Shown piece after piece: positions 1 to 64,000 of a DNA stretch of 64,000 nucleotides. The notes beneath the pieces are model-generated. The model was not told the origin of the DNA, did no database searches, and saw nothing but the letters and a program-made list of their open reading frames with translations. The stretch is from Ancylomarina subtilis (GTDB lineage Bacteria; Bacteroidota; Bacteroidia; Bacteroidales; Marinifilaceae), in contig NZ_SHKN01000001.1 of assembly GCF_004217115.1 (NCBI RefSeq), forward strand, positions 747,781 through 811,780, in the 5' to 3' direction. Within the stretch, counting starts at the first letter, position 1. Each line of letters begins with the position of its first letter. The position numbers and the translations under genes are program-made.

Positions 1-296
1 TTGTAAGTGTTGAGTTTAACAATCGATAACTAGTGCGATTATGCTTTTATCTTATATGTAAAGAACGTTCTATCTTGAGTGCAAAGTAAGTAATTTTTTC
101 TGTGTTTACAAGGGATACAGAAGAAATTCCTCTAGTTTGATATAAAGCTTTTATGAGTCAACTTAAAACCTTACCTTTATTAAATGTGAAGTAATAAAAT
201 GAGGATCATAGGTATAAACCTAAATCCACCCTCCCAATCTGTTCTGCAATAAAAGATACATCTTCCGATATTTTTATATTTTTGCCGAGCTAATAA

Positions 297-974
297 GTGA
301 TAATGCTGGAAACACCCTATATAGATACACACACACACCATTTGAATCATTCTGATGGTGTCATTTCTGTAATTAATTATTCCCCGGAAAAATTCAATCA
401 GGATGAACATGCTGATTATCTAATTTCTTTAGGTATACACCCCTGGCATGTGGAAAAGAAAAATGCGGATTTAAATCTGGAGCTGGTTCGTGAATTTGCT
501 TCAAACCCAAGTGTTATGGCGATTGGAGAAATCGGTTTGGATAGAGCTATTAAGACGCCATTGAGTCAACAAGAGCTGTTTTTCACCCAACAAATTGAAA
601 TCGCTGAAACCTATAAAAAGCCAATTATAATTCATGCCGTAAGATGTTTTCCGGAACTTATCTCAATAAAAAAAAGAGTAAAAGTATCAACTCCATGGTT
701 GATTCATGGTTTTAGAAACAACTTGCAAATCGCTCAGGAGTTGTTAAAACACAATTGTTATATCTCTTTTGGTGAAGCCTTATTATTTGATAGAAAAAAT
801 CAAGATGTCTTTGTTGACATACCAATAAACAGAATATTCCTGGAGACTGATGAAAGCAAACACACCATCATCGAAATATATGAGAAAGCTGCCAGCTTAA
901 AGAAAATGAAACTGGCCGATTTTAAAATTGCACTTTTAAAAAATTACAATACTGTATTTAAGAAACCGATTTAA
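297..974 (+). CDS. TatD family metal-dependent hydrolase
   Basis: Predicted metal-dependent phosphoesterase/deoxyribonuclease of the TatD family, a TIM barrel acting in the cytoplasm. Visible family motifs in order are DTHTHH near the N terminus (metal ligands), GEIGLD around residue 77, IIHAVR around residue 112, a WLIHGF stretch, and LETDES around residue 180. At 225 residues it is shorter than E. coli TatD (about 260), as is common for the Bacteroidota version. The longest frame starts at GTG 297; ATG 303, two codons later, is the more likely start, and no clear SD favours either. It sits just upstream of tcdA on the same strand. Family assignment is firm; the substrate is unknown. Confidence 0.9.
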   Translation: MIMLETPYIDTHTHHLNHSDGVISVINYSPEKFNQDEHADYLISLGIHPWHVEKKNADLNLELVREFASNPSVMAIGEIGLDRAIKTPLSQQELFFTQQIEIAETYKKPIIIHAVRCFPELISIKKRVKVSTPWLIHGFRNNLQIAQELLKHNCYISFGEALLFDRKNQDVFVDIPINRIFLETDESKHTIIEIYEKAASLKKMKLADFKIALLKNYNTVFKKPI

Positions 975-1036
975 AGCAAACTCGTTTTTTATGATTCAAT
1001 AACAAGAACTTTAAATCTATAATTATTTGGATTAAG

Positions 1037-1762
1037 ATGAATACTGAATGGTTGAGCAGAACAGAACTTCTGCTCGGAGAAGAAAGATTGGAGCAGGTAA
1101 AAAATGCTCATGTATTAGTCGTTGGACTGGGTGGTGTTGGAGCCTACACAGCAGAATTACTTTGTAGGGCCGGAGTAGGTCAAATGACCATCGTTGATGG
1201 AGATGATATTGAAGCTTCGAATATCAATAGACAAATGCCAGCCACAACTCAAACATTAGGCAAGGATAAAGCAGAGGTAATGGCAGAGAGACTACTTGCT
1301 ATAAATCCAAATATAAAACTCAGGGTCATCAATGAATTCTTGCGTGATCAAAGAATGGTCGAAGTACTTGCTGAGGCTCAATACGATTATGTAGTCGATG
1401 CTATTGACACTCTTGCACCAAAAATTTTCCTGATTTACCACAGTCTTCAAATGAAATACAAAGTCGTGAGCTCTATGGGAGCCGGGGGTAAAATGGATCC
1501 AAGCCAAATCCAAGTCAAGGATATTTCGAAGTCATACAATTGCAGACTAGCTCGTATGCTTAGAAAGAAACTACATCAGAAAGGTGTTAGGAAGGGTGTT
1601 AAAGTTGTTTTTTCGCCCGAAGATGTCGATAAAAAAGCTGTGGTGATAGCTGAAAGCCAAAATAAGAAATCTAATGTGGGTACCATTTCGTATATGCCTC
1701 CAATCTTTGGTTGTTTTATTGCTTCAGTCGTCTTACGAGATTTAGCGAAAAATGAAGAATAG
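1037..1762 (+). CDS. tcdA: tRNA threonylcarbamoyladenosine dehydratase (TcdA/CsdL, ThiF-like)
   Basis: ATP-dependent dehydratase that cyclises t6A37 of ANN-decoding tRNAs to ct6A. It belongs to the ThiF/MoeB/E1-like family. The nucleotide-binding loop GLGGVGAYTAELLCRAG lies at residues 30-46, followed by the acidic VDGDDIEASNINRQ segment typical of E1-like adenylating enzymes and the VDAIDTLAPK stretch. At 241 residues it is slightly shorter than E. coli TcdA (268) and lacks an MoeB-type rhodanese tail, which argues against MoeB/ThiF. It lies 62 bp downstream of the TatD-like gene, probably co-transcribed, and is followed by a terminator at 1778. Confidence 0.88.
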   Translation: MNTEWLSRTELLLGEERLEQVKNAHVLVVGLGGVGAYTAELLCRAGVGQMTIVDGDDIEASNINRQMPATTQTLGKDKAEVMAERLLAINPNIKLRVINEFLRDQRMVEVLAEAQYDYVVDAIDTLAPKIFLIYHSLQMKYKVVSSMGAGGKMDPSQIQVKDISKSYNCRLARMLRKKLHQKGVRKGVKVVFSPEDVDKKAVVIAESQNKKSNVGTISYMPPIFGCFIASVVLRDLAKNEE

Positions 1763-1777
1763 TATTTAAGTTTATAG

Positions 1778-1812
1778 GCCCTGTCTTTCTTTCAAGATGG
1801 GGCTTTTCGTTT
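1778..1812 (+). terminator. Intrinsic terminator after tcdA
   Basis: Ten-pair stem (1778-1787 with 1794-1803, including G-U pairs) with a 6-nt loop, followed by TTTTCGTTTT. It starts 16 nt after the tcdA stop codon. Confidence 0.7.
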
Positions 1813-1896
1813 TCAAACAAGTCCTAAACACAAGATTATCAATTTTAAAAACGCAAAAAATTAAATCCGTAAAATATACTTAATCCACCTTTTTCT

Positions 1897-1904
1897 TATC
1901 TTCG
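1897..1904 (+). promoter_or_regulatory. Candidate Bacteroidota -7 promoter element for ogt
   Basis: TATCTTCG matches TAnnTTTG at all but one position and lies 31 nt before the ogt start codon. No convincing -33 TTTG is visible, so the call is tentative. Confidence 0.4.
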
Positions 1905-1934
1905 GTAAATCATCACACAATAAACCGAAAAAGA

Positions 1935-2444
1935 ATGCAATACTATTTTGATATCCTCCCCTCTCCAATAGGAGACTTACTTATTTTAGCTCAGGAATTT
2001 GCCTTAAAAGAGATTGTCTTCCAGCCCAAAGATCAGGCTCACCAAATTCATCCGCAATGGATTCGCGGGTCAGAATTGATCGCACAAACTAAAAATGAAC
2101 TTACAGCTTATTTTTCAGGCCATTTAAAAGAATTTACGGTACAAGTAAACCCCAGCGGAACCCCATTTCAAAAAAAAATATGGAAAGAAGTCATGTCTAT
2201 TCCTTATGGAAAAGTCTGTTCCTATCAGGATGTTGCCAATAACATCAATCACGCTTCAGCTTGTAGAGCTGTTGGGAGGGCTAACGCCCAGAATCCAATT
2301 CCAATTATAATTCCCTGCCACAGAGTGATCGGTAAAAGTGGCAAACTAACGGGATACGCGGGAGGATTAGATCGGAAACAGAAGCTTCTGAGTGTTGAAG
2401 GAATTGAAACAGAAGAGAATCCCAATCAATTCAAACTTTTTTAA
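1935..2444 (+). CDS. ogt: Methylated-DNA--[protein]-cysteine S-methyltransferase
   Basis: Suicide DNA-repair enzyme that transfers the O6-alkyl group of guanine (or O4 of thymine) to its own cysteine. The active-site motif IPCHRVIG contains the acceptor Cys128. The helix-turn-helix DNA-binding part (FQKKIWKEVMSIPYGKVCSYQDVA, recognition helix with the R of CRAVGRA) precedes it at residues 78-114. The 169-residue length is typical of stand-alone Ogt/MGMT without an Ada N-terminal domain. It has its own leader after the tcdA terminator, with a weak -7 box at 1897. Confidence 0.95.
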   Translation: MQYYFDILPSPIGDLLILAQEFALKEIVFQPKDQAHQIHPQWIRGSELIAQTKNELTAYFSGHLKEFTVQVNPSGTPFQKKIWKEVMSIPYGKVCSYQDVANNINHASACRAVGRANAQNPIPIIIPCHRVIGKSGKLTGYAGGLDRKQKLLSVEGIETEENPNQFKLF

Positions 2445-2618
2445 TTAACATTTAAAGACATCTTATTCACTCATTCCTAAAAATACCTTAACAAAACAAC
2501 TTCTTTTCATTATTCTATTTGATAAACTGGCTAAAAACAATACCTTGCGGGCTGTTCAAATCAAAAAAACAAAAAGTTGTTGTGACAAATGATAACAACG
2601 AACAAAAAACAAAACTAA

Positions 2619-4409
2619 ATGACCAATAAAACTGCACATACATTCCATATTCCTGTCATGGGAACGGGATATACTGTGAACACACCATTACATGTAGCTC
2701 AGTATGGTATTTCATCAGTTGTTTCCATTGTGGATGATATGCTTCTAGAGAATTTACGTGAATTTTACAGCAAGCAACATAGCTTACCATTTCTACCCAT
2801 TTCGGATAAGACCCTGGATTGCAGAGCTCAAAGAATCACGGCTTACCTTAACCTGATGGATAAAATGGTTAAGAATAAATTCGAAGAAGTCAAAGAATCA
2901 TTTCTTGAAAAGGGAAAAGAATTTGAGAAATACATGGACTTACTTCCTGATGTTTCGTCCCTAAAAAAAGAAATTCAGAACAAACTAAATAACAACCCTA
3001 TTGTCAAGGATATCAAAAACTGGTTGAATGACAATCTTCCTATGGGAACCATTGATGTTAACATCATGACCAAGGTAGATAAGGAAAATACATTTGAGGG
3101 AGAAAAACTACCCCATGAATACAACGATGCTCATGCAGCACTTAGAGGCTTTGCCAACAGTACACTTGAGTCATCTTTAGTTCTTTCAGCCGGTATGAAT
3201 CCACGCCTGTATGGCTATTTGGAACAATTTGATGATTTCTTCCCAAACGAAGAGGGCTACATTAAAAAGAAGATCGTTCTCAAAGTGAGTGACTACCGCT
3301 CAGCGCTGATTCAAGGAAAATTTCTTGCTAAAAAAGGAATCTGGGTTTCTGAATACAGAATTGAATCGGGACTTAACTGTGGTGGACATGCCTTTGCTAC
3401 AGAAGGCCATCTAATGGGTCCTATTCTAGAGGAATTCAAAGCAAATCGTTCAGACTTAATTGCAGATACAAGTGAGCTCTTGTTTGCTGCCCTTCAAACT
3501 AAAAATCGTCCTGTACCCAAAGAGAACCTGGAACTTAAAATCACCGCACAAGGCGGGGTCGGAACTGCCGACGAACAAGAGTTCTTAATGGATTATTATG
3601 GCATTGATTCAGTTGGTTGGGGGTCACCTTTTCTTTTAGTCCCTGAGGTTTGTGATGTGGATGAAAAAACGTTTAAAACCCTTGCTGAAGCGAAAGAAGA
3701 TGATTTGTACTTGAGTCATTCGTCCCCACTTGGTGTTCGTTTTAATAATCTAAAAGGAAATACCCGTGATCAAGGAAAACTTGAAATGATTAAGGCTGGC
3801 AAACCTGGAAGCATTTGCACCAAACGCTTACTAGTGGCAACTAAGGAGTATACGGATGAACCCATTTGTACAGCCTCAAGACAATATCAAAATCTTAAGA
3901 TAAAGGACCTAAAATCTCAAAACCTAAGCAAGGAGGAATTTGATGCTGAAATCTTAAAGATGAGTCAAAAATCATGTCTTTGTAAAGGACTATCGGCATC
4001 TTCGTATTTAGTAAACAAATTAGATACAACTGCTGATGGTGAAGGTGTCTCGATTTGCCCAGGACCAAACATGGCCTATTTTTCTGAAAAAGCGAGCTTT
4101 AAACAGATGGTTGACCACATTTATGGTCGTATGAATTTGATTAAACGCACTGATCGTCCCAATATGTTTGCAAAGGAGTTGAATATTTACATCGATTACC
4201 TAAAGGAACAAATTGCTGATTTAAAGGATCCTGATAAAAAAGCTCTTAGAAATCTTGAGAAGTTCAAAGGCAATCTTTTAGCTGGTATTGAATATTACAA
4301 TTCATTATCAGAAAAGATAAAAGGTCAATTTGATCAATTCAAAGGCCATATTCAGGATGATATCACCAGATTAGAAACTGAACTAATACAGATCAAACTA
4401 CTTTCTTAA
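2619..4409 (+). CDS. NPD-like predicted FMN TIM-barrel protein with Cys-rich C-terminal part
   Basis: I do not recognise a named family. The N terminus (IPVMGTGYTVNTPLHVAQYGISS, residues 11-33) looks like the start of nitronate monooxygenase/IMPDH-like FMN barrels. NCGGHAF (253-259) resembles the EAGGH catalytic-histidine motif of 2-nitropropane dioxygenases, and ITAQGGVGTADEQEFLMDYYGIDSVGWGSPFLL (308-340) resembles their FMN-phosphate-binding GGIGT and G-x-x-F segments. A helical insertion fills about residues 75-145. Five cysteines at 400, 417, 453, 455 and 480 could bind an Fe-S cluster or zinc, and the last 80 residues are helical and charged. No signal peptide. It is a stand-alone gene with a strong terminator at 4432. 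The fold is inferred from motifs; function is unknown. Confidence 0.6.
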   Translation: MTNKTAHTFHIPVMGTGYTVNTPLHVAQYGISSVVSIVDDMLLENLREFYSKQHSLPFLPISDKTLDCRAQRITAYLNLMDKMVKNKFEEVKESFLEKGKEFEKYMDLLPDVSSLKKEIQNKLNNNPIVKDIKNWLNDNLPMGTIDVNIMTKVDKENTFEGEKLPHEYNDAHAALRGFANSTLESSLVLSAGMNPRLYGYLEQFDDFFPNEEGYIKKKIVLKVSDYRSALIQGKFLAKKGIWVSEYRIESGLNCGGHAFATEGHLMGPILEEFKANRSDLIADTSELLFAALQTKNRPVPKENLELKITAQGGVGTADEQEFLMDYYGIDSVGWGSPFLLVPEVCDVDEKTFKTLAEAKEDDLYLSHSSPLGVRFNNLKGNTRDQGKLEMIKAGKPGSICTKRLLVATKEYTDEPICTASRQYQNLKIKDLKSQNLSKEEFDAEILKMSQKSCLCKGLSASSYLVNKLDTTADGEGVSICPGPNMAYFSEKASFKQMVDHIYGRMNLIKRTDRPNMFAKELNIYIDYLKEQIADLKDPDKKALRNLEKFKGNLLAGIEYYNSLSEKIKGQFDQFKGHIQDDITRLETELIQIKLLS

Positions 4410-4431
4410 AAACAACCATTTAGATACAAGA

Positions 4432-4468
4432 ATCCCCATTTAACATCTGTTAAATGGGGATTTTTTAA
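4432..4468. terminator. Strong hairpin terminator between the NPD-like gene and gltA
   Basis: A perfect 15-bp inverted repeat (4432-4446 with 4449-4463, 2-nt loop) is followed on the plus strand by TTTT and preceded by A-rich sequence. It lies between convergent genes ending at 4409 (+) and 4485 (-), so it may serve both, better on the plus strand. Confidence 0.85.
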
Positions 4469-4484
4469 TACCAATGTTCAAGAC

Positions 4485-5795
4485 TTATTTTTTAATCCCA
4501 ACCATTTTCTCCAACATATCCGTAGTTACCGATTTGGGACGTTCCAAAGGATAACTTAAAGCTCTATCCCAGATAATATTGGCACAAATACCTATGGCTC
4601 TTCCAATACCGAATAATACAGTATAGAAATCATACTCCGTCACACCATAGTGCCACTGAATTACACCCGATTGCGCATCCACATTTGGCCAAGGATTCTT
4701 AGCTTTCCCATGTTCCTGCAAAATTGGAGGTACTACTTTGTACAATAAGTCAGCATACTTAAAAATCGGATCATCCGGAAGATGTTTCTTGCTGAACTCT
4801 CTTTGCAACATATATCGAGGATCGGTTTTTCTCAACACTGCGTGACCAAAACCTGGGATCACTTGCCCGGAATTCAACGTATCCCACACAAATTGTTGCA
4901 TCTCTTCTTCAGTTGGAAGCTTATTATCCATCTTCTCCATCACTCCCTGTAGCCAACGTAAAACTTCCTGATTGGCCAAACCATGCAGTGGTCCTGCCAA
5001 ACCATTAATCATTGCAGAAATCGAAAGGTAAATATCCGACAAGGAACTGGCAACCAAATGACCGGTATGAGCACTCACATTACCACTTTCATGGTCAGAG
5101 TGAATAATAAAATGCAAACGCGATACATCATCATAAGGCTTATCAATCCCCATCATATTTGCAAAATCAGCTCCCATATCCAGATTCGGATTGGATTGAA
5201 TTTTTTCACCTTTTCGATATAGCTTATTATAAATGTAAGCCGCAATTTCAGGTAGTTTTGCCAATAAATTTAAGGCATCTTCATAGGTTGGTTCCCAATA
5301 GTCTTTCTTTTTAAGTCCAGCGTGATATTCACGATTAAATTCAGACTCACGATTTAAAGTCAGAATGGCTGTTGAAAATATTGCCATGGGATGACTTGAT
5401 GTAGGGAAAGAGTCGATCACATCATAAACGTAACGTGGTACAATTCGACGTTTATTAAACTGTTCTACCACCTGCATCACTTCTTCTTCATTGGGGAAAT
5501 CACCCGTCAAAAGCAAATAAAACAACCCCTCAACAAAAGGCATTTCAGCGCCTTTGGGCTTTGGTAAATGATCTATAACTTCTTGTAAGGTATACCCTCG
5601 GTAGCGAATCCCTTCTTCGGGATCAAGATATGAAATATCGGTAACCAGTGACTTTATACCCCTCATACCTCCAAGTACCTGTGAAACGGTAACACTATCA
5701 ACCTGAACATCGCCAAATTCTTGTAACAGGCGTTTTGTTCTGGGACGGTGTTCTTTGATTTTTTTTGATAACTTGTATTTTAGAGTTCCTCTCAT
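4485..5795 (-). CDS. gltA: Citrate (Si)-synthase, mitochondrial/eukaryotic type
   Basis: Condenses oxaloacetate and acetyl-CoA to citrate at the entry to the TCA cycle. At 436 residues it matches the mitochondrial enzyme rather than the hexameric proteobacterial GltA: the segments GGMRGIKSLV, DPEEGIRYRGYT, HSDHESGNVSAHTGHL, GLAGPLHGLANQEVLRW, GFGHAVLRKTDPRY, GKAKNPWPNVDAQSG and PLERPKS all follow the animal enzyme closely. The catalytic His residues (PLHGLAN and GHAVLR) and Asp (NVDAQSG) are present. It lies 89 bp downstream of acnA with no T-tailed terminator between, so co-transcription is likely. Confidence 0.96.
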   Translation of the reverse strand: MRGTLKYKLSKKIKEHRPRTKRLLQEFGDVQVDSVTVSQVLGGMRGIKSLVTDISYLDPEEGIRYRGYTLQEVIDHLPKPKGAEMPFVEGLFYLLLTGDFPNEEEVMQVVEQFNKRRIVPRYVYDVIDSFPTSSHPMAIFSTAILTLNRESEFNREYHAGLKKKDYWEPTYEDALNLLAKLPEIAAYIYNKLYRKGEKIQSNPNLDMGADFANMMGIDKPYDDVSRLHFIIHSDHESGNVSAHTGHLVASSLSDIYLSISAMINGLAGPLHGLANQEVLRWLQGVMEKMDNKLPTEEEMQQFVWDTLNSGQVIPGFGHAVLRKTDPRYMLQREFSKKHLPDDPIFKYADLLYKVVPPILQEHGKAKNPWPNVDAQSGVIQWHYGVTEYDFYTVLFGIGRAIGICANIIWDRALSYPLERPKSVTTDMLEKMVGIKK

Positions 5796-5884
5796 ATAGC
5801 TAGTGTGTTAGTTTAGTATTGTTTCGTTTGATTTTGATCTATATTATTTTTATAGATAGTGTTCATTCAAATTTCATTTCTGTA

Positions 5885-8149
5885 TTAACAATTTTGTTTT
5901 CGAATTAAATTCAATGCACTTCCTGCTTTAAACCATTCTATTTGCACATCGTTATATGTGTGACAAGCCTGTATTTCGTCCAGACTTCCATCTTCATGTT
6001 TTAATACCAGGGTGAGATTCTTACCGGCTTGAAAATCTTTCAAACCCAGAATATCGATCACATCCTTCTCCTGAATCTTATCGTAATCAGCCTTATCGGC
6101 AAATGTTAATGCTAATACCCCTTGTTTTTTCAGGTTGGTCTCATGAATTCGTGCAAAAGAACGAACAATCACAGCCTTAATGCCCAAATGACGGGGTTCC
6201 ATGGCTGCATGCTCTCGCGAGGATCCTTCTCCATAATTCTCATCACCAACGACTATCGAGGCCAATCCTTTGGCTTTAATTGCACGAGCTGTTGTTGGAA
6301 CTTTCTCATATTTTCCGGAAACCGGATTATAAATTGAATTGCTTTCATCATTAAAATAGTTGATTGCACCAATCAACATATTATTTGATATATTATCCAA
6401 ATGACCGCGGAAACGTAACCAGGGACCTGCCATCGAAATATGATCTGTTGTACACTTTCCCTTAGCTTTAATCAGAAGCTTAAGTCCTGTGTAATCTTCG
6501 CCATCCCATTCATTAAAAGGTGCCAATAACTGTAAACGTTCCGAATCGGGATTAACCTCAACTTTAACAGCACTTCCATCTTCCTGAGGTGCCAAATAAC
6601 CAGCATCTTTCACATCAAAACCACGTGGAGGTAATTCAAAACCTTGAGGCTCATCCAATCTAACTTCTACCCCATCTTCATTGATCAAAGTATCAGTCAT
6701 CGGATTAAAAGTTAGATCACCAGCTATTGCCATGGCAGTTACCAACTCAGGTGAAGCCACAAAGCCATGTGTATTAGGGTTACCATCATTCCGTTTGGCG
6801 AAATTCCGATTGAAAGACGTGATAATAGAGTTCTTACGAGTTGGATCATCGGTGTGGCGTTTCCACTGACCAATACAAGGTCCGCAGGCGTTTGACATGA
6901 TCACACCACCAATATCCTCAAATTCACTTAAAATACCATCTCGGGCAGTTGTATAACGAACCATTTCAGACCCCGGAGTAACGATGAATTCTGATTTCAC
7001 CTTTAAATTTTTATCTTTTGCTTGCTTCGCTAATGAAGCTGCTCGAGACAAATCTTCGTAAGATGAATTGGTACATGAACCAATTAACCCCACTTCTAAT
7101 TTTTGTGGATAATTGTTTCTTTTAACAGCCTCAGCAAAGGCTGAAAGCGGATGCGCTAAATCCGGAGTAAATGGACCATTGATGTAGGGCTCCAATTCTG
7201 AAAGGTTGATTTCGATTAACTCATCGTAATACTTTTCCGGATTCATAGCAACTTCTTCATCAGAACGCAAGTGTGGCATAATGGCATCAGCCAAATCAGC
7301 AATTTCCTCACGACCAGTGTGTCGCAAGTAGGTACTCATATTTTTGTCGTATGCAAAAATTGAAGTTGTCGCTCCAATTTCAGCGCCCATATTACAGATC
7401 GTCCCTTTCCCAGTACAAGACAGAGCATCAGCACCTTCCCCAAAATATTCAACAATTGCTCCAGTTCCTCCCTTTACAGTTAGGATACCTGCAACTTTCA
7501 AAATAACATCCTTAGACGAAGCCCATCCACTCAATTTACCCGTCAACTTCACACCAATTAACTTAGGCATTTTCAGCTCCCAGGCCATACCTGCCATCAC
7601 ATCAACGGCATCAGCACCGCCAACTCCAATAGCAACCATTCCCAAACCTCCGGCATTAACCGTATGCGAATCGGTTCCAATCATCATTCCACCAGGGAAA
7701 GCATAGTTTTCAAGTACCACTTGATGGATAATCCCAGCTCCAGGCTTCCAAAAACCAATACCATATTTATCAGATACTGTTTGTAAGAAATTATAAACCT
7801 CATTGTTTTGTAAAAGGGCATCCTGTAGGTCTTCATCTGCACCCACTGAGGCTTGAATAAGGTGATCACAATGTACGGTTGAAGGAACAGCAACTTTCGA
7901 CTTACCCGCATTCATAAATTGCAACAGAGCCATTTGAGCTGTCGCATCCTGCATCGCAACACGATCTGGAGAGAAATTTACGTAGGCGTCTCCTCTTTTA
8001 AACGCTTGTAAGGATTCACTATCGTGTAGATGAGAATATAAAATTTTCTCACTTAAGGTCAGAGGACGACCTAAGTTGTTTCGGGCAGCCTCAATTCGGG
8101 CCGGCATATCTTTGTAGACAGATTTAATCAGTTCGAGATCAAAAAGCAT
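5885..8149 (-). CDS. acnA: Aconitate hydratase, mitochondrial (ACO2) type
   Basis: [4Fe-4S] enzyme that isomerises citrate to isocitrate. The cluster cysteines are in [10 protein letters not shown] and [10 protein letters not shown]; the swivel-domain loop [15 protein letters not shown] and the [15 protein letters not shown]-like stretch near the end are intact. At 754 residues with [32 protein letters not shown] and GKCTTDHIS, it matches mitochondrial aconitase and not bacterial AcnA (about 890) or AcnB. Upstream is an inverted repeat at 8181-8199. It is the first gene of a probable acnA-gltA transcript. Unlike the arrangement known in Bacteroides fragilis, no icd gene lies between the two. 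Confidence 0.96.
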
Positions 8150-8691
8150 GTTTTTAAAATTTTGGTTTGATATAAATAATAAAAGAGAAACTCTCTTTTA
8201 TGTGGTTATTTTTTTCGAATCCCTAAATTAATAAAAAATCCCAAAATAAGACATAAGGATCTTCTTTTATTAAATTCTTAACAGCTGCTTTTCCCCTCGT
8301 ACTTCAGTTCAAATCTTTCACCCAAAGCATTCACATATCTAAATATACTAAAAGCAAGTAAATAATTCAATTCAATGGAAGATTATTAACAACTAATGAA
8401 TTGTGACATAGGAAGTCTACATAAATCAGCGATTATGATTTATGACTAACTCGACTTGAATTAGCTAGAAATCTTTGAATTGAAAAGTTTAAACAATGCT
8501 TAAACCCAGTTTCTGAAAAGATAAAATATTTGAAAAAAAGATAATGAAATTATTCTCTAATCGGGATGAAAAGAGGGAATATCGGTTAAAATTGGAAAGA
8601 CAATTCTACACAAATAAGTAAAAGAATCAAGAGCCCATCATTAAAACCTCAAATGGGCACATAAAGTGAAACATTTGTAGTTTTGAGCCGA
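8150..8691. other. Gene-free stretch upstream of acnA
   Basis: 540 bp of AT-rich DNA without a credible reading frame. It holds an 8-bp inverted repeat (AAAAGAGA/TCTCTTTT, 8181-8199) about 32 bp upstream of the acnA start, which could be an operator or a leader hairpin, and a weak hairpin at 8633-8658. Nothing else recognised. Confidence 0.6.
8633..8658 (-). terminator. Possible terminator after the phosphoesterase gene
   Basis: GCCCAT/ATGGGC six-bp stem with a long loop, followed on the minus strand by a T-rich but interrupted tail (TCTTGATTCTTTT). It lies 34 nt after the stop codon at 8692. Weak. Confidence 0.4.
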
Positions 8692-9192
8692 CTATTTTCC
8701 TTTACGACCGAACTCAACGACTTCCAAATCCTTAATTTGCTTGCCATCTATAGTAAAACGGATTAAGGTTTGAACCTGATGAAAACCTTGCAAGCCAGCA
8801 GCTCCCGGATTGATGTGCAGCAAGTTGAGTTCCTTATCGAACATCACCTTTAATATATGAGAATGGCCTGAAATAAACAGTTGAGGTGGGTTTTGCCTAA
8901 TTTGGTCGCGTATATTTTGATCATATCGCCTGGGATAACCACCTATGTGAGTGATCCAAACATCAACATCTTCGCATTTGAAACGCTGGTGTAAGGGATG
9001 TACCAAACGAACATCCTGCCCATCGGCATTACCATATACGGCCTTTAAGGGTGCACATTCAGCCAGGCGGTTTGCGGTTTCAATATTGCCTATATCTCCG
9101 GCATGCCAAATTTCATCACAGCCCTCAAAATGCTTAAATATATTCTCATCGAGGTATGCATGTGTATCCGAAAGTAAGGCTATTCTTTTCAT
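8692..9192 (-). CDS. YfcE/MJ0936-type metallophosphoesterase
   Basis: Small calcineurin-like phosphodiesterase of the YfcE/MJ0936 type, cytoplasmic, expected to use two divalent metals. Metal-ligand motifs appear in order: D9-x-H11 in LLSDTHAY, GDIGN around residue 33, GNADG around residue 54, and GHSH around residue 110. The 166-residue length fits the family. It is a single minus-strand gene, divergent from prfC. The physiological substrate is not predictable. Confidence 0.9.
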   Translation of the reverse strand: MKRIALLSDTHAYLDENIFKHFEGCDEIWHAGDIGNIETANRLAECAPLKAVYGNADGQDVRLVHPLHQRFKCEDVDVWITHIGGYPRRYDQNIRDQIRQNPPQLFISGHSHILKVMFDKELNLLHINPGAAGLQGFHQVQTLIRFTIDGKQIKDLEVVEFGRKGK

Positions 9193-9352
9193 TGAAGTCT
9201 CTTTGATTTTGACAGCTTAAAATTAGTGCAAATTATGCTTATCGTGTATGGAAAAACGAATAATAAATTCATGAGCGCACCATTCTGGTAGGGAACCTCA
9301 AGAAATTGACGAATTTAAGCCAAAGTCAAACTTAAATTCCAGCTAAAATGCT

Positions 9353-9360
9353 TAGTTTTG
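9353..9360 (+). promoter_or_regulatory. -7 promoter element for prfC
   Basis: TAGTTTTG is a perfect TAnnTTTG match 113 nt upstream of the prfC start. The -33 region is A/T-rich without a clear TTTG. Confidence 0.45.
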
Positions 9361-9473
9361 CATGCTTTTTTATATAGGATGAAATAGCAGCCAGATGTTT
9401 TGTGATGAAAAATCTCCCTAGAGTATCTTCACAAACCTGGTAAAAGTAAAATAGAAAGTAAACACAATTAGCT

Positions 9474-11048
9474 ATGGCTTTTATAGACGAAATAAACAGA
9501 CGACGTACCTTTGGTATTATCTCTCACCCCGATGCCGGTAAAACAACTCTAACTGAAAAACTTTTGTTATTTGGTGGTGCTATTCACGTAGCAGGTGCTG
9601 TAAAATCGAATAAAATTAAGAAGACAGCAACTTCCGACTTTATGGAAATTGAGCGACAAAGAGGGATCTCTGTTGCAACTTCGGTAATGGGTTTCGAATA
9701 CAAAGGGCATAAAATCAACATCCTGGACACTCCTGGTCACCAGGATTTTGCTGAGGACACTTTTCGTACTCTAACGGCTTGTGATTCGGTTATTATTGTG
9801 ATAGACGTAGCCAAGGGGGTTGAGGCACAAACCCGTAAGTTGATGAAGGTTTGTCGCATGAGAAAAACGCCTGTGATTGTTTTCATTAATAAAATGGACC
9901 GCTCAGGTAAGGATGCTTTCGATTTGCTTGACGAAATTGAAGAAGAGTTACAACTGAATGTAAATCCTTTGAGCTGGCCAATTAATATGGGACCCGATTT
10001 CAAAGGGGTTTATAATATCTATCACAAGAATTTAAGTCTATTTACACCAGCTACACAAACCGTTCAGGACACTATTGAATTCGACGACCTATCAAATCCA
10101 CAGTTGGAAGAGTACATTGGTGACGATGCTGAGGTGCTTCGTGATGAATTGGATTTGGTATCCGGAGTTTATCCTGAATTTAATGTTGAAGATTACCTGA
10201 ATGCTGAAATTGCACCTGTTTTCTTCGGTTCTGCACTAAATAATTTTGGTGTACAAGAACTTCTTGATGTTTTTGTTAAGATTGCCCCTTCTCCACTTCC
10301 ATGTCAAACAGTTGAACGTCTGATTCAGCCTGAGGAAGAAAAATTCTCTGGTTTTGTCTTTAAGATCCATGCCAATATGGATCCGAACCACCGTGACAGA
10401 ATTGCCTTCGTGAAAATTGTATCGGGTACATTCAAAAGAAATACCCCCTACCTTCACGTTCGCAATGGGAAAAAAATCAAATTCTCTAGTCCAACAGCCT
10501 TTATGGCAGAGAAAAAATCGATTGTAGAAGAAGCTTATCCTGGAGATATCATCGGTCTGCACGATACAGGAAACTTCAAGATTGGTGATACCCTAACTGA
10601 AGGTGAGAAAATCAACTTCAAAGGGATTCCTTCATTCTCTCCCGAACTTTTCAAATACATCGAGAATGCAGATCCTATGAAATCGAAACAATTGGCGAAG
10701 GGTATTGACCAATTGATGGACGAGGGTGTTGCCCAACTTTTTACCTCTCAGTTTAACGGTCGTAAGGTCATTGGAACTGTTGGTGCACTTCAGTTCGAAG
10801 TGATTGAGTACCGCCTATTGCACGAATACAGCGCTTCTTGTCGTTGGGAACACATCAACCTTCATAAGGCATGCTGGATTAAATCCAACGACGATGAAGA
10901 ATTAAAGGAATTTAAGAAAGCCAAATACCAATATATCGCAAAAGACAAGCATGGACGTGATGTTTTCCTTGCAGACTCGGGTTATATGTTGCAAATGGCT
11001 CAAAACAATTATAAGAATTTAGAGTTCCATTTCACTTCGGAATTTTAA
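9474..11048 (+). CDS. prfC: Peptide chain release factor 3
   Basis: Translational GTPase that recycles RF1/RF2 from the ribosome after termination. The G1 loop SHPDAGKTT lies at residues 17-25, switch I follows with [10 protein letters not shown]3 is DTPGHQDF, and G4 is NKMD. The 524 residues match E. coli RF3 (529), and the C-terminal regions after about residue 390 ([26 protein letters not shown]) are RF3-type rather than EF-G-type. It begins about 280 bp after the divergent phosphoesterase gene and is followed by a thioesterase gene 83 bp downstream, which may share its transcript. Confidence 0.96.
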
Positions 11049-11131
11049 GCTGATGTGAAAATGTTCTGATGTGCGAATCTGATGATTCCACAAATTAACT
11101 CAAATCTCATTTACTAAATTACAAGATAATT

Positions 11132-11506
11132 ATGTCTTTAGAAGAAGGATTAAATTTCACTCAGGAATTAACTGTTGAAGATAATAATACGGCTATCGCA
11201 CACGGTTCGGGTAAATTACCTGTATTTGCGACACCTGCAATGGTCGCATTTATGGAAAACACAGCTGTAAAATGCATAGAAAAGGGCTTGGATAAAGGCT
11301 TGGATACAGTTGGAATTCAAATTGACACCAAACATATTAAAGCCACTAAAGTGGGTAAGAAGGTGACCTGTACAGCAACTCTAACGAAAGTGGATGGTAA
11401 AAAACTGACTTTCCAAATTGAAGCGACAGACGAAGATGGCCCAATTGGTTCATCACTCCACAAGCGCTATATCATCGATCCTATTAAATTTATGGAAAGA
11501 GCCTAA
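11132..11506 (+). CDS. Hotdog-fold thioesterase (FlK-like family)
   Basis: 124-residue single hotdog domain related to fluoroacetyl-CoA thioesterase FlK and similar general acyl-CoA thioesterases. The segment VFATPAMVAFMENTA carries the Thr and Glu used in catalysis by this family, and the later TKHIKATKVGKKVTCTATL strand pattern is the hotdog core. Substrate specificity cannot be inferred, and fluoroacetate is unlikely. It lies downstream of prfC on the same strand and ends at a strong terminator. Confidence 0.82.
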   Translation: MSLEEGLNFTQELTVEDNNTAIAHGSGKLPVFATPAMVAFMENTAVKCIEKGLDKGLDTVGIQIDTKHIKATKVGKKVTCTATLTKVDGKKLTFQIEATDEDGPIGSSLHKRYIIDPIKFMERA

Positions 11507-11527
11507 CTAGTTAAAATATATAAAATT

Positions 11528-11561
11528 GCCCGTTCATATAAACTTTGAACGGGCTTTTTTT
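11528..11561 (+). terminator. Intrinsic terminator after the thioesterase gene
   Basis: GCCCGTTCA pairs with TGAACGGGC (11528-11536/11546-11554), followed by TTTTTTT. Confidence 0.9.
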
Positions 11562-11611
11562 ATGATCTGTTTTTTGATTATCTTATAAGTTGAAAATTAA
11601 CAATCAGAGCC

Positions 11612-12136
11612 ATGAAAACAATATTCAAAAAACTACTGGGTTCATTCTTATTAATCGTTCTGGTAACAAGCCTTTCAGCACAAAAAAAAGAGGAACGAAA
11701 AGCTCAAAAAATTAAAGTCTATCAAGAATGCCTGCAACTAATTAAAAGTGGCGAATTCAAATTCGAAGCTGACAAAGCTTATCCTCAAAGTGGATCTTAC
11801 ATCGATCTTACTACGAATTATGGCTTTATTAAAGTTTCTGAGAATAATTGTCTATGCGATTTACCTTTTTTCGGCCGCGCTTATCATGCGGATTATGGTG
11901 GTGATGCCGGAATGGATTTCGAAGGTGAAATGCTAAACAAAGAACTCACTCGTGATGATAAAAAAATGAAAGTGACTTATACCTTTGATGTCAAAGATAA
12001 AGAGGTTTTCACTGTAATTATCGAGGCGTTTTCAAAAAAATCGGTATCCACAATTGTTCGATGTAACAGCAAAGCTCACATCTCCTATTCAGGACAAATT
12101 GTGGAACTTAAAAAGGATGATCCAGATGCTGAATAA
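11612..12136 (+). CDS. Secreted DUF4251 domain protein
   Basis: 174 residues with an N-terminal signal peptide (hydrophobic SFLLIVLVTSL, likely cleavage after SLSA near residue 22). The rest matches the DUF4251 pattern of Bacteroidota: a helix after QECLQLIKSGEFKFEADKAYP, then beta strands GSYIDLTTNYGFIKVSENNCLCDLPFFGRA and later a C-terminal VRCNSKAHISYSGQI. Two cysteines, at NNCLC, stand close together. Predicted periplasmic or outer-membrane associated; function unknown. Its own terminator is not obvious, and the next element is the asnA promoter. Confidence 0.8.
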   Translation: MKTIFKKLLGSFLLIVLVTSLSAQKKEERKAQKIKVYQECLQLIKSGEFKFEADKAYPQSGSYIDLTTNYGFIKVSENNCLCDLPFFGRAYHADYGGDAGMDFEGEMLNKELTRDDKKMKVTYTFDVKDKEVFTVIIEAFSKKSVSTIVRCNSKAHISYSGQIVELKKDDPDAE

Positions 12137-12180
12137 GCAGTATAATCCATTTTCATTTTAAGAAAATAGACAAAATCAAT

Positions 12181-12211
12181 TTTGTTATTCAAAAAAACTT
12201 GTCTAGTTTAG
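12181..12211 (+). promoter_or_regulatory. asnA leader promoter
   Basis: Bacteroidota-type promoter: TTTG at 12181-12184, a 19-bp spacer, and TAGTTTAG at 12204-12211 (TAnnTTTG with one mismatch). The predicted transcription start, near 12217, lies just ahead of the first leader peptide at 12234. Confidence 0.6.
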
Positions 12212-12233
12212 CATCCACAAATAAAGAAATCTA

Positions 12234-12308
12234 ATGAGATCATTCAACAACAATAATGCTTTTAATAATTTGATGACTAATTGTTCATCGAAAATGGAAA
12301 GCTTATAG
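12234..12308 (+). CDS. Asn-rich leader peptide 1 of asnA (24 aa)
   Basis: Short frame ATG 12234 to TAG 12308. It encodes 24 residues beginning MRSFNNNNAFNNLMTN, with seven asparagines (residues 5-8, 11, 12, 16), four of them consecutive. It follows the promoter by about 17 nt and is followed by an intrinsic terminator at 12341. The last codons (12296-12308) can pair with the terminator's 5' arm, so ribosome position would choose between terminator and antiterminator. It is too short for a stable protein; the role as a regulatory leader peptide is inferred from codon content and geometry. Confidence 0.8.
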   Translation: MRSFNNNNAFNNLMTNCSSKMESL

Positions 12309-12340
12309 TTGATTGTCAAAATATACCTACACTATCTAAA

Positions 12341-12367
12341 GCCTTCCCCTACCGGAAGGCTTTTTTT
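12341..12367 (+). terminator. Attenuator terminator 1 in the asnA leader
   Basis: GCCTTCC (12341-12347) pairs with GGAAGGC (12354-12360), extended by flanking A-T pairs, then TTTTTTT (12361-12367). A competing antiterminator pairs 12296-12304 with 12339-12347 (one mismatch) and TAG 12306-12308 with CTA 12336-12338. Confidence 0.88.
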
Positions 12368-12388
12368 ATAAACTCATATTGCAGAACC

Positions 12389-12436
12389 ATGTCTTTTTTC
12401 AATTCAAATAATAATATCAATAATAATTTTCCCTGA
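12389..12436 (+). CDS. Asn-rich leader peptide 2 of asnA (15 aa)
   Basis: ATG 12389 to TGA 12436 encodes MSFFNSNNNINNNFP, with seven asparagines in fifteen residues, all coded by AAT. It lies 21 nt after the T-run of attenuator 1. Its upstream context (TTTTTTTATAA ... AACCATG) resembles that in front of asnA itself, suggesting the leader module was duplicated. A segment starting right after the stop codon can pair with terminator 2's 5' arm. A regulatory leader peptide is the best reading; it is inferred, not proven. Confidence 0.82.
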   Translation: MSFFNSNNNINNNFP

Positions 12437-12469
12437 GGGTGAGAAAAGATATCGACATGCACTTGTTTA

Positions 12470-12499
12470 GCCTTTCCTCACTACGGAAAGGCTTTTTTT
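12470..12499 (+). terminator. Attenuator terminator 2 in the asnA leader
   Basis: GCCTTTCC (12470-12477) pairs with GGAAAGGC (12485-12492), followed by TTTTTTT (12493-12499), 35 nt before the asnA start codon. The competing antiterminator pairs 12438-12448 with 12472-12482 over eleven positions with one mismatch (and one G-U pair). Confidence 0.88.
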
Positions 12500-12533
12500 A
12501 TAATCTATTTTTAAAACTATTAACTGAAAAACC

Positions 12534-13571
12534 ATGAAAGATTTAATTATTCCAAAGGATTACAAGAGTTCACTCGACTTGGATCAAACTGAAAAAGCAA
12601 TTAAGCTCATTAAGGATCAATTCCAATTGCAACTGTCTTCAGAATTGAGGTTAAAAAGGGTTACAGCTCCATTAATCGTAATGAAACATACAGGTCTTAA
12701 CGATGATTTAAACGGTGTGGAACGTCCGGTTGCCTTCCCAATTAAGGCTTTAGGAGATGACAAAGCTGAAGTGGTCCATTCACTTGCGAAATGGAAACGC
12801 TACATGCTTGGGGAACTTAGTATTCCTGCCGGACAAGGACTTTATACCGACATGAATGCCCTTCGTCCCGATGAGGATTTCACCAATATTCATTCCTTAT
12901 ATGTCGATCAGTGGGATTGGGAGAAAAGCATCACTAAAGAAGAACGAAGCTTGGATACACTGAAAGAAACCGTTAAACAAATCTATGCCGCACTGAAACG
13001 CACAGCCTATATTCTTCAGGAATACTACCCAAGTATTCAAGCTCAGTTACCCGAAGAGATCTGCTTCATTCATGCAGAAGAACTCTTATTACAATATCCC
13101 GAATTGAGCCCCAAAGAAAGAGAGACTAAGGTCGCCAAAGAATTTGGAGCTGTCTTTATTATCGGCATTGGAAGCGAAATGGTCAATGGCGAGCCACATG
13201 ATGGTCGTGCTCCTGACTATGACGACTGGAGCACGCCTACTGTAAGCGGGTATAAAGGTTTAAATGGTGATATTATTTTATGGAACCCTGTGCTTGAAAT
13301 TGCTTTTGAAATCTCATCAATGGGGATTCGTGTAGATGAAGAAGCTTTAGAAAAACAATTGATCCTTAGAGGTGCCGAAGAACGAAAAACGCTTATGTTT
13401 CACCAAAAGCTGCTGGCAGGAGAATTGCCTTATTCAATTGGTGGAGGAATTGGACAATCGCGTCTGTGCATGTTTCTGCTTCAAAAAGCTCATATTGGCG
13501 AGGTACAATCAAGTATCTGGCCTGAAGAGATGAGACAAAAGTGTCAGGAATCCGGTATTTTCATTCTCTAA
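12534..13571 (+). CDS. asnA: Aspartate--ammonia ligase (asparagine synthetase A)
   Basis: ATP- and ammonia-dependent synthesis of asparagine from aspartate, a class II tRNA-synthetase-like enzyme. Diagnostic segments are VERPVAFPIK, VVHSLAKWKRYML, YTDMNALRPDE, SVYVDQWDWE-like YVDQWDWEKSI, GAVFIIGIG, HDGRAPDYDDW and GGGIGQSRLCMFLLQK near the C terminus. The 345 residues compare with 330 in E. coli. It is preceded by two tandem Asn-rich leader peptides with attenuator hairpins, indicating control by asparaginyl-tRNA supply, and followed by a long hairpin terminator at 13607. Confidence 0.97.
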   Translation: MKDLIIPKDYKSSLDLDQTEKAIKLIKDQFQLQLSSELRLKRVTAPLIVMKHTGLNDDLNGVERPVAFPIKALGDDKAEVVHSLAKWKRYMLGELSIPAGQGLYTDMNALRPDEDFTNIHSLYVDQWDWEKSITKEERSLDTLKETVKQIYAALKRTAYILQEYYPSIQAQLPEEICFIHAEELLLQYPELSPKERETKVAKEFGAVFIIGIGSEMVNGEPHDGRAPDYDDWSTPTVSGYKGLNGDIILWNPVLEIAFEISSMGIRVDEEALEKQLILRGAEERKTLMFHQKLLAGELPYSIGGGIGQSRLCMFLLQKAHIGEVQSSIWPEEMRQKCQESGIFIL

Positions 13572-13606
13572 TAAAACATTATTATCAAAAGAGTTTTATA
13601 AGGTTA

Positions 13607-13670
13607 AAGACAAGTAAATTCCTGATTGAGAAAATTTTTCTTAAATTTAGGAGGCGCTTGTCTTTTTATT
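13607..13670 (+). terminator. Long interrupted hairpin terminator after asnA
   Basis: Outer arms AAGACAAG (13607-13614) and CTTGTCTT (13657-13664), with further internal pairing (TCCT/AGGA and AGAAAA/TTTTCT), followed by a T-rich tail (TTTATTT). Confidence 0.55.
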
Positions 13671-13716
13671 TAGGACTTATGCCAGCCTAACTTATAATTA
13701 ACCAAAAACTTATTTT

Positions 13717-14241
13717 ATGAAAAAAGCTCTTTTAATTGTAGGTATCTTAGTTGTTTTGGTATTGATTCTTCATCAGGTAGCTCCCAAACATTATCAAGTA
13801 GAACGTAAAGTTGTTGTGTCAACACAAATCGACACCGTATTTAAAAGTCTCTGTTCATTAAAAGAACAACAACTATGGTCCCCCTGGGCTGAGATGGATC
13901 CCAATATGAAAGTTGAGTATCGAGGTATGGATGGAGAGATCGGATCTGTTTCGCATTGGGTTGGTAACGATAAAGTTGGTGAAGGAGAACAGGAGATTAA
14001 AAAAATTGAAAGCAACACGTATATTGAAACAGAATTGCGCTTTCTTAAACCCTTTAAATCCACAAGTATCGGTTTCCTTAAACTAAAACCCGTAGACAGC
14101 CAGACTGAAGTCACATGGGGATTTAAGGGTGAGCATAAATTCCCAACTACAATTATCATGTTGTTTATGGATATGGATGAGCAAATTGGTCCTGATTTTG
14201 AAAAGGGACTAAGCAAATTCAAAACTTATATCGAGAAATAA
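13717..14241 (+). CDS. SRPBCC (START/polyketide-cyclase-like) family protein with N-terminal anchor
   Basis: 174 residues. A hydrophobic N-terminal segment (residues 4-20, ALLIVGILVVLVLIL) is a membrane anchor or uncleaved signal. The remainder fits the SRPBCC helix-grip fold: YQVERKVVVSTQIDTVFKSLCSLKEQQLWSPWAEMDPNM followed by strands and a C-terminal helix (GPDFEKGLSKFKTYIEK). Such proteins bind hydrophobic ligands; no ligand can be assigned. It is followed 41 bp later by a small DUF2892 membrane protein that may be co-transcribed. Confidence 0.8.
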   Translation: MKKALLIVGILVVLVLILHQVAPKHYQVERKVVVSTQIDTVFKSLCSLKEQQLWSPWAEMDPNMKVEYRGMDGEIGSVSHWVGNDKVGEGEQEIKKIESNTYIETELRFLKPFKSTSIGFLKLKPVDSQTEVTWGFKGEHKFPTTIIMLFMDMDEQIGPDFEKGLSKFKTYIEK

Positions 14242-14282
14242 CGGTTTAAATTCAACATATTTTATCACTAAAAATTATACAA

Positions 14283-14489
14283 ATGAAAAAAAATATGGGT
14301 CTTGTTGATCGTATCTTACGTTCAATAGTTGCTATAACATTAATTGCCTTGTATATCTTTGATGTTATCACTGGTACAATTGGTATAATCCTTGTCGTAC
14401 TTTCTTCTATTATGCTTCTTTCAAGTATTATTGGCAATTGCCCTCCATACTCACTAATAGGCATTAATACATGCAAAAAGAAAGACTAA
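14283..14489 (+). CDS. Small DUF2892 inner-membrane protein
   Basis: 68 residues with two transmembrane segments (about 11-28 and 31-50) and the family ending NCPPYSLIGINTCKKK, in which two cysteines flank a short loop. This is the YgaP-C/DUF2892 pattern, often fused to or near rhodanese domains, but no rhodanese is present here. Function is unknown, possibly sulfur or redox related by analogy only. It ends just before a bidirectional terminator. Confidence 0.82.
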   Translation: MKKNMGLVDRILRSIVAITLIALYIFDVITGTIGIILVVLSSIMLLSSIIGNCPPYSLIGINTCKKKD

Positions 14490-14513
14490 TACCCTTTCAT
14501 AAATCTAAATACT

Positions 14514-14540
14514 AAAGGCTGCTTATTGAAGCAGCCTTTA
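14514..14540. terminator. Bidirectional terminator
   Basis: Perfect 11-bp stem AAAGGCTGCTT/AAGCAGCCTTT (14514-14524/14529-14539, loop ATTG) between convergent genes ending at 14489 (+) and 14559 (-). Confidence 0.8.
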
Positions 14541-14558
14541 ATATTTAAACATTCTTAT

Positions 14559-16577
14559 TTAAATAAAGTCGCCTCCCTTAGGAGACTTAATCTTAGTTAA
14601 GAGTTTCATCTTGACACCTCTGAGCTGCCTAAAATCAGCTTCAGACTGTTGTCCCAATTTGAGTTTAACCTTCTCCAAACTCTCTTTTGAACCAACCAAA
14701 GTTAGAACATCTCCCCGCCTTAACCGAGTATAACCAGTTGAGATAATTGGATTCTCATTACGTTTGGTTGCAAGAATAATCACATCAGATGGCAATTTTA
14801 GGTCGCGCAAACTTAAACCATGTAGATCCGCATTTTGCATTTCAACATCCACTGTATCCTGACTTTCATCCATACCCAGAATGATAGATGTTGCGATTGG
14901 AGAGCGAACCAAGTGATCCATTAAACTAATCAGCATAGAAGCTGGTTCCACAATAAGGGCTCCTAATTCCTGAAAACGTTTCATGTATTTTCTATCGTGT
15001 AAACGCACGACCAAATGTCGCGTACCAAATTGTTCATAAGCCAATTCGCATATCTCTAGACTCTCTTCATCTTGATAAAAAAGAACAAAACTATCAGCAG
15101 AATCAGCCCCTATTCGTTTCATCTCCTCCATTCCAAAATCCTTAATATGAACGACCGGAATCCCCTGATATTCATGTGATGCTTTTTCCTTATCCCGGGT
15201 TGCCATCTTAACTAATATATCACTACTCATCAACTGTCTGGCCAGAGCCAGAGATTGCCCCTCTAAACCAAAAATAAATACTTTTTTATCGCGTTTTTCG
15301 TGTAAAACATCATGCTTACGATGACTTTCGCCTACCTTTAAAATTGCCCATTTAAAAAGCGGTGGCCCCACAATCTGATTAATAACAATTACTGTAATCA
15401 AAACAGTTGCAAACTCTGCTCCCCAATCCGGATATTTCTGGCTGACAATTGAAACCAAACCTAAAGCGACACCTGCCTGAGTGACATAAGGCGTCCATGA
15501 TATTCGATTATACGATTTGGGATCACCTGCCAATCGTCCGCCTACATAGGCCCCAATTGCCATACTAAAAAGGCGAATAAAGAAAAATACAAGAGCAATA
15601 CTAAAGGCTTCAGCAAAACTATCAAGAGAGAGAGAAGCACCTGTTAAGGTGAAAAACAGGATATATATTTTAGGAACGACACGTTCTATAATCTTATTAA
15701 ATTCCCGGCGAGAATTACCAAAATTAACCACATAAAAACTTGCCAGGATACAAACCAAAAGAGGTTCCACATAAATATGAAATCCAAGATACTCCTGACT
15801 GTAATAATGTAACTCGTGCGCAAAAAGAAAAGAGAGGTAGCCAAGTATAATAAGAACAAAGGCTTTTAATCCTGTAGTCATATTCAGCCCCAAAACAAAA
15901 TTCATTAGTTTACCCAAAACCCACCCCAGAAAGAATGACAGTAGCAACTCTCCCAGAAGAATAACCGTAAGAATAAAATCAATGGGGATTCCTGATATTA
16001 AAGCATCTGATATTGCAAAACAAAGAGTAAACAAAATGATAACAAGAACATCCTTTACGACCGTTACACCAATGGCCGTTTTTACAAAAGGGCCTTTGGC
16101 TCGCATTTCGTTAATAATTGCGATGGCTGAAACCGGCGAACGAGCTACAAAAATAACGCCGATCAATATAGCCATTGAAATTTTCACCTCATTCGTGAAT
16201 CCTGACATAAACGGAATACGCTCACTCAAATAATAAATGGCAATGGCACTCAAAACAAAAGTGAAAAAAAGCTGTCCAAATGTCATCCATTTAATACTTT
16301 TCATACGCCCTTTCAATTCGGCTAAATAAAGCTCTGCTCCGGCAGCAAAAGCAATGAATGAGAGAGAAATATCATTTACAAAAGTAAGTTGATGTAAAGA
16401 TTCGCCTGGTATCAGCTTTAAAACAAAAGGACCTGCGATGATTCCAATTATTAACAAGCCTGTAATAATAGGCAGTTTTACTTTCAAAAAATAGAGAGAC
16501 AACCGACTAGCTGCAACACTTACGATTAAAAATCCGGCTAAAAAAGGAAGAATGTCGAAATAAGTATTCATCGGCAA
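14559..16577 (-). CDS. CPA2-type cation:proton antiporter with TrkA/RCK domains
   Basis: 672-residue membrane protein. Residues about 7-400 form 11-13 hydrophobic helices of the Na+/H+ exchanger fold (KefB/CPA2 family). Residues about 418-530 form a TrkA-N/RCK-like nucleotide-binding domain (KKVFIFGLEGQSLALARQL, a degenerate GxGxxG), and about 560-645 form a TrkA-C domain (DLHGLSLRDLKLPSDVIILATKRN...GDVLTLVGS). Such proteins move K+ or Na+ against protons and are gated by nucleotides. The frame starts MPMN; the second Met, two codons later, is an equally good start. It is a monocistronic minus-strand gene. Confidence 0.9.
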   Translation of the reverse strand: MPMNTYFDILPFLAGFLIVSVAASRLSLYFLKVKLPIITGLLIIGIIAGPFVLKLIPGESLHQLTFVNDISLSFIAFAAGAELYLAELKGRMKSIKWMTFGQLFFTFVLSAIAIYYLSERIPFMSGFTNEVKISMAILIGVIFVARSPVSAIAIINEMRAKGPFVKTAIGVTVVKDVLVIILFTLCFAISDALISGIPIDFILTVILLGELLLSFFLGWVLGKLMNFVLGLNMTTGLKAFVLIILGYLSFLFAHELHYYSQEYLGFHIYVEPLLVCILASFYVVNFGNSRREFNKIIERVVPKIYILFFTLTGASLSLDSFAEAFSIALVFFFIRLFSMAIGAYVGGRLAGDPKSYNRISWTPYVTQAGVALGLVSIVSQKYPDWGAEFATVLITVIVINQIVGPPLFKWAILKVGESHRKHDVLHEKRDKKVFIFGLEGQSLALARQLMSSDILVKMATRDKEKASHEYQGIPVVHIKDFGMEEMKRIGADSADSFVLFYQDEESLEICELAYEQFGTRHLVVRLHDRKYMKRFQELGALIVEPASMLISLMDHLVRSPIATSIILGMDESQDTVDVEMQNADLHGLSLRDLKLPSDVIILATKRNENPIISTGYTRLRRGDVLTLVGSKESLEKVKLKLGQQSEADFRQLRGVKMKLLTKIKSPKGGDFI

Positions 16578-16693
16578 ATTTGTCTATTGGTGATTATATC
16601 ACATAAGATAATTATTTTTTTCATTCTTTAAGATGGATAATCAGTCTTAAAGTCTCAAGCATGAATAAATCCGTTCTAATCTGAGTAAAAAAA

Positions 16694-16725
16694 AACGCCC
16701 AAACTTAATTCAAAGCCCGGGCGTT
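16694..16725 (-). terminator. Terminator after the 94-aa protein gene
   Basis: AACGCCC/GGGCGTT stem (16694-16700/16719-16725), followed on the minus strand by a long T-run (the A-run ending at 16693). It closes the NUDIX/lipoprotein/94-aa gene cluster. Confidence 0.75.
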
Positions 16726-16802
16726 AATATATTCTATAAAGTTTAGTAGCAAACGATTTTTACACTTTGCGCTTTCATCATTCTTCAATAAAATAGGAAA
16801 AA

Positions 16803-17087
16803 CTACAGAAGCTTTGCAAAACTGGGAATCTTCTTGGCCAATTTGATAGCAATATCGCCCAGATCCTTTATCCGACCAATCAATTGAGCCTGTGATAAAT
16901 TCTGCTTTGATGCTTCTTCAACCAACGCTATCAAAGCCAAATAAGTTTCTTCAACTGTTGTATCCGGACAAAGCGCATCAATTTCATCCTTAGTCATTCC
17001 TTTTAACTCACCCAATTCTTTTTGGTATGTCTCATCAAAAGCTGCATCAGCTTCACCAAACAAATCATCAAATCTATTTTCAGTCAT
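16803..17087 (-). CDS. Small acidic helical protein, unknown
   Basis: 94 residues, acidic N-terminal half (FDDLFGEADAAFDETYQKELGELK) and an amphipathic helical C-terminal half ending KIPSFAKLL. No signal peptide, membrane segment or recognised domain. It starts 4 bp after the stop of the upstream coiled-coil lipoprotein gene, so the two are almost certainly co-translated from one transcript with the NUDIX gene. Function unknown; the tight spacing suggests a partner of the lipoprotein's pathway. Confidence 0.75.
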   Translation of the reverse strand: MTENRFDDLFGEADAAFDETYQKELGELKGMTKDEIDALCPDTTVEETYLALIALVEEASKQNLSQAQLIGRIKDLGDIAIKLAKKIPSFAKLL

Positions 17088-17091
17088 AATG

Positions 17092-17799
17092 CTATTTTTT
17101 AGATGTTAACTTCATAATTTTATTTGAAAGCTCCTGTAATTGCTTATATGCATCATCCGATTTCACATCAATCTCTTTCCCTTTTTTAAGAACCTCTTCA
17201 ATCTGTTCAGACAAACTCGCCAATGAGTTGCTAACTAAAGTGTCCGCTCCAGTCAAGCCAACAATTGAAAGGGCCTGCTCCTGTTCCTCTTTTAATTTTC
17301 GAAGCGATTGCAGATAAACTGTAATGCTTGTATTTGCATTACTCACCTGCAGATAAGATTTATTTATAGCCTTCAATAGCTCCGTTTCCTGTATTAATAT
17401 GGGTTTAAGCAATTCTGTCCTCTTTTTCTCAATCTGTTTACGAGCTGAGTTTAGAAAATCTGCCATTTCATCAACAGCGTTCTCCGACTCCAACTTCCCC
17501 ACCTTCTGAGCAGCTAGCTCCAATGTTCCATATAGTGATGGCTCACCCTTTTTAAAAGATTGCAGTTCCTTATTCAAGACATAGTGAATCACAAAAGGAG
17601 CATAAACATCATCCACTAAAGTGTTGATATCGGTTTTTATTTTATTGAAGTATAGTTCGGCAAGATTCTGATGCGATTGTTGCAGAACCTGCAAATCGTT
17701 TCCTATGGTTTGTGATAAAAGAACGGTCTCTTTGGGAACAGATGCACATCCTGCAAGCAGGAAAATGAATAAAATGCTGACAAGGTTTTTCACTCTCAT
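17092..17799 (-). CDS. Coiled-coil lipoprotein, unknown
   Basis: 235 residues with a type II signal peptide (MRVKNLVSILFIFLLAGC, lipobox LAGC, lipidated Cys18). The mature protein is almost entirely helical with heptad-like stretches at about 95-160 and 190-232. No recognised domain. Its ATG overlaps the TAA of the NUDIX gene by one base (TAATG), so translational coupling is likely. Membrane-anchored in the periplasm or on the outer membrane. Function unknown. Confidence 0.85.
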   Translation of the reverse strand: MRVKNLVSILFIFLLAGCASVPKETVLLSQTIGNDLQVLQQSHQNLAELYFNKIKTDINTLVDDVYAPFVIHYVLNKELQSFKKGEPSLYGTLELAAQKVGKLESENAVDEMADFLNSARKQIEKKRTELLKPILIQETELLKAINKSYLQVSNANTSITVYLQSLRKLKEEQEQALSIVGLTGADTLVSNSLASLSEQIEEVLKKGKEIDVKSDDAYKQLQELSNKIMKLTSKK

Positions 17800-18227
17800 T
17801 AGTCTTTAATTTTAGATGAGGTTATTGGGTTATAATTGTTTCTTTTAAGATTCTGAATAGTCATAAAAATTGACTGGGGAAGATTGTTCCAGTCAAACCA
17901 CTCCCAGCGTTCACACTTGTCAGGTTCCATCAAATTTACATCTCCGAAATCATAATCTGCCAGCATAACAATAGTGACATAATGCTTTTGCTCTTCCTGA
18001 AAAATATCATTGGTTACAGTTCCATATCGAACATTCTTTATTCTTAAGCCAGTTTCTTCAAGGATTTCGCGAATAGCACAATCTTCCCAGCATTCCTGAT
18101 ATTCCAAATGACCTCCCGGAAAGGCCCAGGTACCATCACCATGAGCATTTTTCCGCTTACCCAACAACACTCTCCCCTCTTTTATCACGGCAACTCCAAC
18201 TCCTACTTTAGGACGCTTACTTTCCAT
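17799..18227 (-). CDS. NUDIX hydrolase
   Basis: 142-residue nucleoside-diphosphate-linked pyrophosphatase. The NUDIX box spans residues 39-61 with G39, E45, R53, E54, E57, E58 and G60 in canonical spacing. The N-terminal strand region PKVGVGVAVIKEGRVLLGKRKNAHGDGTWAFPGGHLE resembles MutT/Nudt15-type dNTP-cleaning hydrolases, though the substrate cannot be fixed. It is the first gene of a three-gene cluster with the coiled-coil lipoprotein and the 94-aa protein. Confidence 0.93.
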   Translation of the reverse strand: MESKRPKVGVGVAVIKEGRVLLGKRKNAHGDGTWAFPGGHLEYQECWEDCAIREILEETGLRIKNVRYGTVTNDIFQEEQKHYVTIVMLADYDFGDVNLMEPDKCERWEWFDWNNLPQSIFMTIQNLKRNNYNPITSSKIKD

Positions 18228-18314
18228 ATATTATGATTCAATTTTCAAGAACACTATCAAATTTACATAAAAAAACAACAAGCAAGAATTTTTATTTAAA
18301 ATAAAGCAATCATA

Positions 18315-18337
18315 AAAAAAGCCAGCTTAGCTGACTT
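18315..18337 (-). terminator. Terminator after DUF4469-like gene copy 1
   Basis: GCCAGC (18321-18326) pairs with GCTGAC (18330-18335, one G-U pair in the minus-strand RNA), followed on the minus strand by seven T residues. The same GCCAGC hairpin closes the paralogous gene at 20655. Confidence 0.7.
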
Positions 18338-18775
18338 TTATTTTAAAACTATATTTAATAATTCCTTTAACTTAGCCCGGCGTAAGGCTTTATTACCTCT
18401 ATGCAAAGTCCGTAATTCCAACTTATATCGACCAGAATCTATGTTCTCAGGAATTTGAAAAATCTGTCTACTGGGCCTATTCGTTATATATACTGAAACC
18501 CTGTATTCTGAACCTCCTTCTTTAAGAAGAAATATCCCCTGATAGTTATCAGTGCTATCAAATTTTAAGGACTTACCCCGGAGTTCAACGATAGAACCAG
18601 AACCTAAAGCTGAAAAAAGAGAATTTGTACCATACTTTTTGAAACTACTGATTTTAATCTTTAGATCATCAGTTATTCTATTATTTTCTTTACTATCACT
18701 CTTTAGGTGATGTAATTTATCCAAACAATTATCTGCTATTTCCTGCAAATAATCAGTATTCAAACAATATTCCAT
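18338..18775 (-). CDS. DUF4469-like protein, copy 1
   Basis: 145 residues. The C-terminal half (SALGSGSIVELRGKSLKFDSTDNYQGIFLLKEGGSEYRV...IPENIDSGRYKLELRT) resembles the Ig-like DUF4469 domain found at the C terminus of Bacteroidota HU-like DNA-binding proteins. Here no HU domain is present; the N-terminal 45 residues are a short helical region. No signal peptide. It is a paralogue of the protein at 20655-21092, sharing most of the sequence over the full length, upstream flank and terminator. Family assignment is from memory of the motif. Function unknown. Confidence 0.7.
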   Translation of the reverse strand: MEYCLNTDYLQEIADNCLDKLHHLKSDSKENNRITDDLKIKISSFKKYGTNSLFSALGSGSIVELRGKSLKFDSTDNYQGIFLLKEGGSEYRVSVYITNRPSRQIFQIPENIDSGRYKLELRTLHRGNKALRRAKLKELLNIVLK

Positions 18776-18853
18776 ATCCTATTATTTGAAATTAAAAAAA
18801 TACTGTCAATAAACTTATTTATAAAAAATAAATGAGAGAAAATGAGCAATCAA

Positions 18854-19085
18854 GGAAGGAGCAATATACTGCCCACGTGGCATTTTAACACCATACACAA
18901 TCCAATTGATATGAATTTCTTTCACAGAAGAAATTTCCCTAATTTTTGCCCAACGGGGTCCAACTTTTTTTAAGGTTTCTATCTATGGCAGCTAAAATAT
19001 TAAACTCTGGTCTAGCGTAAATTGATGTTCTAAACTGTATGATATTGCTTCGTCCTACTTTTCCCAGAGGATCCTTAGCTTCAAT
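18854..19085 (-). pseudogene. Decayed duplicate fragment of the FN3 lipoprotein gene
   Basis: Colinear with about 21727-21957, inside the 3' part of the intact FN3 lipoprotein gene. Long identical blocks include GTTCTAAACTG and CTTTTCCCAGAGGATCCTT. Relative to the intact copy it has many substitutions, one inserted base near 18976 (frameshift), and lacks both the start and the C-terminal end. It directly follows the duplicated upstream flank of DUF4469-like copy 1; the roughly 560 bp that separate the corresponding parts in the intact copy are deleted. Confidence 0.85.
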
Positions 19086-19709
19086 CGTTCTCTTAAAAAA
19101 TTAGGACGTTGAGATGGTGTGTTGCTTATCCAACCATATAGCCTCATATCAGTTTGGCTCATTTTTGCTGATTTTAAAAGATATTAACTAGCTCACGAGT
19201 TCGATAATGTTTATCAATACAAGAGTTTGTTATCTCTCTTCCTTTAATACACGAATCACTCCAAAGCAGCTTGCGACTTACTAATTGTTATTCACAAGAT
19301 AAAATATCAGGTGTTTTTTATTGCTCCTCAAGATCAAATATAACCTCTGCGCATATAGGACTCGCACCATATAAGAATAACATATTTATTATTATTACTT
19401 TAATAAAAAAACACTATATTTAACATCAAACATTACTTATAGATAATTACATTTGTTCGTACAGAACAAATACAACAAATTCATTGCGATAAAACACAAA
19501 TAAAACTTAACACAGACTTTTAGTACACTCAGTAACGACCAAAACATTTGCAAGTATAAGAGATCTAAGTAGCATAATTCTTGTCATAATTACAACTTAT
19601 GATGTTATATATTACTGGAACCCTAAACACATTAATAGCTATCCTACAGGATAATAGTCAGTATTTTCAATTATTTCACTAACACTAACGCAGTATTAAT
19701 TTTAATCCT
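19086..19709. other. Gene-free accessory stretch
   Basis: About 620 bp of AT-rich DNA with no convincing gene. On the minus strand a short frame from ATG 19163 runs into the FN3 remnant and reads MSQTDMRLYGWISNTPSQR..., which may be a leftover of another coding sequence but matches nothing I recognise. The remainder shows no repeats or RNA structures I can support. Confidence 0.5.
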
Positions 19710-20450
19710 ATGAAAACAAAATTATTCTTCTTTATCATTTTGCTTTGCAATTTTGCTGCAACAGCCCAAACCTATAATCCCGAAGGAAAAACAGGTCAAG
19801 AGGCATTACTACAAAAACAACTAGCCGAAGTTCAATCCTTCTTTAAAACCGCGGAAGAGAACGATGCCAATGTAGACCGTTACGCATACAACCGTTACGA
19901 AGGAAGTCCATATCTTGATAAAGAATTTCAGACAGGAAGTCTTATAAAAAAAGATAGTTCTATATTCGATAATCTGAAATTAAGGTACAATATCTACAAT
20001 GACCGTGTCGAATTCTTAAAAAAGGACATTATAAAGATTGTGCCTAGTAGAAATTTCACGAGTAAAGTCATAATTGGTGAAAAAACATTTAAATTAAGCC
20101 AATACCTTATTAAGGGGCACCCTAAATTTGGTTATTTGGAACAATTGACGCAAGGTGATTGTTGCCTCTATTACAGACACAAAGTAAGTCTAAATCCGGC
20201 AGTACAAGGAAATGCATACCAGGAACCCAAACCCGCAAAATTTGTTAATGCCAAGGGTATGTTTTTTATTCAACTTAAAGATGAACCAATCATGCAAATA
20301 ACAAAGAAAAAACATTTGATTGTTCAACTCTCAAACAATAATAATGACATACAGAAGTTTTATAAAAAAGAGAAAATTAATATAAAAATGAAAGAGGATT
20401 TTATTAAACTGGTTCAGTACTACAATGAACTAAATGAATCATCAAAATAA
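19710..20450 (+). CDS. Secreted protein of a Bacteroidota-specific family, unknown
   Basis: 246 residues with a signal peptide (MKTKLFFFIILLCNFAATAQ, cleavage around residue 20). The mature part has the pattern EGSPYLDKEFQTGSLIKKDSSIFDNLKLRYNIYNDRVEFLKKD, which I recognise as recurrent in uncharacterised exported Bacteroidota proteins, followed by a CC pair (GDCCLYYR) and a Lys-rich C-terminal helix. The gene is on the opposite strand to its neighbours and sits between the two duplicated DUF4469-like loci. Function unknown. Confidence 0.82.
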   Translation: MKTKLFFFIILLCNFAATAQTYNPEGKTGQEALLQKQLAEVQSFFKTAEENDANVDRYAYNRYEGSPYLDKEFQTGSLIKKDSSIFDNLKLRYNIYNDRVEFLKKDIIKIVPSRNFTSKVIIGEKTFKLSQYLIKGHPKFGYLEQLTQGDCCLYYRHKVSLNPAVQGNAYQEPKPAKFVNAKGMFFIQLKDEPIMQITKKKHLIVQLSNNNNDIQKFYKKEKINIKMKEDFIKLVQYYNELNESSK

Positions 20451-20456
20451 ATAATA

Positions 20457-20496
20457 AAACAGAAGGTGTTGCTAGTGGGCAACACCTTCTGTTTTA
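20457..20496 (+). terminator. Terminator after the secreted protein gene
   Basis: Near-perfect long stem (ACAGAAGGTGTTGC/GCAACACCTTCTGT, loop TAGTGG) with a TTTTATT tail, directly after the stop codon. Confidence 0.9.
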
Positions 20497-20629
20497 TTAT
20501 CTATTTTTCTCTAATTTGTAAAATTATTTAAAACGACAAGACTTTTTAAGTTATTGCCTCAAAACCATCATCGAGGACTTATCTCCTGTATCACAGTCCT
20601 CTTCCCTGCGAAAAACCCACATAAAAAGA

Positions 20630-20647
20630 AAGCCAGCAATGCTGGCT
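20630..20647 (-). terminator. Terminator after DUF4469-like gene copy 2
   Basis: AGCCAGC/GCTGGCT stem with AAT loop, followed on the minus strand by TTCTTTTTA. Confidence 0.75.
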
Positions 20648-20654
20648 TCACTCA

Positions 20655-21092
20655 TTAAACGATTTTTAAGGTTTTTTTTAACTTCGCCCGACACAACGTT
20701 TTGTTACTTTTATTCAAGGCTCTTAATTCTAACTTATATCGACCTGATTCTAAGTCAACAGGAATTTGGAAAACCTGCCTATTAAGCGTGTTGCTTATAT
20801 ATAAAGAAACCCTGTATTCGGAACCGTCTTCTTTGAGAAGAAATATACCCTGATATGTATCTGTACTATCCAGTTCCAAAAACTCACCTTGGATTTCAAC
20901 TATAGAACCTGATCCCAAAGCAGAGAAAAAAGAATTTGAATTAAAACTTTTAAAACTGTAAATTTTGATCTTTGGATCATTTGTTCTACCCAATCGTTTT
21001 TTACCAACACCTTTAAGAAGGCTCAACTTATCAAAACAATTATCTGCTATCTCTGTCAAATAATTTGTGTTCAAATAATATTCCATATCCAA
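20655..21092 (-). CDS. DUF4469-like protein, copy 2
   Basis: 145 residues, paralogue of the protein at 18338-18775. The same layout holds: a short helical N terminus (EYYLNTNYLTEIADNCFDKL), then GSGSIVEIQGEFLELDSTDTYQGIFLLKEDGSEYRVSLYISN...DLESGRYKLELRAL of the DUF4469-like Ig fold. The frame opens MDMEYY; the second Met aligns with the start of copy 1 and is the likelier start. Roughly 70 bp of upstream sequence and the GCCAGC terminator are shared with copy 1, showing segmental duplication. Function unknown. Confidence 0.7.
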   Translation of the reverse strand: MDMEYYLNTNYLTEIADNCFDKLSLLKGVGKKRLGRTNDPKIKIYSFKSFNSNSFFSALGSGSIVEIQGEFLELDSTDTYQGIFLLKEDGSEYRVSLYISNTLNRQVFQIPVDLESGRYKLELRALNKSNKTLCRAKLKKTLKIV

Positions 21093-21564
21093 TTATTTGA
21101 AATTAAAAATTTATCAACTAAACATATTTACAATATCGTAAATGAGAGAAAAATGACCAATCTATTCAATTGGTCACATAAATATTGAATATTAAATCAA
21201 TAATAGATACTTCTACATAAAAAATTAATCGACTATCTATTTTTTAGATACAATACACAAGTTAAAACATAAATATTTACAAAACAACTCAAATTTAAAT
21301 CACTCACTTAATTATCAATCATTTACCTAAAAAAAAGACTCCGTTACAACTTAAACTTTCAAAATTCTTATACTATTAAATCACGATTCAAACAGCCCCC
21401 TTTTAAACCTATCTAAGTCCAGTGTTTATGGGTATAGTCAGTGATATCGAATCGTAATTTAAGCTCTGTTACAAAAAAAAATCCCCCACAATTCTATTTA
21501 TATCCATAAATAAATCCCGATCTAATAATAGACCGGGATTTTTTTATTGAATTCAAATTAAATT
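21093..21564. other. Gene-free AT-rich stretch between DUF4469-like copy 2 and the FN3 gene
   Basis: About 470 bp. The first 70 bp are duplicated upstream of copy 1 (18776-18850). The end holds the FN3 terminator hairpin at 21513. No reading frame or other structure recognised. Confidence 0.6.
21513..21545 (-). terminator. Terminator after the FN3 lipoprotein gene
   Basis: AATCCCG/CGGGATT with an inner TCT/AGA helix (21513-21540). The T-run is better on the plus strand; on the minus strand the tail is ATTTATTTAT. Confidence 0.55.
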
Positions 21565-24441
21565 TTATTCTTGTATCACAATCAGAGTTGATTCTGATCG
21601 TTCTAAGGCTTCCTTATCAATCCATTCAATTGAAACTGTAAAACTTAAAGCTGTATCCGGATGATCCTTCAAGAAAGGGCTATAATCTAGAACTAAAGAC
21701 TGTTTCCCATCTTTTTCGATGACTTTTGAAGGAGAAATATACTGTCCACGGGGCATCTTAACACCATCAACAACCCAATTGATACGAATCTCTTCCATTG
21801 AAGAAATTTTGCCCATCTTAGCCCAGGTAGGACCAACTTGTTTTAAGTCTCTATCGATAGCAGCCATGATATTAAACGTTTGCTTGGCATCAACAGCTGT
21901 TCTAAACTGAATGGTATTGCTACGGCCTACTTTTCCCAGAGGATCCTTGGCTTCAATATAAAAGCTATATTCTGTATCCGACTCTAGGTGTGTTAATAAA
22001 ATTGAATTATCGTTTGTATTCACATCACTATCAATCTGCCCCGTTCCTCTTGTATTTCCGCCATAGTTAATGTTCCTCTGAAGAGCCGTTCCATTTACAT
22101 AGTAGGTGTAAACCAAATCGGTAGTTTCGGCATCAGTGGCAAAATTATTCTCTAACTCTAAAAAGCTAAAACCGATTTGTTTTATTCTCAAATCGCTATT
22201 CCAAACCGGAGCCTGATTAACCGGACTTGTAAAATCAGTGTTTTTTTCCAAAGCGACACTTCCGTCCGCATATTTTATAGTCAATTGCAAATCGTAATGC
22301 GTTTGTTCTGTCAGTTGAGTTAAAACTTTGGTTGTCACACCTTTTCCCCAAACTTCTGTTACGCCATTCAAACGAGCCTCAAAAGTCACATCATCAATCT
22401 CATTATTGCCAGTATTCTTCTGATAGAAATCATTTAAATCAATCACAACCTTGTTATATGTCTTGGGATCAATCTTCATTTCAAAATCTATGAATTCCAT
22501 ATATTGAAGCGTTTTAACATCCAACTCTTTATAATAGGTCTTTCCATCGCGTTTCCCAACAACTCTTACTTTATAGCTTGTGTTCGATTGTAATCCATTA
22601 AAGGTGTAAGTTAAAAAGTGCCCTGACTTTATTAACTGATCATCCAGAAAAAGCTCATAAGTATCATAAAAAGGTCTCTCGGTGAGACTCCAGTTTAATT
22701 CAAACGATCGATGACCTATATTTGTGACATTAAGTTTCACTTCAGGAATCGCTGCAGCTTTTGTCTTAAAAGGAATCGTCTTCTCTTTTTTCGTATCATT
22801 TTGTGATTTAGCCACAAGCTTTGCGGTATAATCCGTCTCCGGTTCCAAATTTTTAAAAGTAAACTCGTTTCCCCTTGCATCGTAACTATAAGCAATCCCA
22901 TTTAAATAAACCTCGTAAGCAATCTCACCTCCTGATGGCAATTCCGAATTCGTCCAAACAAGCTTTGCCTGCGTTTCTGTAACATCCTGTATCTGCAATT
23001 CAAATTCACCCGGCACTTCATATTCTTTAGTCGTAAATGAAACTGTTTGCGTGCTTGGAAATATCACACTCTCACTTCGGGCTTCAATCTTGAAGGTATA
23101 CGACTCTCCTGCCTTCAAGCCACTCGCCAAATATTTTCGTTCTACCAATCCTTTTTTAACAAGCACTCCATTTTCAAGGTAAACATTGTAGGTTACCTTA
23201 CTGCCATCACTTGCGACACATTCGGTCCAAGTTAAAAGAGCAGAAGTTTGTTTTATATCCTGAGAACTGATTGTAAATTCAGATAAACTTGGAGCAACAA
23301 GAGTCGTAAACTCAGAGGTCTTTTCAAGAGTTTTACTATACGCATTTTTAGCCTCTATCTTTAGCTGATAAAGCTTTCCTGCTTCCAATCGGTCGAGTAA
23401 AACCTGATTGTCGTTGAAAGCTTCTCCCTTAAAAAAACCATTGACAAATACCTTGTAGCTAAGCACCTCGTTTTTATCGCCTGTTGTTTCCCAACGAACC
23501 AATGCTGATTCATAACTGATATCCTCAACGAAAACCCTAAAATCGGCAGGTCCTTCAGCATCCAAGGTTGTAAATTCAATGAGCTTTCTCTTTGTTTTAC
23601 CATGTTCATTCGTTGCTTCTACAGTTGCAGTATATCGCGTATTAAAACTCAAGGATTTGAATTCATATTCAAAAACCTCAAGTCCATTGCCTTTCTCTAC
23701 AGCATTCAACAGAACCCTATAAGTCAACTTTTCAGATTCTGATGATCCCCAAACGATTTTCGCTCCGTCATGTGTCACACTTTCCACCGAAAGGGTAAAA
23801 TCACTGGGATCTGCATAATCATTTGTCGTAAGATCAAGCGTACTTTCAACAGTTTTATTAAACTCATTTTTACCAATCAGTTTTATATGATAGAGTTTAT
23901 TTCCTTCCAATTCGGAAAAGGTATAAGTCGCAACAGCTAAATTTTCGGCTTTTAACACATCATCCAAATAGATTGCATAAGACAAAGTTTGAGTTGGATC
24001 AGAATTCTCCCATGAAACTTTTATTTTATCGGTTGTTAATTCATCCATTTTTAGATGAATAGCTCCCGGAGAAGGTGTGTCTTTTGTCTTTATTGTTTGT
24101 GAAACGACTACTTGTGTTTCATAAGTACTTTTGGCAATCACCTCTAAACTATATGTGGTTACTGCTTCCAGATCTTCAAATCGATAGCTTAATTTTTCCA
24201 AATCCTTGCCCTTCAACTCATCATTCAGATAAACATCGTATACAATCTTCGAGTTATCAGAAATAAGTGATGCTGTCCATTGAATTTCAGCAAAATCATA
24301 ACTCATCCCCTTCACTGAAACATAAAAGTTAGTTGGATTTAATTTAATTTCCGCTTCAGGACTTGTTCCATCCTTGCTACAACTCAAAACCAAAACCAAG
24401 GCCATTACCATTAGCCATACAAACATCAATCTCACTCGCAT
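21565..24441 (-). CDS. Long FN3-repeat lipoprotein
   Basis: 958 residues. A type II signal peptide ends at lipobox VLSC (Cys21), predicting an outer-membrane, probably surface, lipoprotein. About eight repeats of 85-95 residues follow, each with the pattern (A/L)xxxWxxS...xYxVYLND...LxxxxYxFxxLxxxTxYxxxVxAKxxxxxxxxxxxxFTT, i.e. fibronectin type III modules, from residue 36 to about 860. A distinct last 90 residues (TAVDAKQTFNIMAAIDRDLKQVGPTWAKMGKISSMEEIRINWVVDGVKMPRGQY...) closes the protein and is the part duplicated as a remnant at 18854. No catalytic domain is visible; likely adhesion or scaffold. Confidence 0.85.
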   Translation of the reverse strand: MRVRLMFVWLMVMALVLVLSCSKDGTSPEAEIKLNPTNFYVSVKGMSYDFAEIQWTASLISDNSKIVYDVYLNDELKGKDLEKLSYRFEDLEAVTTYSLEVIAKSTYETQVVVSQTIKTKDTPSPGAIHLKMDELTTDKIKVSWENSDPTQTLSYAIYLDDVLKAENLAVATYTFSELEGNKLYHIKLIGKNEFNKTVESTLDLTTNDYADPSDFTLSVESVTHDGAKIVWGSSESEKLTYRVLLNAVEKGNGLEVFEYEFKSLSFNTRYTATVEATNEHGKTKRKLIEFTTLDAEGPADFRVFVEDISYESALVRWETTGDKNEVLSYKVFVNGFFKGEAFNDNQVLLDRLEAGKLYQLKIEAKNAYSKTLEKTSEFTTLVAPSLSEFTISSQDIKQTSALLTWTECVASDGSKVTYNVYLENGVLVKKGLVERKYLASGLKAGESYTFKIEARSESVIFPSTQTVSFTTKEYEVPGEFELQIQDVTETQAKLVWTNSELPSGGEIAYEVYLNGIAYSYDARGNEFTFKNLEPETDYTAKLVAKSQNDTKKEKTIPFKTKAAAIPEVKLNVTNIGHRSFELNWSLTERPFYDTYELFLDDQLIKSGHFLTYTFNGLQSNTSYKVRVVGKRDGKTYYKELDVKTLQYMEFIDFEMKIDPKTYNKVVIDLNDFYQKNTGNNEIDDVTFEARLNGVTEVWGKGVTTKVLTQLTEQTHYDLQLTIKYADGSVALEKNTDFTSPVNQAPVWNSDLRIKQIGFSFLELENNFATDAETTDLVYTYYVNGTALQRNINYGGNTRGTGQIDSDVNTNDNSILLTHLESDTEYSFYIEAKDPLGKVGRSNTIQFRTAVDAKQTFNIMAAIDRDLKQVGPTWAKMGKISSMEEIRINWVVDGVKMPRGQYISPSKVIEKDGKQSLVLDYSPFLKDHPDTALSFTVSIEWIDKEALERSESTLIVIQE

Positions 24442-24786
24442 AATTCTTTATTTATATTTACAACATCTTAAGGACAATCTAAACAATACCAACACGTACA
24501 ATAGTTTCATTTTTTCAGCAGTAATTACTAAACAACGACTATTCTATTTAGCAATTCACTGGCATTATATTTTGAAAAGGGACGCAAAGAAAGTTTATTT
24601 CACCTAAAAAACAAAGACAGAATCTCCTCATGATTCTGATTTTACACCAATTAACATATTTAGACATACTAACACCAAAAAAAACCGACTTGCAAAAGTC
24701 GGTTTTCTGGATTTATAGATAGATAAATTGTTTCCGGAACTGGAAATTTCAACAGGTTTATTCGTAAAAAAGACGAAAACAGTTTC
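24442..24786. other. Gene-free stretch upstream of the FN3 gene
   Basis: 345 bp, AT-rich. It contains the hairpin at 24681 belonging to the DUF1971 gene; otherwise nothing recognised. Confidence 0.6.
24681..24707 (-). terminator. Terminator (ACCGACTT-type hairpin) after the DUF1971 gene
   Basis: AAAACCGACTT/AAGTCGGTTTT stem with TGCAA-type loop, A-rich on the left so that the minus strand ends in a T-run. It is one of four near-identical hairpins in the window (also 31822, 36246, 37957). Confidence 0.8.
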
Positions 24787-25146
24787 CTATTTCTTAAGAA
24801 ATTGCTCTCCTGGCCTTTTATTTTCCTCAGGATGTTTGACATCAATCACACCACCAATAAGTGTATAAAATTCGACTCTAAAAGTAACTGGTCCTGTTAT
24901 GACAACATGATGGTATCGTTCGGGATAAATAACGATTGGATGTTCCGGATCAGCATCGAGTGCCGGTCCATCTTCATCTTCCCATACATATTGACAGTGT
25001 CCTTTTTCAACCACCAATAAACCTATTTTTCCTTTGGGTGCTAAATGCGATTTCAGGATCGCTTCTTTAACGGTTATTTCTGTCATTGATGGCGTACTGC
25101 CAACTTTGACTGCCGATTTGGGTAATGATTCATTTTGATAATTCAT
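24787..25146 (-). CDS. DUF1971 (TehB-like/YeaR-like) cupin protein
   Basis: 119-residue single-domain cupin. LPKSAVKVGSTPSMTEITVKEAILKSHLAPKGKIGLLVVEKGHCQYVWE followed by PEHPIVIYPERYHHVVITGPVTFRVEFY matches the DUF1971 domain seen at the N terminus of some TehB tellurite-resistance proteins and alone in E. coli YeaR. The HLAPKG and YHHVV segments supply possible metal-ligand histidines. Cytoplasmic; its role in nitrate, tellurite or redox stress is by analogy only. Monocistronic, 103 bp downstream of the ABC exporter gene on the same strand. Confidence 0.85.
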   Translation of the reverse strand: MNYQNESLPKSAVKVGSTPSMTEITVKEAILKSHLAPKGKIGLLVVEKGHCQYVWEDEDGPALDADPEHPIVIYPERYHHVVITGPVTFRVEFYTLIGGVIDVKHPEENKRPGEQFLKK

Positions 25147-25249
25147 CTTCTTATTTTTATTTAATCTCCATTAGAAACTCTCATCAAATCTAAAACCTTT
25201 TTCTCAATCATGAATATGATCCAAATCACATCCGGCATTTAATCATCAC

Positions 25250-27046
25250 TTAAGTGGCATATTGCAGTTGAATTAGTTTGCTGTATTTTCCATCCGGAAT
25301 CATCATCAGCGTATCGTGTGTGCCCTGTTCGACGATCTCACCTTGCTCCATAACGATAATCTCATCCGCATTTCTAACCGTAGACAAGCGGTGCGCAATT
25401 ACAATGGAAGTTCTCCCTTTCATTAGTTTCTCCAGGGCTTCCTGAACCAGTTGCTCCGATTCAGAATCGAGAGAAGATGTGGCTTCATCCAGAATTAGAA
25501 TTTTAGGATCTTTTAAAATGGCACGTGCAATAGCAATACGTTGGCGCTGCCCCCCCGAAAGCTGAGTGCCTCGCTCACCGACTATGGTGTCAAACCTCTC
25601 AGGGAAACGATCGATAAACTCCAACGCATTGGCCTTTTTCGCAGCCTGATAGATTTCCTCCTCAGAGGCGCCGGGTTTTCCATAGGCAATGTTTTCACTG
25701 ATACTTCCTCCAAACAAAAAGATATCCTGAGGAACCAGAGAAATCTGACTTCTTAATGCGGATAGCGGATAGTCGTAACTATCAAGCTGATCGAAGAATA
25801 AGCTGTTTTGGGGTGGACGATGTAACATCAACAGAAGGGATGCCAAGGTACTTTTCCCTGCCCCGCTATGGCCAACAAGGGCAATCATCTTATTGCTCTC
25901 AATCTCCAGATTAATATGATTCAGAACCGCTTGCTCTCTTCTCGAAGGATAAGCAAAATTCAAATCCTTCAGGCTAATTTTCCCCTGCATTCTATATATG
26001 GGGTCAATCTCGCTGATATTCTGAATATCTTCAGGTGTTTCATCATAGATTTTAAACAAATCTTCGGTAGCACCAATAAATTTCTGAATGTTAGCATACA
26101 CTGTAGCCAATCCACTGATGGTTCCCCCTACAAAAACGGAATAAATCACAAAGGAAAACAGATCGCCGGCCTGCATCTCTCCTGCTTGCAGTAAACGGGA
26201 GCCTTGCCACACCATGGCAGCAATGGCCCCAAACAAACCCAGAATAATAAAAGAGGTAAAGGCCCCGCGATACTTGCCTCTCGTCATGCCTAGATCGGCA
26301 ATTTCGAGGGTTTTCTTTTTGTAACGGGCAATTTCAACATATTCGTTGGTAAAGGCTTTTACAGATTGAATACCCTGCAAGGTCTCTTCGATAATGGTGT
26401 TTGAATCGGCCAGTTTGGTTTGAACATCCTTAGAGAATTTCCGAATGAACTTACCAAAAAATCGTGCTGCAATCATGGTGGGTGGCAAAGTGATCAGCAT
26501 AAAAGCCGTTAATTTTATCGATATAATACCCAAGAGGATAATCCCACCCGTGATTACAATAATCTGACGGATAAAATCGGCCAGAGTCGTTGTCATCGTA
26601 TCCTGAAGGAGAATCACATCAGCTGATATTCTGCTGTTGAGCTCCCCCACTCGCCTGCGTTCGAAAAACTGCAAAGGCAGTTTGATTAGATGACGGTAGG
26701 TGGCCTGTCGCAAAGCTGCTAAAGATTTTTCGGTGACATTTACAAATAGGACGATACGGAAATAAGCAAAAGTGGCTTGAAGAACTAAAACAAGCGCAAT
26801 CAGAATAGCCGTTTGATTCAGACTCTGCCCAAGAGTTGTGCTATTGCCCGTGTTTACCAAATCGCCAAGAAGCTTGGGAAAAGCCAGGCTGGCTAAACTC
26901 GATCCCAATAGAAAAAAAACACCTAAAAAGTATTGCCCTCGGTAGGGTTTAATGTACTTGTATAACCTTAAGGCTGATTTGATGCCTGATTTATTTATTT
27001 TCCCTTTGGGTACATTCGATGTATCTGCGCCGTGTGATCTTGCCAT
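25250..27046 (-). CDS. ABC exporter, fused permease and ATPase (MsbA/ATM type)
   Basis: 598 residues. Residues about 25-310 form a six-helix ABC exporter membrane domain; residues about 345-590 form the nucleotide-binding domain with Walker A GHSGAGKST, Q-loop SLVPQDIFLFG, signature LSGGQRQR, Walker B ILILDEATSSLD and switch IAHRLST. As a half-transporter it must dimerise. Without a second half-transporter nearby, a homodimer is likely. The substrate (lipid, peptide or drug) cannot be deduced. The first 25 residues are a polar extension (ADTSNVPKGKINKSG). Confidence 0.93.
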   Translation of the reverse strand: MARSHGADTSNVPKGKINKSGIKSALRLYKYIKPYRGQYFLGVFFLLGSSLASLAFPKLLGDLVNTGNSTTLGQSLNQTAILIALVLVLQATFAYFRIVLFVNVTEKSLAALRQATYRHLIKLPLQFFERRRVGELNSRISADVILLQDTMTTTLADFIRQIIVITGGIILLGIISIKLTAFMLITLPPTMIAARFFGKFIRKFSKDVQTKLADSNTIIEETLQGIQSVKAFTNEYVEIARYKKKTLEIADLGMTRGKYRGAFTSFIILGLFGAIAAMVWQGSRLLQAGEMQAGDLFSFVIYSVFVGGTISGLATVYANIQKFIGATEDLFKIYDETPEDIQNISEIDPIYRMQGKISLKDLNFAYPSRREQAVLNHINLEIESNKMIALVGHSGAGKSTLASLLLMLHRPPQNSLFFDQLDSYDYPLSALRSQISLVPQDIFLFGGSISENIAYGKPGASEEEIYQAAKKANALEFIDRFPERFDTIVGERGTQLSGGQRQRIAIARAILKDPKILILDEATSSLDSESEQLVQEALEKLMKGRTSIVIAHRLSTVRNADEIIVMEQGEIVEQGTHDTLMMIPDGKYSKLIQLQYAT

Positions 27047-27319
27047 GCTTCAATTTCGTTATTTGGTATTATTCTTAATAATAACCAAAATTATTGAGAA
27101 AGCATTTATCTGAAATACATTTTTAATTGAATTCACCAGATAAATTCAAGCTCTGCAAAATATCACAGTCATCAAGAGAAATTTCATCATATTACTTCTG
27201 ACCATCATCTGCCGTTCCCGATCGATTAAGTCAAAACGAATAGTCGTATCTTTATAAAGCCTCAGCTTGCAGCCAGCCCAAACAGACTACAGTTTAAATA
27301 TGTCAGAAGGACGAAAGGA

Positions 27320-28096
27320 ATGAATAAAAAAACGCCAACAGAAAACAACAAGGGCATTAAAAAGGAAATGACATTCCGTTTTTATGCCGAGCTAAACGAT
27401 TTTCTGCCGCCCCATCGGAAACAAAAAGCCTTTGTACAGGCTTTCAAAACACCTATTTCCGTTCGCGAGACCATCGAATCGCTAGGCATTCCTCTATCTG
27501 AGGTCGACTTGATACGCGTGAATGATCTGTCTGTTGGTTTCAATCACAAACTGAAGGAAGGTGACTACATCTCTGTCTTTCCGGTTTTTGAAAGCATCGA
27601 TATTTCAACGATCACCAAAGTGCGAAAATCAGCCTTACGCAACACTCTTTTTGTTGTGGATGCCCATTTGGGTAAACTGGCCAAATACCTGAGAATGCTT
27701 GGATTCGACACCCTTTACAGAGCAGATATACACGACAAAGAAATTATTGCCGTTGCCAAAAAAGAAAGACGCATTATCCTCACACGAGATAAACCCTTAC
27801 TGAGATCGAAAGAGGTCAGTCATGGCTATTTTGTTAGATCCATCGAAAAGCATGAACAACTTAGAGAGGTCGTAAACAAATTTGATCTGAAAAGTCAGTT
27901 CCGCTCCTTTACGCGCTGCATGACATGCAACACGCCTCTTATAAAAGCTGACAAGGCGGAAATTCAAGATAAAGTGGACAAAGAGATAAGCAATAATTTT
28001 AAAGTCTTTTATTATTGCCCGCTTTGCGATAAGCTGTATTGGGAAGGCTCCCATTTTAAGCGAATGGAAGCCTATATCAGGAAATTAATTGAATAA
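27320..28096 (+). CDS. Mut7-C RNase domain protein with ubiquitin-like N terminus
   Basis: 258 residues. Residues about 18-97 match the Mut7-C ubiquitin-like domain (FRFYAELNDFLPPHRKQKAFVQAF...VGFNHKLKEGDYISVFPVFE). Residues about 110-255 match the Mut7-C RNase domain, a PIN-like nuclease fold (FVVDAHLGKLAKYLRMLGFDTLYR, ARRIILTRD-like RRIILTRDKPLL), ending with a zinc ribbon CxxC...CxxC (CMTCNTP and CPLCDKLYWEGSH). The family is widespread in bacteria and its RNA substrate is not established. The gene is divergent from the ABC exporter gene. Confidence 0.88.
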   Translation: MNKKTPTENNKGIKKEMTFRFYAELNDFLPPHRKQKAFVQAFKTPISVRETIESLGIPLSEVDLIRVNDLSVGFNHKLKEGDYISVFPVFESIDISTITKVRKSALRNTLFVVDAHLGKLAKYLRMLGFDTLYRADIHDKEIIAVAKKERRIILTRDKPLLRSKEVSHGYFVRSIEKHEQLREVVNKFDLKSQFRSFTRCMTCNTPLIKADKAEIQDKVDKEISNNFKVFYYCPLCDKLYWEGSHFKRMEAYIRKLIE

Positions 28097-28163
28097 AGAG
28101 ATTTAAGGAACGCGGTGTAATCACTAAGCTGTACAGGTAAAACTGAAACGGATTAGTTTTATG

Positions 28164-28261
28164 ACCACCCACACGATAAATTGACTTCGTCGAACTTCGT
28201 TTCGTGCGTTAGAAAGGGTTTGCATTCGCAAAGCACAAGCTACAAGCTTGCGCTAGCGGGA
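28164..28261. repeat. REP-like dispersed element, copy A
   Basis: Contains a small hairpin TTTGC/GCAAA (28219-28232) followed by a 28-nt core (28232-28259) that is identical at 25 of 28 positions to 29018-29045. It lies between the Mut7-C gene and the 180-aa secreted protein gene. Copy B on the other side has the same order of parts and the same orientation. Confidence 0.6.
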
Positions 28262-28320
28262 AAGCTGTTTTGCTATTTGCATTAATTCTTCAGATTTCAT
28301 TCAATAAAACCAAATAACAC

Positions 28321-28863
28321 TTAATTAGGTTTTGTCCCTCCTGAAGAGGACAACAACCAATCTATTTTTGATGGCCGACTTGGGCTTCCACCATTTCGCC
28401 AATAGTCTTTATCGTTTTGCTGATCCCCGTAAAAATACCCATCAGATTGCTCCATAGGTCTCTGTCTTGAATATTTACCTGTTTTATTATTATACCAATA
28501 GCCCTTCCACCAAGTTGTTCTTCCATCATGATTTCCCCAATAGGCCTGAGAACTTTTAGGACTGGGCATGGTATAACGCCAGCCTTGCAAATACATTTTA
28601 ACTGCAACCACCAAAGTTTGCTTATCAACGCTAACACCACTTCGTAAAAAATTTGGGATCTGATTGTTTCCCAATTTTGAAAAATCAAAATCGTAGCTGA
28701 CGCCCTTAAAATACTCCCATGTTTTGTTAGGATGCACAACAATCTTTCTCCCATTAGCCAAGCTCACAACTTGGTCTTGAGCCAAAGCCTGTTGCTGAAA
28801 CGAAAAAATAAAAGCAAGTGTCATCAACACCAGCCAACTCATTCTCTTATTCTGTTTTTTCAT
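28321..28863 (-). CDS. Secreted Trp/Tyr-rich protein, unknown
   Basis: 180 residues with a signal peptide ending ALAQ (cleavage about residue 28). The first 30 mature residues (VVSLANGRKIVVHPNKTWEYFKG) resemble the small N-terminal module common in exported Bacteroidota proteins with DG-x-W patterns. The C-terminal half is rich in W, Y, G and N (YWGNHDGRTTWWKGYWYNN), giving an extended beta or carbohydrate-facing look. No recognised domain. It is bracketed by two REP-like repeats and transcribed opposite to the Mut7-C gene. Function unknown. Confidence 0.8.
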   Translation of the reverse strand: MKKQNKRMSWLVLMTLAFIFSFQQQALAQDQVVSLANGRKIVVHPNKTWEYFKGVSYDFDFSKLGNNQIPNFLRSGVSVDKQTLVVAVKMYLQGWRYTMPSPKSSQAYWGNHDGRTTWWKGYWYNNKTGKYSRQRPMEQSDGYFYGDQQNDKDYWRNGGSPSRPSKIDWLLSSSGGTKPN

Positions 28864-28891
28864 ATTAAAATTTTATTCTTAATTATCCTAA

Positions 28892-28941
28892 ACAAACCCG
28901 ACAGGTTAATTTACAAGATGTAAGTAAACCTATCGGGTTTC
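28892..28941. repeat. Hairpin between the secreted protein and AlbA_2 genes
   Basis: AAACCCGA and AGGTT arms pair with AACCT and TCGGGTTT (one mismatch), with a central loop of about 18 nt. The plus-strand side is followed by CAAAAAAAG and the minus-strand side has only a weak T tail, so its role as a terminator is uncertain. Confidence 0.45.
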
Positions 28942-28955
28942 AAAAAAAGCCCCCG

Positions 28956-29046
28956 CTGCCGCACGATTGTATCGTGTGGTAGCGAGGATACGTTATGCTT
29001 TAATTTCTGCTATGCAGAACACGAGCTACAAGCTAGCGCTAGCGGT
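28956..29046. repeat. REP-like dispersed element, copy B
   Basis: Parts in order: hairpin around CCGCACGAT/ATCGTGTGG, hairpin CTGC-TAT-GCAG (29007-29017), then the 28-nt core (29018-29045), whose GCTAGCGCTAGC is a perfect 12-bp palindrome. It matches copy A (28164-28261) at 25 of 28 core positions in the same orientation. Confidence 0.6.
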
Positions 29047-29055
29047 GTATATTTT

Positions 29056-29085
29056 TTGTAATCTGCTAATCCTAGCAGATTACAA
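29056..29085. repeat. 13-bp perfect inverted repeat after the AlbA_2 gene
   Basis: TTGTAATCTGCTA (29056-29068) and TAGCAGATTACAA (29073-29085) with a 4-nt loop abut the stop codon at 29086. There is no T-run on the minus strand, so it is not a standard terminator; it may be part of the adjacent REP-like element. Confidence 0.7.
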
Positions 29086-30486
29086 TCATGTTTTATCAAT
29101 CATCCTATAAGAATAATTAAAAGCAGTTGCATTTTCATCTACCGGTTCAATTTTCTCTAATTTTCTTAATTTCTGGAATGCCTTCTTAATTTTATTAACA
29201 TCATCTTCACCACTTAACTCTCTCACTAATCGATTCGTTATTGTTCTATTCTTAGAATCCTCTGAAAGATAATTTAGAATTATATCTTCCAAAGATGCTA
29301 GCTTTTTATGCTGAATTGTAATTTTTACTGAATTATCCAATTCTTCGATAATTGGATCTATCAACCCTGCCTTTTTCATCTCATTTTTAACGGTATCGAG
29401 ACCTTCACCAATATCATGATTTACTGGGTCAGGCAGATTATGCAAAAGCCTAACTATATTAGGATTTCTCGAAAAACGTTCGTCATATATATTATTTAAA
29501 GTAATATATCCTGGTAGTTTCCCAGGACTTATAACTTCAATTCTATTATCAAATATTCTAATATGTATATCATCATTTAAGCTATAATCACGATGGATTA
29601 CGGCATTAACTAAAATTTCATGAATTGCTTTGCTTGGATAAATTAGTTTTTCCAATCCCCCGTTAACTGTGATAGATGTATCCTTTAATAATTCATGTAC
29701 TAACTTAATAGCCTCATATATTTGACTTTCTATTGGCCCATTTATTGTTCTAGGAGCTTCCTTTAATTGTTCCCTTTTATATGAATCATCGCTTGTCAAA
29801 AGGCGATATACTTTTATGGCACATCGAGTATCTAATGTCGCCTGAGGTTCTTCTTCAAATAATAAGGCACACGCTACATTAGGTTTTAGCTCTTTTTCAC
29901 GGAGGCTTAATAATCTTTGTTTTTTAAGAAAAATTGGAACATCCAAATTCGATTTAACGCGCACCATGTACTCGAAAAGAATTTCATTGTATTCATATTC
30001 ATCCACTTCTAAAATATCAATAGGTTGCTTTTCATAAACTAAAGCACCCTTTGCATATCCCAATTGAGTAATTCTATCTCCTTTAATCTTTTCTTTCCGT
30101 GCATTTATTCTCAAAAAACAATCACCATTAGAGCAATAATGAACTTTGGAACTTTTGGGAATATTTAAGTGTAGAACAAATCCCTGATCATTAAAATCTA
30201 TAAACTCCACATCCACATTTTCTACGGCTGGTTCTGTTAATTCAAGTACGGTATGTAGAATATCATTTGCTTCTTCTTTTGTTTGAAATCCTTTTAATCT
30301 TCCTTTTTCTATTTTTGGATCTTCTACCCCAATCCAGATTTCGCCTCCGTCAGCGTTTGCAAAGGCGACAAATGTTTCTTGTAACTTAGAAGGCTTTATG
30401 TCTTTGCTTTTCAAATCATTAAAATGATCTTCATTTATTTCTAACAATTTATTATACTCATCTTTTCCAGGTTGTCTTGTTTCCAT
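29086..30486 (-). CDS. AlbA_2/Schlafen-domain ATP-binding regulator-like protein
   Basis: 466 residues. Residues about 15-135 form an AlbA_2 (Schlafen-like) domain (ENEDHFNDLKSKDI...ETFVAFANADGGEIWIGVEDP). Residues about 265-380 carry a HATPase_c_4 module (AIHEILVNAVIHRDYSLNDDIHIRIFDNRIEVISPGKLPG...GEGLDTVKNEMKKAGL), and the end is a winged-helix-like region. This is the COG2865 architecture, often annotated as a predicted transcriptional regulator or RecG-like protein but without helicase motifs. Such genes often sit in defence or mobile contexts. Here it neighbours REP-like repeats. Molecular function is not established. Confidence 0.82.
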   Translation of the reverse strand: METRQPGKDEYNKLLEINEDHFNDLKSKDIKPSKLQETFVAFANADGGEIWIGVEDPKIEKGRLKGFQTKEEANDILHTVLELTEPAVENVDVEFIDFNDQGFVLHLNIPKSSKVHYCSNGDCFLRINARKEKIKGDRITQLGYAKGALVYEKQPIDILEVDEYEYNEILFEYMVRVKSNLDVPIFLKKQRLLSLREKELKPNVACALLFEEEPQATLDTRCAIKVYRLLTSDDSYKREQLKEAPRTINGPIESQIYEAIKLVHELLKDTSITVNGGLEKLIYPSKAIHEILVNAVIHRDYSLNDDIHIRIFDNRIEVISPGKLPGYITLNNIYDERFSRNPNIVRLLHNLPDPVNHDIGEGLDTVKNEMKKAGLIDPIIEELDNSVKITIQHKKLASLEDIILNYLSEDSKNRTITNRLVRELSGEDDVNKIKKAFQKLRKLEKIEPVDENATAFNYSYRMIDKT

Positions 30487-31148
30487 AATCTATTTTTTCT
30501 AATTACGTAATTAGTTTCTTTAGCTTGCAGCCAACTCGTTTATAACAAGTAAAAGCTTATTATTTCTCCAATAACTTATTTAAAAGTGATGCTATTACCC
30601 ATATGACAGGCAAACCACAGCTCTTTTTCAAAGCATAATAAAAATAGACATAATTTCAATTAAAGAAGAACAAAACTATTAATCAAAATTAAATCAGAAT
30701 GGCTCTACATAAATAAAGCATAAAAACAGGAACAAATAAACCAGCTGATTGAAGCTATCAGCACGTAATAGGACATTTCACACTGTCTGTTTCACCCTTG
30801 CAGAGTGCAACCTACCACCTACATCAACGACTTTACCCTCAGGGAAACCACTATGAGCAGCAAAACATCGATTTTACCGCCCAATATGCCAATTCTACCA
30901 CGAAAACTGTCGATTCTACCTTCAGGGAATGGATTTTACCAGTCACTTAATCAATTCTACCGAAGACTTTATCCATCCTAAGCTATACCCGACTGTTTTA
31001 CCATAAAAGAAAGATAAACAACGATCTATCTTCTTTAATTCACAAACTTATGTTTGTTTAAAATTTCATTTTATCATTCTAAATAAGTAATTTAAATCTC
31101 GGTTGAGTTAAACCTAAACTATTTTATCATCTTTAAAAATCAAAAGAA
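30487..31148. other. Gene-free accessory stretch
   Basis: 660 bp with no intact gene. The middle (30831-30961) contains the 21-bp periodic repeat described separately. The rest is AT-rich and unremarkable. Confidence 0.6.
30831..30961. repeat. Degenerate 21-bp periodic repeat
   Basis: The motif TT(C/T)TACC recurs with its last C at 30837, 30878, 30899, 30920, 30940 and 30961, i.e. at steps of 41 (about twice 21), 21, 21, 20 and 21 bp. Read on the minus strand the units begin GGTA(A/G)AAT(C/T) and encode heptads like GRIDSFR, GRIGILG and GKIDVLL, with one 20-bp unit and in-frame stops. It may be the remains of a heptad-repeat coding sequence. Confidence 0.65.
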
Positions 31149-31803
31149 ATGGTAACAAATCGATCAGAATCATTTTTTTTTAGAACGTGTCCGTATTGCA
31201 TTGACCAATGCAGAAACACAGCCTAAAGTTAAAGCGGCCCTGGCCGAATTCGGTGTTGATGATGCCAAATTTACTGAGGGATGGCAAATTTATAATCTGG
31301 CTAAAGAGAATTGGGAGCTTAATAAGCAAGAAGAGTCGGAGACTCGCCTGGTATCGAATGCCTACCATACTGCCTACGGGGAGTTGGAAATGAAGTTTAA
31401 AAGACATCGTGACTTAAGTCAGATTCTGTGTAAGAGAGACCCGGATATACTCATACAATTGGGGGTTAAAGGTCGATTCCCGACCAAGTACAACGAATTC
31501 TTCGACAAGGTCAAGTTGTTCTATACAACTATTAAAACAGACACTGCTATTCAGACTAAACTGGCAATGATTAAACTCACTCCTGAAATTGCGACGGCTT
31601 GCCTGGCAGAACTGGATACCCTACTGGGTTTGCGCGCCGAATTCGATCGCGAGATGGGAGAATCTCAAGCTGCTACCGTATCGAAAAATACCGCACTTCA
31701 CAATTTAAGTGATTGGATGGATGAGTTTGACACCTTAGCAAAAGTTGCCCTTTACGATACCCCACAGCGCCTGGAAGTTTTAGGTATTCTGGTTAAAAGC
31801 TAA
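31149..31803 (+). CDS. Conserved helical Bacteroidota protein, frameshifted in a T9 run
   Basis: The open frame from TTG 31201 encodes 200 residues (TNAETQPKVKAALAEFGVDDAKFTEGW...ALHNLSDWMDEFDTLAKVALYD). Upstream in the same frame lies FFLERVRIA, the usual N-terminal motif of this family as I know it, but that frame has no ATG before a stop at 31153. An ATG at 31149 (MVTNRSESFF...) is in another frame and joins perfectly if one T of the nine-T run at 31173-31181 is skipped. So the gene probably starts at 31149 and carries a +1 frameshift by mutation, slippage or sequencing error. Mostly alpha-helical, no signal peptide; function unknown. Confidence 0.7.
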
Positions 31804-31821
31804 CAGCCCTCTATAACAAAC

Positions 31822-31855
31822 AAAAAGCCGACTCGCAAAAGTCGGCTTTGTTTTG
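31822..31855. terminator. Bidirectional terminator (AAAGCCGACT type)
   Basis: AAAAGCCGACT/AAGTCGGCTTT hairpin with flanking A-run and T-run between convergent genes ending at 31803 (+) and 31876 (-). Almost identical to the hairpin at 37957. Confidence 0.88.
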
Positions 31856-31875
31856 AAATTTAAGGCTTGAAAAAT

Positions 31876-34479
31876 CTATTGCAGCAACTGTTCGTTTATT
31901 TTAGATCGGAACAATTCTCTATCAAAAGGTTTACTAATAAAATCGGAACAGCCACAGGCAAAAGCTTTGTTTCTATCTGCTTCGGTTGAATATGCGGTTT
32001 GGGCTATTATGGATAAATTCGGTCTAAACTCTTTTATGCGTTCTGTTGCTTCGTAGCCATCCATCTCAGGCATTTTTATATCCATCAGTATCAAATCGAC
32101 CTGTGGGTTCGATTTGCAAATTGCAACAGCTTCTACACCATTTATAGCCCTGATAATATTCACTTTCATGTCTAAAAAGAATTTTTCTAATAAGACAAAA
32201 TTAGAATCTTCATCCTCGGCAATTAAAACCGTTTTGGGCTTTGTAAATTCAGACTTCACCTCATTAAGAGGGAGCTTAGGTATCGCTTTCGAATTTACCG
32301 TTTTGTAAGGAAGGGTAAAATAGAATACCGAACCTTTATCTACTTCGGACTTTAGCCAAATATGCCCACCAAGCATCTCGACATAAGCTTTTGAGATAGC
32401 CAAGCCCAAACCTGAACCGCCGTATGTTCGGGCTGAAGTCGATTCGACCTGACGAAAGCGTTTAAATATCTCGGCGTGCATTTCGGCAGGTATGCCTATT
32501 CCGGAATCCTCTATATAAAATTCCAAAAAGTTGTCTTTTAATGTGTATCCAAAATTAACAAAACCTTTCTGGGTAAATTTGAGGGCGTTGCCCACAAGAT
32601 TCGTTAGTATTTGTGTGAGTTTGGTTGAATCGGTAACAACAAGTGCTTGTTCGTCGGCTAAAGGGGTTTGTAAACAAAAGCTAACATCGGGATTTGTGTC
32701 GTTCGTAAAGAATTGTTCGTTTATGAGTTTACAGATTAAATTGATGTTGATTTCCGTTTCCTGAACTTTTTCCTGTCCGGCCTCAATAGAGGCAATGCTT
32801 ATTATATCGGTGATAATAGAAAGCAATTGCTCGCTGCTTTGTATGATCAAATCGGTGAAATATTGACTCTCTTCAGGAGGTAAATCGGGGTCGTTAAGTA
32901 AACCTGAAAAGCCCACAATGGCATTCATGGGTGTACGTATTTCGTGCGAAATATTGTGAAGGAATGCTGTTTTAAGATGGTCGCTTTCTTCGGCTTTTTC
33001 CTTGGCTATAATTAATTCTTGATTCCTTTCATTCAGTTCTTCATTAATCTGCTGGTACTTTATATTCTGTGATTCTATTTTATCCGTTTTTTCTTGAAGT
33101 GATGCTTCTGCACTTTTACGATTGGTTACGTCATGGATAATTGAATGTAACACGTCATTGTTATCGATTCTAATTTTACTGCATAATATTTCAACATCCC
33201 TTATCGAACCATCCTTCAATTGATGTTTGGATTCGAATTGATTGTTATTTTCAAACAAAACACTCTCAATATTCTTCTTAATTTCCTGAGATGAAAGAAC
33301 ATCGAGTTGCCCAACTTTCATCTTTTTCAAATCTTCACAGCTCCATCCATAATAGTTGGCTGCAGATTTATTCGCATCAACAATATTATGAGTCTTGGGA
33401 TCTACAAGAAATTTCACGGCTGCATGATCATCAAATATCTTCCGAAATTTCTCCTCGCTTTTATGCAATGTCTTTTCAGCTTCTTTTCTTTTTGCTTCTT
33501 CTCTTAAAAGATTTCTGACTTTAGTCAGCGAATAAAAATAAAATGAGAGGGCTATAAATAGCAAAGAAAAAACAAATATTAAACGATTACGAAGCCTGGA
33601 CAGGGCCACATAAACATCTTTTTCCTGATAGGAAATCAGAATCGTCCAATAGGTATTGCCAAGTGGAATGCGATAAAAGGCGTAATATAAATCAGAGGCA
33701 TTCGTTTTATCATCTCTATCCTGATGGGAAATTTTTCCTGTTCCCCTATTCTCATTTTTTATTTTCTCGAGCACCTTAGGGGTGGAATCATCATGCTCAG
33801 TCGTCTCAAGAATGGATTCTCCGGTGTGCCCGCTTATAGGGCAATATATTTCGATCCCCTTTTCGCTAAGTAGCCATGCATGTCCGTTTTTTCGGTTCTT
33901 GATTTTTCCAAGATACAGCTTTCCCAAGCCATCAATTGGGATTAAAACGGCAAGACTGCCCACAAAAATTTTGTTTTTAAACACAGGAACATGCAAAGCA
34001 ATCGCTAAAAATCCTTGTGCTGCCATAAACACATCACTCAGAACAGGTTTTTGATTATCAAGAACTTGTTTAACATGATTTTGATAAGAGATGTCCCGCC
34101 CTATGGCTGATTGGTTATATGGATAAGTGTACAGAATGACACCTGTAGTATCGATTCTTGTAATAGCTGTAACAACACTTTTATGGGTTTCATAATAGTT
34201 TGCCATTAATGTTTTAGTCTCATCCGAGAAATCGATAACTTCCTGAAACTTCGCCAAAAAATCAAGTTCGGATTGGTAATCATCGAAGAAATAAGTAATG
34301 CCCTGAGATGCCGTTTCGGCTAATATGAGTTGTTCTTTATTGAAATCATTGATTGTATTGCTTTTAATATCTCCATAAATCATATAAAAGGTTAAAAAGA
34401 ATAAGATTAATGCAATGGGGATAAAAAAATACCGATTAAGGGATATTAGTTTATTCATCTTAAATTTTCGTGTATTCAT
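31876..34479 (-). CDS. Hybrid sensor histidine kinase with Cache sensor and receiver domain
   Basis: 867 residues. A transmembrane helix at about 12-34, a periplasmic double-Cache-like region (about 40-295), a second membrane helix (about 299-320), a PAS domain (about 345-455), a short coiled coil, HisKA with [21 protein letters not shown] (phosphorylated His), HATPase with the N box ([12 protein letters not shown]), G1 (DSGIGIP) and G2 (GGSGLGLAI), and a C-terminal receiver domain ([18 protein letters not shown]...[15 protein letters not shown], phospho-acceptor Asp). No response-regulator gene or target is adjacent, so output is unknown. A second Met (MNK) seven codons in is an alternative start. 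Confidence 0.93.
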
Positions 34480-34825
34480 CCTCGATTTATTTTAATTTAC
34501 AACACGGATGGAAGATACAGAAAAAGTCAAAATTATCACCAAATTACTGAACCAATCTCCAAAGCATGATGGTTTTGATGACTAAGCGTATCTATTTTTT
34601 CTATCAACTGCTGCATTCTTTTCAATTCCACGCCTATGAATCTCCTTCAAAAAGCCACTGAGTTCTGATCCTCTTCTTAAAACTCAGGGTCAATTAAATC
34701 TTCGTTCTTCATTACGATGTAAATCAGATATATAAAAAAAGCTTGGGCAAAACCCAAGCTAATGTTATACTTCCCAGTTATGATATAAGGCCTTTTAAGA
34801 CATGAAATCATAAAAAAGGATCTCT
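34480..34825. other. Gene-poor stretch with a possible gene remnant
   Basis: 346 bp. On the minus strand two overlapping short frames (about 34540-34690) give GSELSGFLKEIHRRGIE and then RMQQLIEKIDTLSHQNHHALEIG, which join into one helical sequence if one frameshift is assumed. This could be a decayed gene end, not assigned to a family. The RidA terminator lies at 34740. Confidence 0.35.
34740..34760 (-). terminator. Terminator after the RidA fusion gene
   Basis: AGCTTGGG/CCCAAGCT stem (34740-34747/34753-34760) followed on the minus strand by seven T residues. Confidence 0.85.
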
Positions 34826-36091
34826 TTATTTGGCCGGCGGTGTACCTTCAGCGTTAGAAAGAATGGCATCAATTTGAACCAAAGCATCCATAGGAATTGC
34901 CGAAACACCAATTGTTGTTCTTGCAGGAAGATCGCCTTTGAAGAATGTTGTGAAAACTTCGTTTACAGCATCAAGATCTGCGATATTTCTAAGTTGAATA
35001 TTGATTTTAACCACATCGTCCATATTGTGCTTGATGCTTTCCACAATGGCCTTGATGTTATTTAAACACTGAGCAGCCTGCTCTTTTGCACCACCAGCTA
35101 CGATTTTTCCCGTTTTAGTGTCTACCGGTAATTGCGCTGAAATATTGTTGTAATGTGAAAAGGCTACCGTTTGTGTCGATAGAGAACAGATTGGAGCATG
35201 ATCAGTATTGTTTGCTTTAATCACAATGCCATGTCTGTCTTCAACAACCTGTGGAGGTGTACCATCACCGTGCGATACCGTTGCATCAATTTGAACTAAA
35301 GCATGCATAGGCAAAGCTTCGGCTACAACAACTGAGCGTGCAGGCATATAACCTACAGTTCTGGCGATAGACGAATCCGGGAAAAATGTTGTGTAAGCTT
35401 CGTTAACGGCTTCAATATCCGAAAGGTTTGTAAGGTGGATATTGATCTTAACGATATCGTCGAAAGGAACGTCAATCCCTTCCATAATGGCCTTGATATT
35501 TTTTAAACACTGTGCCGCTTGCTCTTTGACACCACCAACTACAATATTACCGGTTTTAGGATCGACAGGTAATTGAGCTGAAATATGATTGTAATGAGAA
35601 AAAGCTACCGTTTGTGTAGAGACAGAACTCTTGGGTGCATTTTCTGTGTTTCTTACAAGCTTAACTAAATCGCAAGGAGCTTGTGGTTGTGTCCCCTCGC
35701 CGTTTGAAATCAGGGCATCCATTTGTACCAAAGCATCATCCATAGGTAAAGCTGCAACAGCAAGCACTGTACGTGTTGGAAAATAACTCTGGAAAAATGT
35801 AGCATACACTTGGTTAACAAGCTTAATATCCATGATATTTTTAAGGAAAATATTGATCCTAACAACATCAGTCATCGTATGGTCGATACTTTCTACAATT
35901 GCTTTAATGTTTTCCAGGCACTGCTTAGCTTGCTCTGTGATATCACCAGCTACAATTTTACCCGTTTTTGGATCGATTGGTAATTGAGCTGAAATGTTAT
36001 TGTAATGAGAAAAAGCAACACTTTGAGTTGATACAGTACACATCGGTGCATTTTCTGTATTTCTTGAATTTTTTATAATTACGCCATTCAT
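34826..36091 (-). CDS. Three tandem RidA (YjgF/UK114) domains in one chain
   Basis: 421 residues made of three consecutive Rid-family domains (about 8-133, 144-275, 289-418), each following the pattern HYNNISAQLPVDPKTGKIV...EQAAQCLKNIKAI...FDDIVKINIHL...AVNEAYTTFF...ARTVVVAEALPMDALVQIDA. RidA normally works as a homotrimer with active sites at subunit interfaces, removing reactive enamine/imine intermediates made by PLP enzymes. Each domain keeps the interface arginine (R107, R252, R391), but the usual GPYSQA loop is replaced by TVSTQSVA-type sequence and the late Glu by Asp. The three DNA copies are visibly similar, so duplication within the gene is likely. Catalytic competence is uncertain. 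Confidence 0.88.
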   Translation of the reverse strand: MNGVIIKNSRNTENAPMCTVSTQSVAFSHYNNISAQLPIDPKTGKIVAGDITEQAKQCLENIKAIVESIDHTMTDVVRINIFLKNIMDIKLVNQVYATFFQSYFPTRTVLAVAALPMDDALVQMDALISNGEGTQPQAPCDLVKLVRNTENAPKSSVSTQTVAFSHYNHISAQLPVDPKTGNIVVGGVKEQAAQCLKNIKAIMEGIDVPFDDIVKINIHLTNLSDIEAVNEAYTTFFPDSSIARTVGYMPARSVVVAEALPMHALVQIDATVSHGDGTPPQVVEDRHGIVIKANNTDHAPICSLSTQTVAFSHYNNISAQLPVDTKTGKIVAGGAKEQAAQCLNNIKAIVESIKHNMDDVVKINIQLRNIADLDAVNEVFTTFFKGDLPARTTIGVSAIPMDALVQIDAILSNAEGTPPAK

Positions 36092-36245
36092 ATTAACTTC
36101 TTTTTTTAGTGTTTGTTACTGTTGTTTTTTAAGTGAGCGCCAAACATAGTTAAAAAAACAATGGTTATGCATAAAAACAATTAATTTCAATCTCTTACAA
36201 ATAGAAGAACTCTAGCTAAAAATAGTCTGTCAAATTAGGGCAAAG

Positions 36246-36273
36246 AAAAAGCCGACTCATAAAAGTCGGCTTT
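36246..36273 (-). terminator. Terminator (AAAGCCGACT type)
   Basis: AAAGCCGACT/AAGTCGGCTTT hairpin with ATA loop region, T-rich on the minus strand. It lies downstream of the QorB-like gene and cupin remnant, before the RidA gene. Confidence 0.8.
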
Positions 36274-36320
36274 CTTGTCTATTCTAATTGGATCATACAT
36301 CTCCTACCTTCAACTCCACT

Positions 36321-36449
36321 TTATTTGCTATCTAATATACCAAAACCAGCCCCCTTTATGCAATAAAATATTTCATCTTGAGCCGCATGCTCCTGGTAAG
36401 GAATGTTTAGATCAGGATGGATGTGGTATACTCTTGTTTCGATAGCTTT
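36321..36449 (-). pseudogene. Cupin gene fragment
   Basis: The minus-strand frame 36449 to TAA 36321 encodes 42 residues without a start codon (a TGA precedes it), including VYHIHPDLNIPYQEHAAQD and then EIFYCIKGAGFGILD. The HIHPD/QEH spacing and the EIFYCIKGxGFGILD stretch are the first strands of a small cupin. A different frame just upstream begins MTMDISAIEKLSKQEY, which may be the original N terminus before a frameshift. The rest of the cupin is missing. Confidence 0.65.
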
Positions 36450-36491
36450 TCAATCGCACTTATATCCATGGTCATTATTATTTACTGTAAA

Positions 36492-37364
36492 TTATGAATA
36501 TACTTCTCTTAAATAATCAGCCATCGAAGTCGCTTTTCGCCCAATCAACTGTTCCATTACCGAGTTGCAATGGTCAAGTTCTCCCTGCTCCATTGCCTGC
36601 GCAAAGCCTGCAAATAAGCTAATATACATCTCAGGCACACCTGCTTCGGTCATGGTTTTATTAAATTCCTCAACCGATGGTGATGAATAAGCAATCGTTT
36701 TTCCGGTAATATCCGTCAGGATACTAGCAATATCATTGTACGAATAGGCCTTATCCGAAGTAATATCATACGTTTTGTTTTCATGCCCCTTGCTGGTAAG
36801 AATGTGTGAGGCAACTTCTGCCATATCCTCACGAAGGGTAAAAGCCACCTTCCCATTACCGGCCGGTTGGTAAATAACACCTGTTTTCAAGACATTTTCA
36901 CCCATAAACAAGGGCAGCATATCCATATATAAATTGTGCCTTAAGAACGTATAATTCATTCCGGATTCTTGTAACCAGATTTCCGTTTCGATATGATCAG
37001 CAACGACAAATGAAATAGGGGAAGCTGAGCTTTCATCTTTTCGCATAAAACTGGTGTATACAACGTGCTTTACACCGACTTCCTTTGCAGCATTTACAAC
37101 ATTTTCATGTTGTTTTGAACGACCTTCGAAGTCACTACCAGAGATAAAATAAAGCTTATCGATTCCCTTGAATGCAGTAAGAAGAGATTCGTAATTGGTG
37201 TAATCGCCAATTCGTACATCAATCCCCAGAGGTTTTAAATCACTGGCTTTCTCTTCATTTCGAACCAATACCGCTAAATTTTTAGCTTCCACCTTATTCA
37301 ATAAGTGCTTAATAACTGATTTTCCTAATTGACCAGAAGCACCTGTAATTAAAATTTTATTCAT
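36492..37364 (-). CDS. NAD(P)H-binding NmrA-like oxidoreductase (QorB-type quinone reductase)
   Basis: 290-residue atypical short-chain dehydrogenase of the NmrA/QorB type. The N-terminal dinucleotide motif GASGQLGKSV lies at residues 7-16, with a Rossmann pattern (AVLVRNEEKASDL, VRIGDYTNYESLLTAFKGIDKLYFISG, HVVYTSFMRKDE). E. coli QorB (YtfG) is an NADPH:quinone reductase of the same size. The gene is divergent from an HxlR regulator gene across a 160-bp region holding a palindrome, the same arrangement as qorB/qorR (ytfG/ytfH) in E. coli. Quinone or electrophile detoxification is the likely role. Confidence 0.87.
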   Translation of the reverse strand: MNKILITGASGQLGKSVIKHLLNKVEAKNLAVLVRNEEKASDLKPLGIDVRIGDYTNYESLLTAFKGIDKLYFISGSDFEGRSKQHENVVNAAKEVGVKHVVYTSFMRKDESSASPISFVVADHIETEIWLQESGMNYTFLRHNLYMDMLPLFMGENVLKTGVIYQPAGNGKVAFTLREDMAEVASHILTSKGHENKTYDITSDKAYSYNDIASILTDITGKTIAYSSPSVEEFNKTMTEAGVPEMYISLFAGFAQAMEQGELDHCNSVMEQLIGRKATSMADYLREVYS

Positions 37365-37396
37365 TTTATTTGCATTAACTTATTAAACATCTATTG

Positions 37397-37429
37397 CTTA
37401 CCAAAGTAGATTAACTTACTTTTGGTAAG
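37397..37429. promoter_or_regulatory. Palindromic operator candidate for the HxlR regulator
   Basis: CTTACCAAAGTA (37397-37408) and TACTTTTGGTAAG (37417-37429) form an imperfect inverted repeat (one extra base) between the divergent QorB-like and HxlR genes. This fits HxlR-type binding to dyads near its own and its target's promoters. Confidence 0.65.
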
Positions 37430-37524
37430 TCAAAGGTAAACGGGACACAAGTTTCAAACAAGAAGGTACACCGAAGTGCCCTACTTACTCTGAGGAAACT
37501 ATTGTTGAAAATCAATTTGATAAG

Positions 37525-37890
37525 ATGGAAAATAATTTGGAAAAATTTTCGATTACGGAAAATTGCCCTGTAAGAGGGGTCTTAGACCACTTGGGAGACA
37601 AGTGGTCGATACTAGTAATGATGGTTTTGGGTGAAGTTGAAAAAATGAGATTTAATGAGCTGAATAAAACAATACCCGATATATCGCAAAAAATGCTGAC
37701 CGTTACGCTACGATCTCTCGAAGCTGATGGCTTAATTAAACGTACCATATTCCCACAGGTTCCACCCAAAGTGGAATATGAAATTACCGAGAGAGGAAAA
37801 TCCTTACTTTTTCACATTAACAATTTGACAAACTGGGCTATTAAAAACATGGCAGATATTAAAGAATCCAGAAAACTGTTTAATGCGTAA
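37525..37890 (+). CDS. HxlR/DUF24-family transcriptional regulator (QorR-like)
   Basis: 121-residue winged-helix protein. CPVRGVLDHLGDKWSILVMMVLGE at residues 14-37, FNELNKTIPDISQKMLTVTLRSLEADGLIKRTIFPQVPPKVEYEITERGKSL and a C-terminal dimerisation helix are the HxlR signature. The single N-terminal cysteine at position 14 corresponds to the redox-sensing cysteine used by regulators such as HypR and QorR. It is divergent from a QorB-like gene with a palindrome in between, so it likely represses that gene until quinones or electrophiles modify the cysteine. Role inferred from family and context. Confidence 0.9.
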   Translation: MENNLEKFSITENCPVRGVLDHLGDKWSILVMMVLGEVEKMRFNELNKTIPDISQKMLTVTLRSLEADGLIKRTIFPQVPPKVEYEITERGKSLLFHINNLTNWAIKNMADIKESRKLFNA

Positions 37891-37956
37891 GTAACACTAA
37901 TCATCAGCTTATTAGTGAATACTCAATAAATACAAATTTGTCAGTTAATGCCAAAA

Positions 37957-37985
37957 TAAAAGCCGACTCGCAAAAGTCGGCTTTG
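37957..37985. terminator. Bidirectional terminator (AAAGCCGACT type)
   Basis: AAAAGCCGACT-CGCAA-AAGTCGGCTTT hairpin between convergent HxlR (ends 37890) and hemE (ends 38007) genes. Nearly identical to 31822. Confidence 0.85.
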
Positions 37986-38006
37986 TATTATTATCCTTAA
38001 GAGAGC

Positions 38007-39050
38007 TTATCTTCCCCAATCAGATGTTTTTACTTTATCAATGAGATATTGAACATTCTCAACAGGGATGTTTGGCAATAAACCATGTCCCAGATTGAAA
38101 ATCCACTTGTGATCTTTACGACCATAGTTCAAATAGTATTCAAATTCCTGATCAATCGCCTTTTTATCGGCAAGCAGGATTCTAGGATCGAAATTCCCCT
38201 GAAGAATCATCTCCTCTCCTACAATAGGACGTACTTCGTGCAATGGTGTTTGCCAATCGACACTCACACAGTCGCACAAATCATAGTTTACCATATTGAT
38301 ACCTGTTCCCAAGCCTTTAGGCAGATAAATAGTCTTAACGCCTTTTGTACGCACCGCACCCAGTATTGCTTTTACCGATGGTAGAAACACCTCTTTGTAC
38401 AATTCAATAGGAATCAAACCGGCATGCGTTTCGAACAATTGAAAAGCCTGTACCCCATGTTCTACTTGCTTGAGTGCATAATGAATACTCATTTCAGTAA
38501 TACGGGTCACCAACTTTTTCATGGTTGATTTATCGCGATAAATCGCAGGCACAAAGTCAGGAAAATTCAGGTTCTGGCTAAATCCCTGGAACATATAACA
38601 CAATGTGGTCAATGGTCCTCCGCAGAAACCAATCAAAGGAATTTCTGCTGGTTTGGTTGCCAAAATCTGATCGATTGCCTGATAAATATGCTCCAATCGC
38701 TCAGGCATATCCGTCAGAAAATGCAAGGGATCTTCCACATCCTTTAGGGCTGTTTTAAACGTAGGCCCCTTACCTTCGAAACTCAATTCCATGCCTAAGG
38801 CTTCAGGAATAACAAGAATATCCGAAAAGAGAATGGCCGCATCAACACCCAAATCGTGAACAGGAAGCAAAGTGACTTCTGCTGCTAACTTAGGCTCCTC
38901 CATCATATGTTTGAAACCATAGCTTTCACGCAGTTTCATGTACGAAGGCAAAACACGTCCGGCCTGGCGCATGAACCACACAGGTGGTCGCTCGCGCTTA
39001 ATGCCATTGATTGTATCTAGAAAAATTGAATTTGTCATATAATTAGTCAT
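38007..39050 (-). CDS. hemE: Uroporphyrinogen decarboxylase
   Basis: Decarboxylates the four acetate side chains of uroporphyrinogen III to give coproporphyrinogen III. The diagnostic N-terminal RPPVWFMRQAGRVLPSYMKLR lies at residues about 19-39; GFCGGPLTTLCYMFQG and the later HGLLPNIPVENVQYLID close the TIM-barrel pattern. The 347 residues are normal length. It is the last of four minus-strand heme genes (hemA, hemC, hemB, hemE). The gap to hemB is 82 bp. The open frame begins MTNYMTN; either Met is possible. Confidence 0.96.
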   Translation of the reverse strand: MTNYMTNSIFLDTINGIKRERPPVWFMRQAGRVLPSYMKLRESYGFKHMMEEPKLAAEVTLLPVHDLGVDAAILFSDILVIPEALGMELSFEGKGPTFKTALKDVEDPLHFLTDMPERLEHIYQAIDQILATKPAEIPLIGFCGGPLTTLCYMFQGFSQNLNFPDFVPAIYRDKSTMKKLVTRITEMSIHYALKQVEHGVQAFQLFETHAGLIPIELYKEVFLPSVKAILGAVRTKGVKTIYLPKGLGTGINMVNYDLCDCVSVDWQTPLHEVRPIVGEEMILQGNFDPRILLADKKAIDQEFEYYLNYGRKDHKWIFNLGHGLLPNIPVENVQYLIDKVKTSDWGR

Positions 39051-39132
39051 CGGTTATCAAAAGTTATCAGTTGTCAAAAATTTATCGCTTATGCAAGCGG
39101 GCAATTGAAAACCGATAACAGAAAACTTAAAT

Positions 39133-40122
39133 TTATCTCTTGTTTAAAATCTCAGCAACTTCCTGAGCATGGTACGTGATAATAATATCCGCACCGGCAC
39201 GTTTAATCGATGTCATAATCTCCATCATCACACGGTTGCCATCAATCCAGTCTCTTTCCTGAGCCGCTTTCACCATAGAGAATTCACCACTTACGTTATA
39301 AGCAGCAACAGGTGTATTAAACTCATGCTTTGTACGGTAAATCACATCCAGGTAACTCAAAGCTGGTTTTACCATGACAATATCAGCACCCTCAGCAATA
39401 TCCATCTCAACTTCACGAATCGCTTCGTCGCTGTTACGTGGATCCATCTGATACGTGCTTCTGTCGCCAAACTGAGGGGCAGAATCCGCCGCATCTCTAA
39501 AAGGACCATAAAATCCGGATGCATATTTAGCTGAATAAGCCATGATTGGAATTTTATCGAAGCAATTCTCATCCAAAGCTGCACGCATATGACCAATACG
39601 ACCATCCATCATATCACTTGGGGCGACCATATCAACACCAGCCTCAGCCAATGATACAGCCTGTGCCGAAAGTGTTACCAAAGTACTGTCGTTGTCCACA
39701 TCTCCATCGATAATGGTTCCGCAATGCCCGTGAGTGGTGTATTCGCAGTTACAGATATCAGCAATGATATACATTTCCGGCAATACCTCCTTAATCGCAC
39801 GAGTTGCCTTCTGAACAATACCATGTTCGTGTGTCGCCACTGTTCCATCTTCGTCTTTCGACTCCGGAATACCAAAAAGCAAAACAGATTTAACTCCTGA
39901 AGCGTATAGATCCTTACATTTTTCTACCAATAAATCAACCGATAACTGATCGTTACCTGGCATTGATTTGATTGGGTTTTTAACCTTCTCACCCGGACAC
40001 ACAAAAAGAGGCATAATTAAATCAGCTGTTGATAGCGAGGTTTCGGCAACCATATCACGTACAACTTTGCTGTAACGATTTCTTCTTAGTCGTGTCTGAG
40101 GAAATAATGGACGTAAACTCAT
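39133..40122 (-). CDS. hemB: Porphobilinogen synthase (delta-aminolevulinic acid dehydratase)
   Basis: Condenses two 5-aminolevulinate molecules to porphobilinogen. The Schiff-base lysines are in MAYSAKYASGFYGPFRDAADSAP and IVMVKPALSYLDVI, and the metal-site region is DICNCEYTTHGHCG, i.e. the cysteine-bearing zinc-type site. PSDMMDGRIGHMRAALD is the HemB signature. The 329 residues are usual length. Third gene of the hemACBE cluster, 80 bp after hemC. Confidence 0.97.
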   Translation of the reverse strand: MSLRPLFPQTRLRRNRYSKVVRDMVAETSLSTADLIMPLFVCPGEKVKNPIKSMPGNDQLSVDLLVEKCKDLYASGVKSVLLFGIPESKDEDGTVATHEHGIVQKATRAIKEVLPEMYIIADICNCEYTTHGHCGTIIDGDVDNDSTLVTLSAQAVSLAEAGVDMVAPSDMMDGRIGHMRAALDENCFDKIPIMAYSAKYASGFYGPFRDAADSAPQFGDRSTYQMDPRNSDEAIREVEMDIAEGADIVMVKPALSYLDVIYRTKHEFNTPVAAYNVSGEFSMVKAAQERDWIDGNRVMMEIMTSIKRAGADIIITYHAQEVAEILNKR

Positions 40123-40202
40123 ATTATAAATAGTGTTTATAGGTTATAAGTATGTTTATATATCTGAATTTAATGAGTCAGATTATTAATTTTATTTTTT
40201 TT

Positions 40203-41135
40203 TTACTGATAAAAATTGATGCCTTTTTCAGCACAAATCGCTTTCATTTTCTGAGCCAAGTCTGTAGATTTAGCAACGGAGTCCTCAACAGGAACTTCGA
40301 TACTCTCGACAATGAAATCGCCTGATTGAAGATCGCCAACAATGGCAATCATATTCAGGAGATTGCCATCAACAACAGCATGAGCTGCCAAAGGAAATTT
40401 ACAGCCTCCTTCAATTTCAGCCATAAAAGCACGCTCTGCCAATACTGCAAGCTCCGTTGGTTTGTGGTTTACCCTGGCAACTCTGGCAATGGTTTCAGCA
40501 TCATCAGATCTGGTTTCGATGGCAATAGCCCCCTGTCCAATGGCAGGAATACACATATCCACATCCATTAGGCAATCTTCGCTGGCGGATTTTCCCATAC
40601 GGTTCATACCAGCAGCAGCTAGTATAATTGCATCGTATTCGCCATCCATTAACTTTTGCTTACGGGTATCGATATTACCTCGAATATCTTTGAATACAAT
40701 ATCGGGACGGATATGCGCCAACTGTACTCGTCGACGAGGGCTACCTGTTCCCAAGACAAAACCTTCAGGCATGTCTTCAATCAGTTGTCCATCCCGAGTC
40801 AGAAACGCATCACGAGAATCTTCCCGTTCCGGATATGCAACTAATTTTAATCCTTTAGGATGAAAACTAGGCACATCTTTTAAACTGTGAACCGCAATGT
40901 CTGCCTCACCTTCCAGAAGTGCATGCTCAAGTTCTTTTACAAACAAACCGGTCGTTCCAAATTCGGTTAATGAGCGATTCAAAACGCGATCACCTTGAGT
41001 GCTAAATTTTTTAACTTCAAATTCGATATCCGGATTAGCCTTCTGCAGAAGTTCTACAGTTTGCATGGTTTGAGTATATGCCAGCAGGCTTGGACGGGTT
41101 GCAACGATTAATTTCTTCTTTGGGGACATAGACAA
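40203..41135 (-). CDS. hemC: Hydroxymethylbilane synthase (porphobilinogen deaminase)
   Basis: Polymerises four porphobilinogens into hydroxymethylbilane. The dipyrromethane cofactor cysteine is in EIEGGCKFPLAAHA; substrate-binding motifs SLKDVPSFHPKGL, GTGSPRRRVQL, IRGNIDTRKQKL and AIGQGAIAIETR are intact. The 310 residues are normal. The uroporphyrinogen III synthase (hemD) that must follow this step is not encoded in the cluster nor elsewhere in the window. It is separated from hemA by 176 bp containing terminator-like hairpins. Confidence 0.97.
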   Translation of the reverse strand: MSMSPKKKLIVATRPSLLAYTQTMQTVELLQKANPDIEFEVKKFSTQGDRVLNRSLTEFGTTGLFVKELEHALLEGEADIAVHSLKDVPSFHPKGLKLVAYPEREDSRDAFLTRDGQLIEDMPEGFVLGTGSPRRRVQLAHIRPDIVFKDIRGNIDTRKQKLMDGEYDAIILAAAGMNRMGKSASEDCLMDVDMCIPAIGQGAIAIETRSDDAETIARVARVNHKPTELAVLAERAFMAEIEGGCKFPLAAHAVVDGNLLNMIAIVGDLQSGDFIVESIEVPVEDSVAKSTDLAQKMKAICAEKGINFYQ

Positions 41136-41198
41136 ACTTTATTGTTTTCACCATTTTAAACGAGCTATTTTCGCTTTTATGGTCGTTGATGAATGTAA

Positions 41199-41231
41199 AA
41201 CAGACGGATCTTTTTACAATAAAAAATCGTC
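41199..41231 (-). promoter_or_regulatory. Second hairpin in the hemA-hemC gap
   Basis: AGACG/CGTCT outer arms with inner TTTTT/AAAAA pairing downstream of the hemA terminator, 64 nt before the hemC start. It could be an RNA stability or attenuation element, or a promoter-proximal structure; the role is not determined. Confidence 0.4.
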
Positions 41232-41255
41232 TTTTTTTTCGTTCACCTAAGGTGT

Positions 41256-41289
41256 AAAAAAAAAGCCATATAAACATGTTTATACGGCT
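41256..41289 (-). terminator. Terminator-like hairpin between hemA and hemC
   Basis: Twelve-bp stem (41264-41275 with 41278-41289, one G-U pair) whose minus-strand 3' side is followed by nine T residues. It sits inside the heme cluster, so hemCBE expression may depend on read-through or on a separate promoter. Confidence 0.75.
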
Positions 41290-41311
41290 CAATATTTTAA
41301 TAAAAAACGCT

Positions 41312-42568
41312 TTATTTTGATTCAGGTTCCTGGAAAATCATATTCAAAGTTTCCATTGGACTCGACTGTGTTTTATGATGATCTTTTAAGTGACTGATAC
41401 AGGCTCTGGCAATCTTATTCATCAGATTTGATGTGATTTTTTCCACACGTTTCAACTCCTCATCACTCATTTTTGTGCGATGATATTCCAATTCCTTATC
41501 ACGAATTTTATTCAAATTATCCTTAAGAGCGACAATAACGGGCGACAAGAACGTAATCTCCAACCAGCCATAAAACTCACGCATCGAATCATCAATAATT
41601 TCTTCAGCTTGAGGGATACAGGTTAAACGCTGCTGCATAGCTTCAGATGTTTGTTCTGAAAGTTCATCAACAGAAATAACCAAAACATTTTCAAGAGAAT
41701 CAATTGCGGTATCAACATTACGAGGTACCGATAAATCAAGAATTAACTTACAATCTGTCGTATTCTCAAAATGCTCCAACAGTAAGGTTGGATGAGGGGC
41801 TCCTGTCGCTACAATAATCACTTCGGCCTTATTAACTTCTTCAGCTAAGTGCGACATAGCTCGATAATTAATATCGAATTTTTTGGCTAAAGCTTCGGCT
41901 CTCTCCACATTTCGGTTCACTAATGTCAGTGAGCGATTCGCCATGTGTTTTACCAAATTGCTACAGGTATCTTTTCCAATCTCACCTGTCCCAAAAAGCA
42001 AATAGTTTGCTGACTCCAAATCCGACACCTTATCTTTAATGTACTGTACAGCAGCATGAGAAACAGAGGCAGCCCCACGGCTTAAATCCGTTTCATTTTT
42101 AATTTTCTTACTGGCCTTAAATACAAATGAAAATAATCGATTAAGAAAAGAATTAATCATCTGATAGCTCTCAGATAATTGGTAAGCATTTTTCACCTGT
42201 CCTACAATCTGAAAATCACCAACAATTTGCGAATCGATTCCGGAACACACATGATAAAGATGCTTAATACATTCGCTACCCTGAATGGTATAACCATTAT
42301 ACCGAAAATCTTTTTCGCTTCCTTTGCAGTAGTTCAAAAAAAGTTTCTTTACCAAATCCATTTCTGAACTGTGGGCATAAACTTCTGTTCTGTTGCAGGT
42401 GGATAAAACGATTAGTCCTTCAACTCCGGATTCTTTTGCATCTCGAAGTAAAGCTTCCTGATCCATTTGAGTCAATGAAAATCGCCCTCTTACATCCAGT
42501 GCTGTTTTACGGTATGAAACACCTAAAACGAAAAATTTTTGTAAATTCTCTCTTATTTGCGATGACAT
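41312..42568 (-). CDS. hemA: Glutamyl-tRNA reductase
   Basis: NADPH-dependent reduction of glutamyl-tRNA to glutamate-1-semialdehyde, the first committed step of the C5 heme pathway. The catalytic cysteine is in LIVLSTCNRTEVYA near residue 57; the NADPH domain starts YLLFGTGEIGKDTCSNL; the C-terminal dimerisation helices are present. The 418 residues are typical. The usual GxxHkxA motif reads GVSYRKTALDVRG, Tyr replacing His, as in other Bacteroidota homologues I know. A -7 box lies at 42633. The hemL partner is not in the window. Confidence 0.95.
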   Translation of the reverse strand: MSSQIRENLQKFFVLGVSYRKTALDVRGRFSLTQMDQEALLRDAKESGVEGLIVLSTCNRTEVYAHSSEMDLVKKLFLNYCKGSEKDFRYNGYTIQGSECIKHLYHVCSGIDSQIVGDFQIVGQVKNAYQLSESYQMINSFLNRLFSFVFKASKKIKNETDLSRGAASVSHAAVQYIKDKVSDLESANYLLFGTGEIGKDTCSNLVKHMANRSLTLVNRNVERAEALAKKFDINYRAMSHLAEEVNKAEVIIVATGAPHPTLLLEHFENTTDCKLILDLSVPRNVDTAIDSLENVLVISVDELSEQTSEAMQQRLTCIPQAEEIIDDSMREFYGWLEITFLSPVIVALKDNLNKIRDKELEYHRTKMSDEELKRVEKITSNLMNKIARACISHLKDHHKTQSSPMETLNMIFQEPESK

Positions 42569-42632
42569 AAATTAATCTAATTTTGAGTTCTTCGCTATAA
42601 AAACGGGTTCTGGTTTTGGATTTGAGTCCTAC

Positions 42633-42640
42633 CAAATATA
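42633..42640 (-). promoter_or_regulatory. -7 promoter element for hemA
   Basis: Minus-strand TATATTTG is a perfect TAnnTTTG match about 65 nt upstream of the hemA start codon. The -33 element is only T-rich. Confidence 0.45.
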
Positions 42641-42783
42641 TAATTAATTACCGAAAAATAACTATAAATCAGAATTCCTTTAACTATTCAGAAAGAACCA
42701 AAATTAGTTAAAAAACCCTAAATCTTTTAATTTCAGACATTAACATCCTATTAAACCAGATACAAACGACACTCCATTTTGCA

Positions 42784-42812
42784 CAATATTTATCTGTTTT
42801 AGATAAATATTG
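42784..42812. repeat. 12-bp inverted repeat after the TPR gene
   Basis: CAATATTTATCT/AGATAAATATTG, perfect over 12 bp with a GTTTT loop, abutting the stop codon at 42814. AT-rich and without a T-run on the minus strand; a weak terminator or mRNA end structure. Confidence 0.6.
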
Positions 42813-42813
42813 T

Positions 42814-43125
42814 TTAAGGATTATGCATATCCTTATTAAAATAATCAAGAATGGTATTAATCATCTCAATCTTCACATTTGCTTTAGGATGTTCAGGTTG
42901 AATATCAATCACCTTGATATAAAAACTCAAAGCCCTTGCTAAATCGCCAAGCTGGTGATGAATTTCGCCAATCATGAAATTGGCCTCTACATGATTTGAG
43001 TCCAAATCAGTAATCTTCTGATAATCGCTAAGTGCTGACTGAAACTCTTCTGCTTCAAATTGTAACTTAGCTTTTGATAATATATCTTGAATTTCTTCCA
43101 TCTTACTTATATGAATATGCTGCAA
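42814..43125 (-). CDS. Small TPR protein
   Basis: 103 residues with about two tetratricopeptide repeats (FEAEEFQSALSDYQKITDLDSNHVEANFMIGEIHHQLGDLARALSFYIKVIDIQPEHPKANVKIEMI). Cytoplasmic, likely a protein-protein adaptor. The open frame begins MQHIHISKMEEIQ; the ninth-codon Met (MEEIQ) at 43101 is a plausible alternative start. No partner is evident from the neighbours (hemA downstream, fructosamine kinase-like gene upstream, all minus strand with large gaps). Confidence 0.8.
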   Translation of the reverse strand: MQHIHISKMEEIQDILSKAKLQFEAEEFQSALSDYQKITDLDSNHVEANFMIGEIHHQLGDLARALSFYIKVIDIQPEHPKANVKIEMINTILDYFNKDMHNP

Positions 43126-43281
43126 ATCTAGTCATTTCAAGCCTCTTTGTCTATATATAAAGACAAGAAAATCGTTTTTTATTTTAGATGAATGTTTAAG
43201 CAGACTTTAAGGCATTATGACTGATTTAATTCCATAATAGATACGAAATGAAATATTGAGGAGAAAACAAGAAAATTTCAC

Positions 43282-44154
43282 TTAATCGAGGTATGACCAG
43301 AGCAATTTCACAGCCTGCCCGTAGTAACTTGTCCCAAATAAATTAAGATGATTGAGAACATGATAAAGCATGTAAATGTTTTGACGATAGTCGTAGCCCT
43401 GAGGAAGGGGGTAGCTTTTCTGATAGGCGGAATAAAAACTGGCATGAAAACCACCAAAGAGTCTTGTCATGGCCAATTCGGCTTCGCGATGTCCGTAATA
43501 TACAGCGGGGTCAATTAAACACGCTTTTGATTGTGAATCGCAAAGAAAATTCCCTGACCATAAATCACCGTGAAGTAAGGCTGGTTTTTCTTCGCTCCCT
43601 TCTAAAATCTCTTCTATTCTATTTTCCAAAAGAATAAAGCCATTCTTCAGTTCTTCTCCTGCCAAACCTTTTTCCTCTGCTAATTTATATTGATAGAGCA
43701 ATCGCTTGTTGTAATAAAAGTCGCACCAGTTTTCCGCTTCAACTTTATTGCAGGTGTTGATTTGAGGCGTAGCCCCAATGTAATTATCCTGAGGAAAACC
43801 AAAGCGAAGGGCACCATACTGATGTAAACGAGCTAATTGACGACCAAAGTTTGAGAAAAAATCAGAGCCTTGCTCTCCAATATGAATCTGTTCCAAAAGT
43901 AAACAATCCTTATCAACAAAGAGCACTTCAGGAACACGAATACAGCCCGCTTTTTTAAGCTCCTGCAAGCCCTTTGCTTCTTTCTCAAAAACATCAGATG
44001 CAGAACAAGCCGTCTTTATAAAACAGGTGCTCCCTTTTTCAAAAGTCAATAATTCAGATTTTGAGATGCAGCCACCTCCCACAGGTCTTGCAGACACAAC
44101 CTTCTGTCCTGCCCAATCTTCAACTTTTGATATGATTGATCTATTGTTTTCCAT
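43282..44154 (-). CDS. Fructosamine kinase family protein
   Basis: 290-residue aminoglycoside-phosphotransferase-like kinase of the fructosamine-3-kinase/ketosamine-3-kinase family, which phosphorylates protein-bound ketoamines for deglycation. N-terminal ARPVGGGCISKSELL replaces the usual nucleotide-loop GG region; the catalytic HGDLWSGNFL and metal-binding LIDPAVYYGHREAELAMTRLFGGF motifs are intact. Its start codon overlaps the upstream LMW-PTP gene by 14 bp. Fructosamine kinase and LMW-PTP genes are often neighbours, fitting a shared protein-repair role (the phosphatase may act on phosphorylated products). Confidence 0.9.
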   Translation of the reverse strand: MENNRSIISKVEDWAGQKVVSARPVGGGCISKSELLTFEKGSTCFIKTACSASDVFEKEAKGLQELKKAGCIRVPEVLFVDKDCLLLEQIHIGEQGSDFFSNFGRQLARLHQYGALRFGFPQDNYIGATPQINTCNKVEAENWCDFYYNKRLLYQYKLAEEKGLAGEELKNGFILLENRIEEILEGSEEKPALLHGDLWSGNFLCDSQSKACLIDPAVYYGHREAELAMTRLFGGFHASFYSAYQKSYPLPQGYDYRQNIYMLYHVLNHLNLFGTSYYGQAVKLLWSYLD

Positions 44155-44620
44155 TCAGATCGTTTAACAAACCTTCACAAGCATCTTCAAGTAAGTCCAA
44201 AACCAACTCGAAACCCGCTTCGCTCCCATAGTATGGGTCGGGAACCGTATTGTAATGCGTATATTTCGAACAGTAATCAGTCATTTTAACAATCTTCTTC
44301 AAATCGGCCTTATCACGGGCCTGAGATTGTAAATCTGAAATATTCTGATCATCCATCCCAATAATCAGATCGAACTTATCAAAATCCGTTTGATATTTAA
44401 ACTGACGTGAAATACTAGTCAAATCGTACGAACGACGAGCCGCATGAGCACGCATTCGACTATCCGCTCTTTCGCCCTCGTGATGACCAATAATACCAGC
44501 AGAATCACAAGTTAAATTCGCTTCATTGCCAGTCTTTTTTATTACGGCATTCATAACCGCTTCGGCACTTGGTGATCGACAAATATTTCCTAAACAAACA
44601 AATAATAAAGCTTTGGGCAT
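44141..44620 (-). CDS. Low molecular weight protein-tyrosine phosphatase
   Basis: Cysteine phosphatase with P-loop VCLGNICRSPSAEAV (CX5R, Cys9-Arg15 from the start used here) and the general-acid Asp in VPDPYYG. The open frame extends 15 codons upstream (from 44665, MMFMNQKLNPLKENR), but the start MPKALLFVCLGN at 44620 is preferred: family members begin a few residues before the P-loop and GAAAGAGA lies just upstream. The resulting 159 residues fit the family. It overlaps the fructosamine kinase-like gene by 14 bp, so the two are translationally linked. Confidence 0.92.
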   Translation of the reverse strand: MPKALLFVCLGNICRSPSAEAVMNAVIKKTGNEANLTCDSAGIIGHHEGERADSRMRAHAARRSYDLTSISRQFKYQTDFDKFDLIIGMDDQNISDLQSQARDKADLKKIVKMTDYCSKYTHYNTVPDPYYGSEAGFELVLDLLEDACEGLLNDLNGKQ

Positions 44621-44711
44621 TCTATTCTCTTTCAATGGATTCAACTTCTGATTCATAAACATCATTCTTATAAAAAGCCAAATTTACACTTTATTAGAAA
44701 AACTGATAAAA

Positions 44712-44921
44712 TCAACCCGTGAAAAAATCAAAAATATTACCCAACTGACTGGTTGTTCCCTTATAAATTTCGGTGTATTTACAACGCGTACACGTCACGG
44801 TCGTAAATTTCTTGTTTTGAACATCGAATATTTTAGCAAATGCACCTCCTGTGGCACGAAACTCATCGGTTTCATAAGCCATATTTCCACATTTTACACA
44901 AATATATTTGGATTGATTCAT
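44712..44921 (-). CDS. Small zinc-ribbon protein
   Basis: 69 residues with two CxxC knuckles (YICVKCGNMAYE and TCTRCKYTEIYKG), the pattern of the YpzJ/COG3478 zinc-ribbon proteins predicted to bind nucleic acids, with the family ending GNIFDFFTG. Cytoplasmic. It is a single minus-strand gene between the LMW-PTP and lgt genes. Function unknown. Confidence 0.85.
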   Translation of the reverse strand: MNQSKYICVKCGNMAYETDEFRATGGAFAKIFDVQNKKFTTVTCTRCKYTEIYKGTTSQLGNIFDFFTG

Positions 44922-44994
44922 AGGTTATAATTTAGATTCGAAAGTTAAATATAATAAAATCTGTGAATATTATGCCCAATAGCCGGATACTAAA

Positions 44995-45023
44995 AATGGT
45001 CAGTACTTTAAATACTGACCATT
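44995..45023 (-). terminator. Terminator after lgt
   Basis: AATGGTCAGTA/TACTGACCATT 11-bp stem with a short T tail on the minus strand, 20 nt beyond the lgt stop. Confidence 0.75.
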
Positions 45024-45044
45024 TTCTTTTGTTCAATTTCAGAA

Positions 45045-45845
45045 CTATATTTTCTTTTTCTGATACGAATTGTAAACCAAATAAATCCCTAACAAAATAA
45101 AAGGTATACTCAGCAACTGCCCCATATTAAAAGTCATTCCTTCTTCAAATGCTTCCTGATTCTCTTTAATAAACTCGATAAAGAATCGAGCCGTGAAAAT
45201 CAGCACAAAGAATGTTCCAACCAAACGACCGGCATATTCCTTCGCATTTGTTTTCCAATACATATACATCAGAATACCAAAACTCGTTAAGTAGCAAAGT
45301 GCTTCGTATAACTGAGCCGGATGACGTGGAGCCAATGGCTCATAAATTGAAGCTCTCACAAACTGAAATCCCCAAGGCAAATCAGTCTGCGTTCCGATAA
45401 TCTCAGAATTCATTAAATTACCTGTACGGATAAAAAAGCCGGCTAATGCTACAGGAATTGCCACCCTGTCAAGCACCCATAAAATGGATTTCTTGCTCAC
45501 TTTCTTCGAATAGAAATAGAGTGCTGCCAGAATTCCTATTGTCGCTCCATGTGATGCTAAACCACCGTGCCAAATTTTTAATATTTCGATAGGATGCTGT
45601 GAATAAAATTCCCACCCATAGAAAAAAACATGTCCTAAACGCGCACCGATCACCGTTGCTATTAGAGTATACATGAATAATTTCTCGAGCCATTCCAAAG
45701 GAATACCTTCTTTTTTGAACATTCGTTCGACAAGTTGATAACCCAACAGAAAACCGAGTGCAAATAGTAATCCATACCACCTTACGGCTATCGGTCCTAT
45801 CTTAAAAATTTCAGGATCTACATCCCAATGGATTGATAGTAGCAT
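45045..45845 (-). CDS. lgt: Phosphatidylglycerol--prolipoprotein diacylglyceryl transferase
   Basis: Inner-membrane enzyme that adds diacylglycerol to the lipobox cysteine of preprolipoproteins. Seven hydrophobic helices are visible; the Lgt signature region reads FFIRTGNLMNSEIIGTQTDLPWGF, preceded by GGLASHGATIG and followed by RHPAQLYEA, all catalytic-site segments. The 266 residues are usual. It follows secA by 70 bp on the same strand, so the two export functions may be co-transcribed. Its substrates in this window include the lipoproteins at 17092, 21565, 49362, 49853 and 50940. Confidence 0.96.
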   Translation of the reverse strand: MLLSIHWDVDPEIFKIGPIAVRWYGLLFALGFLLGYQLVERMFKKEGIPLEWLEKLFMYTLIATVIGARLGHVFFYGWEFYSQHPIEILKIWHGGLASHGATIGILAALYFYSKKVSKKSILWVLDRVAIPVALAGFFIRTGNLMNSEIIGTQTDLPWGFQFVRASIYEPLAPRHPAQLYEALCYLTSFGILMYMYWKTNAKEYAGRLVGTFFVLIFTARFFIEFIKENQEAFEEGMTFNMGQLLSIPFILLGIYLVYNSYQKKKI

Positions 45846-45915
45846 ACTTTTTAGATATTAAATATTTAATCTGAGAATTGAGAAGAAACGAATCGTCCCA
45901 ATTCTCACAAATTCC

Positions 45916-48900
45916 TTAAGCTGGTATTCCTTTACCGTGACATTGCTTAAATTTCTTGCCAGAACCACAAGGACAAGGTTCGTTACGACCAACCTTCTGA
46001 ACATTACGTACAGGTTCAGCTTTCTTAGGTTCTCTCTTAGCTCCATCGCTATTTAAATCTTCTTTCGAAGTTCTAAGGTTACTCATATCTGTGCGACGGC
46101 GCTCTTTAGCCTCTCTCACCTCATCATTCATCTGTAAAGGAATATGTCCTTTCATTAGAGTAGACACGACCGATTTGTTGGTATTCTCAATCATACTCTT
46201 AAACAGATTGAAAGACTCAAACTTATAAATCAATAAAGGATCTTTTTGCTCGTAAGACGCATTCTGTACTGATTGTTTCAAGTCATCCATCTCACGCAAG
46301 TGCTCCTTCCATGAATCGTCAATGGTTGCAAGAATAGCCACTTTTTCATAAGAACGAACCAATTCTTCAGCCTCAGTTTCGTAAGCTTTTTTCAAATTGG
46401 TAACCACTTGGAAATTCTTCGTTCCGTCAGAAATTGGAACCACGATATTTTCGTAGATCTCAGCCTTACTTTCATAAACATCCTTTATAACGGGATAAGC
46501 CTGCTTGCTGATGGTTTCAACCTTGCGCTTATGAACATCCAGAACGACTTCATAGAGTTTCTGACAAATATCTTCAGGTTTTTCTTTCATGAATTCCTCT
46601 GCTGTAACAGGTGATTCTACTGAAAGGATACGAATTAATTCCATTTTGAAATCTTCGAAATCACCACCGTAATATTCGTTAACCAGAGCTTCGCAAACAT
46701 CAAACATCATATTTGCAATATCAACCTGGATACGTTCTCCATACAGAGCATGACGACGACGCTTATAGATCACCTCACGCTGAGAGTTCATCACATCATC
46801 GTACTCAAGCAAACGCTTACGAATACCGAAGTTATTCTCTTCAACTTTCTTCTGTGCTCGTTCAATTGATTTCGAAATCATAGAGTGTGAAATCACTTCA
46901 CCATCCTCAATTCCCATTCTGTCCATCAACTTCACAATACGGTCAGAACTAAACAAACGCATCAAATCGTCTTCCAAAGAAACGAAGAATTGAGAAGACC
47001 CAACATCTCCCTGACGACCGGCACGACCTCTTAACTGACGGTCGACACGACGTGAATCATGACGCTCTGTACCGATGATAGCCAAACCTCCTGCGGCTTT
47101 TACCTCATCGCTTAATTTGATATCGGTACCACGACCCGCCATATTGGTTGCAATGGTAACGGTTCCTTTATGACCTGCTTCAGCAACAATATCTGCCTCA
47201 CGCTGGTGCAATTTCGCATTCAGTACATTGTGCTTAATACCTCTTAGTTTCAACATTCGGCTCAAAAGCTCCGAAATTTCAACTGAAGTGGTACCCACCA
47301 ATACAGGACGACCTGCATTAACAAGATTGCCAATTTCGTCGATAACTGCATTATACTTCTCACGCTTTGTCTTGTAAACCAAATCCTCTCTATCGTCACG
47401 GGCAATAGGACGGTTGGTTGGAATCACAACCACATCCAACTTGTAGATATCCCATAATTCACCCGCTTCAGTTTCAGCCGTACCCGTCATACCCGAAAGC
47501 TTGTGGTACATTCTGAAATAATTCTGAAGTGTAATGGTTGCAAAAGTTTGTGTTGCAGCCTCAACTTTCACACTTTCCTTGGCTTCAATTGCCTGATGCA
47601 AACCATCAGAATAACGACGGCCTTCCATGATACGACCTGTTTGCTCGTCAACAATCTTCACTTTTCCATCCATAAGAACGTATTCCACATCCTTCTCAAA
47701 AAGTGTATAGGCTTTAAGCAATTGATTCACGGTATGTACACGTTCCGATTTAACTGCATAACTTTGGATCATCTCATCCTTTGTTTTCAGTTTTTCTTCA
47801 TCAGACATATCCGATTTCTCAATCTCTGCAACTTCAGATCCAATATCCGGAAGTACAAAGAAAGCAGCATCATCTGTATCACCACTGATCAAATCGATAC
47901 CAATATCAGTTAACTCAATTGAGTTTTGTTTTTCATCGATAACAAAATACAAGTCATCTGTAATGATGTGCATGTTTTTGTTATTCTCCTGCATATAGAA
48001 GTTCTCAGTTTTCAACAATAAAGCCTTATTACCTTGTTCACTTAAGAACTTAATAAGGGGCTTCATTTTAGGCATCCCTTTGTAGGTTCTAAGTAATAAC
48101 TTAGCTCCTTCTTCCTGCTCCTTCTTATCCTCACTTTTTAATAAACGCTTCGCATCGGTAAACATACTCATTACCAAGTCGCTTTGAGCCTTAGCTAATT
48201 TCTGTACTTTAGGCTTCAACTCATCGTATAACTGATGCTCTCCTCTTGGAATCGGACCCGAAATAATCAATGGTGTACGCGCATCATCAACCAAAACCGA
48301 GTCAACCTCATCGACAATTGAATAGTTGTGACGACGCTGAACCAAATCCTTAGGATTGGTTGCCATATTATCACGCAGATAATCGAAACCGAACTCGTTA
48401 TTGGTACCAAAGGTAATATCGCAAGCATATGCAGCGCGTCTCTCATCAGAATTTGGTGTATGTTTATCGATACAATCTACTGATAAGCCATGGAACTGGT
48501 AAATAGGTCCCATCCACTCCGAGTCACGTTTAGCCAGGTAGTCATTCACAGTAATAACGTGAACACCACGCCCCGTTAGAGCATTCAAGAAAACAGGAAG
48601 CGTTGCAACAAGAGTTTTACCCTCACCAGTTGCCATCTCAGCAATTTTACCTTGATGAAGAACAATACCACCAATCAACTGCACATCGTAGTGAACCATA
48701 TTCCATACAATGTCAGTTCCTCCGGCATTCCAGGAGTTGAACCAAACAGCTTTATCTCCTTCTATTTGCACATGATCAGCACGGGCAGCCAAATCTCTAT
48801 CAAATTGTGTTGCTGTCACTTCAATCTCTTCATTCTCTGTGAATCGACGAGCAGTTTCCTTCACAATACAGAAAGCTGCTGGTAAAATCTGATTCAGAAC

Positions 48901-49212
48901 CTCTTCGATTTTATCATCGATGGTCTTCTCAATCACATCTATTTTATCGTAAATCTCTTCTTTGGCATTTACCGCAAGAGAACCTTCTTCAATTTTTTCT
49001 TTCAAAGCTGCAATTTCATCTTTTTCAGCCTTGATATAGTCTTGAATTTTTTCTTTCAACAATTGGGATTCGGCACGTAAGCCGTCAATATCCAATTGTT
49101 TAATTCTTTCATACTCATTCTTAATGCTCGTTAAATATGGAGCTAATTCTTTAAGGTCTCTATCTGATTTGTTACCAAATAGTTTACCTAATGTTTTATC
49201 TACAAAACCCAT
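45916..49212 (-). CDS. secA: Preprotein translocase ATPase SecA
   Basis: Motor ATPase that drives preproteins through SecYEG. Walker [14 protein letters not shown]-like [19 protein letters not shown], the GRGTDIKL motif VI region and the C-terminal zinc motif [16 protein letters not shown] are all present. At 1,098 residues it is about 200 longer than E. coli SecA (901), as is usual in Bacteroidota; the extra length sits in a helical insertion between about residues 320 and 480. Upstream and downstream genes (49362 lipoprotein and lgt) are on the same strand. Confidence 0.97.
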
Positions 49213-49361
49213 CTGTTTATTTGTCTATTGATTTCTAAATGAAGTAATTGATTTCAAACACCAAATTCTATTGGCATAAGAAACAGCAATTACAATGAAT
49301 AGCATACACATCATATTTAATTCAATCTTGAATCAAATAAATTTGTATTATTTTCGAAAAA

Positions 49362-49766
49362 CTAGGCTAAACCTGGAGCTCGTATGCTATTGGATCCGGT
49401 GAGAAAAATAGATTTGTGCTGATAATTATAAGCCGTAATTGCTTTTGTAACACCAGTACAAACAGGTTCTGTTAAAGGAGCCTTATCCGGATTTAAATGT
49501 GGAAATTTGGGTAATCTCTTAATCAGCGGTAAACTCGGAGTTTTATCCGCATAGATTTCAGAAATATCCGAAGAATTTTGGGTAGGAACAAGTAAAGGCA
49601 GATTATAACAATCGTCCAAACTATCTGAATGATCGGCATACCAAGCAGCAAAACGTTGCACATCATCAACCAGTTCCTCATAATCAACATTAGGAACGGC
49701 CGATGCACACGCTGTTAGCACCGAAAAAACGACAATAAGATACCTGTTCATATCCATGGGAACCAA
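49362..49766 (-). CDS. Small lipoprotein, unknown
   Basis: 134 residues. A hydrophobic N terminus ends in the lipobox-like LTAC (MNRYLIVVFSVLTAC), so lipidation is likely. The frame begins MVPMDMNRYL; the third Met (49751) fits a signal peptide best. The mature part is Pro- and Asp-rich with several Cys (DDCYNLPLL, VCTGVTKAITAYNYQHKSIFLTGS) and no recognised domain. Periplasmic or surface; function unknown. Confidence 0.7.
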   Translation of the reverse strand: MVPMDMNRYLIVVFSVLTACASAVPNVDYEELVDDVQRFAAWYADHSDSLDDCYNLPLLVPTQNSSDISEIYADKTPSLPLIKRLPKFPHLNPDKAPLTEPVCTGVTKAITAYNYQHKSIFLTGSNSIRAPGLA

Positions 49767-49852
49767 AAGTAATTAATTTTATTGAAACACCTAGAATATA
49801 TCTGTTGAGTTTATATTATTTCACAAATATTATTTTTCACTACACAATAAAA

Positions 49853-50875
49853 TTATTGATGCTTTGTTCGCTTAAAACGAATCTTCAAATTAGAATACAT
49901 GCTATTCAAAGAATCGACCATTGATAATAAGTTCAATGTGAAATCAGGAGATTTAAAGGAACCATAATTCATTAAGGTCTCGTATCGCTGCCCCTTTTTC
50001 AACACATAGGATCCATCATCCAGAATCAGATAATCACCTTTCTCCTTAACCTTAGATTTAGGCATATACGTTTCGTCATTATCACTTAAACTCAACAAGT
50101 CCGGATGAAAATAAATGGCTTTTCTTCCATGATTGATTATCTTAAGCTTTAAATAAAGATTCTCGTCCAAAGTATAAAATTTTGCACTGTAGTTTGTGCC
50201 ATCAATCAACATCTCAGTTTCAGACAAATGGACAGTCCCCGATTGGACATCTCGTCCTTCACCATTGGCTTTCAGCTTATCGTTTATGTCCAAGCCAGAG
50301 TATTTCTTAGACCTGTCCACTTCAAAAAAAGCAAACTTATCGTTTTTTCTTAAAATCGATAGATCAATTCTACCAGCTTTAATTCCATTGTAATTAATGG
50401 CCAGGCTTGGGCATTTGGCTTTTGATTTTCCCTTAAAATAATCTATCGTCAAGGCATACGAACTATCCAAGTCCCCCCTATAGTCAGTTCGGGAATACAA
50501 GAACCTGTTATTTATTGGTGTAAATTTCAAACAAAGCGTTTTCGAAGTGTGTGCAGGAATGAAAGTCTCCTGACTCTGATTTACGGGATGACTTCTGTGT
50601 CCTTCCTTAGTTTTCAACTCAAGTTTATAGGATGGAATTCGAATACCTTCTGAGGTCTGGTTATCTATTTCAGCATAAAAAAGCAAAGTATCTCCCATGA
50701 TATTTGCTCTGAATTCAGATCTCAATTTAATCCCCTTAACCGATTCTTTCATTTCCTGATTGAATGCAATAGGATAATGTTTGAGTAGATTTTCCGGCAA
50801 TTTAAAATCTGACTTCTTTTTACATGAACTTACAAATAATAAGCTCAGTAATAAAAAGGACACGTATTTTATCAT
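49853..50875 (-). CDS. Lipoprotein with beta-rich body, unknown
   Basis: 340 residues. The signal peptide ends at lipobox VSSC (MIKYVSFLLLSLLFVSSC), then a KKKSDFK linker. The body alternates short strands with conserved-looking patterns such as IPAHTSKTLCLKFTPINNRFLY and AIYFHPDLLSLSDNDETYMPKSKVKEKGDYLILDDGSYVLKKGQRYE, resembling an immunoglobulin-like fold. No recognised family. It lies between the alpha-amylase gene and the small lipoprotein on the same strand, but without tight spacing. Function unknown. Confidence 0.72.
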   Translation of the reverse strand: MIKYVSFLLLSLLFVSSCKKKSDFKLPENLLKHYPIAFNQEMKESVKGIKLRSEFRANIMGDTLLFYAEIDNQTSEGIRIPSYKLELKTKEGHRSHPVNQSQETFIPAHTSKTLCLKFTPINNRFLYSRTDYRGDLDSSYALTIDYFKGKSKAKCPSLAINYNGIKAGRIDLSILRKNDKFAFFEVDRSKKYSGLDINDKLKANGEGRDVQSGTVHLSETEMLIDGTNYSAKFYTLDENLYLKLKIINHGRKAIYFHPDLLSLSDNDETYMPKSKVKEKGDYLILDDGSYVLKKGQRYETLMNYGSFKSPDFTLNLLSMVDSLNSMYSNLKIRFKRTKHQ

Positions 50876-50894
50876 ATCTCAAGCTTTCTTAAAA

Positions 50895-50930
50895 GAAACT
50901 CTGCCATAGCAACTAAGACAGAGTTTCATT
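50895..50930 (-). terminator. Terminator after the alpha-amylase gene
   Basis: GAAACTCTG/CAGAGTTTC stem with a 15-nt loop, T-rich on the minus strand, just beyond the stop codon at 50940. Confidence 0.72.
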
Positions 50931-50939
50931 ATAATTGAA

Positions 50940-52322
50940 TTATTTAACAGACCAAACAGAATATCCCTTTGGTGGCACCTGAATCTTTACCCACTTACCA
51001 CTCTGGGTAACAGGCTCCCAACTCGAATTCCCAGAATAATCCTTAATGGTTGTATTTGACCAGTTCGTTTCAACCCATCTTTCCTGCCAATTATCTGAAT
51101 TATTTATATAAACAATCAGACCTGCACCATTGTATCCATTACGGCGTGCAACGTATTCATCATTATCGGCATAAAGTATAGATGTACTTCCTGAAGCTAA
51201 ATTATTGTGTATCCAAATCAGATTGTTCATCATATCCTTATCCAGCCACTCTTCATAATCGCGGTAGAAAACACAAGGATATCCCTCATGTGTCAAAATG
51301 TAAGCATAAGCCAATTTCTTATTCCAAATCTCATCGGTATCATGATTGGTTACAAAAGTCACGGCTCTAAAAGCATTGCGCTTCCACATCATATCGTTAT
51401 TCAACTTTGTCAGATCATTGCCATCAAAAGCATCATTCATTGCGTAATAACAGGCAAAATCGAATACAGATGAGTTTGCTTCATTTGCCCACCAATTCAG
51501 ATAATCAACGTTACCATCCCACAATTCACCAACTGAGAAACCGCCTACCGAAGCGTTCCATTCCTTAACAACCCAAGGTTCAAACCCTTTTACGTAATCG
51601 AAACGCCAACCATCGAAGCCCATTTCATTTTTATAATACTTAGCCACAGAATTTGAATTTTTCCATAACCAATTCTGCACATTAGTCTTCTTATGACATA
51701 AATCGGGGAAACCACCAAACTTTGCCAAATCGTTGTTTTCAATATCATTGGGATGAAAATCATCATAAGAACGATTAAACATGCCTGATTTTGGTTGAAA
51801 ATCGGTCCATGTATCATTCCCTGTGTAAGGATTAGCCTCTGATGCCCCGCCACTATTGTGATTGATAACGATATCAGCATAAACTTGCAAACCACTTTGG
51901 TGAGCTGTACCAATAAGAGATTTTAGTTCTGTAGTTGATCCGAAACGCGTTTCTACAGATCCCATCTGATCATACTCTCCAAAATCGAAATAGTCAAATG
52001 GATCATACCCCATTGAAAATGTACCATTCTGTGCTTTAGCTGCTGGAGGTAACCAAATGGCATTAAATCCCGCATCGGCCCAGTCAGCAACTTTGGCATC
52101 TACTGTATTCCACCAATTTCCTCCGGCAGGAACATCCCAATAAAATGCTTGCATCATGACACTCGCATTGCCCACCGATTTGGTTCCGTTGGATAAATCC
52201 ACTTCACCAGATGGGGACACTTCCAGTTCTTCAGTAGATTCTTTTGAACAACTGATTAAAAATAAAAATCCCAAACAAAGAATCAGGGGAAATTTCAGTT
52301 TAAACCATTCCATTTTTTTCAT
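50940..52322 (-). CDS. Secreted GH13 alpha-amylase lipoprotein
   Basis: 460 residues hydrolysing alpha-1,4-glucans, probably starch or glycogen, outside the cytoplasm. Lipobox LISC (Cys25) predicts a lipoprotein. The (beta/alpha)8 barrel carries the GH13 residues D242 (GWRFD), E266 (GELW) and D328 (NHD), with the early VINHNSGG region I and a small C-terminal beta domain (KWVKIQVPPKGYSVWSVK). It is not next to SusC/SusD genes, so it is not in a classical polysaccharide utilisation locus here. Upstream are two identical 12-bp palindromic operator copies. Confidence 0.94.
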   Translation of the reverse strand: MKKMEWFKLKFPLILCLGFLFLISCSKESTEELEVSPSGEVDLSNGTKSVGNASVMMQAFYWDVPAGGNWWNTVDAKVADWADAGFNAIWLPPAAKAQNGTFSMGYDPFDYFDFGEYDQMGSVETRFGSTTELKSLIGTAHQSGLQVYADIVINHNSGGASEANPYTGNDTWTDFQPKSGMFNRSYDDFHPNDIENNDLAKFGGFPDLCHKKTNVQNWLWKNSNSVAKYYKNEMGFDGWRFDYVKGFEPWVVKEWNASVGGFSVGELWDGNVDYLNWWANEANSSVFDFACYYAMNDAFDGNDLTKLNNDMMWKRNAFRAVTFVTNHDTDEIWNKKLAYAYILTHEGYPCVFYRDYEEWLDKDMMNNLIWIHNNLASGSTSILYADNDEYVARRNGYNGAGLIVYINNSDNWQERWVETNWSNTTIKDYSGNSSWEPVTQSGKWVKIQVPPKGYSVWSVK

Positions 52323-52352
52323 AAATTAAAATTTACAGATTAGAAGTTCAAC

Positions 52353-52364
52353 AAACGTTTGCAG
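52353..52364. promoter_or_regulatory. Amylase operator 1 (AAACGTTTGCAG)
   Basis: First of two identical 12-bp copies, containing the palindrome CAAACGTTTG (52352-52361), 31 nt from the alpha-amylase start. Such AACGTT-centred dyads are typical of LacI/GalR-family regulator sites; the regulator is not in the window. Confidence 0.62.
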
Positions 52365-52383
52365 AAAAAAATACAATTTCAGT

Positions 52384-52395
52384 AAACGTTTGCAG
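52384..52395. promoter_or_regulatory. Amylase operator 2 (AAACGTTTGCAG)
   Basis: Second copy, 31 bp (about three helical turns) upstream of operator 1 on the same face of the helix, which suits cooperative or looping binding. Confidence 0.62.
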
Positions 52396-52631
52396 TAAAT
52401 TTGATTTGTAATCATTTTCCATTAATCTGCTTTCAAATTGAAATCGAAAACAAAGATTAACCCTTCATATAATTAGCAAATACGCCTCAATATACATCAA
52501 ATTATTACTTCTCCAAATCTCATATATCCCAATTTTCTATTGAAAATGAAAGAATAAAACACAAAAACAATTGAATGGATAAAGCTGAATTAAACTTAAA
52601 ACACAAAACTGTAAATCTTAATTCAAAAAAG

Positions 52632-52662
52632 AAGCCTGCTAGAATTAACTAGCAGGCTTTAC
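52632..52662 (-). terminator. Terminator after the ferritin gene
   Basis: AAGCCTGCTAG/CTAGCAGGCTT 11-bp stem with a 6-nt loop; the minus-strand tail is T-rich (TTCTTTTTT). Confidence 0.85.
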
Positions 52663-52681
52663 TCTAAAATTTGAAATTCAA

Positions 52682-53194
52682 TTAGGCCTTTGTTGCATCA
52701 ACAAATACTCTTGCTTTGAATTCTTTATCCATCATATACAGGCCTTGTCCCTGACAATTAAACATTTTCAATTGATCGATGATTTCTCCAACAGTCGCTT
52801 CTTCTTCAACTTGTTCATCAACAAACCACTGTAAGAAATTAACGGTTGCGTGATCTCTTGCATCCATAGCAACATTCACACATTCGTTAATCAAACCGGT
52901 TACTGTTTCTTCATGCTTTAGGGTTTCTTCATAAATATTTAAAACACCATCCCACTCTGAAGGAACTTCCGTAATCGGTTCAAGGATAACTCGCCCACCT
53001 CTTTCATTTACAAAATATTGCATCTTAAGCGCATGAGAAATCTCTTCCTGAAACTGTACATGCATCCAATTAGCAAAACCTGGCATACCATTCGCATTCA
53101 GGTAATTTGACATAGACAAATAGAAATATGCTGACCAAAATTCCTTATTTATCTGATTATTTAAGATCGCTTCTACATTCTTATTAAGAGCCAT
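52682..53194 (-). CDS. ftnA: Ferritin (non-heme, FtnA type)
   Basis: 170-residue iron-storage protein assembling into 24-mers. The ferroxidase-centre residues are visible as E (NKEFWSAYFYLSMSNY), ExxH (FQEEISHALKMQYF), and the long D/E-rich helix (NVAMDARDHATVNFLQWFVDEQVEEEATVGEIIDQLKMF). No heme-ligand Met of bacterioferritin. A -7 box lies at 53235. It is a single gene with its own terminator; iron or redox control is expected but no Fur box is evident. Confidence 0.95.
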   Translation of the reverse strand: MALNKNVEAILNNQINKEFWSAYFYLSMSNYLNANGMPGFANWMHVQFQEEISHALKMQYFVNERGGRVILEPITEVPSEWDGVLNIYEETLKHEETVTGLINECVNVAMDARDHATVNFLQWFVDEQVEEEATVGEIIDQLKMFNCQGQGLYMMDKEFKARVFVDATKA

Positions 53195-53234
53195 ACTGTT
53201 ATTTTTTTAATGTTCTGTTTTGTTTTTTCTGAAT

Positions 53235-53242
53235 CAAAAATA
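53235..53242 (-). promoter_or_regulatory. -7 promoter element for the ferritin gene
   Basis: Minus-strand TATTTTTG, a perfect TAnnTTTG match about 41 nt upstream of the ferritin start codon. No clear -33 element. Confidence 0.45.
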
Positions 53243-53353
53243 AGGCTAATTTATGATTTAGGAATGATCATTATTGAATTAAATTCGAATATTTATTGAC
53301 AAATTCATCGATTTCAACAGCCCAATGCTCATTCCCTATCTTTTCATAAACGA

Positions 53354-54958
53354 TTAAAGATTTGCAAAAAAGTCATTCCCTTTATCATCTACAATAATAA
53401 ATGCAGGGAAGTTTTCGACACGAATCTTACGAACCGCTTCCATTCCTAATTCAGGGAAATCAATCACTTCAATCGATTTGATGCTGTTTTTAGCCAATAC
53501 TGCTGCTGGTCCACCGATAGATCCCAAATAAAATCCTCCATTGCTATGACAAGCATCAGTTACGGCTTTCGAACGATTTCCTTTTGCCACCATCACCATA
53601 GAACCGCCTACTTTTTGGAACACATCAACATATGAATCCATACGGCCCGCTGTAGTTGGCCCGAAACTACCTGAAGGCATGCCTTTAGGCGTTTTTGCTG
53701 GCCCTGCATAATACACAGGATGGTTCTTAAAGTATTCAGGCATCTCCTTACCTTCGTCAAGCATTTGCTTGATTTGTGCATGTGCAATATCACGAGCGAC
53801 AATCAATGTTCCACTTAGACTCAAGCGAGTTTTAATCGGATATTTAGATAATTCCTTACGGATATCTTCCATAGGCTGATCCAGATTGATCTCAACTGCA
53901 TCCTTTAAGTGTGGCGCCTCTTTAGGTAAATATTTAATCGGTTCTTTCTCCAATTGTTCAAGAAAGATACCATCTTCATTAATTTTTGCTTTGATGTTTC
54001 TGTCAGCCGAGCAACTCACACCCAATCCAACAGGACAAGACGCAGCATGACGAGGTAAACGAATCACTTTCACATCGTGAACGAAATACTTGCCTCCAAA
54101 TTGAGCCCCAATCTCGCTATTGCGACAAATCTCTACAACTTTTTTCTCCCACTCCAGGTCGCGGAAAGCCTGACCTCCTTCATTACCTTCGTTTGGCAAA
54201 TGATCGAAATAGCCAGTTGATGCCTTTTTCACTGTTGCCAAATTCGCCTCAGCTGAAGTTCCACCAATAACCAATGCTAAATGGTATGGCGGACAAGCAG
54301 AAGTTCCCAAATCCTTAATCTTCTCGGTAATAAACTTCGTCAAGTTCTCTTCGTTCAATAAAGCTTTAGTTTGCTGATACAAAAAGGTCTTGTTTCCAGA
54401 ACCACCACCTTTAGTTAAGAATAGGAATTCATAAGCATTACCTTGGTTGGCATAAATATCAATTTGTGCCGGCAAGTTATTCCCCGTATTTTTCTCTTCA
54501 AACATACTGAATGGCACAACCTGAGAATAACGAAGATTACGCTCCTGGTAAGTATCATATACACCTTTTGATAAATGCATGGCATCATCGGTTCCTGTAT
54601 AAACATCCTCACCTTTTTTCGCAACCACAATAGCTGTTCCTGTATCCTGACAAGTTGGTAATTCACCTTCAGCAGCAACCACCTGGTTTAGCAACATGGT
54701 ATGTGCAACAAATCGATCGTTATCTGAAGCTTCCGGATCTTCAAGAATTGTTTTTAATTTCTCCAGATGCGCTGGACGCAAATAAAAAGAAACATCAGCG
54801 AAAGCCTGCTTCGAAAGCATTTCAAGTCCCTTAGGATCTACTTTTAGAATTTTTCTTCCATCAACATCGATAGTCGACACATATTCTTTGGTCAATAATC
54901 GATAATTAGTCGTATCCTTTGTAATAGGAAATGGTTTTTGGTAGTTAAAATCGGACAT
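53354..54958 (-). CDS. Class I fumarate hydratase
   Basis: 534-residue [4Fe-4S] hydratase of the FumA/FumB type interconverting fumarate and malate. Cluster cysteines are in [14 protein letters not shown] and in the [13 protein letters not shown] and [16 protein letters not shown] segments; the alpha domain (to about residue 370) is followed by the beta domain ([35 protein letters not shown]). With the gltA-acnA pair it is the third TCA-related gene in the window. Oxygen-labile class I enzymes are common in anaerobes. Single gene with a 395-bp upstream gap to ferritin, none of it obviously regulatory. Confidence 0.95.
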
Positions 54959-55182
54959 TTTTATTGCTTTAAAATTTGAATAGTCTATATCTAAATTAAG
55001 TCAATATTTGGATGGTATTTCCAAGTACAGCCTCACAAATTTAATCAATAATATAGTTTGATCTGGGTTTTATGAGATGATTCTACAACATTTTGGTTCT
55101 ATAACATATTTTACTCACAGGTAAGGAAATTCTTTATTCAAGCATCAACTTCCTGACCTCATCTGTGATTTTTAAAGCAGAG

Positions 55183-57492
55183 TTAGAATCCTAAAGCATC
55201 CAAAACCTTCTCGTTTAAATATCGGTTCTTACCGATGTAAGGATAACAGTGAATATGGATGGCAGGATTGAAATTCATTTCAATTATTGCATAGTTTTCC
55301 TCAGTAGCCTCGGCGTTCACATCCAGAATCATCATATCCAAACCTGTGATTTCTACATCTAAAGCCTGGGTTGCTTTCACTGCAATATCTTTATACGACT
55401 GATGGATATCATCTGTAAAATCGATACTATCGCCTCCCGTACTAATATTTGAGTTCTCCCTTAAATAAACAATCTCGTCCTTTTCAGGAACTGAATCAAA
55501 AGTTAAGTTCTGATCGGCTAAAAACATAGCCTCGGCTTCCCCTAAACTGATTTTTTCAAGCGGTGTCACATAACCTTTACCCCGAAGCGGATCTTGATTT
55601 TTCAGCTCAACCAACTCGCGTATAGATTTTTGTCCATCTCCCTTAACATTGGCGGGCACACGGTGTAGAATTCCCACAACCTGATCTCCCATGACAAAAA
55701 ATCGAAACTCTCTTCCAGGAACAAAATCTTCTATCAGAATACTATTATCATGTTCAAAGGCAATTTCAACAGCTCGCTGATAAACCTTTTCCCTATTATT
55801 TTCCTTCAGAATGCTAATACCTAGACCAAAATTGGTGGACTTCGGTTTAATCACAATAGCACGACCTTCAAAAAGTTCAAAATCAGAAAGCGCCTTCTCT
55901 TTTGATAAATAATTCATTCCACCCGGCACACTTATTCCTGATTCTTTCAGAATAGTCTTGGTAACCAACTTATTTTCCATCATAAGCACCGAACTGTAAT
56001 TATCCAGAGATGTCCGAGTCGCCTGCATCACATACTCAACCTTATCTCCCTGCTTGAGACGGACAAAATTTTCATTCTGATCCAAAATTTCAAATTCAAC
56101 CCCCCGACGCAATGCCGCTTTTAAAAGAAGTTGAGTTGAAAGTTCCAAATTCTCAAATCCATGAAATCGGAAACTGCTTAGTTCTGTATCAGCCTGATAT
56201 TTCCTTGCCATATCCATATGAAATGCTATAAAACCATTCTTATGAATATCCTCTCTAATTTTTAATGATGTTCTTTCAAGAGAACCATTCAGTAGGTTTT
56301 CACAATATTTCATTGCTGAAACATAAGCTGCATTCTCCGACAATTGAGAAACAGTCATAAAATTCTGCATCTCCTTATAAATCTCACGACCAAAATCCTG
56401 AACAGAAATATCGTTTCCTTCGAAAGAGTGTAATTTCAGCTCTGACTTCAAACCATAACAGGCCACAAGATCCTGATTATTTGCTGCAATTATCTGTTGT
56501 TTTTCATCGTACACTTCGGGTTCGCAACGAAATAAACAATGCAATAAAAACAGATGAACCAGATACAAGCTGTCTTTTGAAATACCCACTTTCTCATATG
56601 GATTTAAATCCAGCAAACGAACCTCTACATGTGATATATCTTTATTTGCATCGAACTTAAGCCTTATGGGTAAATAAAGCTCCTCGTCCCCAACCAGTCT
56701 TCCTTCGGCAACCAAATTCGAAACTGATTTTGTAAAACCATCCAGACTATTGAAATCGACAAAAAATTCTTCTTCATTTCTATAGCCTCCCGAACTGGTC
56801 CGAATTGATACAGCGTTACCACAAGTTACTTGCTTTCTCTCACCCGTTTTTAATGACTTCATCTTAAAAGAAGGATCGGACACAGGACTAGAGCCCAAAA
56901 GCCAAACCAAAAACCAACGATATCGCATAAAATTACGCAGCATCTTCAAATACAAAGCTTCTCTGAATGCCTCAGCATCACCATCGGGACAGCAAATTTT
57001 CACAAGTTTTCTGAGCAGACGATCTGACAAAGAAAAATTATAATGAATCCCCGTTAACATTTGTCTTTCACGACCATAACGTTGTGCTAAAACCTCTCGG
57101 TATTTTTCCTTACTAACTCCCTTATCGCCGAATTGCGCTATGGGAATATCCTCCTCATTGGGCAACAATGGAGGTAATGACTGTGGCCATAAAAGTTCGT
57201 CACCAATATTCTGTGAAACAACATCATGCAAAGTTTCCAAAAACCCATGCACCTCTTCAATACTATCCAAGGGAGGGGTAATCATCTCAACTTGAGATTC
57301 TGAAAAGTCAGTCGTGATATAAGGATGTTTAAACTTATCACCCAGAATATTGGGATGTGGCGTGGTCGCCATCCGTCCGTTTTTATCCACACGCACATTT
57401 TCCTTTTCGATGCCAAACTTTCCATCACAAATACTGCTACGAATACTTTTGTTTTCTAACAGTTCAAACAGGTTTTTATGAATTGTTTTCAT
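55183..57492 (-). CDS. gshF: Bifunctional glutamate--cysteine ligase/glutathione synthetase (GshAB/GshF)
   Basis: 769-residue fusion making glutathione from Glu, Cys and Gly. The N-terminal half (to about residue 400) is a GCS-type ligase (FGIEKENVRVDKNGRMATTPHP, TTDFSESQVEMITPPLD, GIHYNFS). The C-terminal half is an ATP-grasp domain (MMENKLVTKTILKESGISVPGG, VIKPKSTNFGLGISI, DFVPGREFRFFVMG). This GshF type occurs in various bacteria including Bacteroidota. The start is preceded by an overlapping four-codon mini-ORF and an SD-sequestering hairpin. It follows the MATE gene by 122 bp on the same strand. Confidence 0.95.
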   Translation of the reverse strand: MKTIHKNLFELLENKSIRSSICDGKFGIEKENVRVDKNGRMATTPHPNILGDKFKHPYITTDFSESQVEMITPPLDSIEEVHGFLETLHDVVSQNIGDELLWPQSLPPLLPNEEDIPIAQFGDKGVSKEKYREVLAQRYGRERQMLTGIHYNFSLSDRLLRKLVKICCPDGDAEAFREALYLKMLRNFMRYRWFLVWLLGSSPVSDPSFKMKSLKTGERKQVTCGNAVSIRTSSGGYRNEEEFFVDFNSLDGFTKSVSNLVAEGRLVGDEELYLPIRLKFDANKDISHVEVRLLDLNPYEKVGISKDSLYLVHLFLLHCLFRCEPEVYDEKQQIIAANNQDLVACYGLKSELKLHSFEGNDISVQDFGREIYKEMQNFMTVSQLSENAAYVSAMKYCENLLNGSLERTSLKIREDIHKNGFIAFHMDMARKYQADTELSSFRFHGFENLELSTQLLLKAALRRGVEFEILDQNENFVRLKQGDKVEYVMQATRTSLDNYSSVLMMENKLVTKTILKESGISVPGGMNYLSKEKALSDFELFEGRAIVIKPKSTNFGLGISILKENNREKVYQRAVEIAFEHDNSILIEDFVPGREFRFFVMGDQVVGILHRVPANVKGDGQKSIRELVELKNQDPLRGKGYVTPLEKISLGEAEAMFLADQNLTFDSVPEKDEIVYLRENSNISTGGDSIDFTDDIHQSYKDIAVKATQALDVEITGLDMMILDVNAEATEENYAIIEMNFNPAIHIHCYPYIGKNRYLNEKVLDALGF

Positions 57493-57535
57493 AGAATTAT
57501 CATTTCTTATTTAACCTCCTGTTGTTCACGGAGGT
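57489..57535 (-). promoter_or_regulatory. gshF leader: SD hairpin and overlapping mini-ORF
   Basis: On the minus strand ACCTCC (57535-57530) pairs with GGAGGT (57519-57514) around a 10-nt loop. The GGAGG is an unusually strong SD for this phylum and precedes ATG ATA ATT CTA TGA (57503-57489, MIIL), whose stop overlaps the gshF ATG (57492-57490). This could make gshF translation depend on the mini-ORF and the hairpin. Confidence 0.5.
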
Positions 57536-57614
57536 GGTAGCTAAGCCATAATCTACAGGCTATTCACTACATCTATTGGTCGAATACTTTTTTTGTCTTA
57601 CTCCTATTAAAAAG

Positions 57615-59003
57615 CTAACTATCAGTGATTGCTTTACCGAATTTAAAAACTTTTTCAAATCTCAAATTATTCTTTCTAAAATAAGCTTTTAAAATGAAAA
57701 ACAGGATCACCCCCTTTAAAATACTTGTTCCACTGATGCTCCACCAAACTCCATTTAAACTGAGAAAAGTGAAAAAGCCCAACAAATAAGCACCAGGGAC
57801 TCGCAGACTCGTCAAAACCACGCTCAATATAGCTGGCACATAAGTTTTCCCAACACCATGAAAAACGGCTGCAGCAATCATTTCCATACACATAAACAAC
57901 TGTGAAATGGATAAAATCATCAGGTAATCTTTCCCCATTGCAATACTCTCTTTTTCGGGGACAAATATGGAAAATAAGGTTTCCGGAATTAGTACAAACA
58001 TAAGTGTTGTCACCACCCCTACCGAAAATGCAATCTGCCAGGCAGCTTTAAATACTTTAGGTAATTCCTCCATCTTTTTTGCACCGTAATGCTTTCCAAC
58101 CGTAATTGTGACGGCCTGCATAATGCCACCTACAATCATAAAGGTAAAGGCCTCTATCTGAACGCCAATCTTCTGAACTGCAATAGCCGTCGGTCCCCAT
58201 TCAGCAATGATACGCCCCATTACAATATAAATAAGGGTAAACGAAATACGCTGAAATGCAGCTGGAAAGCCAACGATAAGAAAAGATTTGATTTTATCGA
58301 AATGTGGCAGATAGCCTTTAAACTTTATAGAAGAACAACGCTTCAAAGCAAAAATAAAATACAAAAGTGAAATGCTACGCCCGATAATTGTGGCATAAGC
58401 CGCCCCGTCTACGCCCAAATCAAGCACAAAAATAAAGATCGGATCTAATAAAATATTTAGTGACGTTCCAACGAGACTGGCCTTGAGCGAGGTTTTGGTC
58501 TTACCATGTGCATTAAAAACTGAGATAAACAGAAGATTCATGAAATTCAGAACCGCTCCCCAGGCAGCAATACTCAGGTAGGATGTAGCCATCTCGTTAA
58601 CATGAACATCCTTCATGTGGAAAAAGGCAATAAATTCACTGGGCCACATCAAAAGTATGGATGTAAAAATTGCCGAAAGCAAACTCACTCCCCAAAGACC
58701 TGCTATGGTATAACGGCTTGCCCCCTCATGATCCTCAGCTCCTAAAGAATGTGCAATCTTAACGTTAACTCCTACCGTAATAACTGAAGCTAAAGCCCAG
58801 CCTAAATTGATAAAAAAACCTGCGGTTCCAACTGCTGCAACAGCACCACTCCCCAATTCCCCGACCCAAATCATGTCAGTAAGGTTGTAGGCTGTATGTA
58901 AAAGATGAGCTCCAATTATGGGTAGAGCCAGAATCATCAGATCTTTACCCACCTTAGAAAGAGACAATTGCCTCTGAATATTCTTTATTAATCTATTTAT
59001 CAT
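57615..59003 (-). CDS. MATE family efflux transporter
   Basis: 462-residue polytopic protein with about 12 transmembrane helices in two homologous halves, of the multidrug and toxin extrusion family (LALPIIGAHLLHTAYNLTDMIWVGELGSGAVAAVGTAG; second half starting near residue 230 with FLIVGFPAAFQRISFTLIYIVMG). Exports cationic drugs or metabolites using H+ or Na+. Substrate unknown. Same strand as gshF, 122 bp upstream, so co-transcription is possible; regulation not evident. Confidence 0.94.
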   Translation of the reverse strand: MINRLIKNIQRQLSLSKVGKDLMILALPIIGAHLLHTAYNLTDMIWVGELGSGAVAAVGTAGFFINLGWALASVITVGVNVKIAHSLGAEDHEGASRYTIAGLWGVSLLSAIFTSILLMWPSEFIAFFHMKDVHVNEMATSYLSIAAWGAVLNFMNLLFISVFNAHGKTKTSLKASLVGTSLNILLDPIFIFVLDLGVDGAAYATIIGRSISLLYFIFALKRCSSIKFKGYLPHFDKIKSFLIVGFPAAFQRISFTLIYIVMGRIIAEWGPTAIAVQKIGVQIEAFTFMIVGGIMQAVTITVGKHYGAKKMEELPKVFKAAWQIAFSVGVVTTLMFVLIPETLFSIFVPEKESIAMGKDYLMILSISQLFMCMEMIAAAVFHGVGKTYVPAILSVVLTSLRVPGAYLLGFFTFLSLNGVWWSISGTSILKGVILFFILKAYFRKNNLRFEKVFKFGKAITDS

Positions 59004-59319
59004 TCGTGCCTTACCTCTCTTCAGTCCTGGATGAGTTATAAAATCACGCTTCCGCGCATATTCTCACAAATGTATCTAATGCAATTCGATTGGCAAAATT
59101 CAACTAAATTTTAACTAATTATTAATTAAGCCAATTCAAAATACCAGATTCAGACTTACTAATTTAATTAGAATTTATTCACTAATGAAAGCAAAGCTAA
59201 GTCCAAAAGAATATCGTTTTGAAATTTTGTCAGTATCTCTAATATTAATCTGCCTATTTTATTAATTTCGTTGTTCAATAATCAATGAACTTCCGGAACG
59301 AATATTCAAACGCATCATC
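59004..59319. other. Divergent intergenic region between MATE and recQ genes
   Basis: 316 bp between the divergent MATE and recQ genes. AT-rich; no recognised promoter pair, repeat or reading frame. Confidence 0.6.
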
Positions 59320-61248
59320 ATGATACATCAGCTTCTTAAACAACAATTTGGCTTTCAAACATTCGGCAAAGGCCAGGAAGAAGTGATTACTAAAATTACC
59401 CATAGAGAATCTGCAATAGCTATTTTCCCTACGGGATCCGGAAAATCATTGTGTTATCAGTTGCCTGCGCTTACGCTTCCCAACCTAACTTTGGTTGTTT
59501 CACCTCTCCTGGCTTTGATTCAAGATCAACTTGATTTTCTACACTCAAAAAACATTTCAGCCGTTCGTATTGATTCCAGTCTCTCGAGAGAAGAGGAAAT
59601 GGAAGTAATGAAAGGAATCAAAGAAAACAAGCATAAAATTTTAATGATCTCAGTAGAGCGCTTTAAAAATGAGCGTTTTCGACGCTTTTTAAAAGAGATT
59701 CCAATTTCCTTGCTTGTTGTGGACGAAGCCCATTGCATTTCAGAATGGGGACATAATTTCCGTCCGGATTATTTAAAACTTCCTGCTTATCAAAAAGAAT
59801 TCAATATCGAACAAAGCCTCTTATTAACCGCAACCGCTACACCCAAGGTTATTGAGGATATGTGTTACAAGTTCGATATTGCAAGAGAGAATGTCAGCAT
59901 CACAGGCTTCTACCGTTCAAACTTGAATTTGCAAGTAATTCCCGTCAAACAATCTGATAAAAACCAGGTTTTAGCTGAGACCCTTTCAAACAAAAAAAAG
60001 GAAGCCAGCATCATCTATGTCACACTGCAAAAAACGGCAGAAGATGTGGCTCACTTTCTGAGTTCAACGGGTATTGCTGCTACGGCCTATCACGCCGGTT
60101 TAAAAAATGAATTGAGGGAAGAGATCCAAAATCGTTTTATGAAAGGTGAAATCAATTGCGTTGTAGCAACCATTGCATTTGGAATGGGAATTGACAAAAG
60201 CGATATCCGTAACGTGATTCATTACGATCTTCCAAAATCCATTGAAAATTACTCACAGGAAATCGGACGGGCTGGTCGTGACAATCAAGCAGCCAACTGT
60301 TTGGTTTTAGCCAATCGGGATAATGTTAACATTCTGGAGAATTTTGTTTACGGCGATACGCCTGAATACGAAGGCATCAAAAAACTACTGGAAATTATTA
60401 AGAATGCAGGTGAACTCTGGGATGTCAGGTTGATGAATCTTCCTGCTCTTTGCAACATTCGAATGTTACCTATTAAAACTTTACTGGTTTATCTTGAAAT
60501 AATGGGTATTCTTAAACCTCTAAACGCCTACTTTGCATCGTATCGCTTTGCTTTGAATATTGATGAACAAAGCATTATCAACAAATTCAAAGGTGAAAGA
60601 AAAGAGTTCATACAGGAAATATTTAATTCCTGTTCGAAGGCCAGAAAATGGTGGACGGTTGACTTTGATAACATCAAACAAAACCCCAAACTCGATCGTC
60701 AACGTATCATTGCAGCTTTGGAATATTTTAGCGAACAAGGCTGGCTGATTTTAGAAGCCTCACAAATGGCCGACGTTTTTTCTATACTTCAACCCCAGTT
60801 CGAAACTGAAAAATTGGCTTTGGATCTATTCGAAAAATTCAAATTGAAAGAAAGTGCTGAAGTCAAGCGTATCGAAAGCATGATTGCCTTATTTGAATCG
60901 GAATCCTGTTTGAGTACACGATTAGCCGCTTATTTTGGTGAAACATTAGCCATAAATGAATGTGGACACTGCTCTGTTTGTTCATCGGGAGGTGTCAAAG
61001 TGGCCCAAAGCGACGCATTAGCTCATTTGGAAACTTTCAATTTCAGTGATCTGACGGAAAAACTACGTTCCAGTCTTAAGGAGAAAGAAAGCCCGGAATT
61101 AATCACGAAGTTTTTATGTGGCATCTACACACCTAAATTCACAACGATTAAAGCTAAAGGAATGCCAGGCTTTGCACAACTGGAGCGCTATCGCTATCAG
61201 GATGTGATGAACTGGGTGAAAGCAAATCAAAAAGTTGGAAAAGTTTAA
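59320..61248 (+). CDS. recQ: RecQ-family ATP-dependent DNA helicase
   Basis: 3'-5' DNA helicase. Motif I PTGSGKSLCYQLPAL, motif II DEAHCISEWGHNFRPDY, motif III LLTATATPKV, motif VI YSQEIGRAGRDNQ. The RQC-like zinc region is reduced to late cysteines (ECGHCSVC) and no HRDC domain is apparent; 642 residues, i.e. a short RecQ. Involved in repair and restart by family. It starts 316 bp from the divergent MATE gene and runs convergent to the LytTR gene with only 20 bp between stops. Confidence 0.92.
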   Translation: MIHQLLKQQFGFQTFGKGQEEVITKITHRESAIAIFPTGSGKSLCYQLPALTLPNLTLVVSPLLALIQDQLDFLHSKNISAVRIDSSLSREEEMEVMKGIKENKHKILMISVERFKNERFRRFLKEIPISLLVVDEAHCISEWGHNFRPDYLKLPAYQKEFNIEQSLLLTATATPKVIEDMCYKFDIARENVSITGFYRSNLNLQVIPVKQSDKNQVLAETLSNKKKEASIIYVTLQKTAEDVAHFLSSTGIAATAYHAGLKNELREEIQNRFMKGEINCVVATIAFGMGIDKSDIRNVIHYDLPKSIENYSQEIGRAGRDNQAANCLVLANRDNVNILENFVYGDTPEYEGIKKLLEIIKNAGELWDVRLMNLPALCNIRMLPIKTLLVYLEIMGILKPLNAYFASYRFALNIDEQSIINKFKGERKEFIQEIFNSCSKARKWWTVDFDNIKQNPKLDRQRIIAALEYFSEQGWLILEASQMADVFSILQPQFETEKLALDLFEKFKLKESAEVKRIESMIALFESESCLSTRLAAYFGETLAINECGHCSVCSSGGVKVAQSDALAHLETFNFSDLTEKLRSSLKEKESPELITKFLCGIYTPKFTTIKAKGMPGFAQLERYRYQDVMNWVKANQKVGKV

Positions 61249-61268
61249 ATATCTGATTGATATTTTGT

Positions 61269-61982
61269 TTACAAATTCATTTTCTCTTTTAAACTATTGC
61301 GATACGATCGGCCCACGGGAAACTCTTTCCCTTTTAAATAAACCCTATTACCAGAGATCGATTCTATTTTGATTAAGGGAACAATAAACTGACGATGAAT
61401 GCGAATAAACTTATCCGATGGTAGCAATTCAATAAGATGAGAAAGGGTCTCCCGACTCACTAGCTTTTTCCCCTCATATCGACAGATGACGTAGTCACCA
61501 AAACTTTCAAAATATTCGAGTTTACTCAAATCTAAACGCACAATTTTCTTATCAACTTTTAAATTGAGAACCTCCTCTTTTAAAGGTAAACTCACGATCT
61601 GTTCTCTGCTTGACTTTTGTCTGTCATGGTAACGATTGATTGCCCGAGCCATTCTCTCAAGTGAAATGGGTTTCACGAGGTAATCGACCACATCCAAATC
61701 AAAAGCTTCCACCGCATAATTACGGTAAGCCGTTGTAAAGATAAGAGCAGGTGGCGTTTTTAATGATTTCAGGAATTGCAAACCATTAATCTGAGGCATC
61801 TCAATATCTGAAAAAATTAAATCAACCGGATGCTCCCTCAGAAAACTCATCGCCGATGGAGCGGATTGAAACCTGCCCACAATCTCCATTTCGGGAAAAC
61901 TCGCCAAATGCCTTTCAATGACACGAATGGCAATGGGTTCATCATCTAACAACAGACATTTTATTTTTTGCATATCTATCAT
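61269..61982 (-). CDS. LytTR response regulator
   Basis: 237 residues. Receiver domain at about 6-120 with acid pocket D13/D14, phospho-acceptor D59 (LIFSDIEMPQINGL), and TTAYRNYAVEAFDLDVVDYLVKPI; LytTR DNA-binding domain at about 135-235 (LEYFESFGDYVICRYEGKKLVSRETLSHLIELLPSDKFIRIHRQFIVPL). Its ATG (61982) lies directly after the stop codon of the histidine kinase gene, forming a two-gene operon. Targets are unknown; membrane-related genes are common for LytS/LytTR systems. Confidence 0.95.
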   Translation of the reverse strand: MIDMQKIKCLLLDDEPIAIRVIERHLASFPEMEIVGRFQSAPSAMSFLREHPVDLIFSDIEMPQINGLQFLKSLKTPPALIFTTAYRNYAVEAFDLDVVDYLVKPISLERMARAINRYHDRQKSSREQIVSLPLKEEVLNLKVDKKIVRLDLSKLEYFESFGDYVICRYEGKKLVSRETLSHLIELLPSDKFIRIHRQFIVPLIKIESISGNRVYLKGKEFPVGRSYRNSLKEKMNL

Positions 61983-63119
61983 TTAAATTATCGTCAATCT
62001 CAATTCCACATCAAAACAGCCATCATCCTGTTTGATATTTAATTCATGCCTTGCCGGATAGATTAGTTCAAGTCGTTTACGAAGATTTTCCAACCCAATT
62101 CCCCCATTTCCTTTAGAAGCATTGGTGATTCGAATCGGATTTTTAATCCTAAAACAAAAATCATCGTCTAAATCAAGATGTATTGCAATAGTACTCGCCA
62201 CATCATCTTTTCTATCGGTATGCTTAAAGGCATTCTCAACCAAAGGCAAAAGCAGCAAAGGCGCTATCATTTCGTTCATTTGCTTGCCAACTTCAAGATC
62301 GATATCCAGAAAAATTGCTTCACCAAAACGTCCCTTTTGAATGTTTGCATAATTTTCAACCAATTCAATCTCTTTATATATGGGAACAAATTTGGTATTG
62401 CATCCATAAAGCGTATAATCCAATATTTCAGAAAGAAGCATAATCATCCGAGGCGTTTCTTCTGACTTTTCAAGACTCAATCCATAAATACTATTTAAGG
62501 AGTTGAATAAAAAATGAGGATTGACTTGAGCTTTCAATAAATTTAATTCTGCCTCCTTAAGACGCAATTCAGTCTCTACCTTTATCTTATCCTGTTGTTC
62601 TCTTAATCGTTGTTCTTGCAAACTTCTTTGAAGCTGGCGATAGGCAACTCCAACCAAAATCACAAAGTATAAACCAACGAGAAAAAAACGCACATCCATG
62701 GTTGCAGGATCAATTCCCACAAGAGAATAATTCCAAACTAAAACAAAAAGACCTGCAATGATTAAAGTTTCAATACTCAGAGATAAACACAGCAGGTAAA
62801 ATAGATACAAGCCAAACCTAAAATAACGCTTGGTTAATAAGTAACGTGGAATTATAAAATTATTTAAAATACGCGTACAAACGTAAGCAAGAGGCACAAA
62901 ACAAAGACAAAAAATTAATGCATTATAATAATCCTGGCTATACAAACCGAAAAAGACAGATATAAACAAAAAAGCCATAGACCAAGTCAACAGAGATAGA
63001 GCTGTTCTTCTCCAGTTTACAAGATTCCTATTAAGCAAAGTTGAAATTTTCATCATAGCAGTTACGAAAATAGATATTTTAGTCTGAAGCAAAAACCTTT
63101 TACTTATGATATACGACAA
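61983..63119 (-). CDS. LytS-type sensor histidine kinase
   Basis: 378 residues. Four or five transmembrane helices in residues about 35-165, a coiled linker (QRSLQEQRLREQQDKIKVETELRLKEAEL), and the His_kinase domain with NPHFLFNSLNSIYGL (phosphorylated His) followed by an HATPase with PLLLLPLVENAFKH and GGIGLENLRKRLELIYP. The 379-codon frame starts MSYIISKRF; a Met 22 residues in (MMKIST) is possible. Partner of the adjacent LytTR regulator. The signal sensed is unknown. Confidence 0.92.
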   Translation of the reverse strand: MSYIISKRFLLQTKISIFVTAMMKISTLLNRNLVNWRRTALSLLTWSMAFLFISVFFGLYSQDYYNALIFCLCFVPLAYVCTRILNNFIIPRYLLTKRYFRFGLYLFYLLCLSLSIETLIIAGLFVLVWNYSLVGIDPATMDVRFFLVGLYFVILVGVAYRQLQRSLQEQRLREQQDKIKVETELRLKEAELNLLKAQVNPHFLFNSLNSIYGLSLEKSEETPRMIMLLSEILDYTLYGCNTKFVPIYKEIELVENYANIQKGRFGEAIFLDIDLEVGKQMNEMIAPLLLLPLVENAFKHTDRKDDVASTIAIHLDLDDDFCFRIKNPIRITNASKGNGGIGLENLRKRLELIYPARHELNIKQDDGCFDVELRLTII

Positions 63120-63371
63120 ACAGCCAAATTATAAGCTTAACGACAAAACAATATCATTTACATGATCGAAGAAACCTTTTACACATCACACACAAACCTC
63201 CAACAAACAAAGCATTATGATACAACATCATAAAATTCGTATAACATATGAAAACGATTGACTTGTATATAAAAAACAACTTAACCTTATTTATATGTTA
63301 TTCATCTTAACTCTTTACCTATTAAACGCAATAAATTTGAAAAGAAATTAACAAGCGATAGGTTTGATTCG

Positions 63372-63379
63372 TATTTTTG
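63372..63379 (+). promoter_or_regulatory. -7 promoter element for the ExbB-like gene
   Basis: TATTTTTG, a perfect TAnnTTTG match, 22 nt before the start codon at 63401; no clear -33 TTTG at the right distance. Confidence 0.45.
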
Positions 63380-63400
63380 TTTAACCTAAACTTTTAAAAC

Positions 63401-63772
63401 ATGATCGATCTTTTCTTTCAAGGCGGTACCCTATTCATGACTGTTATAGTGCTTACCGGACTGGGCGCCATTATATGGTCACTATTAACTTTAATCAAGT
63501 TTCTAAAACTTGGTTTTGTTACGAAACGACATTTAGATGCCATTTTATTCTTAGGAAGTATAAGTTTTTTCCTCGGCCTTCTTGGTCAAGGTATAGGCCT
63601 TTCAAATGCCCTTAATTCCATTCAAGATGTCCCATCAGTTTCACCAGCAGCAGTTGTTGGCGGATTAAAAGTAAGTATGATCCCACCTTTAACAGGTGCC
63701 ATACTATTCTCTGTCGCGGGCATTTTCTGGTTCATTTTACATTACATGAATGCTAGAAAACAAGAAGCTTAG
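63401..63772 (+). CDS. Small MotA/TolQ/ExbB-like membrane protein
   Basis: 123 residues with three hydrophobic segments (about 10-32, 48-67, 88-112). The N terminus IDLFFQGGTLFMTVIVLTGLGAIIWSLLTLIKFL and the later VGGLKVSMIPPLTGAILFSVAGIFWF are the pattern of the MotA/TolQ/ExbB proton-channel superfamily, but the protein is half the usual length and has no partner ExbD/TolR gene beside it. Inner membrane; a stand-alone function is not known. A terminator follows at 63807. Confidence 0.8.
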   Translation: MIDLFFQGGTLFMTVIVLTGLGAIIWSLLTLIKFLKLGFVTKRHLDAILFLGSISFFLGLLGQGIGLSNALNSIQDVPSVSPAAVVGGLKVSMIPPLTGAILFSVAGIFWFILHYMNARKQEA

Positions 63773-63806
63773 AAAGCCACTGGGACTAAAATAACCTACT
63801 AATTTA

Positions 63807-63840
63807 GCCACAATTTCAATATTGAGATTGTGGCATTTTT
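63807..63840 (+). terminator. Terminator after the ExbB-like gene
   Basis: GCCACAAT (63807-63814) pairs with ATTGTGGC (63827-63834), with an inner TCAAT/ATTGA helix, then ATTTTT. Confidence 0.8.
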
Positions 63841-63914
63841 ATGAAAGCCTTCAATTCAACACTTTTCAGCTACCCCATCATTCTTTTGGCTTTCCGACCT
63901 TTTTTCAACATAAA

Positions 63915-63945
63915 TTTCTTCTTTCGGCGAATTTGGCTTCCTTTG
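63915..63945 (+). promoter_or_regulatory. Possible promoter for a gene running off the window end
   Basis: TTTC (63915-63918), a 19-bp spacer and TTCCTTTG (63938-63945, one mismatch to TAnnTTTG), followed by an ATG at 63962. Confidence 0.35.
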
Positions 63946-63961
63946 TGCAAAATTTTATAAT

Positions 63962-64000
63962 ATGCCAATAAAACGTCATCCCAACTTACCTTTTGCGCCT
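63962..64000 (+). CDS. Possible 5' end of a CDS cut by the window edge
   Basis: ATG 63962 opens a frame reading MPIKRHPNLPFAP up to the edge. Starts of this kind (MPIKRHxxL) occur in small hemerythrin-like proteins of Bacteroidota, but 13 residues are far too few to assign a family. A promoter-like sequence precedes it. Confidence 0.35.
   Translation, partial: MPIKRHPNLPFAP

Follow-up and report, generated by a model that had tools for sequence, protein, structure and literature searches.

Two asparagine-rich leader ORFs with competing hairpins precede asnA in Ancylomarina subtilis and suggest tandem ribosome-mediated attenuation

The 64,000-nucleotide stretch of the Ancylomarina subtilis genome that we analysed (hereafter the window) carries asnA at 12534-13571 on the + strand, and profile matches identify its product as an aspartate-ammonia ligase (Pfam AsnA, E 2.9e-102; TIGR00669, 413.7 bits against a cut-off of 292.8). 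A DUF4251 gene (11612-12136) is the upstream neighbour of the asnA leader region, whose features all lie on the + strand. The leader region begins with a Bacteroidota-type promoter (12180-12211) that consists of a -33 element, TTTTG, at 12180-12184 and a -7 element, TAGTTTAG, at 12204-12211. A first short ORF (12234-12308; ATG at 12234, TAG at 12308) encodes a 24-residue peptide with seven asparagines, MRSFNNNNAFNNLMTNCSSKMESL, and is followed by an intrinsic terminator at 12338-12363. A second ORF (12389-12436; ATG at 12389, TGA at 12436) encodes 15 residues, again with seven asparagines, MSFFNSNNNINNNFP, ends in Phe-Pro-stop and is followed by a second intrinsic terminator at 12469-12493. 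We call these ORF-terminator units type 1 and type 2 modules, respectively. Each terminator has a run of seven T, and an independent terminator scan of 11900-12900 recovered both (two found, against a mean of 0.5 in shuffled sequences). Both modules thus combine a short leader ORF rich in codons for asparagine, the product of asnA, with a predicted intrinsic terminator between that ORF and the gene. The initial annotation had described the two ORFs (7 of 24 and 7 of 15 residues Asn) and their terminators in these terms, and direct reading and a script both returned them.

The promoter proposed in that annotation has its -33 and -7 elements in place, and its position is kept among relatives. 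In all 21 tandem loci of the family, a -7 box with five or six of the six fixed bases of TAnnTTTG, which we take to be the Bacteroidota promoter consensus, lies 16-22 nt 5' of leader 1. Because the box is so close, leader 1 would start very near the predicted transcription start. No comparable -7 box, judged by match to TAnnTTTG, was found in these 21 tandems in the 13-26 nt that separate terminator 1 from leader 2, where the best match was 4/6 in 17 loci and 5/6 in four. Leader 2 would therefore be reached only by polymerase that has passed terminator 1, barring an unusual promoter missed here, and the region reads as one predicted promoter, two ORF-terminator units and then asnA.

Each terminator shares its 5' side with an alternative pairing. 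The first antiterminator arm, A1 (GGAAAGCTT, 12296-12304), lies within the last sense codons of leader 1 and pairs with AAGCCTTCC (12339-12347), inside the 5' arm of terminator 1 (12338-12347). The second, A2 (GGTGAGAAAAG, 12438-12448), lies immediately 3' of the leader 2 stop codon and pairs with CTTTCCTCACT (12472-12482), inside the 5' side of terminator 2, which runs to 12482. Each pairing has one mismatch, as the initial annotation had claimed. For each of 75 modules, the strongest pairing between leader region and terminator 5' arm was compared with 200 dinucleotide shuffles; L201, L257, L261 and the first detector match of L238 (one that its sibling L202 lacks) were excluded from this set. 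The A1 pairing of the window (-9.0 kcal/mol) beat its shuffles (p 0.015); the A2 pairing of the window (-6.8 kcal/mol) was no better than its own (p 0.25), and this pairing is stronger in most sister loci than in the window. Across the 75 modules, the antiterminator duplex reached p<=0.05 in 66 and p<=0.005 in 26. The nine modules above 0.05 were the second modules of L001 (the window locus), L002, L004, L014 and L237 (p 0.82, leaving this antiterminator unsupported), together with L202, L230, L233 and L238. L202 has an entirely different stem, CGATACAA, matched by TTGTATCG in its leader, and its score (p 0.08) misses 0.05.

A swap test with 20,000 permutations then asked if leaders prefer the terminator arm of their own module over those of other modules. 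It used 44 of 46 type 1 and 33 of 37 type 2 modules, since identical rows were merged and the type 2 module of L240, whose second terminator was not parsed, was lost. Outside the family, the cognate value exceeded all 20,000 permutations for both types (19 modules of type 1, 15 of type 2). Within the family, 2,570 (type 1) and 8,227 (type 2) of the 20,000 permutations reached the observed value and there was no covariation, a null signal that we attribute to arms that hardly vary there. Pairings that would exclude the terminator and that changed in a compensatory way were found outside the family and not within it, and module 2 of the window is weak in this respect.

The position of the arms fits a stalled-ribosome mechanism. 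The leading edge of a ribosome lies about 10-11 nt beyond the codon in its A site. With the search started at the last Asn codon, the distance from that codon to the arm had a median of 11.5 nt in type 1 (IQR 10-14) and, with the same starting point, of 12 nt in type 2 (IQR 11-13); when the whole leader was searched, none of the 75 modules had a best arm starting more than 31 nt before, or more than 5 nt after, the last base of the stop codon. The arm would be just clear of a ribosome whose A site holds the last Asn codon, and covered by one at the leader's end. The logic of stalled and finishing ribosomes set out in the initial annotation agrees with an arm that begins some 12 nt beyond that codon; the exceptions are eight of 37 type 2 ORFs, identified by eye, that overrun the arm.

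We consider it very likely, from these features of the DNA, that the asnA leader acts by ribosome-mediated attenuation sensing charged tRNA-Asn, and we think it probable that both modules are active in series. RNA polymerase would start at the single promoter and transcribe leader 1. When charged tRNA-Asn is plentiful, the ribosome would reach the stop codon of leader 1 and mask A1, so that terminator 1 forms and transcription ends. When charged tRNA-Asn is scarce, the ribosome would stall on the Asn codons with its leading edge just short of A1, and the free A1 would pair with the 5' arm of terminator 1, letting polymerase read through. Leader 2, A2 and terminator 2 would then rerun the test ahead of asnA. 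Expression of asnA would be the product of two read-through probabilities, which predicts that asnA is expressed little under basal conditions and responds more steeply than it would behind a single attenuator. The arrangement first noted at this locus is confirmed, and the interpretation attached to it, that starvation for Asn-tRNA would switch asnA on and that two gates would steepen the response, is supported in its logic.

We used a module detector that called a short ORF with at least four Asn in 12 residues whose stop codon was followed, after 3-75 nt, by a terminator with eight pairs or more. Of 56 family genomes, 29 had an asnA, which in one was only a short fragment. In the remaining 28, the upstream region carried both modules in 21, one in five (L024-L028) and none in two (L022, L023). 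The strict detector called 20 of the 21 tandems, and L009 was added by eye. These tandems span six genera, with AsnA identities of 76-100% to the window protein, and Asn-rich leaders and terminators are kept in all 21. The initial annotation had proposed aligning related loci for conserved Asn-rich ORFs and compensatory changes, and had named the lack of conserved Asn codons or pairings in close relatives as grounds for abandoning the idea. That comparison was run and the lack was not seen: the leaders and terminators were conserved and the arms mostly beat shuffles, while the expected compensatory changes appeared outside the family and not within it.

Two family loci depart from the common layout. 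In the second module of L009, an extra C in the proline stretch takes leader 2 past its usual stop and past the arm; the extra C is possibly a sequencing error, as this is a draft genome. In L026 (G015), which has a single Asn module, 282 nt separate the terminator from asnA and contain repeated AAATTTTAGATT-like motifs, perhaps an insertion between leader and gene.

The reading frames of both leaders are under selection. Over 20 family loci, leader 1 had a pN/pS of 0.44, and its two shifted frames gave 1.07 and 0.77; leader 2, over 19 family loci, had 0.45, and its shifted frames gave 1.40 and 0.81. The codon alignments were made without L018 and, for leader 2, also without L009. These values support, without proving, translation of both leaders.

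Beyond the family, the tandem is sparse and scattered. A search of the order found asnA in 127 of 295 genomes, including the window's own genome and two others of its family. We examined 129 asnA upstream regions outside the family, most of the places listed, and the detector matched in 23 (L201 being doubtful) and in none of the other 106. Two Asn-rich leaders were present in 12 of the 129, spread over seven families: five were called by the detector (L197, L203, L232, L237, L239), and in seven more a second Asn-rich ORF was recognized by eye (L200, L205, L206, L231, L236, L240, L241). The double detector match in L238 was taken as a single module. In a sample of the phylum, asnA was found in 24 of 392 genomes, and 20 upstream regions (L253 and L268 come from the window's own order) gave four detector matches, of which the single modules L249 and L259 look real and L257 and L261 are doubtful. 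Named genomes contributed a further 80 asnA loci (61-67% identity), and the module was found in none of them; contig ends shortened the upstream stretch in a few, leaving 81 nt in L039. Six changes of the tandem label were required on a tree of 66 AsnA proteins, at least three of them forced by well-supported branches. Given this patchy distribution, repeated gain, loss and transfer are inseparable.

These comparisons bear on whether both modules sense asparagine. One module alone might do so, the other then being a degenerating duplicate or simply an extra terminator that reduces leakage. The weak second antiterminator of the window favors this explanation, as do several lineages with a single module, of type 1 (L024-L028) or of type 2 (L230, L233-L235). 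Against it, leader 2 is under the same coding selection as leader 1 (pN/pS 0.45), both modules are retained in 21 of 21 tandem loci across six genera, most type 2 arms of relatives pair well, and the two leaders recur in distant AsnA clades. We therefore regard a single sensor as unlikely and favor two active modules in series.

The two modules differ in ways that argue against a recent copy of one by the other. By our own sorting, all tandems seen have type 1 upstream and type 2 downstream. Leaders of type 1 are the longer ones, and most of them contain the arm within their last sense codons; a type 2 leader is short (NNNN..PP) and has its arm near or after the stop codon. Modules of either type also occur alone, type 1 in L024-L028 and type 2 in L230, L233, L234 and L235. 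The fixed order, together with singles of both types, makes the tandem unlike a fresh duplication. Types were assigned by a script from the peptide ending, with eight further type 2 modules recognized by eye (L009, L200, L205, L206, L231, L236, L240, L241). The numbers per type and the PPP comparison below are therefore partly hand-sorted and count related loci separately.

Type 1 modules carry an additional hairpin, P1 (TTGATGA/TCATCGA, 12270-12291 in the window), directly 5' of the arm, with the last Asn codons of the leader in or beside its loop. In 20 family sequences, 98% of alignment cells in P1 were paired, compared with at most 54% in slid controls, and one pair occurs as GC, AU and GU. 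Out of 500 shuffles, two were as high for the percentage paired, two for the covariation score and five for cells changed on both sides; the number of pairs changed on both sides (77/500) and of further pair types (83/500) did not go beyond shuffles. P1 also folds more stably than expected, with a mean z of -2.2; of the 43 distinct type 1 segments, 34 have z < -1. Because it does not overlap the antiterminator arm, we interpret P1 as a possible RNA polymerase pause hairpin that would let the ribosome catch up.

Type 2 modules are instead marked by prolines. By script, 34 of 37 type 2 modules and 8 of 46 type 1 modules have a proline within the six residues that come after the Asn run; the script misses the prolines of L014 and L015, which bring two more type 2 modules by eye. 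In the eight type 2 ORFs that overrun the A arm (L009, L200, L205, L206, L231, L236, L240, L241), the stop-codon logic does not apply as it stands. A PPP run is present in five of these eight (L200, L206, L231, L240, L241) and in none of the 29 with a stop at the arm (Fisher p 1.3e-4, with relatives counted separately and the eight picked by eye). Translation termination is slow after a C-terminal proline, and one idea is that Pro-stop or PPP slows the ribosome over the arm and favors termination. The Pro codons may equally serve an RNA pairing. A candidate protector pairing in type 2 has 97% of its cells paired, with a mean folding z of -0.14 and no covariation beyond shuffles (353/500).

The prolines could also mean that leader 2 adds a second signal, charged tRNA-Pro or EF-P status besides asparagine, much as the proline-rich mgtP leader of Salmonella is described as answering low proline (PMC3641672). 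The enrichment of proline after the Asn run in type 2 (34/37 versus 8/46) speaks for such a signal. However, the arm distances imply that a ribosome at the Pro codons would cover the A arm and so favor termination rather than read-through, leader 2 has at most four Pro codons there, fewer than its Asn codons, and pairing offers these codons another role. A proline signal thus seems improbable to us, more so than a single sensor, and we retain asparagine as the signal of both modules.

The module is specific to asnA among the asparagine genes compared. An Asn-rich ORF with a terminator was found in none of 30 family asnB upstream regions examined; the asnB region L146 has an Asn-rich ORF and no terminator. 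A covariance model of the type 1 module was built from 20 family leaders, which as training rows match by construction, and at E < 1e-10 its matches were confined to asnA leaders, those of the 21 genomes with a tandem. At lower significance (E up to 0.1) it picked up four of the single modules at asnA, four second modules and a further 13 places. Among the 12 of these 13 places that were examined, seven are other attenuators, Thr/Ile-rich before a thrA-like aspartokinase (two), Phe/Tyr-rich before pheA (four) and before an aminotransferase (one), and five showed nothing clear.

T-boxes control the Asn genes of Firmicutes, and by that precedent the leader RNA might sense directly, as a T-box for uncharged tRNA-Asn or as an asparagine riboswitch. 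The window has no Rfam match at gathering score, T-boxes are absent among the eight weak Rfam matches up to E 5 in 12100-12560, and both leader frames show conservation of the encoded peptide, so we give direct RNA sensing very little credence beside leader-peptide attenuation. The Rfam Phe_leader (RF01859) does match weakly at 12246-12369, across leader 1 and terminator 1 (31.4 bits, E 0.0021); this fits the general layout of an attenuator, although the score is far below the gathering score of 55 and the codons here are for Asn rather than Phe.

We measured the background of such modules in the window and 20 stretches of 20 kb from its own genome (464 kb, or 928 kb over both strands). The detector returned three matches, namely both window modules and one ORF with a TTG start in L225. 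A composition scan for all 20 amino acids over the 464 kb gave 39 matches; the two Asn ones were those of the window, and the other 37 were unremarkable by eye. Chance Asn-richness was rejected on this background and on pN/pS. Asn codons in conserved columns are nearly all AAT (113 of 118 in leader 1, 72 of 74 in leader 2), as A/T-rich DNA would yield, yet the idea that the ORFs are a by-product of A/T-rich intergenic sequence, with terminators that belong elsewhere, deserves almost no weight given a single other detector match in 928 kb, the selected reading frames, arms that track stem changes outside the family, and the lack of the module in 30 asnB regions and 80 more distant asnA loci.

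Similar leaders occur before other amino acid genes in the family. A pheA match was found in 35 of 56 family genomes, and a detector for Phe/Tyr/Trp-rich leaders found two modules in 17 of 30 pheA upstream regions, one in 11 and none in two, counts in which the L368 pair looks spurious and one of the two empty regions is cut by a contig end. The antiterminator test gave p<=0.05 in 37 of 45 pheA modules. The window's own genome has a pheA tandem, L345 (G000:C1, upstream of 1426617; p 0.005 and 0.015), with the leaders MTVLNSYFWFYFYFIN and ..MNTSMSYNYFFYFWFFYFRSDPRPYDII, the start of the second being inferred from sister loci. Other pheA tandems in which each leader has its own terminator are L341-L344, L347-L349, L352-L356, L358, L359 and L362. 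The pheA tandem in this genome means that same-signal tandem attenuation appears at two unrelated genes there. In three genomes of the genus (L371-L373), a Thr/Ile-rich leader and a terminator precede the thrA-like aspartokinase gene. At 17 loci in five other family genera (L374-L390), there is a Met/Ile/Thr-rich ORF, and the scan caught no terminator after it. Separately, at L337 (G035:C8:88400-90200), the aromatic-rich leaders MKTVTTYISNFYYFWFYFYPTR and MSNKAFTYRFYFYYFWFNTNRAGCLIP, each followed by a terminator, lie before a gene that we take to be aminotransferase-like.

The trp, his, leu, thr and pheA operons of Proteobacteria are controlled by ribosome-mediated transcription attenuators. 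The asnA leader shares with them a short leader ORF in which codons for the amino acid being made form a run, a terminator, a mutually exclusive antiterminator and a stalled-ribosome geometry. It differs in its Asn codons and its gene, asnA, in having two serial modules for one amino acid, in its occurrence in Bacteroidota, and in a type 1 hairpin, P1, that adjoins the antiterminator arm without overlapping it.

Tandem attenuators for two different signals are already known from Salmonella mgtCBR, which is described as a singular example and in which mgtM and mgtP answer ATP and proline, additively (PMC3641672). The two systems are alike in having two leader ORFs per leader, each with its own attenuation decision, and unlike in that both asnA leaders are rich in codons for the same amino acid and lie ahead of a biosynthetic gene (PMC3641672). 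With Asn runs in both leaders, the asnA region, judged from its sequence, does not look like a detector of two different signals. Leader-peptide attenuation itself has already been proposed in the same phylum, in Flavobacterium psychrophilum, where the section concerned reports 'strong clues' for it before amino acid biosynthesis operons, lists conserved 5' elements before pheA, hisG and others, and does not mention asnA or tandems (PMC9723704). The initial annotation knew of no described tandem attenuator for asnA, and we likewise found no ribosome-mediated attenuator for this gene in the open-licence literature, where absence is weak evidence.

We tentatively extend these observations to a broader model, which we rate at somewhat less than an even chance: same-signal tandem attenuation, as at asnA and pheA, may be general in this lineage, with modules that are specialized rather than simple copies: P1 of module 1, at its last Asn codons, would synchronize polymerase and ribosome, the prolines of module 2 (close to or at the stop, or as a PPP run where that stop is absent) would hold the finished ribosome on the arm, and the serial gates would multiply sensitivity to amino acid shortage. 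If attenuation by leader peptides operates as proposed, asparagine would join the amino acids sensed in this way, and the same decision would be taken twice in series, in at least two pathways of one genome. Bacteroidota ribosomes mostly initiate without Shine-Dalgarno sites, and the mechanism would imply tight coupling of transcription and translation in this phylum. Two serial gates would be another route to a steep response.
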